Shown one piece after another: positions 1 to 33,664 of a stretch of DNA of 33,664 nucleotides. The DNA comes from an uncultured Cytophagaceae bacterium (GTDB lineage: Bacteria; Bacteroidota; Bacteroidia; Cytophagales; Spirosomataceae), in NCBI GenBank assembly GCA_903907915.1, contig CAIVPV010000260.1, positions 1-33,664 on the forward strand, read 5' to 3'. How positions within the stretch are numbered: the stretch's first letter is position 1; the number at the start of each line of letters is the position of its first letter. The translations under genes were made by a program, and so were the position numbers. The notes under the pieces were generated by a model. The model ran no database searches. It was not told where the DNA came from and saw nothing but the letters and a program-made list of their open reading frames with translations.

Positions 1-525
1 GACTTAAAAGCGCACCAAGATTTATCTAGAAAAAAACAACAATACTTTGACCCAGAAATAAACGAAAATTACATACCTTATGTAGTCGAAACGTCCGTAG
101 GGGCTGATCGTTTATTCCTAGCGATTCTTTGCAATGCCTATACAGAAGAAACGGTGGGTGAAGGGGATCAAGAAAAACAACGTGTTTACTTGAATTTCCA
201 CCCAGCTTTAGCTCCTGTGAAAGTAGCTGTGCTTCCTTTAGTCAAGAAGGATGGTTTAGCAGAGAAAGCGCAAGAGATTGTTAAGAACATTAAATTTGCC
301 TTTAATACCACGTACGACGATGGAGGCGCCATAGGCAAGCGTTATACTCGTCAAGATTTAATTGGAACACCGTATTGTGTGGTGGTGGATTACCAAACCA
401 TGGAAGACAACACCGTGACCGTTCGCGATCGCAACACGATGACCCAAGAGCGCATTTCTATAGCAGACCTAAAAGAGAAAATTGGTCATGCTGTATCGAT
501 GGAGCGTATTTTTGAAAACTGTTAA
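1..525 (+). CDS. glyS: Glycyl-tRNA synthetase, C-terminal part (truncated by window start)
   Basis: Frame open from base 1 (DLKAHQDLSRKKQQYFDPEINENYIPYVVETSVGADRLFLAILCNAYTEE...) running into the listed ORF at 154; class II GlyRS catalytic end plus anticodon-binding domain (LNFHPALAPVKVAVLPLVKKDGL). Confidence 0.93.
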   Translation, partial: DLKAHQDLSRKKQQYFDPEINENYIPYVVETSVGADRLFLAILCNAYTEETVGEGDQEKQRVYLNFHPALAPVKVAVLPLVKKDGLAEKAQEIVKNIKFAFNTTYDDGGAIGKRYTRQDLIGTPYCVVVDYQTMEDNTVTVRDRNTMTQERISIADLKEKIGHAVSMERIFENC

Positions 526-549
526 GTTAAAACGCAAACAACGACGATT

Positions 550-2562
550 ATGATCACCGAAGAGACGAATCCAGAAGAATTGGAAACCACTCCCACTATT
601 CCAGAAGAAACACCCGCAGAAGCAACAGTATCTGAAGCAACGCCAGTTGAAGAAACTGTAGTTGAAGAAACTGTAGTCGAAGAGACTGTAGTTGAAGAGG
701 CCGCAGTTGAAGAGACTGTAGTCGAAGAGGCCGCAGTTGAAGAGACTGTAGTCGAAGCAGCAGCTCCTGCAGAAGTGGTATTTCCAGTGGTGGAAGAAAA
801 AGCCGTTGAATTTCCTGTTTTAGATTTAACTAAAGCAACAAAAGAGAGCATTCTAGCTTTTTATGAGCAATTGAAAGCCATTCTTCAAGTGAGCGCCTCA
901 TCGGCGAATTTTAAAAAGGTCGATGAATTAACGAAAGAAGTTAGAACATTTTGGGAAGCCATTAAGCAGGGCGAACGCGCTGAGGCTTTAGCTGCTTTTA
1001 AAGGTGGAAATGACGATTCAGAAGAAGGATTCTCTTTTAAAGGGGATGAAATCTCGCAAAAAATCGATGCTATATCTGCCTTTATTCGAACAGAGAGGTC
1101 TGCTTTCTTCTCTAATTTAGAGAAATTAAGAGAGAAGGCATTAGAGGGAAAAACGCGTTTAATCAATGAATTAAGAACCTTAGTAGATTCGGATGATAAT
1201 TCAGATCCCGCACACGTAAATGCTAGCTTTAAGGCCTTCAAGAAGATTCAAGAAGAGTGGAAAGGTTTAGGAAGTGTGCAAGGTCCCATGAATCAAACGC
1301 TTTGGCAGAGTTATCATGCCTTAGTGGATCGTTTCTATAGCAATAGAAGTATTTTCTTTGAATTATTAGAATTAGATCGTAAGAAAAATTTACAAGCTAA
1401 AGAGGTAATTGCAGCTAAACTTGAGCTCATGGCTGCTGCCATTAGTGAAGGAGGAAATGTTCAAAAACTGTTAAAAGAAGCAGAGGAACTTTTCGAAGAG
1501 TATAAGCACATTGGACCTGCGAATAGAGACGATAATGAGGCACTTTGGACGCGTGTGAAGAAATCATTAGATGTACTTTTTGAACAAAAAAGAGCCTTAA
1601 ATGATGCACAAAAACAAGTTTTCTCAGATAATTTAAAAGTGAAGCGTGAAATCGCAGATCTGATGAAGCATTATGCAAGCTTCACTGCAGCTAATATTAG
1701 CGAGTGGAATCAGGCATCTAAAGCCGTTTTAGCGCTACAAGAGCAATGGAATAATTTAAAAGGTGGATTGCCTCGTGATGGAGGAAAAGAGGTGAGTCAT
1801 AACTTTTGGTCAGACTTAAAAACTTTCTTCAAACATAAGAGTGAGTTCTTCTCGAAAATCGATGCAGAACGCAAAGCGAACTTAGCCGCGAAGCAAGCCT
1901 TGATAGACCAGGTAAATGGTATCGTAGAAACAGGCACCATCACCCCTGAAGTGACTCAAATGGTCATCGAAACACAGAAAAAGTGGAAAGAGATCGGTCA
2001 CGTACCAGAAAAACAAAAAGATTCCATCTACGCGAAATTCAAGGCAGCGTGTGATGACTACTTTAATTTAACACGCGAGAAAGGCAAGAATGCGAAGGAC
2101 GTAGAGTTCGAAGCGAATTTAGAGGCTAAGAAAGCGATTCTAACCGAAATGGAAGCCATGTTACAGGATCCTAGTCTTTTAGCATCCTTAGGCCAAAAGA
2201 AAGCGGCATGGGACGCAATCGGATTCGTACCACGTAGAGATGTAAAAGCAATTCAAGAAAGTTTCCGCAACACGTGGAATGCTTTGATTGATTTAGCACG
2301 TACACAACCAAAAGAGCAATTAGCAGCTTGGGGCTTTGAATTGAAATCATTGGCTTCTGAAGCAAATACGGGTGGGGAGGAGAAAAAATCAGCTTCTCCT
2401 GATGCGCGTAAGAAAATTCAAACTCTAGAAAATGATATCGCCGTGTTAACCAATAACTTAGAATTCTTCGCGAAGTCTAAAAATTCGGATAAACTACGAG
2501 AGGAAGTGGAAAAGAAAATTGCTCAAGCGGAAAAAGAACTCGCACAATTGAAAAAAGATTAA
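550..2562 (+). CDS. DUF349 domain-containing protein with acidic repeat N-terminus
   Basis: Several W-x-x-I/L-G helical repeats typical of DUF349 (EEWKGLGSV, KKWKEIGHVPEKQKD, AAWDAIGFVPRRD). Confidence 0.85.
   Translation: MITEETNPEELETTPTIPEETPAEATVSEATPVEETVVEETVVEETVVEEAAVEETVVEEAAVEETVVEAAAPAEVVFPVVEEKAVEFPVLDLTKATKESILAFYEQLKAILQVSASSANFKKVDELTKEVRTFWEAIKQGERAEALAAFKGGNDDSEEGFSFKGDEISQKIDAISAFIRTERSAFFSNLEKLREKALEGKTRLINELRTLVDSDDNSDPAHVNASFKAFKKIQEEWKGLGSVQGPMNQTLWQSYHALVDRFYSNRSIFFELLELDRKKNLQAKEVIAAKLELMAAAISEGGNVQKLLKEAEELFEEYKHIGPANRDDNEALWTRVKKSLDVLFEQKRALNDAQKQVFSDNLKVKREIADLMKHYASFTAANISEWNQASKAVLALQEQWNNLKGGLPRDGGKEVSHNFWSDLKTFFKHKSEFFSKIDAERKANLAAKQALIDQVNGIVETGTITPEVTQMVIETQKKWKEIGHVPEKQKDSIYAKFKAACDDYFNLTREKGKNAKDVEFEANLEAKKAILTEMEAMLQDPSLLASLGQKKAAWDAIGFVPRRDVKAIQESFRNTWNALIDLARTQPKEQLAAWGFELKSLASEANTGGEEKKSASPDARKKIQTLENDIAVLTNNLEFFAKSKNSDKLREEVEKKIAQAEKELAQLKKD
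646..750 (+). repeat. In-frame 15-bp tandem repeat, about 7 units, encoding VEETV/VEEAA
   Basis: Consecutive units gttgaagaaactgta / gtcgaagagactgta / gttgaagaggccgca. Confidence 0.9.
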
Positions 2563-2623
2563 TTTTTTTCAATCAATCTTTTGCGTTTTAATCCATTTGG
2601 CTTACTTTTGTGAACTCAAATGC

Positions 2624-2696
2624 GCCTCCTTAGCTCAGCTGGTAGAGCAACTGATTTGTAATCAGTAGGTCATTGGTTCGATCCCGATAGGAGGCT
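2624..2696 (+). tRNA. tRNA-Thr, anticodon TGT
   Basis: Acceptor GCCTCCT/AGGAGGC, D-arm TAGCTCAGCTGGTAGAGCA, anticodon arm CTGATTTGTAATCAG, T-arm GGTTCGATCC. Confidence 0.95.
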
Positions 2697-2701
2697 CAAG
2701 A

Positions 2702-2730
2702 AGCTCGACAGCAATGTCGGGCTTTTTTGT
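2702..2730 (+). terminator. Rho-independent terminator after tRNA-Thr
   Basis: AGCTCGACA-GCAA-TGTCGGGCT followed by TTTTTG. Confidence 0.8.
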
Positions 2731-2758
2731 TTTAGTGTCAGTTCAATTCAACAAGTAA

Positions 2759-3094
2759 TTAATACAACAAATGCTGCTTAGATGAATTACGCCAGCCAGC
2801 CTGACTCTCATAATCAACGAAGTACACTTTTAATTCTGCTTGACTTTCGTAGCGAACAAAATAGATCTTCTTCTTAGCTTGACTTACAAACTTAGTAAAG
2901 AACCACTTGCCATCATTCATTCCTGCTTGACTTTCGTATTTCACTTTAAACACTTTTAAATCAGCTTGACTTTCGTAATTAACGACAAATACTTTAACAT
3001 CTGATTGGCTTTCATAATCGACAGAAAAGACCTTTTGACACTTAGCTGAAAGGCTAAATAATAGAAAGCAGGATAATAGGGCTATTTTTTTCAT
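2759..3094 (-). CDS. Secreted YESQA-repeat protein (DUF6150-like)
   Basis: Signal peptide MKKIALLSCFLLFSLSAKC then six ~13-residue repeats such as VFVVNYESQADLK. Confidence 0.7.
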   Translation of the reverse strand: MKKIALLSCFLLFSLSAKCQKVFSVDYESQSDVKVFVVNYESQADLKVFKVKYESQAGMNDGKWFFTKFVSQAKKKIYFVRYESQAELKVYFVDYESQAGWRNSSKQHLLY

Positions 3095-3114
3095 AAAAAT
3101 TTATAATTAATTAT

Positions 3115-3225
3115 CTACTGCTTGGATAGAGTCATCCAAAAAATTAAATAAATCAAGATTACAGCGCCAAGGCTTATACCAAAGGTCCCCCCCCCTAGCC
3201 ATCTATCATTTGCATTTCTATTCAT
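3115..3225 (-). CDS. Small predicted membrane protein (36 aa) containing a G9 tract
   Basis: Reverse-complement ATG...TAG: MNRNANDRWLGGGTFGISLGAVILIYLIFWMTLSKQ; one hydrophobic helix; starts 5 bp after the stop of the upstream minus-strand ORF. Absent from the supplied ORF track because of its length. Confidence 0.5.
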   Translation of the reverse strand: MNRNANDRWLGGGTFGISLGAVILIYLIFWMTLSKQ

Positions 3226-3230
3226 AAAAA

Positions 3231-3665
3231 TCAATTTTTAGGTAAACCATCCTTCAATTTTTTCTCTATATCGGGGTGTAAAATAACTTTTCCGAATATC
3301 CCCACCCCTACCATTTTGATCTTTCCATCCCAACGAACATTGGTAATTGAGAATAAATAATAATCATCAACAACTACATTTTCATCTACAAACTTATCTG
3401 TAAATGCACCTCCAATTGCAGCTCCAAACGTTGCCCCTAATTGAGCAAATTCATTGTCATTTTCACTCTTTAGTTTATCGATTTCTGAGTTCAATAATTG
3501 CCGCATTTTGTCTTTCAAAATGAGCTTATGTTCAGCAGAAGAAGGGTTCGTTGCAAAGGCTCCAATACACAAAAGAAGTAAAAATAATAGGTATAAATTT
3601 CTAGACGAACTAGGACCACTTGAGTCTTGTCTTTGCTTCACAGTTGAATTCGTCATGGGATACAA
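3231..3665 (-). CDS. Hypothetical membrane-anchored protein (possibly DUF4359-like)
   Basis: N-terminal hydrophobic segment LYLLFLLLLCIGAFA; C-terminal part YYLFSITNVRWDGKIKMVGVGIFGKV. Confidence 0.5.
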   Translation of the reverse strand: MYPMTNSTVKQRQDSSGPSSSRNLYLLFLLLLCIGAFATNPSSAEHKLILKDKMRQLLNSEIDKLKSENDNEFAQLGATFGAAIGGAFTDKFVDENVVVDDYYLFSITNVRWDGKIKMVGVGIFGKVILHPDIEKKLKDGLPKN

Positions 3666-3780
3666 TTTTATGTTTTATTGAATTTAAGAACTTATAATAT
3701 AGTACATCTATTTTGTCGAAAGTATTTATTTAACGGTTATAATTAAAAAAGGAGTCGAAAATCTTTATTTTCATTTAAAA

Positions 3781-3796
3781 GTGCATTATATTGCAC
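3781..3796. promoter_or_regulatory. Candidate HipB operator 1
   Basis: GTGCATTATATTGCAC, near-perfect palindrome upstream of the HTH gene. Confidence 0.55.
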
Positions 3797-3844
3797 AAAA
3801 TATACTGAAATAAGCTATTTTTTGAAATTATAACAATCAAAAGA

Positions 3845-3856
3845 GCATTATAATGC
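3845..3856. promoter_or_regulatory. Candidate HipB operator 2 overlapping the hipB start codon
   Basis: GCATTATAATGC perfect palindrome containing the ATG at 3853-3855; same core as operator 1. Confidence 0.55.
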
Positions 3857-4092
3857 ACCTAAATAACCTCATTGAAACCCTAAAAAAGCGCCGAATTAGA
3901 CTGCAAGTGACTCAAGAAACGCTCTCTTTGTTAACAGGTGTCAGCTTAAGGACGATTAAACAATTGGAAGCAGGTAACGGTAATCCGACCTTAGAAACCA
4001 TTCAAAAATTAGCTGATGTTTTAGGGTTAGAATTGCGATTAGAAATTAAAAATACAAGCATAGAAAATGAGGTCGACAACGATTCTATATAA
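3853..4092 (+). CDS. hipB: HipB-like XRE-family HTH antitoxin
   Basis: RRIRLQVTQETLSLLTGVSLRTIKQLEAGNGNPTLETIQKLADVLGLEL is an XRE helix-turn-helix. Confidence 0.85.
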   Translation: MHLNNLIETLKKRRIRLQVTQETLSLLTGVSLRTIKQLEAGNGNPTLETIQKLADVLGLELRLEIKNTSIENEVDNDSI

Positions 4093-4393
4093 GACTGAAC
4101 CGGCAGGAATTTTGAGCCAATTAGCTAACGGAAGTTTTCATTTTCGGTATTTAGAAACATGGCTTGAAGACAAGAAAAAACCGGCCATAAGTTTGACCAT
4201 GCCGAAGTCAAAAAAGGAGTTCAAATCCCCTCACCTCTTCCCCGTATTTTTTCATTTATTACCGGAGGGAGCAAACAAACAGGCGGTCTGTAAATTCAAG
4301 AAGATAGACCCGGCGGATCATTTTGGAATGCTACTTCACACCGCTCAATTTGATACGAGTGGAGCCATCACCATTCATCAGTCACTGAACTAA
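4067..4393 (+). CDS. HipS-like protein (detached HipA N-terminal subdomain)
   Basis: HipA N-subdomain-like (ISLTMPKSKKEFKSPHLFPVFFHLLPEG); overlaps hipB by 26 bp; stop directly followed by the next ATG. Confidence 0.75.
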   Translation: MRSTTILYKTEPAGILSQLANGSFHFRYLETWLEDKKKPAISLTMPKSKKEFKSPHLFPVFFHLLPEGANKQAVCKFKKIDPADHFGMLLHTAQFDTSGAITIHQSLN

Positions 4394-5377
4394 ATGTATA
4401 CCCAACTCCTCTTTTGTCCAAGTACGTTAACGGAAGGAAATGCTACCTACAGCCGCTCTGCCATTCAGCGACTTTTCTCTAATCACAAAGTCGCCCATGT
4501 ACTTCCTTATGATTCTCCGTCGAGTTCTGAACTGGTGGCTGGTACTTTCTTTGAAAATAGAACCAGTAGGTCAATTGCTGGGGCTCAGGAGAAATATTCT
4601 TTGGTATTAGAGAAGAATAAATTGCGACTTGCACAACCCGGGGAAAGCGGGCAGTACCTTTTGAAGCCGATTCCTACCTTAGGGAGAAATAAACACGGGA
4701 TGCCTGCAAACGAACATCTAACGATGCAGATTGCAAAGCAGGTATTTCAAATCGAGACGGCGGAGAATGGGATTATATTCTTCCAAAATGGAGAAATGGC
4801 CTATTTAACAAAACGCTTCGACTATAATGAGGCAGGACAAAAGCTGGCAAAAGAGGACTTTGCCGTTTTAGCAGGCAGAACGCCACAAACCCATGGCATT
4901 AATTACAAATACGAAGGAAATTACCTCGAATTTTTCCAAATCATGCAACAATACGTGCCTGCTTATGCCGTCGAAGCTTCTAAACTATTTAAACTCATCC
5001 TTTTTAATTACCTATTCTCAAATGGGGACGCGCATCTAAAGAATTTCTCCTTATTGGAAACATCCGATGGTGATTTCGTTTTGAGCCCTGCCTATGATCT
5101 TTTAAACACAGAGATGCACCAGGCAGAAATTGATTTCGCACTTCAAGGCGGTCTCTACCCTAAATCACAATACCAAGGCAAAATACTGAACCAATTTCAA
5201 CAATTGGGGAAACTGGCCCATATCCCAGAGAAGATGGTGGAACGCATTATAACTCAAATGCTAGCTAATCCATCAGAGGTAGAAAGATTAATTAGAAATT
5301 CTTTCCTCGATGAAAGTGCTCAAAAAAACTATTTGCAAAGCTACCAAGGGAGACTAAAGCGGTTGAAATACACCTAA
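4394..5377 (+). CDS. HipT/HipA-like Ser/Thr kinase toxin
   Basis: SIAGAQEKYSLV Gly-rich loop, NGDAHLKNFSLL catalytic loop and PAYDLL metal-binding motif of HipA kinases. Confidence 0.88.
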   Translation: MYTQLLFCPSTLTEGNATYSRSAIQRLFSNHKVAHVLPYDSPSSSELVAGTFFENRTSRSIAGAQEKYSLVLEKNKLRLAQPGESGQYLLKPIPTLGRNKHGMPANEHLTMQIAKQVFQIETAENGIIFFQNGEMAYLTKRFDYNEAGQKLAKEDFAVLAGRTPQTHGINYKYEGNYLEFFQIMQQYVPAYAVEASKLFKLILFNYLFSNGDAHLKNFSLLETSDGDFVLSPAYDLLNTEMHQAEIDFALQGGLYPKSQYQGKILNQFQQLGKLAHIPEKMVERIITQMLANPSEVERLIRNSFLDESAQKNYLQSYQGRLKRLKYT

Positions 5378-6351
5378 ACGTCCCACATCTCCTCGACCGT
5401 CCTGATAATCCCAGGTAAATCCTGTTTTTTCATACAATCAAAATGGCCTTTAGGACATGTTTTTGTCCCAAAATTCGAGCAAGGCTGACAGCTTAAGTCA
5501 GGCACAATAGATTGAAAAACGCGAGCAGAGGATTCCGCAGGCATCAATGGTTCCACTTGTAAGGCCGGCGATGTAGCTCCCCAGATGGCAATCACATTTT
5601 TATCAAACGCACAAGCGATATATAACATGCCGGTGTCATGTGAGATGACTTCTCGGGCTTTGGAAACAATTAAAGCAGATTCATGCAAAGAATAAGCTCC
5701 GCAGGTATTTACGATGCGCGCAGGATCCAGTAATGCTAATTCGTCCCCATCCGCTTTTTCCTCTTTCCCTCCCACTAGGACGATGGGGTACGGAATTTGG
5801 GAACATACTACCTTCAATGATTCTAAAGGCAATTTCTTCGTAAAATAGGAGGCTCCAATGACCAAAGCCACGTAGCCGCCTGGAAAAAAGGACGGCTCAC
5901 TAGTGCCGGACGGAACAAAATAATCCAGCCCCTTTCCGTCGTAGGTGACGCCTAATGGGGCTAAGGTATCCACGCTTCGCAATGAAATATGACGCTCAGG
6001 CATCCGATTCACTCCGAATTTGGTTAATAAAAACTTCTCAACACTCAACTTATTATAGGATAAATAAGGGACAACTAAGGCCTTTCGAATCCGCAAACTG
6101 CGCAAATTCTTATGCAAATCGATGATATAATCGAATGAAAAGGCCTTTAATTCTTGGATGGTAGCGGTTAAATCATTTTCGAAATAATGAAAGTGATCTA
6201 TGTATGGATTCGCCTCAGTTACCGCCTTCATCGACTTCTTTGTTAAGAAATGAATCTCCACACCAGTAATCTGCTGCTTCGCGCAACGAAGTGCTGGGGA
6301 AGCTAAAACGATGTCACCGATGGCCGAAAAACGAATAAAAAGTAGACGCAT
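5374..6351 (-). CDS. Glycosyltransferase family 9 (ADP-heptose:LPS heptosyltransferase-like)
   Basis: MRLLFIRFSAIGDIVLASPALR and SHDTGMLYIACAFDKNVIAIWGATSP. Confidence 0.88.
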   Translation of the reverse strand: MRLLFIRFSAIGDIVLASPALRCAKQQITGVEIHFLTKKSMKAVTEANPYIDHFHYFENDLTATIQELKAFSFDYIIDLHKNLRSLRIRKALVVPYLSYNKLSVEKFLLTKFGVNRMPERHISLRSVDTLAPLGVTYDGKGLDYFVPSGTSEPSFFPGGYVALVIGASYFTKKLPLESLKVVCSQIPYPIVLVGGKEEKADGDELALLDPARIVNTCGAYSLHESALIVSKAREVISHDTGMLYIACAFDKNVIAIWGATSPALQVEPLMPAESSARVFQSIVPDLSCQPCSNFGTKTCPKGHFDCMKKQDLPGIIRTVEEMWDV

Positions 6352-6425
6352 AATTAAATTCTGAATTTAAAGTTAATTCATCCCGGGAGAATTTCTATTG
6401 TTAATGTTTTATTTTAAATTTAACC

Positions 6426-7643
6426 ATGCAACGTAGAAACTTCATCAAAGGAGGCCTATTGGCCTCTACCCTTTCCCTAAATCCATCTTCCTCGCCTTTA
6501 GCGCCTGTCGAGTTTACTCCCATCAGCGCGGAAGAACGTAAGATGCGAGTGACGAAGGCGCAGAAATTGATGTCTGAAAAACAAATTCAGGCCATCATTT
6601 TAGATGCAGGGGTTAACTTGAATTATTTCACGGGCATTAATTGGCATCCATCCGAGCGATCAATGTTAGCCGTAATTCCGGTAAAGGGTGATATTCAGTT
6701 TATTTGCCCGGCATTTGAGGAAGACAGATTTCTAGAAATGGCTCCGGCGGGAACGAAAGTTCAGATTTGGGAAGAAGATGAGAATCCGTTTGCCTTAACT
6801 ATTTGCGTTTTACAAGGTATAGGAATTCATACAGGCCAAATAGGTATCGAGGAATTCTGTCGTTTCTTCATTTTCGATGGACTGCGAAAAGCGGGTGCAA
6901 ACTACGGTTTCATCAGTGCTGATCCGATTACGATTCCTTGCCGAATCATTAAATCCCCGGCCGAGATTGCCTTAATGCAAAAGGCAAACGATGCCACGGT
7001 TAAAGCCATTCAAGCCGGGATCGCCGCTTTAAGCTTAGGCTGCAGTCCACGTCAAATCTCACAAAAAATTGCTCAAGCACACGCAGAGCAAGGAACGGTA
7101 CATGGATTTGCGTCGGTGACTTTTGGGGTGGCCAGCTCTTTCCCACATGGAAGTTCTAAAAAACAAATCTTAAAGTCGAGTGATGTAGTCATGTTAGATT
7201 GTGGATGCAGCGTGGGTGGTTATGAATCCGATATTACAAGGACGATTGTTTTTGGAGAGCCTAGCGCGAAGCAAAAACAAATATGGGATTTAGAAAAGAA
7301 GTCTCAGCAAGCGGGCTTTGATGCTGCTAAACTAGGTTCGCCTGCCGAAAACGTGGATTTTGCTGCGCGTAAAGTATTAGTTGACGCGGGTTTTGGACCA
7401 GATTATAAAATGCCGGGATTACCACATCGTACAGGACACGGCATCGGTATGAGCGGACACGAATGGGGTAATATGGTGCGCGGAAATAAGGCACCTTTAG
7501 AAATAGGGATGTGTTTCAGTATTGAACCTACCATCGCGATTCCAGGCGAATTTGGTGTAAGATTGGAGGATTGCGCTTATATGACGGCAGAAGGTCCTAA
7601 ATGGTTCTCTCAACCTAGCCCATCGATTTCAGAGCCTTTTTAA
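6426..7643 (+). CDS. M24 family metallopeptidase (Xaa-Pro aminopeptidase-like), exported
   Basis: MQRRNFIKGG Tat-like signal; MLDCGCSVGGYESDITRT, HRTGHGIGMSGHE and FSIEPTI pita-bread metal site motifs. Confidence 0.88.
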   Translation: MQRRNFIKGGLLASTLSLNPSSSPLAPVEFTPISAEERKMRVTKAQKLMSEKQIQAIILDAGVNLNYFTGINWHPSERSMLAVIPVKGDIQFICPAFEEDRFLEMAPAGTKVQIWEEDENPFALTICVLQGIGIHTGQIGIEEFCRFFIFDGLRKAGANYGFISADPITIPCRIIKSPAEIALMQKANDATVKAIQAGIAALSLGCSPRQISQKIAQAHAEQGTVHGFASVTFGVASSFPHGSSKKQILKSSDVVMLDCGCSVGGYESDITRTIVFGEPSAKQKQIWDLEKKSQQAGFDAAKLGSPAENVDFAARKVLVDAGFGPDYKMPGLPHRTGHGIGMSGHEWGNMVRGNKAPLEIGMCFSIEPTIAIPGEFGVRLEDCAYMTAEGPKWFSQPSPSISEPF

Positions 7644-8978
7644 TTCCAAAACCCGATTCACACAAGCAGGAATATCGCGGTCATAATGACTAACGTAAAG
7701 CAAGGTCATTTCTGAATTCTCTGCTAAATAATCCAGCACTGACTTCAAATGCTCCGTCTGCACACGGTCTAATCCTTGGCATGGTTCATCGAGTATTAAC
7801 AGTTCTGGATTCTTCACTAAGGCACGCGTAATCAACACCATGCGTTGTTCTCCGCCTGAAATCTGCAAGAAGGACCTCTCTGCTAAATGGGCGATACCCA
7901 TTACTTGCATCCAGTGATTTACTTGCTCCATTTGCTCTTGCGCGACCCGCTTAAACAAACCCTGCGTATCAAAGAGACCAGATGCCACCACCGAAAAACA
8001 AGATCCCCCTTCTTTAAAATACAAGTGTAATTCCGGGCTCAAAAACCCGATTTTTCGTTTGATATCCCAAATACTCTCGCCAGTCCCTCGTTTCCGATCA
8101 AATAAAGTAATGTCCTGCGAATAGGCCTGGGGATTATCTGCTGTGATTAAACTAATTAATGTCGACTTGCCTGCCCCGTTGGGCCCTTTTATGGCCCATC
8201 TCTCTCCCCTGTTTACCTCCCAGCTAAAGTTCTGCAAAATAGTTTTGGACCCATATTTAATCTGAACCTTACCCATTTTAACGGCAACCGCGAATGGCTC
8301 TAAGGGACGCAGTAAAGGCAAGGGTTTCTCTGGAGCTGTCTGGAGGGATGGTAATTCAATGATTTGATTAATAAAATCGGGTACATCGCCAGGGGAAGAC
8401 ACTAAAATAAAATGGATGCCTCTATCGTGCAACGCGAGTAATCCTGTAGTTAAAGTCTCTCGTCCTTTTACATCTAAACCCACATAGGGATTATCTAAAA
8501 TCAACCAATCAGGCTGATAGGCTAAGGCTTTCACTATTTGCAAGCGTTTGTTCTCCCCATTCGAAAGCTGGATCATAGGCCTCTTCAATAAACCATCTAT
8601 CTCGAAAAGCTGAAGCCAATCACCAACGATTAAATCCATCAGCTCCTCCTCCACCGTATAAGAATCGTCAGAATCAGATGAATTAAAACGCTGTTGTAAG
8701 TAGAATTCAGATAAATTACTTCGATTCTTGAATTGATGCTGTTGCTCCACGAGCATCACATGGGCCCGTTTTTCCGGATTTCGCGAAGACAAAAAGACTT
8801 CTCCTGTTCTGAACAAACGACCTGCTAAAGCTTTGGCTAATGACGTTTTTCCTGAGCCCATGGGACCCACGATTGCCGTTAACTGTCCTGGCAAAATAGT
8901 AAATGAAATATTTGAAACGACAGATTGAACGCCCAAAGAAACAGAAACATTAGAAATTTTAGCCGGATAGGATTTCAA
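7629..8978 (-). CDS. Tandem-ATPase ABC protein (ModF-like)
   Basis: Two Walker A motifs (GPMGSGKTS, GPNGAGKST) and two signature/Walker B regions (LSNGE..LILDNP, ISGGEQ..LLILDEP). Confidence 0.85.
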   Translation of the reverse strand: MKSYPAKISNVSVSLGVQSVVSNISFTILPGQLTAIVGPMGSGKTSLAKALAGRLFRTGEVFLSSRNPEKRAHVMLVEQQHQFKNRSNLSEFYLQQRFNSSDSDDSYTVEEELMDLIVGDWLQLFEIDGLLKRPMIQLSNGENKRLQIVKALAYQPDWLILDNPYVGLDVKGRETLTTGLLALHDRGIHFILVSSPGDVPDFINQIIELPSLQTAPEKPLPLLRPLEPFAVAVKMGKVQIKYGSKTILQNFSWEVNRGERWAIKGPNGAGKSTLISLITADNPQAYSQDITLFDRKRGTGESIWDIKRKIGFLSPELHLYFKEGGSCFSVVASGLFDTQGLFKRVAQEQMEQVNHWMQVMGIAHLAERSFLQISGGEQRMVLITRALVKNPELLILDEPCQGLDRVQTEHLKSVLDYLAENSEMTLLYVSHYDRDIPACVNRVLELKRL

Positions 8979-9016
8979 GAATTATTACTTATTTTTATCA
9001 AAATTAAACCTATTAC

Positions 9017-10012
9017 ATGAAAAATAACAACAATCCCTCACGCCGCCAGTTTTTGGCAGCCGGCTCAATGGCCTCATTAGGCTTATTTTGGGCATCCAAC
9101 TCTTCCTTTAGTTTTGCAAAACCAAGCTCAGTTTTTGGTGGTGTTCAGGTAGGAGCCATTACGTATTCTTTCCGCAGTATGCCGGGAGATATCAAACAAA
9201 TCATCCAGTATTGCGTAGATTCGGGTGTTTCTGCCATTGAATTAATGGGGGATGCCGTGGAAGATTATGCAGGCCGTCCGGTAAATCCGGTACCGATGCG
9301 TTGGACTCCTGGTCAACCTCGTCCTACCTTAACTGATGAACAACGTGCAGCCATGGCTCAATACCAGAAAGACGTTACTGCTTGGAGAGAGTCTGTTTCT
9401 ATGGACAAATTCAAGGAAGTTCGCAAGATGCTAGATGACGCAGGAATCTCTGTATATGCTTACAAACCGAATGCATTTAGCGAGAGAAACTCGGATGCAG
9501 AGGTGGAATCAGCATTACGCGCAGCGAAAGTGCTAGGCGCTAAATCTGTTACCGTTGAATTACCTACTTCATCAGCTCAAACACAGCGTTTAGGTGCTTT
9601 AGGTGAAAAACACAAGGTCTATTTCGGATACCATACCCATTTACAGGTGAAGGATACGGTGTATGATGAGGCTTTGGCCCAAAACAAATACAACTCCATC
9701 AACCTAGATTGTGGTCACTATATCGCGGTGGGAGCTCCTCACACGACCGCTACTTTACTAGCATTCATCGAAGCGAAGCACGACCGCATCACCAGTATGC
9801 ACATCAAGGACCGTACAACAAAAGAACACGGCACAGGTAACCTCGAATGGGGAAAAGGCGATACCCCTTTAAAAGAAGTTTTAACCTTGTTAAAGAAAAA
9901 TAAATATAAATTCCCAGCAACAATCGAACTAGAATACGACGTTCCTGCGGGGTCTACTCCGGTAGAAGAAGTGAAGAAATGTGTGGCTTATGCTAAGAAT
10001 ATTTTAGTATAA
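9017..10012 (+). CDS. Sugar phosphate isomerase/epimerase (TIM barrel), Tat-exported
   Basis: SRRQFLAAGSMASLG signal; GVSAIELMGD, YHTHLQ, NLDCGHY, MHIKDRT and ATIELEYD motifs. Confidence 0.85.
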   Translation: MKNNNNPSRRQFLAAGSMASLGLFWASNSSFSFAKPSSVFGGVQVGAITYSFRSMPGDIKQIIQYCVDSGVSAIELMGDAVEDYAGRPVNPVPMRWTPGQPRPTLTDEQRAAMAQYQKDVTAWRESVSMDKFKEVRKMLDDAGISVYAYKPNAFSERNSDAEVESALRAAKVLGAKSVTVELPTSSAQTQRLGALGEKHKVYFGYHTHLQVKDTVYDEALAQNKYNSINLDCGHYIAVGAPHTTATLLAFIEAKHDRITSMHIKDRTTKEHGTGNLEWGKGDTPLKEVLTLLKKNKYKFPATIELEYDVPAGSTPVEEVKKCVAYAKNILV

Positions 10013-10027
10013 TTAGTAGCTTAATTT

Positions 10028-10066
10028 AAAAGGGCCGCCTCGTATATCGAAGTGGCCCTTTTTTTA
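10028..10066. terminator. Bidirectional terminator between convergent genes
   Basis: AAAAGGGCC...GGCCCTTTT with a long T tract. Confidence 0.8.
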
Positions 10067-11074
10067 TTTATACGCGTCTATCGTCTCAATACCTCCATCC
10101 GACCGGTATTTCAACTCAGTCACTTTGATATTTCTTAAGTGGGTCTTACCCGAAATCTCCACATCGTGGTAGTAGAGATACCATTTGCCATTTTGTTCCA
10201 CAATCGAATGGTGATTTGTCCAACCTTTCACTGGCTTTAATATCACACCCTGGTAAGTAAATGGTCCATAAGGACTCGTTCCCGTCGCATAGGCGATATT
10301 ATGCGTATCCCCCGTGGAATAAGAGAAATAATATTTCCCTTGGTATTGGTGGACGAAAGCGGCTTCGAAGAAACGACGATCATGATCTTCTGATAATAAA
10401 ATTTTGCCCTGTGCATCCAAAATCTGCACATTGCGCGGCGCCTCGGCCATCTGCTTCATATTCGCATCTAGACGTGCCACTTTGGCCATCAAAGCTGGTT
10501 GTCCATTTGCCGGTTGCGACTCATCCGTAGCACCATAGCTACCTGACTTCCAGCGCTGCAATTGTCCACCCCAGATACCTCCAAAATAAAGGTAATAAGA
10601 TCCGTCTTTGTCCTTGAATACGCATGGGTCAATGCTATAAGAACCCTTCATGTACTCATTCTCAGCTTTAAAAGGCCCTTCGGGTTTCGAAGAAGAGGCT
10701 ACTCCAATACGGAAAACACCTTCCTTGTCCTTTGCCGGAAAATATAAATAATAAGTCCCTTTTGATTCCGCTGCGTCAGGCGCCCAAAGCATCTTCGATG
10801 CCCAGGCCACATCCTCTAATTTCAAAGCTACTCCGTGGTCAACCACGGGACTAGCTGGTGTTTTTTGAGATAATACATGGTAATCCCGCATCGCAAAATG
10901 ACTTCCTAAATCGTCCTCTTTCACCCCAGCATCGATGTCGTGAGAGGGATAAATGTAAATTTGGCCTTGGAATAAATGTGCAGACGGATCTGCGGTGAAC
11001 ATATGAGAAACCAATGGTTTCGACTGACCCATCGCGGCTAAACTAAGTAGACTTAATGCAAGTATTTTTTTCAT
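10064..11074 (-). CDS. Glycoside hydrolase family 43 protein
   Basis: Signal peptide; HMFTADPSAHLFQGQIYIYPSHD, WAPDAAESKGTYYLYFPA, SIDPCVFKDKDGSYYLYFGG, FFEAAFVHQYQGKYYFSYSTG. Confidence 0.9.
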   Translation of the reverse strand: MKKILALSLLSLAAMGQSKPLVSHMFTADPSAHLFQGQIYIYPSHDIDAGVKEDDLGSHFAMRDYHVLSQKTPASPVVDHGVALKLEDVAWASKMLWAPDAAESKGTYYLYFPAKDKEGVFRIGVASSSKPEGPFKAENEYMKGSYSIDPCVFKDKDGSYYLYFGGIWGGQLQRWKSGSYGATDESQPANGQPALMAKVARLDANMKQMAEAPRNVQILDAQGKILLSEDHDRRFFEAAFVHQYQGKYYFSYSTGDTHNIAYATGTSPYGPFTYQGVILKPVKGWTNHHSIVEQNGKWYLYYHDVEISGKTHLRNIKVTELKYRSDGGIETIDAYK

Positions 11075-11121
11075 GTGTATTCGTTTATGTTTAAAGGCTC
11101 GAATTGTTTATTTTTACTTCC

Positions 11122-12156
11122 ATGAAACCGATCGAAACTGCCTTATTATCTTATGGAATGTCTGGACGTGTTTTTCACGCCCCCTTCATTCAATTACATC
11201 CTGGATTCAATTTAGTAGGATCCTGGGAACGCTCCAAGAAAAACATTGAAAATGCCTATCCTGGTGTGCAGTCGTATGATTCAATGGAAGCCGTTTTAGC
11301 AGACCCTTCCATCGAATTAGTCATCGTTAATACACCCATCTATTCTCATTTCGAGTATGCCACAGCTGCCTTGAAGGCAGGAAAACATATTGTAGTGGAA
11401 AAAGCCTTTACCTGCAATGGAGCAGAGGCGGAGCAGCTGGTGGATTTAGCAAAAGAGGTGGGTAAACTGATTTTTATCTACCAAAACCGTCGTTGGGATT
11501 CCGACTTCTTAACATTGAAAAAGGTACACGAATCGGGCGTTTTAGGTGATATCGTGGAAGCAGAATTCCACTTTGACCGCTATAATCCGTTAATGTCCCC
11601 CAAAAGACACAAAGAAGATGCCGGCCCCGGCGCTGGAATTGTGACCGATCTAGGTCCCCATTTAATTGATCAAGCCTTGCACATATTTGGAAAACCGACC
11701 CACGTTTTCGCTGATCTCCGCAAGACTAGACCCGGGACGGAGGTCATCGACTTATTCGAGATTCTATTGTATTATCCAGCCTTGCGCGTTCGATTAAAAA
11801 GTGGTTATTATTTTAAAGAGCCCATCCCTGCTTTCCAATTGCATGGAACGAAAGGCAGTTTCATCAAAACCCGTTCCGATCGCCAAGAAGTCGATTTAGA
11901 CAAAGGACACGTTCCAATGGGCGAAAACTGGGGCGTAGATGCCTTAAGCGATTACGGCCTTTTACACGTGGACGGAAGCAGTCCTGAACGTGTTACTTCC
12001 GAAAAAGGAAATTTTATGGCTTTCTATGAAAATGTATATCAATCTTTACGGGAGGGTGCCCATCCAGCTGTACCAGGAGAAGATGGAATCGCGAGTATGC
12101 GCGTCATCGATGCGGCCTACGAAAGTTTAGAGAAACAAGCAGTTATCACGTATTAA
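11122..12156 (+). CDS. Gfo/Idh/MocA family oxidoreductase
   Basis: Rossmann-like start, KHIVVEKAFT and DLGPHLIDQALHIFG motifs; ORF opens at 11104 but ATGAAACCG at 11122 is the likelier start. Confidence 0.88.
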   Translation: MKPIETALLSYGMSGRVFHAPFIQLHPGFNLVGSWERSKKNIENAYPGVQSYDSMEAVLADPSIELVIVNTPIYSHFEYATAALKAGKHIVVEKAFTCNGAEAEQLVDLAKEVGKLIFIYQNRRWDSDFLTLKKVHESGVLGDIVEAEFHFDRYNPLMSPKRHKEDAGPGAGIVTDLGPHLIDQALHIFGKPTHVFADLRKTRPGTEVIDLFEILLYYPALRVRLKSGYYFKEPIPAFQLHGTKGSFIKTRSDRQEVDLDKGHVPMGENWGVDALSDYGLLHVDGSSPERVTSEKGNFMAFYENVYQSLREGAHPAVPGEDGIASMRVIDAAYESLEKQAVITY

Positions 12157-12157
12157 G

Positions 12158-12778
12158 ATGGAATTATTCAATCAATTTGAGCCTGAATTAAGTAAAAAAA
12201 TTCAACAAGTGGGAGTCGTTCGAAAATTCAAAACAGACGAATACTTGATGAAAACGGGACAATCCATTCGCTCCGCTGTTTTAGTGACTAAAGGCATCAT
12301 CAAAGTATTCCGGGAAGACGAAGAGGGTAACGAGGTATTCATGTATAACCTTCATCCCGGGGAGGCTTGTGCCATTTCGATGACTTGTGCGGCGCGGCAA
12401 TTATCGTCTCAGATTATGGCCAAAGCCCTCGTAGACACCGAAGTCATCGCCATTCCTGCCGAATTAATGGACGAATGGGCTACAAAATATAAAAGCTGGT
12501 ACCAATTCGTTCTAGAAACCTACCGCTCTCGTTTCGAAGAATTACTGGACACTTTAGATCAAATTGCCTTTAGAAATCTGGACGAGCGCTTGCTTTGGTA
12601 CTTAAAACAGCATCAAAAAAGTCTGAAAACAAACATCCTGAAGGCCTCTTTTACCGAAATTGCGCAAGAATTAAACTCTTCAAGAGAAGTAATTTCCCGC
12701 TTAATGAAGAAATTAGCGGAGAAAGGCTTCATCAAAATCAACAAAAATCAAATTGAGATTGTGGATTTAAGGATGTGA
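12158..12778 (+). CDS. Crp/Fnr family transcriptional regulator
   Basis: cNMP-binding-like domain and HTH FTEIAQELNSSREVISRLMKKLAEKGFI; CAISMTC dithiol motif. Confidence 0.9.
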   Translation: MELFNQFEPELSKKIQQVGVVRKFKTDEYLMKTGQSIRSAVLVTKGIIKVFREDEEGNEVFMYNLHPGEACAISMTCAARQLSSQIMAKALVDTEVIAIPAELMDEWATKYKSWYQFVLETYRSRFEELLDTLDQIAFRNLDERLLWYLKQHQKSLKTNILKASFTEIAQELNSSREVISRLMKKLAEKGFIKINKNQIEIVDLRM

Positions 12779-12788
12779 TTTTCATCAC
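12775..12788. promoter_or_regulatory. Candidate Crp/Fnr site 1
   Basis: GTGA-TTTTCA-TCAC; centre about 55 bp before the ATG at 12837. Confidence 0.65.
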
Positions 12789-12836
12789 GGACAAAGTCCC
12801 ATTTTTGCGACAATTTGCAGGCCTAAATATAAAAGC

Positions 12837-14246
12837 ATGCAAAAAAACGCCTTATACATTCTATTCTTTCTCTTATTTTCAGCTTCACTCGTAGCCCAAC
12901 ATCAAGAAATTCATACGCCTCCACATCTTTGGAAAGGCAAAAAAAGTGTCGCAGAGGATTCTACTTCCTTATTATTCGCTTTCAAACACGGAAAAGTGCA
13001 TGGTAATCTTCGCTACTTTTTCATGGCCACAGAGAATCAAGATCATTTAACCGATGCACATGCCAATGCAGCGGGTGGTGGTCTTTTTTATGAAACGGCC
13101 TCCTATAATGGATTTCAATTCGGAGTGGGTGGTTATTTTATCTACAATGTGAATTCATCTGACATGACTCATATTGATCCTTATACCCAAACAGTTAGTC
13201 GATATGAAACATCCCTTTTTGACCTAGAGAATTTGGCCAATAAACATGACCTCGATCGATTAGAAGAACTATACTTGAAATACAATTTCAAAAAATCTCA
13301 TATTACGGTAGGAAAACAGCTCATTAATACGCCATTCATCAATTTACAAGACGGAAGAATGCGCCCTACGGAGGTAGGTGGTTTGTATGGAGAGCTTTTT
13401 CCCGGAAAAAAAAACAAACTAGAGGGAGGATACTTATATGAAATTTCTCCGCGTGGAACGGTGGATTGGTATAGTATAAGTGAGTCTATCGGAATCTACC
13501 CAAATGGTACAAGTGTGACTGGTGCAAAAGGGACTTACAAAGGACACATTGAATCTAATGGGGTTTATATTGTAGGATATACTCATCAATTGCAGCAAGG
13601 CAACTCGCTCAAGCTTTGGAATGTATACGTGGATAATGTATTCAACACAAGTATGTTACAATGGGATATGAAACAGGGTGCGTGGGTTGCTGGCCTCCAA
13701 TATACGCAACAACAAGCAGTTAACGATGGTGGAAATGAAGACCCTAGTAAGACCTATTTTTCATCTGATCAACGGTCGCGCGTTATCAGCTCTAAGCTAG
13801 GTTATGAGTCAGGTAAATGGAAATCATCTCTTAATTATACCCACATCACCGCTGAAGGCCGTTATTTAATGCCGCGTGAATGGGGACGTGATCCATTTTA
13901 TACTTTTATGCCTCGGGAACGAAATGAAGGCTTAGGCGATGTGAATGCGTATGTAGGGAAAGTTAATTATGCTTTTGCCAAAGCTCCTCTAAAGGCTAGC
14001 CTCAGCTATGGCTATTTTCAACTGCCAGATGTAAAGAACTATGCATTAAACAAATATGGCTTGCCTAGCTACACGCAATTGAATCTAGATCTTACCTATG
14101 AGTTTACCGATTTCTTAGAAGGTTTAGAAATTCAAGCCTTATATGTATATAAAGCAAACCAGGGAGAAACCTATCAAAATGAAAAATACATCATCAATAA
14201 GGTCAATATGAGCAATTATAACCTGATTTTGAACTTTCACTTCTGA
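12837..14246 (+). CDS. Outer-membrane beta-barrel porin (OprD-like)
   Basis: Signal peptide ending SLVAQ; alternating beta-strand pattern; terminal NYNLILNFHF. Confidence 0.7.
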   Translation: MQKNALYILFFLLFSASLVAQHQEIHTPPHLWKGKKSVAEDSTSLLFAFKHGKVHGNLRYFFMATENQDHLTDAHANAAGGGLFYETASYNGFQFGVGGYFIYNVNSSDMTHIDPYTQTVSRYETSLFDLENLANKHDLDRLEELYLKYNFKKSHITVGKQLINTPFINLQDGRMRPTEVGGLYGELFPGKKNKLEGGYLYEISPRGTVDWYSISESIGIYPNGTSVTGAKGTYKGHIESNGVYIVGYTHQLQQGNSLKLWNVYVDNVFNTSMLQWDMKQGAWVAGLQYTQQQAVNDGGNEDPSKTYFSSDQRSRVISSKLGYESGKWKSSLNYTHITAEGRYLMPREWGRDPFYTFMPRERNEGLGDVNAYVGKVNYAFAKAPLKASLSYGYFQLPDVKNYALNKYGLPSYTQLNLDLTYEFTDFLEGLEIQALYVYKANQGETYQNEKYIINKVNMSNYNLILNFHF

Positions 14247-14266
14247 TAAAAACTTTTTTTATGCTT

Positions 14267-14280
14267 GTGATAAAAATCAC
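14267..14280. promoter_or_regulatory. Candidate Crp/Fnr site 2
   Basis: GTGA-TAAAAA-TCAC; centre about 63 bp before the ATG at 14337. Confidence 0.65.
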
Positions 14281-14336
14281 GAAAAAGCTCTAAAAATGGC
14301 CCCAAATTTGTAGTATCAAAAAACAATAATAAACGC

Positions 14337-15158
14337 ATGGAAATTATAGGATATTTTGCGTCTCTACTTATCGGAATCTCACTGGGCTTAATCGGTGGTG
14401 GTGGATCCATTTTAACAGTACCCGTATTGGTTTATCTTTTCGGAGTTGATCCCATTTTAGCAACCGCTTACTCTCTTTTCGTGGTAGGTGCCAGTTCATT
14501 AGTAGGAGCATTTCCAAAATACAAGCAAGGTTTAATCAACGTAAAAACGGCGGTCATTTTTGGTATCCCTTCTATCGCCGCGGTATATGCCACTAGAAAA
14601 TTCATCGTTCCACTAATCCCCTCAGAAGTATTTACTGTAGGTGATTTTATGGTAACCAAGTCTATTCTAATGATGGTGTTATTCGCTGTATTAATGGTAG
14701 CGGCTTCCATCTCCATGATTCGTGGAAAATGTGAACAATGTGAGAAGGAGAAATTAGGCACTTACGTGGAAGAAGAACAAGTGTTCAATTACCCGATGAT
14801 CCTTTTAGAAGGAGCTGTGGTAGGCACATTAACAGGCTTAGTAGGTGCAGGAGGCGGATTCTTAATCATACCCGCTTTAGTAATGCTTTCTAAATTATCC
14901 ATGAAGCAAGCAGTAGGAACTTCCCTATTAATCATCGCAGCAAAGTCTTTAATTGGATTTACCGGTGATCTTGGTCATCATGCCATTGACTGGAACTTAT
15001 TATTAACTGTTACAGGTCTGGCGATTGTAGGTATATTCTTCGGCGATATAATTAGTAAAAAAGTAGACGGGGATAAATTAAAAGTAGGTTTTGGATGGTT
15101 TGTTTTGGTGATGGGAATCTATATCCTGATCCAACAATTAGCCTTCCCATTGAAATAG
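14337..15158 (+). CDS. TauE/SafE family sulfite exporter
   Basis: Multi-TM; GISLGLIGGGGSILTVPVLVYLFG and GTLTGLVGAGGGFLIIPALVML duplicated motifs. Confidence 0.92.
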   Translation: MEIIGYFASLLIGISLGLIGGGGSILTVPVLVYLFGVDPILATAYSLFVVGASSLVGAFPKYKQGLINVKTAVIFGIPSIAAVYATRKFIVPLIPSEVFTVGDFMVTKSILMMVLFAVLMVAASISMIRGKCEQCEKEKLGTYVEEEQVFNYPMILLEGAVVGTLTGLVGAGGGFLIIPALVMLSKLSMKQAVGTSLLIIAAKSLIGFTGDLGHHAIDWNLLLTVTGLAIVGIFFGDIISKKVDGDKLKVGFGWFVLVMGIYILIQQLAFPLK

Positions 15159-15191
15159 ATTAAACACATTCATAGCATAATAAATACGAAA

Positions 15192-16610
15192 ATGAAAGTA
15201 GAACAAATTTACACGGGATGTTTAGCACAAGGTGCTTACTACATCGAGAACAATGGAGAAGCAGCGATCATCGATCCACTTCGCGAGGTTCAACCTTACA
15301 TCGAGAAAGCAGAGCGTAACGGCGCGAAAATTAAGTATGTATTTGAAACACACTTTCATGCTGATTTCGTTTCAGGTCACATCGACTTATCTGCAAAAAC
15401 AGGTGCTCCTATTGTTTACGGACCAAATGCAGCGTGCCAATTTGAGTGTATCACTGCAACGGATGGCCAAGAATTCCCATTAGGTAACGCTACTATCCGT
15501 GTCATTCACACACCGGGTCACACCATGGAATCGACATGTTTTCTTTTAATCGACGAAAATGGCAAGGAAACCAGCTTATTCTCAGGTGACACCTTATTCA
15601 TCGGTGATGTAGGTCGTCCAGATTTGGCACAAAAAGTGAAGGCTGATTTAACCGAAGATATTTTAGCGGGTCTTTTATTCGATTCATTACGTAACAAAAT
15701 CATGCCATTAGCAGATGATATCATCGTATATCCTGCACACGGAGCTGGTTCTGCTTGCGGTAAAAACATGAGCAAAGAGACGACAGATACCTTGGGTAAC
15801 CAAAAGAAAACGAACTATGCTTTGAATCCAGCATTAACAAGAGAAGCATTTAAGAAAGAGGTTTTAACAGGCTTAGTGGCTCCTCCAGCTTATTTTCCTC
15901 TGAATGTTTTGATGAATATCCAAGGATATGATTCAATCGATAAAGTGTTAGAGCGTGGCCAACATGCTTTAAGTCCTGAAGGATTTGAAGCAGCAGCAAA
16001 CGAAACTAGTGCGTTAATCCTAGATACGCGTGATGCACAAACTTTCGCAGCTGGCTTTGTCCCTAACTCAATCAACATCGGTATCGATGGATCTTTTGCT
16101 CCATGGGTTGGCGCCATGATTCCAGACATTAAACAAGAAATCTTGTTAGTAACAGACGAAGGCCGCGAAGAAGAAGTTATCACGCGTTTAGCTCGTGTAG
16201 GTTATGACTTTACCATTGGCTATCTAAAAGGAGGGTATGCATCATGGAAAGCTTCAGGTAAGGAATTTGACCAAATCGAATCAATTGAACCTGCAGAAGC
16301 ATTCAAACGCCACGCAGCTGGGGAAGGTGAAATCATCGACGTGCGCAAAAATTCTGAGTACTTATCTGAGCACGTGGTTGATGTGGAAAATGCTCCTTTG
16401 GATTTCATCAATGACAGCATGTTGAAAATCGACAAAAACAAGACCTACTTCGTACACTGTGCAGGTGGTTACCGTTCGATGATTTTCAACTCGACATTAA
16501 GAGCTCGTGGATACGATAACTTAATTGATATCAATGGTGGTTTCAAAGCGATCAAAGAGTCAGGCAAGTTCCAAGTATCTGATTATGTTTGTCCTTCTAC
16601 CCTTTTGTAA
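15192..16610 (+). CDS. MBL-fold persulfide dioxygenase fused to two rhodanese domains
   Basis: THFHADFVSGH, HTPGHTMEST, SGDTLFIGDVGRPDL; C-terminal rhodanese domains, the last with VHCAGGYRSM. Confidence 0.92.
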   Translation: MKVEQIYTGCLAQGAYYIENNGEAAIIDPLREVQPYIEKAERNGAKIKYVFETHFHADFVSGHIDLSAKTGAPIVYGPNAACQFECITATDGQEFPLGNATIRVIHTPGHTMESTCFLLIDENGKETSLFSGDTLFIGDVGRPDLAQKVKADLTEDILAGLLFDSLRNKIMPLADDIIVYPAHGAGSACGKNMSKETTDTLGNQKKTNYALNPALTREAFKKEVLTGLVAPPAYFPLNVLMNIQGYDSIDKVLERGQHALSPEGFEAAANETSALILDTRDAQTFAAGFVPNSINIGIDGSFAPWVGAMIPDIKQEILLVTDEGREEEVITRLARVGYDFTIGYLKGGYASWKASGKEFDQIESIEPAEAFKRHAAGEGEIIDVRKNSEYLSEHVVDVENAPLDFINDSMLKIDKNKTYFVHCAGGYRSMIFNSTLRARGYDNLIDINGGFKAIKESGKFQVSDYVCPSTLL

Positions 16611-16612
16611 TC

Positions 16613-16885
16613 ATGGAAGAATTATTAGCTAATCCCACGACTACGGTCGTAGATGTAAGAGAAACAGGTGAATTTGCTGGTGGCCACTATGAAGGCGCTA
16701 TCAATATTCCTTTAGGAATTGTTCCATTACGCTTAGATGAATTCAAGGCAATGAATGGACCGATTGTGGTTTACTGCAGAAGTGGTAACCGCTCAGGTAT
16801 GGCTATGTCGTTATTAAAACAAGCAGGTCTCTCTGAAGTTTATAATGGAGGAGGATTACATGATATGTTAATTTACCAAAACTAA
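16613..16885 (+). CDS. Rhodanese-like protein
   Basis: VVDVRETGEF...VVYCRSGNRSGMA. Confidence 0.9.
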   Translation: MEELLANPTTTVVDVRETGEFAGGHYEGAINIPLGIVPLRLDEFKAMNGPIVVYCRSGNRSGMAMSLLKQAGLSEVYNGGGLHDMLIYQN

Positions 16886-16886
16886 T

Positions 16887-17129
16887 ATGCTAGCTAGCCT
16901 AACACAAAATTGGGGTTTCATGCGCATTATCCGCCTAGTTATAGGTGGATATGCGCTTGTTGAAGCTATTCGTGCATCAGATGTACTTATCGGAATTATG
17001 GGAACTGTCCTTATAGGCATGGCCTTATTCAATCTAGGCTGTGGCGCACAAGGTTGCGGCGTTCCAGCACCACAAAATAAAAACACACAAACAGAAGAAG
17101 TAGAATATGAAGAAATTCATTCAAAGTAG
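16887..17129 (+). CDS. YgaP/DUF2892-like membrane protein
   Basis: MRIIRLVIGGYALVEAIRASDVLIGIMGTVLIGMALFNLGCGAQGCG. Confidence 0.8.
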   Translation: MLASLTQNWGFMRIIRLVIGGYALVEAIRASDVLIGIMGTVLIGMALFNLGCGAQGCGVPAPQNKNTQTEEVEYEEIHSK

Positions 17130-17331
17130 ATTCTGGCAAATCCTGGGAGGAATATTCGGCGGTATAGCTGGATATTTCTACTGGAGAGAAATTGGTTGTG
17201 TTACGGGCACTTGTCCCATTACAAGCAAACCGCTAAATAGTATTATTTATTTTGCGGTTTTGGCTTATTTTGTGACGGGAACGATTGAAGGTTTTAGAGC
17301 ACAAAGAATAAAGAAGAGTAAAGAATGGTGA
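17107..17331 (+). CDS. Small membrane protein (DUF6132-like)
   Basis: GGIFGGIAGYFYWREIGCVTGTCPITSKPLNSIIYFAVLAYFV; overlaps upstream gene. Confidence 0.75.
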   Translation: MKKFIQSRFWQILGGIFGGIAGYFYWREIGCVTGTCPITSKPLNSIIYFAVLAYFVTGTIEGFRAQRIKKSKEW

Positions 17332-17445
17332 ATGGTAAATGATGAATGGTGAATTTTCCCTCCGGACTCATTCCCTTCGGACTAATTACCTCCGGACTGA
17401 CTACTGACTACTGATTACTGATTACTGGATACTGATTACTGAACA
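17321..17445 (+). repeat. Site B: heptamer/TCCGGA/heptamer mosaic repeat
   Basis: aatggtg-aatggta-aatgatg-aatggtg; three TCCGGACT- or TTCGGACT-bearing 15-mers; tactgac-tactgat-tactgat-tactgga-tactgat-tactgaa. Confidence 0.85.
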
Positions 17446-17462
17446 ATTAAATACCTTTTAAA

Positions 17463-18023
17463 ATGGAAACAATTACCCAACCCTGGCCTTGGTATACGGC
17501 AGGAATTATCATTGGACTTATTGTCCCTGCCCTATTGATTTTAGGGAACAAGCACTTTGGTATATCAGCGAATTTACGCCATGCCTGCGCGGCATGTTTA
17601 CCTAGTAACATCCCCTTTTTTAGTTATGACTGGAAAAAAGAATCTTGGAACTTCTTCTTTGTGGGAGGAATTTTAGTGGGAGGCATCATTTCTACACTCT
17701 ACTTAGGATCTGATGAAGCAGTCATTGTTCACCCGGATTTAGCCAAAGAATTAGCTACCTATGGTATCACCGATTTCTCTGGGATGGTTCCTGCTCAGTT
17801 GTTTTCATTTGAAAGCCTATTTACGGTTCGTGGACTAGTCATGATGATAGGTGGTGGTTTCTTAGTAGGCTTCGGTGCTCGTTATGCAGGCGGATGTACC
17901 TCTGGGCATGCAATCATGGGCCTTTCTGATCTTCAATGGCCATCATTAGTCGCTACTATCTGTTTCATGATAGGTGGTTTCGTCATGGCTAATTTCATTT
18001 TACCCTTCATCTTACACTTATAA
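17463..18023 (+). CDS. YeeE/YedE family sulfur transporter, first half
   Basis: GGGFLVGFGARYAGGCTSGHAIMGLSDLQWPS. Confidence 0.9.
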   Translation: METITQPWPWYTAGIIIGLIVPALLILGNKHFGISANLRHACAACLPSNIPFFSYDWKKESWNFFFVGGILVGGIISTLYLGSDEAVIVHPDLAKELATYGITDFSGMVPAQLFSFESLFTVRGLVMMIGGGFLVGFGARYAGGCTSGHAIMGLSDLQWPSLVATICFMIGGFVMANFILPFILHL

Positions 18024-18028
18024 TACCC

Positions 18029-18538
18029 ATGGAAAAGAAGACAACAGAACACGCAAATCCAGTAGATTTTGAAGTACGTTCATTAGACACCATGTGTGTC
18101 AACGAATCTGAATTGGTTCACCCTTGGTGGTATAATTTCAAATATGCGGCCGTAGGCGTGATTTTTGGTATCGTATTTATCAAAGCAGAGATTATATCTT
18201 GGTTTCGTATCCAGGAAATGTTCCGCTTACAAAGCTTTCACATGTATGGTGTAATCGGTACAGCCGTGGTAGTAGGAGCCATCTCCGTATATATAATTAA
18301 AAAATTCAAGGTAAAAAGTATCCACGGAGAGGAAATTACGTTCACAGACAAGAAGGTTAATAAGGGCCAAATCATTGGTGGCTTAATCTTTGGTCTTGGA
18401 TGGGCATTAACCGGCGCCTGCCCAGGCCCTCTTTTTGCTCAGGTGGGTACAGGAGCATTTGTCATATTAGTTGTTGTCCTAAGCGCAACAGCGGGCACTT
18501 GGGTGTATGGCAAGTTTAGAGATCAATTGCCTCACTAA
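18029..18538 (+). CDS. YeeE/YedE-type (DUF6691-like) transporter, second half
   Basis: GGLIFGLGWALTGACPGPLFAQVGTG. Confidence 0.88.
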   Translation: MEKKTTEHANPVDFEVRSLDTMCVNESELVHPWWYNFKYAAVGVIFGIVFIKAEIISWFRIQEMFRLQSFHMYGVIGTAVVVGAISVYIIKKFKVKSIHGEEITFTDKKVNKGQIIGGLIFGLGWALTGACPGPLFAQVGTGAFVILVVVLSATAGTWVYGKFRDQLPH

Positions 18539-18563
18539 GAGATAAGAGAGTATAGAGTAGAGA
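18536..18563 (+). repeat. Site A: purine-rich heptamer array starting at the stop codon
   Basis: taagaga-taagaga-gtataga-gtagaga. Confidence 0.65.
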
Positions 18564-18595
18564 GGGATTTCGGTTTAAGTCGGAATCCCTCTTTT
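18561..18595 (+). terminator. Rho-independent terminator of the sulfur operon
   Basis: AGAGGGATTTC...GGAATCCCTCT followed by TTT. Confidence 0.75.
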
Positions 18596-18729
18596 GTTTA
18601 TGTGGATTACCAACTAACTGATAGGGTAAAAATGGTTTTATAGGTAGATTACAAGCTCTATTCATCATCACCATTCCTTAAATGCAAAACTACACTCCTA
18701 TAAATTCCTATCCACTATCGTCTTTAAAT

Positions 18730-18744
18730 TACCAATTTTTGGTA
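18730..18744. promoter_or_regulatory. Candidate ParD operator
   Basis: TACCAA-TTT-TTGGTA perfect inverted repeat 21 bp upstream of the ATG at 18766. Confidence 0.45.
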
Positions 18745-18765
18745 CATTTAGAAAAAATTTCGATC

Positions 18766-19014
18766 ATGGGAAAAAACACATCTGTATCATTGGGTAATTA
18801 TTTTGAATCTTTTGTGGAGAATACCATTTCAGAGGGAAGATTTAAAAATACAAGTGAGGTAATTCGTGCAGGACTTAGATTATTGGAAGATGAAGAAAAC
18901 AAAAGAATCGCATTAAAAAATGCAATCCAAGTTGGAATAGAAAGTGGTATTTCTGAAGCTTTCAACCCGATTGAACACCTCAATTCGCTAAAGGCTCTAA
19001 AAAGAAATGAGTAG
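18766..19014 (+). CDS. ParD-like type II antitoxin
   Basis: MGKNTSVSLGNYFESFVENTISEGRFKNTSEVIRAGLRLLEDEE; ORF extends to 18682 but 18766 is the natural start. Confidence 0.88.
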   Translation: MGKNTSVSLGNYFESFVENTISEGRFKNTSEVIRAGLRLLEDEENKRIALKNAIQVGIESGISEAFNPIEHLNSLKALKRNE

Positions 19015-19306
19015 ATATGTATTGACTCAAAAAGCAGTACATGACATAGCTGAAATCTGGAATTTTACACGAATTAATTGGGGAGAGAAACAAGCGGATG
19101 AATATTATCAAGAATTGATAGATACCTTTCAATTGCTCTCTAGCACTCCTGCAATTGGCAGAAAATATGATCATGTTTATGACAAATTGAGAGGATTCCT
19201 AGTACTTAAACATGTAATTTTCTATTCAATTACCTCTGTTGAAATAATCACAATTGTAAGAATACTTCACTCGAGAATGGATTTGAAGAGTAATATTGAC
19301 TCTTAG
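19007..19306 (+). CDS. ParE/RelE-like type II toxin
   Basis: YVLTQKAVHDIAEIWNFTRINWGEKQADEYYQEL...IGRKYDHVYDKLRGFLVLKHVIFYSI; overlaps antitoxin by 8 bp. Confidence 0.88.
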   Translation: MSRYVLTQKAVHDIAEIWNFTRINWGEKQADEYYQELIDTFQLLSSTPAIGRKYDHVYDKLRGFLVLKHVIFYSITSVEIITIVRILHSRMDLKSNIDS

Positions 19307-19309
19307 TTT

Positions 19310-20341
19310 CTACTTATGTTTTTCCGCCCAAGCCTTGATCGGCTTGTAAGGTCCGTATTTATGTTGTTCTTCCGTAAATGGATCAGCATAAGGACCAAAA
19401 GGATGGTCAAAAGGCTTCTTTGCGATATTAGGCCAATCCTTGGATAAATCTTTACCAGGACGCGGCATGGAGTTCACATAAGCAGCTAAATCCCAAGCTT
19501 CCTCATCTGATAATTGAGGTTTCTCGTAATTCGCTCCTAAAGGCATGTTGTATTTTACATATCCTGCGAAATTTGACATACGGTAAAGCCCAGCGCCATG
19601 ATTGTAACTATGGGGTCCCCAAAGCGGAGGATAAGTATACGATTCCCCATTTTCAGCCAGTACGCCACTGCCATCTGCTTGATGACAAGACTGGCATTTG
19701 GATGCGTACACTTCAGCACCCTTGGTGGGATCAATCGCACGCTTTAAACCTTTTAATTTAAAAATCCCTGATCCTTTAGGTGACTTGCCTTTCTTAACAT
19801 CAGTGCCTAGCCATTTGATATAGGCCAAAATCGCCCGCATCTCCTTGCTTTCAGCTGCCAATGCTTGCCCATTCAAACTACGTTCAAAACAATCATTTAC
19901 GCGCTTAACTTGATCCTCTATAGCGCCTGAGCGAGCCCTAAATTTCGGATAGGTAGACTGAACGGCGAAATAGTTATTTCCCCAAGGCTGGGTGCCCGCA
20001 TTTAAGTGACAGTTTTGGCAATTCATCCCATTGGAAATGGCCTTGACGGAACCTTTTGGCCCTAAATATTCAGACGTGTGGGCAATTAATTCCCGACCAT
20101 ACACCACTAATTCTTTCTCCTCCGACTTCAAATACATCATCCGCCAGTCAGATGGCGCCGTCCATACATGAGTGAAATTGGAATCAGGAGCGGCATAAAC
20201 AGCGGTGGAATCAGCCTCTGAACTTTGGGAATAATCAAATTGATTGAATACTAGAAAAGTAAATAAACTTACCAATACCAATAAAAGGAGATACAAAAAA
20301 GAAGGAAATAATGATTTGCCCGAAGAAGTAGATAAAGCCAT
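19310..20341 (-). CDS. Diheme c-type cytochrome, TsdA-like thiosulfate dehydrogenase
   Basis: CQNCHLNAG and CQSCHQADGSG heme motifs; RVNDCFERSLNG motif region typical of TsdA; N-terminal TM anchor. Confidence 0.82.
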   Translation of the reverse strand: MALSTSSGKSLFPSFLYLLLLVLVSLFTFLVFNQFDYSQSSEADSTAVYAAPDSNFTHVWTAPSDWRMMYLKSEEKELVVYGRELIAHTSEYLGPKGSVKAISNGMNCQNCHLNAGTQPWGNNYFAVQSTYPKFRARSGAIEDQVKRVNDCFERSLNGQALAAESKEMRAILAYIKWLGTDVKKGKSPKGSGIFKLKGLKRAIDPTKGAEVYASKCQSCHQADGSGVLAENGESYTYPPLWGPHSYNHGAGLYRMSNFAGYVKYNMPLGANYEKPQLSDEEAWDLAAYVNSMPRPGKDLSKDWPNIAKKPFDHPFGPYADPFTEEQHKYGPYKPIKAWAEKHK

Positions 20342-20380
20342 ATGAACGAAATTTAATACGAATTTATCTTTTTATTATTA

Positions 20381-20410
20381 AACCTGCTGTGACTTTCGTC
20401 ACAGCAGGTT
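20381..20410 (-). terminator. Perfect 13-bp stem hairpin enclosing Crp/Fnr-like site 3
   Basis: AACCTGCTGTGAC-TTTC-GTCACAGCAGGTT; on the minus strand the loop is GAAA; lies between two minus-strand genes. Confidence 0.6.
20389..20402. promoter_or_regulatory. Candidate Crp/Fnr site 3
   Basis: GTGA-CTTTCG-TCAC; centre about 54 bp upstream of the minus-strand start at 20341. Confidence 0.55.
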
Positions 20411-20415
20411 TACAG

Positions 20416-21084
20416 CTAAAATCTCTCCATGGCTGAATTAACAATCGCATCAAATTCCGCTTGTGTAATGTATACAGGGATATACGTACCATTCCAGTTT
20501 TTAATATTATTATAAAAAGAGCGCATATGATTTCTGCTACCCTTGTTTAAAAAATCATAGACTAAGCGAACATCCTGATTATTGGTCACAGCTAACGAAC
20601 TATTCAAATCACTAATATCCAAATCTTCTATAGTTGCTCCCACTTGATAAGCCGCTAATAAACTTACTCGTCCAGCAGCAACTAATTGTGTGTAAAGAGC
20701 CTGCAATGCAGGGTCTGCATAAACTCCCCGGGCATTCGTTTCGACAGGATCGATTAAATTATATTTCCTGATAATCGAAAGCATCGCTTCCATGTGACTC
20801 ATTTCGCTATTGGGGATATTTTGAAATACATTAACTCCATACTGATCAAACATCGTTTGATATACATCATAAGCTAATTTTTCTTCTTATCGAATAAAGA
20901 GAATACGTGCCTTTTCGGCATCCTCCAAAGGTTCAGTCGGTAAATTAATGACTGTCTGATTAATAGTGGCTAGACTTGTTGTCATATTCACTTGGCCATT
21001 ATCAAATGGATCATTGTTTTTTGAACAACTCGTTAATCCAATCACTAGAACTAGGGCAAATAATTGCGTGGTTAATTTTTTCAT
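20416..21084 (-). pseudogene. DUF2202 lipoprotein gene interrupted by one in-frame TAA
   Basis: ORFs 20887-21174 and 20416-20853 are in the same frame; reads MKKLTTQLFALVLVIGLTSC...AEKARILFIR-*-EEKLAYDVYQTMFDQYGVNVFQNIPNSEMSHMEAML; stop at 20887-20889. Confidence 0.85.
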
Positions 21085-21134
21085 GTTATTATTTTTTGTT
21101 TTGCCAAAGGTGATTCTATTTGACAGGGCAAAAC

Positions 21135-21148
21135 GTGATAAATCGCAC
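21135..21148. promoter_or_regulatory. Imperfect Crp/Fnr-like site 5
   Basis: GTGA-TAAATC-GCAC (one mismatch); centre about 57 bp upstream of the minus-strand start at 21084. Confidence 0.4.
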
Positions 21149-21160
21149 GAAAACCCAAAA

Positions 21161-21174
21161 GTGACAATAATCAC
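21161..21174. promoter_or_regulatory. Candidate Crp/Fnr site 4
   Basis: GTGA-CAATAA-TCAC; centre about 62 bp upstream of the ATG at 21230. Confidence 0.65.
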
Positions 21175-21229
21175 GTTTTACATTTTTGGTTTTGGCTAAT
21201 ATTACAGATCATACAATAAATCGTTAACC

Positions 21230-22420
21230 ATGAAAACTCATCACAGCATTTTAATCGTAGGCGGAGGGAATGCCGGCATATCAATCGCAGCACAACTATT
21301 AAGAAAAGATTCCACCTTAGATATAGCCATCATAGATGGAGCAAAGAAGCATTATTACCAACCAGCCTGGACCTTAGTAGGCGGTGGAGAATTTAACATA
21401 AAAGATACCGAGAGAGAGGAATCCTCTGTAATTCCTGACGGCGCCACCTGGATTCAACAAATGGTGTTAGGGTTCAAACCAGAAGAAAATAAAATCACCT
21501 TAGCAGACGGCACAGACCTAAGTTACGAATACCTTGTTGCTGCCCCTGGCATTCAATTGAACTGGGGAGAGATAAAAGGATTAAAAGAAAACTTAGGAAA
21601 AAATGGGGTGTGTTCTAACTATAGCTTTGAAACGGCACCTTATACTTGGGAATGCATTCAAAATTGCAAAGGTGGAAAAGCCATCTTCACGAATCCGAAT
21701 ACGCCTATTAAGTGTGGTGGAGCTCCGCAAAAGATTATGTATTTAGCAGCAGATTATTTTAAAAAGAATGACATTGACTCGAAGGTCGAGTTTTGGAGCG
21801 GAGGAACACGAGTTTTTGGCGTAGAGAAATACGAGAATACATTAAAAGAGGTCATCGATCGTTATGGCATTTATACGCAATTCTTTGTCAAATTAACCGA
21901 AATTGACGGCCCTGCTAAAAAAGCAAAATTCGTGGGAATAGGAGAGGCAAATAAAGACCAGGAATACTGGGTTGAATACGATATGATTCACGTAACCCCT
22001 CCTCAATCCGCCCCCGATTTTATCAAATTAAGTCCTCTCGCAAATCCTAATGGATGGATAGATGTGGAAAAGCACACGCTGCAGCATACGAAATACAAGA
22101 ATATATTTGCCTGCGGAGATGCCGCAAATTTACCTGTTTCTAGAACTGGGGCAGCGATTCGCAAGCAAGCACCCGTAGTGGTAAGTAACTTATTAGCCGT
22201 AATGAAAGGAAAATCGATGACTGCCTCCTACAGTGGTTATTCATCCTGCCCCATCATTACAGGGTATGATAAACTCGTCTTAGCTGAGTTTGATTACAAC
22301 AATAATCCAATGGAAACTTTCCCCTTTGATCAGTCAAAGGAACGCTGGTCGATGTACCAAATGAAGAAATACCTACTTCCCTATTTGTATTGGAATCAAA
22401 TTCTTCCGGGAAAAATGTAA
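21230..22420 (+). CDS. sqr: Sulfide:quinone oxidoreductase (type II/mitochondrial SQRDL-like)
   Basis: ILIVGGGNAGISIAAQLLRK, HYYQPAWTLVGGG, PIKCGGAPQKIMYLA, FACGDAANLPVSRTGAAIRKQAPV. Confidence 0.9.
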   Translation: MKTHHSILIVGGGNAGISIAAQLLRKDSTLDIAIIDGAKKHYYQPAWTLVGGGEFNIKDTEREESSVIPDGATWIQQMVLGFKPEENKITLADGTDLSYEYLVAAPGIQLNWGEIKGLKENLGKNGVCSNYSFETAPYTWECIQNCKGGKAIFTNPNTPIKCGGAPQKIMYLAADYFKKNDIDSKVEFWSGGTRVFGVEKYENTLKEVIDRYGIYTQFFVKLTEIDGPAKKAKFVGIGEANKDQEYWVEYDMIHVTPPQSAPDFIKLSPLANPNGWIDVEKHTLQHTKYKNIFACGDAANLPVSRTGAAIRKQAPVVVSNLLAVMKGKSMTASYSGYSSCPIITGYDKLVLAEFDYNNNPMETFPFDQSKERWSMYQMKKYLLPYLYWNQILPGKM

Positions 22421-22450
22421 AAAAAAAGGCCGCTAAACGTAGCGGCCTTT
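22421..22450. terminator. Bidirectional terminator
   Basis: AAAGGCCGCT-AAACGT-AGCGGCCTTT. Confidence 0.85.
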
Positions 22451-22452
22451 CA

Positions 22453-22857
22453 TTAATATTTTAAGTATGCCCAGCCGGCCTCTTGCTTGAGAACGACTTC
22501 AGCGACACCTGAGGGAACAGTACCCGCTTGTGTTAAAATAGTCGCACGATCAATTTTACGTTCGCGAATAGTATTTTCGCAAGCCTTGAATAAAACGCCT
22601 TGGGCAGCTAGTTCAGCAATTTTAGCTTTCTGAGTGGTTTTACCATCAACTAAAATACTGATTCCAGCACCATGAGCAACTAGCTCGATTTGAGTGGATG
22701 AACCTAAAGCCGTTTGGAGGTTGGAAATGTTTTTTAGCGCACCATGCCAAACCAAGGTATCTGATGTATTCAGCTGGATAACTACTTTATGAGATTGAGC
22801 ATTTGCTGCTAAGGAAAGAAAAGCAACAAAGAGAGTTAACAGAATTGATTTTTTCAT
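22453..22857 (-). CDS. Secreted DsrE-family protein
   Basis: Signal peptide MKKSILLTLFVAFLSLAANAQ; VVIQLNTSDTLVWHGALKNISNLQTAL, VLFKACENTIRERKI, GVAEVVLKQEAGWAYLKY. Confidence 0.8.
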   Translation of the reverse strand: MKKSILLTLFVAFLSLAANAQSHKVVIQLNTSDTLVWHGALKNISNLQTALGSSTQIELVAHGAGISILVDGKTTQKAKIAELAAQGVLFKACENTIRERKIDRATILTQAGTVPSGVAEVVLKQEAGWAYLKY

Positions 22858-22891
22858 AGATATTTTTTTTTAAACTTACTTATTTTATAGA

Positions 22892-23485
22892 ATGAAAGCA
22901 ATGTGGAACGAGCGATATCAGCAAGACAACTACCAATATGGAATCAATCCAAATGACTTTATGGCGGAACAATTACGGCAAATGCCAGCGGGACGAATCT
23001 TATTTCCTGGGGCTGGAGAAGGCCGAGATGCTGTTTTCGCAGCTAAAAAAGGCTGGGAAGTGCACGCTTTTGACCTAAGCGAACAAGGAAAAGTAAAGGC
23101 GGAAAGATTAGCATCAGCCGAGAAAACACGTATTCACTTTAAAGTGGCAGACGCGACACTCGTGAAATTCCCTTTGGAATCATTTGACGTCATTGCCTTA
23201 ACCTATTTTCATTTGCCTTTAGAGATAAGACTAGCCTTTTATAAGCAATGTATATCTTGGTTAAAACCAGGCGGCCTAATTTTATTGGAAGGTTTCAATC
23301 AGCGTCAACTCGGATTAAGTTCTGGTGGACCTAAAAACTCCGAATGGTTATTTTCATCTGCGACCATAGCTACTGAATTCATTAGCCTAAAAATTCTTCT
23401 AAACGAAGAGAAACAACGCACTTTAGATGAAGGTCCGCTACACCAAGGTTTAGCAGAAGTAATACAATTCAAAGCCCAAAAATAA
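22892..23485 (+). CDS. SAM-dependent methyltransferase (thiopurine methyltransferase/TehB-like)
   Basis: MWNERYQQDNYQYGINPNDF, ILFPGAGEGRDAVFAAKKGWEVHAFDLSEQG. Confidence 0.85.
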   Translation: MKAMWNERYQQDNYQYGINPNDFMAEQLRQMPAGRILFPGAGEGRDAVFAAKKGWEVHAFDLSEQGKVKAERLASAEKTRIHFKVADATLVKFPLESFDVIALTYFHLPLEIRLAFYKQCISWLKPGGLILLEGFNQRQLGLSSGGPKNSEWLFSSATIATEFISLKILLNEEKQRTLDEGPLHQGLAEVIQFKAQK

Positions 23486-23553
23486 GGACCGGACAAATGT
23501 CACGCTTAAGCTAAATTCAGCGAACTATATTTGCCTATATAAACACAGAAAAT

Positions 23554-23859
23554 ATGGTAGAATTACTAAAGAATTTATTTGGCTTTGGACCAAAGGTGGA
23601 CTATAAAGCTCTTTTAGCAGATGGTGCAACACTTGTGGACGTTCGCACTCCAGCAGAATTTAAAGATGGGCACATTAAAGGCGCCATCAACTTACCCTTA
23701 CAAACTTTAGGATCTAATTTGAACAAATTAAAGAAAGATCAGGTTATCATTACTTGTTGCCGCTCGGGAAGCCGTAGCGGAATGGCTCGCCGACAACTTC
23801 AAGCAGCAGGTTATACGCAGGTGTATAATGGAGGAGCGTGGGGCAATTTAAGATATTAG
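23554..23859 (+). CDS. Rhodanese-like protein
   Basis: LVDVRTPAEFKDGHIKGAINLPL...ITCCRSGSRSGMA. Confidence 0.9.
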   Translation: MVELLKNLFGFGPKVDYKALLADGATLVDVRTPAEFKDGHIKGAINLPLQTLGSNLNKLKKDQVIITCCRSGSRSGMARRQLQAAGYTQVYNGGAWGNLRY

Positions 23860-23966
23860 AAAATGGTGAATGTTGAATGGTAAATGGTGAATGATAAATG
23901 TTTCCTTCGGACTCATTCCCTCCGGACTACTGTTTACTGGATACTGAATACTGACAACTGATTATT
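23860..23966 (+). repeat. Site C: second copy of the site B mosaic repeat
   Basis: aatggtg-aatgttg-aatggta-aatggtg-aatgata-aatgttt; ttccttcggactcattccctccggactact; ttactgg-atactga-atactga-caactga. Confidence 0.85.
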
Positions 23967-24266
23967 ATGAGCAAATTCGACGAACTATTGAAATCACCAG
24001 AACCCGTATTAGTTGATTTTTCAGCTGAGTGGTGTGGTCCATGCAAGCAATTGAAGCCTATTTTAGAGCAATTAAAGTCTAAAATTGGAGATTCTGCCAA
24101 AATCATTAAAATCGATGTCGACAAGAATCGTACCTTAGCAGATAAATTCCAAATCCGTTCCGTACCCACCTTGATCCTTTTTAAGGATGGAAAGTCGGTT
24201 TGGCGTCAGTCAGGAGTTATTCCGGCGAGTACTTTGGAAGGAATCATTAAACAGCATTCAAAATGA
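23967..24266 (+). CDS. Thioredoxin
   Basis: VLVDFSAEWCGPCKQLKPILEQL, SVPTLILFKDG. Confidence 0.93.
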   Translation: MSKFDELLKSPEPVLVDFSAEWCGPCKQLKPILEQLKSKIGDSAKIIKIDVDKNRTLADKFQIRSVPTLILFKDGKSVWRQSGVIPASTLEGIIKQHSK

Positions 24267-24976
24267 GAAACATTCTATATTCATTTGTAATCATTGGTCT
24301 ATTATTTTCTTGTGGGCCAAAAGAAGGACTACAAGACCTAGTCGCCACAGAGTTCCAAACAGCCATGGCTGGGGAGTCAGGAGTGCAGGTTTTGGACGTG
24401 AGAACCAGTGATGAATTTCAAAATGGCCACATCGAAGGAGCCATCAATGCAGATGTAAGCTCTCCCACTTTCGCACAAATCGCTGATGGATTAGCGAAGG
24501 ATAAAACCGTTTTCGTGTACTGCTTATCTGGAGCTAGATCCTCCTCAGCTGCAGGAATGCTAAAAGAAATGGGCTTTAAATCAATCGTCAATTTAACTGG
24601 CGGCATGTTAGCTTGGCAATCGGCTAATTTGCCTGTCGCTACAGGTGAAACAAAAGCGAGTGCATCAGTGGGATTAACGGAAGCTAGTTTTGCCGATAAA
24701 ATCAAAGGCAAACCGATGGTCATCATCGACTATAATGCCACTTGGTGCGGCCCATGTAAGCAATTAAGCCCTATTTTGAAGGAATGGGTTAAAGCGCAAA
24801 ACGGGAAAGTCGAACTGATCGAAATCGATGTAGACGAAAACCAAGAGCTGGCTAAATCCAAGAAAATCGAAGCAATCCCCTACCTAGAAATGTACAAGAA
24901 TGGCGTAAAGACGTGGTCGAGTGTGGGGTTGATTGGGAAAGAGGAACTAGACAAGTCAGTGGGCAGTGGACAGTAG
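24263..24976 (+). CDS. Rhodanese-thioredoxin fusion lipoprotein
   Basis: Lipobox LLFSCG; rhodanese VLDVRTSDEFQNGHIEGA...VYCLSGARSSSA; thioredoxin YNATWCGPCKQLSPILKEW. Confidence 0.9.
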   Translation: MRNILYSFVIIGLLFSCGPKEGLQDLVATEFQTAMAGESGVQVLDVRTSDEFQNGHIEGAINADVSSPTFAQIADGLAKDKTVFVYCLSGARSSSAAGMLKEMGFKSIVNLTGGMLAWQSANLPVATGETKASASVGLTEASFADKIKGKPMVIIDYNATWCGPCKQLSPILKEWVKAQNGKVELIEIDVDENQELAKSKKIEAIPYLEMYKNGVKTWSSVGLIGKEELDKSVGSGQ

Positions 24977-25092
24977 TCAGTGGTCAGTTTACAAAGTTCA
25001 AAGAGCAAAGTTCAAAGAATTTAAATTAAGTATTTCAAATAGTATCGCCTTTGGCGATTCCAACTCTGAACTTTGAACTTTGCTCTTTGAAA
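24955..25092. repeat. Site D: inverted heptamer-repeat element between convergent genes
   Basis: cagtgnn heptamers, then TTCAAAGAGCAAAGTTCAAAG (24997-25017) exactly inverted at 25071-25091, flanking hairpin ATCGCC-TTT-GGCGAT. Confidence 0.9.
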
Positions 25093-25093
25093 T

Positions 25094-25600
25094 TTATTTC
25101 TTAGCCGCCTCAAACCCAATCGACACCGAATTCACGCAATAACGCAAACCTGTAGAGGTAGGTCCATCATCAAATACGTGACCTAAGTGGCCTCCGCATT
25201 TAGCACAGGTGATTTCGACACGACGCATGCCTAGGGTGTTATCTACGGTTTCTTTGATAACTCCAGCTTTTACTTCTTTATCAAAACTAGGCCAACCGCA
25301 ATGCGAATCGAACTTCGAATTTGAGCTAAAAAGTGGTGCGCCGCAACCTCTGCAGGTATACATCCCCTTCTCATTGTGCATTAAAAATTTTCCAGTATAG
25401 GGCTGTTCTGTGCCTTTTTGGCGTAAAATATAATATTCGTCGTCCGTTAATTTAGCCTTCCATTCGGCCTCTGTTTTAGGCAAATTTTCCATCGTTTTCG
25501 TTGCTGTGGTTGCTATCGTTTGTTTAGGCGTTTGTTTGGGTTGTTGTCCACAAGCCTGCAGGCTAATGAATACGAGTACTAATCCTAGAATCTTTTTCAT
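25094..25600 (-). CDS. msrB: Peptide-methionine (R)-S-oxide reductase, lipoprotein
   Basis: Lipobox LQACG; YTCRGCGAPLFSS, FDSHCGWPSF, CAKCGGHLGHVFDDGP, RYCVNSVSI. Confidence 0.95.
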   Translation of the reverse strand: MKKILGLVLVFISLQACGQQPKQTPKQTIATTATKTMENLPKTEAEWKAKLTDDEYYILRQKGTEQPYTGKFLMHNEKGMYTCRGCGAPLFSSNSKFDSHCGWPSFDKEVKAGVIKETVDNTLGMRRVEITCAKCGGHLGHVFDDGPTSTGLRYCVNSVSIGFEAAKK

Positions 25601-25649
25601 GTGATTATATTTTATAGCATAACGCAAGATAAGGGAAAAAGGTTTAAGC

Positions 25650-25835
25650 GCCGCAGCGGCAGTCGTCCTGCGGACTTAGTCGACTTCGTCTTAGTCATCG
25701 CTGTGCGATTTAGTCCGGAGTCAAAGTTCAAAGAGCAAAGTTCAAAGTAGTTTTTTGACTAAGTCACGAAGTGACGACTAGGCCGCTTGCGGCGACCTCT
25801 TGACTACCTCTGAACTTTGGTCTTTGAAATTTTAA
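25650..25835. repeat. Site E: dense hairpin cluster with inverted heptamer arms
   Basis: GCCGC-A-GCGGC, GTCC-TGC-GGAC, GAC-TTC-GTC, TCGC-TGT-GCGA, GTCAC-GAA-GTGAC, GCCGC-TT-GCGGC; arms caaagttcaaagagcaaagttcaaag and ctctgaactttggtctttgaaatt. Confidence 0.88.
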
Positions 25836-25836
25836 A

Positions 25837-28755
25837 TTATGAATAACGCGGATCCACCCGCCACGCTAACTTCCGCAATTGTTGCACGCGCAGGGTTCGG
25901 TGGCCAAAATCGTCCATCGAAACGCCCTGCATCCAATAAATACCGCCTCCGCGGAAAGAATAGTTCTTCAGGTCGGAGGGAAAATGGACGGTATCAAAGA
26001 ATTCGCCTTGCAGGTCCACAAAGTAGCCAAAATACATCCGCTCCCCCTGTTTTGTTCGCGTGGACTTTAAGGTGACGAGGTAGCCGATGATATCGCCTTT
26101 GGGTAAAACTAAATCCGCATTTAATAAGGTTTCTGGTAATTCCTCTAACAATAAAAAAGGTGAACAGAGGGGGAAACCGAGAATCTCCCATTGGTCGAAG
26201 GCATCCTCCTCGGGTTCGTGAATAAGCGGCGGTAAAACACCGATGTCTGGGGAGAGTTCCTCGAAGATCTCCATCGAAACCACCGTAGAGACTTTGCCTT
26301 GGAAGCGGGCGTGCGCCTCCCAGAGCAAAGGTTTTTTGGCCTGACCTAAATTCCGAAAAGCACCGATCCGAATTAAAAGAATCGATTGCTCTAGCCCGAT
26401 GGAGACGCGGTGCACAAAATCCTCCCAAGAACGGAAAGGCCCAGACTGCCTCCGCGCTTCCAATATTTCCTGAATGACCCGCTTCTCCAGACCTTTGATG
26501 TGTACCCAGCCTAAATAAATGCGCTTGCCTTCGATTCGGGTTAGATAATCACTCTCATTAATCTCGGGTGCCTCCACCTCTGCTCCGCAGCGTCTCGCCT
26601 CGTGCACATAAAATTCAGTGCGGTAGAATCCCCCAAAATTATTGATTACCGCCACCATAAATTCGAGCGGATAATAGGTCTTCAGATAGAGGCTTTGGTA
26701 ACTTTCTACGGCAAATGATGCCGAGTGTGCCTTCGAAAAGGAATAGCCCGAAAAGCTTTCCATCTGCCTCCACACCTCGCGTGAAACGGCTTCTGGATAG
26801 CCTTTGGCAGCACAATTCTCGAAAAAAGCCTGCCTAATGCGGTCAAATTCGGCTCTAGAGCGGTATTTCCCTGACATCCCGCGACGTAATACATCGGCCT
26901 CCGCTAAGGTCAAACCAGCAAAATAGTGAGCCACCTTGATCACGTCTTCCTGGTAGACCATCACACCATAGGTTTCCTTCATCAGCTCCCCCATCAGCGG
27001 ATGCACGGGTTCGTAGGAATCGGGGGCGTGGAAACGCTCGATGTAGGCCTTCATCATCCCGGATGAGGCGACACCGGGGCGAATGATGGAGGATGCGGCG
27101 ACTAGCGTGATATAATCTTGACAACGCAACTTCTTTAAGAGCGAGCGCATCGCGGGTGATTCGATGTAAAAGCAGCCCATCGTCTCGTGGCGCATCAGCT
27201 GTTTGCGCACGCCTTCGTCTTTCATAAAGTCTTGGACGCGGTGGACGTCGACGTCTATCCCGCGGTTTGCTCGGATGATGTCGACGGACTCTTTGATGTG
27301 GCCGAGGCCTCTTTGGGACAAAATATCAAACTTCGCAAAGCCGATTTCCTCCGCCACGTACATATCGAACTGACAGATGGGGAAACCTTTGGGCATTCCC
27401 TCTAGAGCTGTGTAAGCGGATAAAGGCGCATCCGAAATGAGGATTCCTCCCGCGTGAATGCTGAGGTAATTAGGGAAATCGAGCAGGAGCTGGCCGTATT
27501 TGACAATCAACTGCTGCAACTCGGAAGTCACCTCCCGCATCGCCGTGGCGGGATCGAGCCAGGCGTCTATCTCGGCTTTGGGGAGACCAAAAACCTTCGC
27601 TAGCTCTCGGTAAATCGACTTATCCCGAAACGTAACATAGGTCGCCAGCAAACACACGTGCTTCGCCCCATAACGCTTAAAGATGTAATCGATAATGTCA
27701 TCCCGCTCATCCCAGGAGAAATCTATGTCAAAATCCGGCGGACTCGTCCGGTGCTTATTAATGAAACGCTCGAAATAAAGGTCTAATTCGACCGGATCCA
27801 CGTCTGTAATCCCGATACAATAGGCCACAATGGAATTCGCTCCAGATCCACGCCCCACGTGAAAATAACCTCTAGAACGCGCATAACGAATAATGTCCCA
27901 AGTAATCAGGAAATAGGCATTGAAATCCAGCTCGTGAATAATCTTCAATTCCTTTTCCACCCGCGCCTTCGCCTCGCGATCCCCCCGCGGATAGCGGTAA
28001 CGCAAACCCTCGTAAGCTAACTTGGTGAGGAGGGCTAAATCGTCTTCTTTGGAAGAACTAAATAGCGAACGGTTCTTCGGCTTTTTAAAATCAAAGCTAA
28101 AATGGCAATCGGCTAGAATCTTATCCGCCTCCACTAACAGTTGCGGGTAATCCGCACAAGAGGCCGCTATTTCAGCAGGAGTATAGAAACGTTCGTCTGC
28201 CTGCGCCTGGTCCTTAGGCGAAAGTTTACTCAATAAGGTATTCAAATCGATCGCGCGCAGCAATCGGTGCATCGAAAACCCGCGCTGATCCAGAAAAGTA
28301 AACGGCTGACACCAGACAAAATCACGTAGGTCTTTTTCTTTCCAAAGCAAATTCCGGTCACTCGCTCGCACGCCCCAGCGCTCCTGCGGACCAGCCAGCG
28401 TCTTAATCTTTTTCCGCAGCGCTAACGGATAAATCGTCCACACATCGTCTGAAACGGGAGGTCGCTCTGGCCAGGGCTCTTTGGACACTAAATACTTCGT
28501 CGCAAAATCATTAATCTGCACAAAACCGCGTTCATTCCGCGCTAAACACACATAACCCGCTGTAAATTCCATCCCCACCACGGGCTTAATCCCCTCCTGC
28601 TGACACGCCTGCACGAAATCAAAGACGCCGGAACTCCGGTGGATATCCGTTAAGGCCAACGACGTAATGCCGCGCGCCTTCGCCTCCTGAACTAATTGCT
28701 CAGGCGAAAGCGTGCCATAGCGCAAGCTGTAGTAAGAATGGCAATTCAAATACAT
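25837..28755 (-). CDS. DNA polymerase III alpha-like, error-prone (DnaE2-type)
   Basis: PHP start NCHSYYSLRYGTLSPEQLVQEAKARGITSLALTDI; VGRGSGANSIVAYCIGITDVDPVELDLYFERFINKHRTSPPDFDIDFSWDERDD; Pol III alpha C-terminal region; paired with dinB. Confidence 0.88.
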   Translation of the reverse strand: MYLNCHSYYSLRYGTLSPEQLVQEAKARGITSLALTDIHRSSGVFDFVQACQQEGIKPVVGMEFTAGYVCLARNERGFVQINDFATKYLVSKEPWPERPPVSDDVWTIYPLALRKKIKTLAGPQERWGVRASDRNLLWKEKDLRDFVWCQPFTFLDQRGFSMHRLLRAIDLNTLLSKLSPKDQAQADERFYTPAEIAASCADYPQLLVEADKILADCHFSFDFKKPKNRSLFSSSKEDDLALLTKLAYEGLRYRYPRGDREAKARVEKELKIIHELDFNAYFLITWDIIRYARSRGYFHVGRGSGANSIVAYCIGITDVDPVELDLYFERFINKHRTSPPDFDIDFSWDERDDIIDYIFKRYGAKHVCLLATYVTFRDKSIYRELAKVFGLPKAEIDAWLDPATAMREVTSELQQLIVKYGQLLLDFPNYLSIHAGGILISDAPLSAYTALEGMPKGFPICQFDMYVAEEIGFAKFDILSQRGLGHIKESVDIIRANRGIDVDVHRVQDFMKDEGVRKQLMRHETMGCFYIESPAMRSLLKKLRCQDYITLVAASSIIRPGVASSGMMKAYIERFHAPDSYEPVHPLMGELMKETYGVMVYQEDVIKVAHYFAGLTLAEADVLRRGMSGKYRSRAEFDRIRQAFFENCAAKGYPEAVSREVWRQMESFSGYSFSKAHSASFAVESYQSLYLKTYYPLEFMVAVINNFGGFYRTEFYVHEARRCGAEVEAPEINESDYLTRIEGKRIYLGWVHIKGLEKRVIQEILEARRQSGPFRSWEDFVHRVSIGLEQSILLIRIGAFRNLGQAKKPLLWEAHARFQGKVSTVVSMEIFEELSPDIGVLPPLIHEPEEDAFDQWEILGFPLCSPFLLLEELPETLLNADLVLPKGDIIGYLVTLKSTRTKQGERMYFGYFVDLQGEFFDTVHFPSDLKNYSFRGGGIYWMQGVSMDDFGHRTLRVQQLRKLAWRVDPRYS

Positions 28756-29943
28756 CTATTCATTTTTAGAAGGCAGCCTATTTCTACGTTCGGCACTCCC
28801 CATCAATCCGCTGGCACGCAAGATGGAAAACTCGCCGTAGCGGTTCTTCAGGGAATCCATCGCCTGGTAAAGTGGCACGAGCTTAGCCCCGTCATCAAAC
28901 AGGTTCAATTGCTCTTGGCCTTGTAATAGCTTCGAGAAGCGCACCCCGATCAGCCTAATTAATAGCCTCCGATCATACAGCTTCTCGAACAATTCGTAGA
29001 CCGCCGGAATCAGGCGGTGGTCGCTGGCGGAAGCGGGGATACTGATTTGACGGGTATGGGTGTCAAAATTCGAGTAACGCACCTTCACCGTAATACAGGA
29101 CGTACATTGCCCCAGCTTGCGCAAATCATAGCTCAGTTGCTCGGTCAGCGACCCCAGGATCCGTCGTAATAAGATCACATCCGTACTATCCTGCTCAAAG
29201 GTTATCTCCTTAGACAAAGACTTCTGCTCGGAATAAGGCACCACAGGACGCAAATCGATGCCGTTGGCTCTTTCCCAAAGCATCGTCCCCGACTTCCCAA
29301 AGGTTCGCTCTAATACTCGCTGTGGCATTTGGCTGAGCGTCCCCACATGAACAATCCCCATATTGCGCAGGGTCTGGGCCGTGACGGCACCTATCATCGG
29401 GATCTTGTTCACGGTCATCGGTGCTAAAAAGGCTTTCTCCTGACCAGCTGGCACGTGAAACTCCCCGGCGGGCTTGACGTGATTCGTAGCGACTTTGGAA
29501 ACCGTCTTATTCACCGACAATCCAAACGACATCTGCAATCCGATCTGGTTTTTAATTCTATCCCGCAGATCCTGGGCAAAGGCGTAAGAACCAAAGAAAC
29601 GCTCCATCCCCGTCATATCTAAATAAAACTCATCAATCGAAGCCTTCTCCACTAAAGGCGCGCGCTCCATAATCAGCGAAGTCACCATCTCCGAATGCTG
29701 CACATAGGCCTCGTAATCCCCCTTTAAGACAATCGCATCGGGACACAGTTTCAGCGCCATCTTCATAGGCATCGCGGAACGTACCCCAAAGGCCCGCGTC
29801 TCATAACTACACGCCGCCACCACGCCTCGATCCGACCCGCCGCCCACAATGACCGGCTTGCCTACAAGTCGTGTATCCCGGAGTCGCTCTACCGAGACAA
29901 AGAAACTGTCTAAATCCATGTGCACAATCGCGCGCTCCTGCAT
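28756..29943 (-). CDS. dinB: DNA polymerase IV (Y family)
   Basis: IVHMDLDSFFVSVERL, CSYETRAFGVRSAMPMKMALKLCPDAIVLKGDYEAY, EKASIDEFYLDMTG, GLSVNKTVSKVAT. Confidence 0.93.
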   Translation of the reverse strand: MQERAIVHMDLDSFFVSVERLRDTRLVGKPVIVGGGSDRGVVAACSYETRAFGVRSAMPMKMALKLCPDAIVLKGDYEAYVQHSEMVTSLIMERAPLVEKASIDEFYLDMTGMERFFGSYAFAQDLRDRIKNQIGLQMSFGLSVNKTVSKVATNHVKPAGEFHVPAGQEKAFLAPMTVNKIPMIGAVTAQTLRNMGIVHVGTLSQMPQRVLERTFGKSGTMLWERANGIDLRPVVPYSEQKSLSKEITFEQDSTDVILLRRILGSLTEQLSYDLRKLGQCTSCITVKVRYSNFDTHTRQISIPASASDHRLIPAVYELFEKLYDRRLLIRLIGVRFSKLLQGQEQLNLFDDGAKLVPLYQAMDSLKNRYGEFSILRASGLMGSAERRNRLPSKNE

Positions 29944-29961
29944 AAAATTGGTAGATATTTG

Positions 29962-29976
29962 GGTATTTTGAATACC
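29962..29976. promoter_or_regulatory. Candidate operator of the S24 repressor
   Basis: GGTATT-TTG-AATACC perfect inverted repeat in the divergent dinB/repressor intergenic region. Confidence 0.5.
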
Positions 29977-30051
29977 TTTCGTAACTTCGAAAAGTATACG
30001 AAGAAATTTTAGATACGAATTTTATTCATTTTCCTTTAATAAGCAAATCAC

Positions 30052-30750
30052 ATGAGCACTTTTTTTAGTCAGAATTTACGTTTTTTACGCAGCAAGATGT
30101 CAGAGAAAACGTCGCAGGAAAAACTAGCGGAATTACTGAATATTAAGAAGCCGACTTTGGGCTCGTATGAGTCCGGAAGAGCGGAGCCTAAATATATGGA
30201 TTTGATCTCTCTAGCGGAGTTTTTTAAGGTAGAAGTGGATGAATTATTGAAGGAAGATTTGTCTACAAGAATCCCCGGCCTGTCGAACAAACCTAAGCTA
30301 CGAATTTTAGCTACGACGGTCGATGCGAACAATGAAGAGAATATCGAGATGGTTCCGGTCAAAGCTTTGGCAGGATACACCGCCTCCTACGACGACCTCG
30401 ACTTCGTCCGCGATCTCCCTACGTTCCAAGTGCCTTTCCTGCCTAAAGACAAGAAATACCGCGTTTTCCCCATCAAAGGCGAATCGATGTTGCCCCTACA
30501 ACCGGGCTCTTTAGTCTTCGCTGAATACGTCGAAGACTGGACCCAAATCAAGGACGGCACCATCTGCATCGTCGTAACCCGCGAGGACGGCGTCGTGTTA
30601 AAACAGGTCATCAACCACCTCGCAGAACGCAAAGTCTTGATCCTGAACTCGACGAACAAGACCTACGATCCTTACCCGATTTTGGGCTCTGAAATCCAGG
30701 AAATCTGGAAGTTCGCGGGGTATTTTTATAATGAATTTCCAGAAAGTTAA
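30052..30750 (+). CDS. XRE HTH plus S24 peptidase (LexA/CI-like) repressor
   Basis: HTH SQEKLAELLNIKKPTLGSYESGRAEPKYMDL; candidate cleavage site ALAG; FPIKGESMLPLQPGSLVFAE; VVLKQV. Confidence 0.9.
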   Translation: MSTFFSQNLRFLRSKMSEKTSQEKLAELLNIKKPTLGSYESGRAEPKYMDLISLAEFFKVEVDELLKEDLSTRIPGLSNKPKLRILATTVDANNEENIEMVPVKALAGYTASYDDLDFVRDLPTFQVPFLPKDKKYRVFPIKGESMLPLQPGSLVFAEYVEDWTQIKDGTICIVVTREDGVVLKQVINHLAERKVLILNSTNKTYDPYPILGSEIQEIWKFAGYFYNEFPES

Positions 30751-30751
30751 A

Positions 30752-30860
30752 TAGCAAAGTTCAAAGATTGAATCGCCTGCGGCGATGAGTTCGTGAAGAA
30801 TTTCCTCCGGACTCATTTCCTCCGGACTGCCCACTCTCTACTGCCCACTGTCCACTAAAT
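30752..30860 (+). repeat. Site F: mosaic repeat, recombination of modules seen at other sites
   Basis: caaagttcaaag; hairpin ATCGCC-TGC-GGCGAT; tttcctccggactcatttcctccggactg; cccactc-tctactg-cccactg-tccacta. Confidence 0.85.
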
Positions 30861-30862
30861 AC

Positions 30863-32959
30863 ATGATCTCACGCATATCAAACTCCCTTTCCATTTCCGA
30901 AAACCAAGTTCGGAAAACCATCGCCCTATTGGACGAGGGCGCCACGATTCCTTTTATTTCCCGCTACCGCAAGGAAGCGACCGGAAGTTTAGATGAGGTG
31001 CAAGTGGCTGCAATTCGCGATTTACGGGACCAATACGTAGAATTAGAGAAGCGCCGCGAAGCAATTTTGAAGTCGCTAAAGGAACTGGAGAAATTGACAC
31101 CAGAATTAGAGAAGGCGGTTCGAGGGGCAGAGACTTTGGCCAAATTAGAAGACATCTACCTTCCCTACAAACCTAAGCGCAAAACGCGCGCGATGGCAGC
31201 CCGCGAAAAAGGCTTACAAGAACTCGCAAACCAAATCCGATTACAAGGCCTAAAAGACCCAGAGGTCTTAGCGGCTGAATACTTAGACAATGTAGAGGAA
31301 GCACTTGCAGGGGCTCGGGATATTTTAGCCGAGGAGATGATGGAAACGGCAGAAGCGAGAGAAGAAGCCAGAAATCTATTTACCCGCAAAACGACTGTTA
31401 AATCTAGCGTAGCGAAAGGCAAAAAAGAGGAGGGCATTAAATACAAAGATTATTTCGACTGGTCCGAATCCTTGGCACAAGCGCCGTCTCACCGTATTTT
31501 GGCCTTATTCAGAGGCGAAAACGAAGGAATTCTAAACCTAAACTTAACAGGCCCAGACGAGGACGTTTTAACTAAATTAGAGCGCCGCTTCCTGACAGGG
31601 AACAATGCCTGTGCAAAACAAGTGGGACTGGCCATCCAAGACGGCTATAAACGCTTGCTGATGCCGGCCATGGAAACCGAGATGCGTGCTGAAGCGAAGA
31701 AACGCGCAGACGAAGAAGCGATTCGTGTCTTTGCAGAAAATATCAGACAACTTTTATTAGCCGCACCCTTAGGCCAAAAACGCGTCTTAGCCCTAGATCC
31801 AGGTTTCAGAACGGGTTGCAAAGTCGTTTGCCTGGATGAACAAGGAACACTTTTAGCTAACACGGCAGTTTATCCACATACCGGACCCGGACAGGCTGCA
31901 GAAGCCGCTCAAACCATCCAAGCCTGGGTGAAACAATACAAAGTACAAGCGATAGCCATCGGAAACGGAACGGCAGGTCGTGAGACCGAATCCTTTGTGC
32001 GTGGACTAAAACTAGAGGGAATTACCATAATCATGGTGAACGAAAGCGGAGCATCCATCTATTCAGCCTCTGAAGCGGCACGGGACGAGTTTCCAGACAA
32101 GGATTTGACCGTTCGTGGCGCAGTTTCCATTGGGCGTCGTTTGATGGATCCTTTGGCAGAACTGGTTAAAATTGATCCTAAATCCATCGGTGTGGGGCAA
32201 TACCAGCATGATGTAGACCAAAAGAAACTCCAAGCCTCCCTTGATGATACGGTTATCTCCTGCGTAAACTCGGTAGGTGTGGAATTAAACACGGCCTCGA
32301 AACAGATTCTATCCTACGTTTCTGGCCTAGGGCCGCAATTAGCCCAAAACATCATCGACTACCGCACGAAGAACGGCCCCTTCATCAAGCGATCAGACCT
32401 AAAAAAGGTCACGCGTTTAGGCGAAAAAGCCTTCGAACAGGCAGCCGCTTTCTTACGGATACGCAACGCAAAAAATCCGTTAGATGCTAGCGCAGTACAC
32501 CCGGAACGTTACGAAATTGTCGAAAAGATGGCAAAAGATTTGAACTGTAAGGTTTCGGATCTGTTAGCGAACGAGTCCTTACGCAAACAAATCCGCCTGA
32601 GTCAATATGTAAGTGCTGAAGTGGGAATGCCTACTTTGACGGATATTATGGAAGAGTTAGCTAAACCAGGACGTGACCCTCGAGAGCAATTTGAGGCTTT
32701 TGAATTCACCGAGGGAGTAAACTCGATCAAAGATCTTCGTATAGGAATGATGCTTCCGGGAATTGTGACGAATATTACGAATTTTGGCGCCTTTGTAGAT
32801 ATCGGAGTTCACCAAGATGGCTTAGTTCACGTCAGCCAGCTAGCAGATAAGTTTGTGAAAGATCCCAATGAAGTAGTCAAAGTGGCACAAAAAGTGCAAG
32901 TCCGAGTGACGGAGGTGGATGAGGTAAGGAAGCGGATTGCGTTGAGTATGAAGAAGTAA
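30863..32959 (+). CDS. tex: Tex family RNA-binding transcription accessory protein
   Basis: Tex N-terminal domain, ALDPGFRTGCKVVCLD (YqgF-like), HhH domain, C-terminal S1 domain LPGIVTNITNFGAFVDIGVHQDGLVHVSQLAD. Confidence 0.95.
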   Translation: MISRISNSLSISENQVRKTIALLDEGATIPFISRYRKEATGSLDEVQVAAIRDLRDQYVELEKRREAILKSLKELEKLTPELEKAVRGAETLAKLEDIYLPYKPKRKTRAMAAREKGLQELANQIRLQGLKDPEVLAAEYLDNVEEALAGARDILAEEMMETAEAREEARNLFTRKTTVKSSVAKGKKEEGIKYKDYFDWSESLAQAPSHRILALFRGENEGILNLNLTGPDEDVLTKLERRFLTGNNACAKQVGLAIQDGYKRLLMPAMETEMRAEAKKRADEEAIRVFAENIRQLLLAAPLGQKRVLALDPGFRTGCKVVCLDEQGTLLANTAVYPHTGPGQAAEAAQTIQAWVKQYKVQAIAIGNGTAGRETESFVRGLKLEGITIIMVNESGASIYSASEAARDEFPDKDLTVRGAVSIGRRLMDPLAELVKIDPKSIGVGQYQHDVDQKKLQASLDDTVISCVNSVGVELNTASKQILSYVSGLGPQLAQNIIDYRTKNGPFIKRSDLKKVTRLGEKAFEQAAAFLRIRNAKNPLDASAVHPERYEIVEKMAKDLNCKVSDLLANESLRKQIRLSQYVSAEVGMPTLTDIMEELAKPGRDPREQFEAFEFTEGVNSIKDLRIGMMLPGIVTNITNFGAFVDIGVHQDGLVHVSQLADKFVKDPNEVVKVAQKVQVRVTEVDEVRKRIALSMKK

Positions 32960-33154
32960 TGGTGAATGGCGAATCTAAAGTTTTAAAGCATAAAGCACAA
33001 AGAATAAAGCACAAAGATGGTATCGCCTTCGGCGATGAGTATGTGAACTATTTTAAAAAAATTCGAAGGAAATAGTTCACGAATCCATCCCCGCAGGGGA
33101 TTCCTACTTTATTCTTTGTGCTTTATGCTCTCTGCTTTAAAACTACATTCACCA
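32960..33154. repeat. Site G: 195-bp hierarchical inverted-repeat element between convergent genes
   Basis: TGGTGAATG/CATTCACCA ends; 22-bp arms at 32988-33009 and 33107-33128; internal hairpins ATCGCC-TTC-GGCGAT, GTGAACTATTT...AAATAGTTCAC, ATCCCC-GCA-GGGGAT. Confidence 0.92.
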
Positions 33155-33160
33155 TTTAGA

Positions 33161-33478
33161 TTACTCTTTCTTCTTACAGCAATTCGGCAACTTCGCATAG
33201 TCTTTAGCGATCGCCTTCACCTCATCTGCATCGTATCCCGTTTCTGAGATTACTTTTCTGATACCTGATGCATCGATTTTTGCCGCATCGAACTCCACGG
33301 TGATGACCTTGTCGTCTAGATTTAAATCGGATTTAGCCACGCCTTTCGTCAAAGCTAAATTCTTTTCAATGCGCTCTTTGCACATTTCGCAAATGGCTGA
33401 AGTTTTAATCTTAACCGTTTCTTTAGGGCCCGCAAGCGTTAAAAACGGCAGAATCAATAAAAATAAGAACTTTTTCAT
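33161..33478 (-). CDS. Secreted heavy-metal-associated (HMA) domain protein
   Basis: Signal peptide; VKIKTSAICEMCKERIEKNLALTKGVAKSDLNLDDKVITVEFD. Confidence 0.88.
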   Translation of the reverse strand: MKKFLFLLILPFLTLAGPKETVKIKTSAICEMCKERIEKNLALTKGVAKSDLNLDDKVITVEFDAAKIDASGIRKVISETGYDADEVKAIAKDYAKLPNCCKKKE

Positions 33479-33482
33479 AGGA

Positions 33483-33664
33483 TTATTTTTTAACTAATTT
33501 AAGATCCATTGTGCAAGCAGGACACTTCCCTTTTTTAGCATAGGTCTTTTTGCCTTCGCACTTCATTGGACAAGCATATTCTTCTTTTTTACTCTCTTTG
33601 GCAGCCTTTTGATCTGCCTTTTGAGTTAACTGACTTGTGGACGCAAAGGCCCCAAACATTCCCA
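33483..33664 (-). CDS. Heavy-metal-binding (YHS/HMBD-like) protein, partial at window end
   Basis: Reverse frame GMFGAFASTSQLTQKADQKAAKESKKEEYACPMKCEGKKTYAKKGKCPACTMDLKLVKK*. Confidence 0.75.
   Translation of the reverse strand, partial: GMFGAFASTSQLTQKADQKAAKESKKEEYACPMKCEGKKTYAKKGKCPACTMDLKLVKK

Follow-up and report, generated by a model that had tools for sequence, protein, structure and literature searches.

The palindrome between convergent tex and HMA genes as a member of a dispersed and modular family of 7-bp-unit repeats in Aquirufa

The gap between two convergent genes, tex and a small gene for an HMA-domain protein, is filled by a composite palindrome in the window (the whole 33,664-nt stretch of DNA analyzed here), which raises the question of what kind of element this is and what it does at the ends of two genes. 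The original prediction described a nested structure that fills the intergenic space and carries no ORF. This description held at the level of sequence: all named segments were found in place, the distance from the tex stop codon to the HMA ORF is 201 bp (32960-33160), both gene names have Pfam backing, and an ORF is indeed lacking (Table 1). The exact inner arms are likewise present, but their length, given as 22 bp, is corrected to 23 bp (32987-33009 and 33107-33129). However, a reading of the locus as a single special structured RNA is not supported. Instead, the palindrome is well supported as a member of an intergenic repeat family that is dispersed and modular in the Aquirufa antheringensis clade, with arms of 7-bp units that enclose exchangeable hairpin modules. 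Also well supported is the placement of this family in a wider class of intergenic repeats with 7-bp units, which occur in many Bacteroidota.

Table 1. Coordinates of the palindrome, its parts, the flanking genes and related heptad mosaics in the window
Feature	Position	Strand	Remarks
tex ORF	30863-32959	+	Name backed by Pfam Tex domains
Small HMA-domain ORF	33161-33478	-	Name backed by Pfam
Whole composite palindrome	32960-33154	.	Between convergent tex (+) and HMA (-) genes
Outer ATGGTGA-type heptad-arm remnant, TGGTGAATG	32960-32968	+	Directly 3' of the tex stop codon; seen in the sequence
Inverted mate of the outer remnant, CATTCACCA	33146-33154	-	Seen in the sequence
Left arm, purine-rich AAAG heptads (AAAGCAT AAAGCAC AAAGAAT AAAGCAC AAAG)	32984-33016	+	Lag-7 segment 32984-33009
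Right arm, inverted heptads (CTTTATT CTTTGTG CTTTATG CTCTCTG CTTTA)	33107-33139	-	Pyrimidine-rich on the + strand
Hairpin module 1, ATCGCC-TTC-GGCGAT	33022-33036	.	Stem covaries among copies
Middle hairpin, GTGAACTATTT (33043-33053) with AAATAGTTCAC (33070-33080)	33043-33080	.	Exact pairing lost in orthologs G243 and G013
Hairpin module 3, ATCCCC-GCA-GGGGAT	33087-33101	.	Swapped in some other copies for a perfect A-tract/GC-stem/T-tract hairpin
Chimeric relative, gap upstream of tex	30741-30862	.	Target-like on the left (ATCGCC hairpin, AAAG heptads and GAGTNNGTGAA), with inverted CAGT heptads and TCCGGACT modules on the right
Relative with CAGT heptads, AAAGTTC heptads, ATCGCC hairpin and inverted AAAGTTC heptads	24955-25095	.	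Between convergent thioredoxin/rhodanese and msrB-like genes
Relative with other hairpins, flanked by inverted arms of AAAGTTC heptads	25720-25836	.
Relative with AAAG and ATGG heptads, TCCGGACT modules and inverted CAGT heptads	17303-17446	.
Relative with ATGG heptads, TCCGGACT modules and inverted CAGT heptads	23860-23966	.	Fills the gap between two tandem ORFs

Predicted folding of the window copy

Chance origin of the palindrome is excluded. Folding of both RNA strands, a check suggested with the original prediction, yielded very stable structures: the MFE of the 201-nt gap is -82.9 kcal/mol on the plus strand and -85.7 kcal/mol on the minus strand, compared with shuffle means of about -38, which corresponds to z scores of -10.4 and -11.6 (0 of 200 shuffles as good). 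The DNA fold has a z score of -9.8. The outer stem with three branches that had been proposed for either strand is predicted for the plus strand of 21 of the 26 family copies described below, but the window copy itself favors a different shape. Here, the previously named cloverleaf pairs alone account for -59.2 versus -70.0 for the MFE, and the ATCGCC and ATCCCC hairpins show pairing probabilities of 0.01-0.05 because the two core halves pair together into one long rod. On the basis of the base-pair probabilities, the cloverleaf was rejected as the predicted shape of the window copy. The statement that the palindrome is no simple T-tract terminator proved correct, as a search for GC-rich hairpins followed by a T-tract (intrinsic, Rho-independent terminators) between 32800 and 33300 returned 0 sites.

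A dispersed modular family and its turnover at gene ends

In the genome of the freshwater bacterium to which the window belongs (2.2 Mb in 370 contigs, an 82% complete MAG), a search with the element gave 80 matches, which a hand count by the analyst reduced to about 39 distinct places with element parts. Matches to the AAAG element were also found in eight of the 39 relatives searched, all of one genus, which is identified as Aquirufa by named tex orthologs, including the tex of A. antheringensis (98% identical to that of the window). The 26 near-full-length distinct copies that were collected share one grammar: four to five AAAGNAY units and a short spacer lead into hairpin 1, a weak central segment (GTGAA...TTCA) and hairpin 3, and the inverted units follow, so that a core with two, often three, hairpins lies between inward-facing arms. 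In most copies, the core is more stable than its shuffled counterparts (mean z -3.5; z < -2 in 20 of 26 copies). A perfect bidirectional A-tract/GC-stem/T-tract hairpin replaces hairpin 1 or 3 in 8 of 26 copies according to a strict detector, and in more of them by eye if mismatches are allowed.

Covariation, the second suggested check, was found for one part of the structure and not for the other. The short hairpin stems from copies and related gaps covary strongly (score 0.400 versus 0.068 when shuffled; 0 of 500 shuffles), where the set comprises 15-mers hand-picked as hairpins, largely from paralogs, and therefore demonstrates paired change rather than a number of independent events. The AAAG arms, on the other hand, do not covary copy by copy, as they match within copies no better than between copies (p 0.90). 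Arms are therefore interchangeable between copies of this family, and their matching within an element comes from the shared vocabulary.

Heptad mosaics also fill five further gaps in the window. They draw on the vocabularies ATGGTGA, CAGTNNN and AAAGTTC and reuse modules such as the ATCGCC hairpin and TCCGGACT pairs. The outer remnant TGGTGAATG of the palindrome uses the same vocabulary as the heptad arrays at 17323-17348 and 23862-23900. In the mosaic directly upstream of tex, two element types appear to be fused mid-way into a chimera. One CAGT heptad array (24957-24988) overlaps the 3' end of the ORF at 24263-24976 and supplies its last codons and stop. A repeat of another period, 15 bp, is located at 604-783 inside the ORF at 550-2562, where it encodes a repeated EETVV-like peptide.

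The gap 3' of tex was compared in 30 Aquirufa genomes, with gap orthology resting on the tex neighbor. A 7-mer palindrome is present in all eight genomes of the window's clade, defined by a C-terminal part of tex that is at least 95% identical, and three vocabularies are used at this one site: AAAG in the window's genome (G000), G243 and G013, ATGG in G007, and AGAG in G020, G002, G022 and G015. In six sister genomes, the same position is occupied by an ordinary canonical bidirectional terminator (e.g., AAAAAAAGCCCTCA...TGAGGGCTTTTT), and the remaining clades carry unrelated palindromes or repeats. The divergence of homologous arms without compensatory changes had been named, together with the lack of a transcript, as the outcome that would refute the original prediction. 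The 11-bp middle hairpin does decay in this manner among the three AAAG orthologs, and the AAAG arms do not match copy by copy (see above). Over elements of different vocabularies, arms do match within elements (0/5000 permutations, see below). In G243, the loop of hairpin 1 is GAA rather than TTC, which resembles an inversion of the hairpin. Further species-specific vocabularies, some of them in inverted pairs, were found in the thioredoxin/msrB gap, namely AGAAGTA (L240), AATTATA (L245) and AGGTAAT (L236).

Several other arrangements were observed. Upstream of the thioredoxin-like ORF in two Aquirufa species (L242 and L245), arrays of at least a dozen nearly exact TTCTACA units stop a few bases short of the start codon. 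A different repeat, in which a CCTTTGGCAATCCTTTAGGTTTGCCAAAG palindrome with a GACGCAGCATGCGTC hairpin recurs several times in tandem, is located 3' of tex in L225 (G019) and L072, and in nine other Aquirufa genomes (L210-L218) this gap is filled by a clade-specific palindrome of the type TACCGGAGAA...TTCTCCGGTA.

Period, position, polarity and probable role of the elements

The general rules of these arrays were derived mainly from the single-contig relative G007. In 1.2 Mb of this genome, 72 arrays with a lag of 7 were detected compared with at most five for any other lag between 4 and 13, which makes tandem 7-bp units the dominant short period, and the arms in the window consist of 7-bp units as well. 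Sixty-seven of the 72 arrays are intergenic, in a sequence that is 93% coding according to the simple script by which genes were called. Arrays were found in 18 of 90 convergent gaps (20%), 18 of 280 tandem gaps (6%) and 2 of 173 divergent gaps (1%; convergent versus divergent, p 1.2e-7). In a vocabulary-free test, neighboring arrays are purine-rich and then pyrimidine-rich in 17 cases (14 in G007, one in the window and two in another Aquirufa with a different vocabulary) and in the reverse order in none. Across elements with different 7-mer vocabularies, which are built from units such as AAAGNAY, ATGGTRA, CAGTNNN and AGAGTAT, arms match better within elements (15.4) than between them (11.1), and 0 of 5000 permutations were as good. 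The arrays are not confined to Aquirufa, as CAGT-type runs were detected in 70 and AAAG-type runs in 57 of 198 Bacteroidota genomes; since a reversed-pattern control also matches some genomes, both numbers are a measure of 7-bp periodicity and of simple repeats as a whole. Heptads are much rarer than in G007 in the 200-kb samples taken from four other Bacteroidota genomes.

Judging from its structure, the element most likely acts at the 3' ends of genes in both directions, a role that we consider somewhat better than an even bet. This role is favored because the layout corresponds to that of a bidirectional terminator stretched over 200 bp and because an ordinary terminator occupies the site in sister species. 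In this model, the transcripts of tex and HMA would each cross a purine-rich arm, the hairpins and then the complementary pyrimidine-rich arm, and each would fold into one very stable hairpin. The element may thereby end or insulate both convergent transcripts, protect their 3' ends and stand in for the bidirectional terminator of the sister clade. Spread and turnover of the family probably involve gene conversion or template copying among its members, together with slippage in 7-bp steps and hairpin inversion. Against such a role stand the lack of a T-tract terminator in the window copy, the AAAG arms that do not covary copy by copy and the middle hairpin that decays between orthologs. The avoidance of divergent gaps would also follow from a simple tolerance of insertions that lie away from promoters. 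In G007, a canonical terminator is present in 6 of 16 convergent gaps with heptads and in 27 of 49 without them, as counted by a simple detector that misses some terminators visible by eye. There is no clear difference between these fractions, and a systematic replacement of canonical terminators by heptads is therefore not supported for this genome.

The strongest rival explanation is a neutral or selfish repeat whose arms grow by slippage in 7-bp steps, whose copies are spread by recombination and whose bias toward 3' ends would arise only because insertions at such sites do no harm to promoters or coding sequences. We regard this as a possible but clearly less probable reading. It fits the depletion from divergent gaps, the very fast turnover of vocabularies and copies at orthologous sites, the joint occurrence of heptads and ordinary terminators in several gaps and the mismatched vocabulary of some arms. 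Tolerance, however, explains the gene-end bias and not the polarity: the purine-first order (17 to 0) across unrelated sequences, the element-specific matching of arms and the covarying stems need either a structural constraint or a mechanism that copies structure. In addition, the canonical terminator of the sister clade is absent from the tex 3' gap in the eight genomes that carry the palindrome. Spread as a non-autonomous mobile element, MITE- or REP/RAYT-like and moved by a transposase that acts in trans on the palindromic ends, appears unlikely. Copies are dispersed, their length and ends (TTAAAG...CTTTAA) are fairly constant, and two similar copies flank tex in the relative L058. However, a search for the RAYT-type Y1 transposase (PF01797) gave no match in G000, covered to the extent of an 82% complete MAG, or in G007, G013, G020, G243, G002, G008, G015 and G022, and a RAYT/REP identity was rejected on this basis; target-site duplications are not evident by eye, and heptad vocabularies differ wholly between species. 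Phage or plasmid origin was likewise rejected, with no match found, as was an integron attC site, with no TIGR02249 integrase match over the cut-off in 38 Aquirufa genomes.

The least probable reading, which can be given very little weight, is that the tex/HMA gap yields a discrete structured non-coding RNA in the form of a cloverleaf or sRNA. The very stable fold on both strands and the three-hairpin fold of most copies agree with it. However, no promoter-like site was found at the gap, no Rfam family matches the palindrome over its gathering score (a tRNA is the only match in the whole window), and the window copy folds as a rod, while the orthologous gap of sister species contains unrelated sequences and many copies are located at unrelated gene ends. 

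With the bidirectional 3'-end element retained as the preferred reading, a wider proposal can be put forward tentatively. Bacteroidota might share a fast-evolving class of gene ends made of inward-facing, purine-first 7-bp arrays, whose vocabulary would be replaced wholesale between species while pairing, period and polarity are kept. These would serve as interchangeable bidirectional transcript ends and be generated by a DNA process that steps in 7 bp and copies structure.

Comparison with known repeat systems

Paired DNA uptake sequences of Neisseria and Haemophilus are inverted pairs of short words at gene ends that form stem-loops acting as terminators. The Aquirufa elements resemble them as inverted pairs at gene ends and differ in that uptake pairs consist of a single fixed word, with neither 7-bp arrays nor a modular core. 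The cyanobacterial STRR share the 7-bp unit, as do the heptanucleotide repeats in the stem of the Nostoc tRNA-Leu intron, which form both complementary sides of that stem; these repeats belong to another phylum and have another sequence, and those of the intron lie inside an RNA gene. REPs are single palindromes of 20-40 bp that are tied to RAYT transposases. With the REP/BIME elements of enterobacteria and pseudomonads, the Aquirufa elements have in common that they are dispersed, mosaic, extragenic palindromes at gene 3' ends, whereas REPs are without 7-bp arms and the Aquirufa carriers without a Y1 transposase. REP elements are also frequent between convergent genes (PMC1525189).

In Xanthomonas, GGGAATC heptameric repeats often occur as two convergent arrays near each other. 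The GGGAATC/GGGGATT repeats of Xanthomonas and Nostoc are found on the coding strand where they closely follow a stop codon, and on the opposite strand where they closely precede the next ORF (PMC4692102). They share with the Aquirufa elements the 7-bp unit, the intergenic location, the inverted convergent pairs and the polarity, with the purine-rich strand just downstream of the stop. In contrast, they use one G-rich vocabulary and are discussed as G-quadruplex, whereas the Aquirufa elements, found in Bacteroidota, use several AT-rich vocabularies per genome and enclose exchangeable hairpin modules. Consequently, the latter are heptameric intergenic repeats in the broad sense (7-bp period, intergenic location and inverted pairs of fixed polarity) but not in the narrow sense of the G-rich unit GGGAATC/GGGGATT. 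Direct repeats of the heptamer TAACTGA are described in Beggiatoaceae, Cyanobacteria and five Bacteroidetes in the available passages of PMC4679880, which also remark on other heptamer repeats in Bacteroidetes. These, too, are intergenic 7-bp units, and the CAGT-type arrays of the window come close to the TAACTGA word; in those passages, however, the TAACTGA heptamers form direct repeats that precede start codons, with no mention of an inverted, purine-first pairing at 3' ends.

The literature searched, mostly non-subscription papers, yielded no account for Bacteroidota of 7-mer palindromes that enclose hairpins and draw on several vocabularies. Repeats of 7 bp are known from several bacterial phyla, and no explanation for them is settled. 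In Aquirufa, with its dozens of sequenced species, one and the same gene end bears another 7-mer palindrome, or an ordinary terminator, depending on the lineage. Two questions thereby become testable: the reason for a period of 7 together with the origin of the matched inverted arms, and a function of the elements as transcript ends. This would also account for much of the longer intergenic sequence in these compact genomes.
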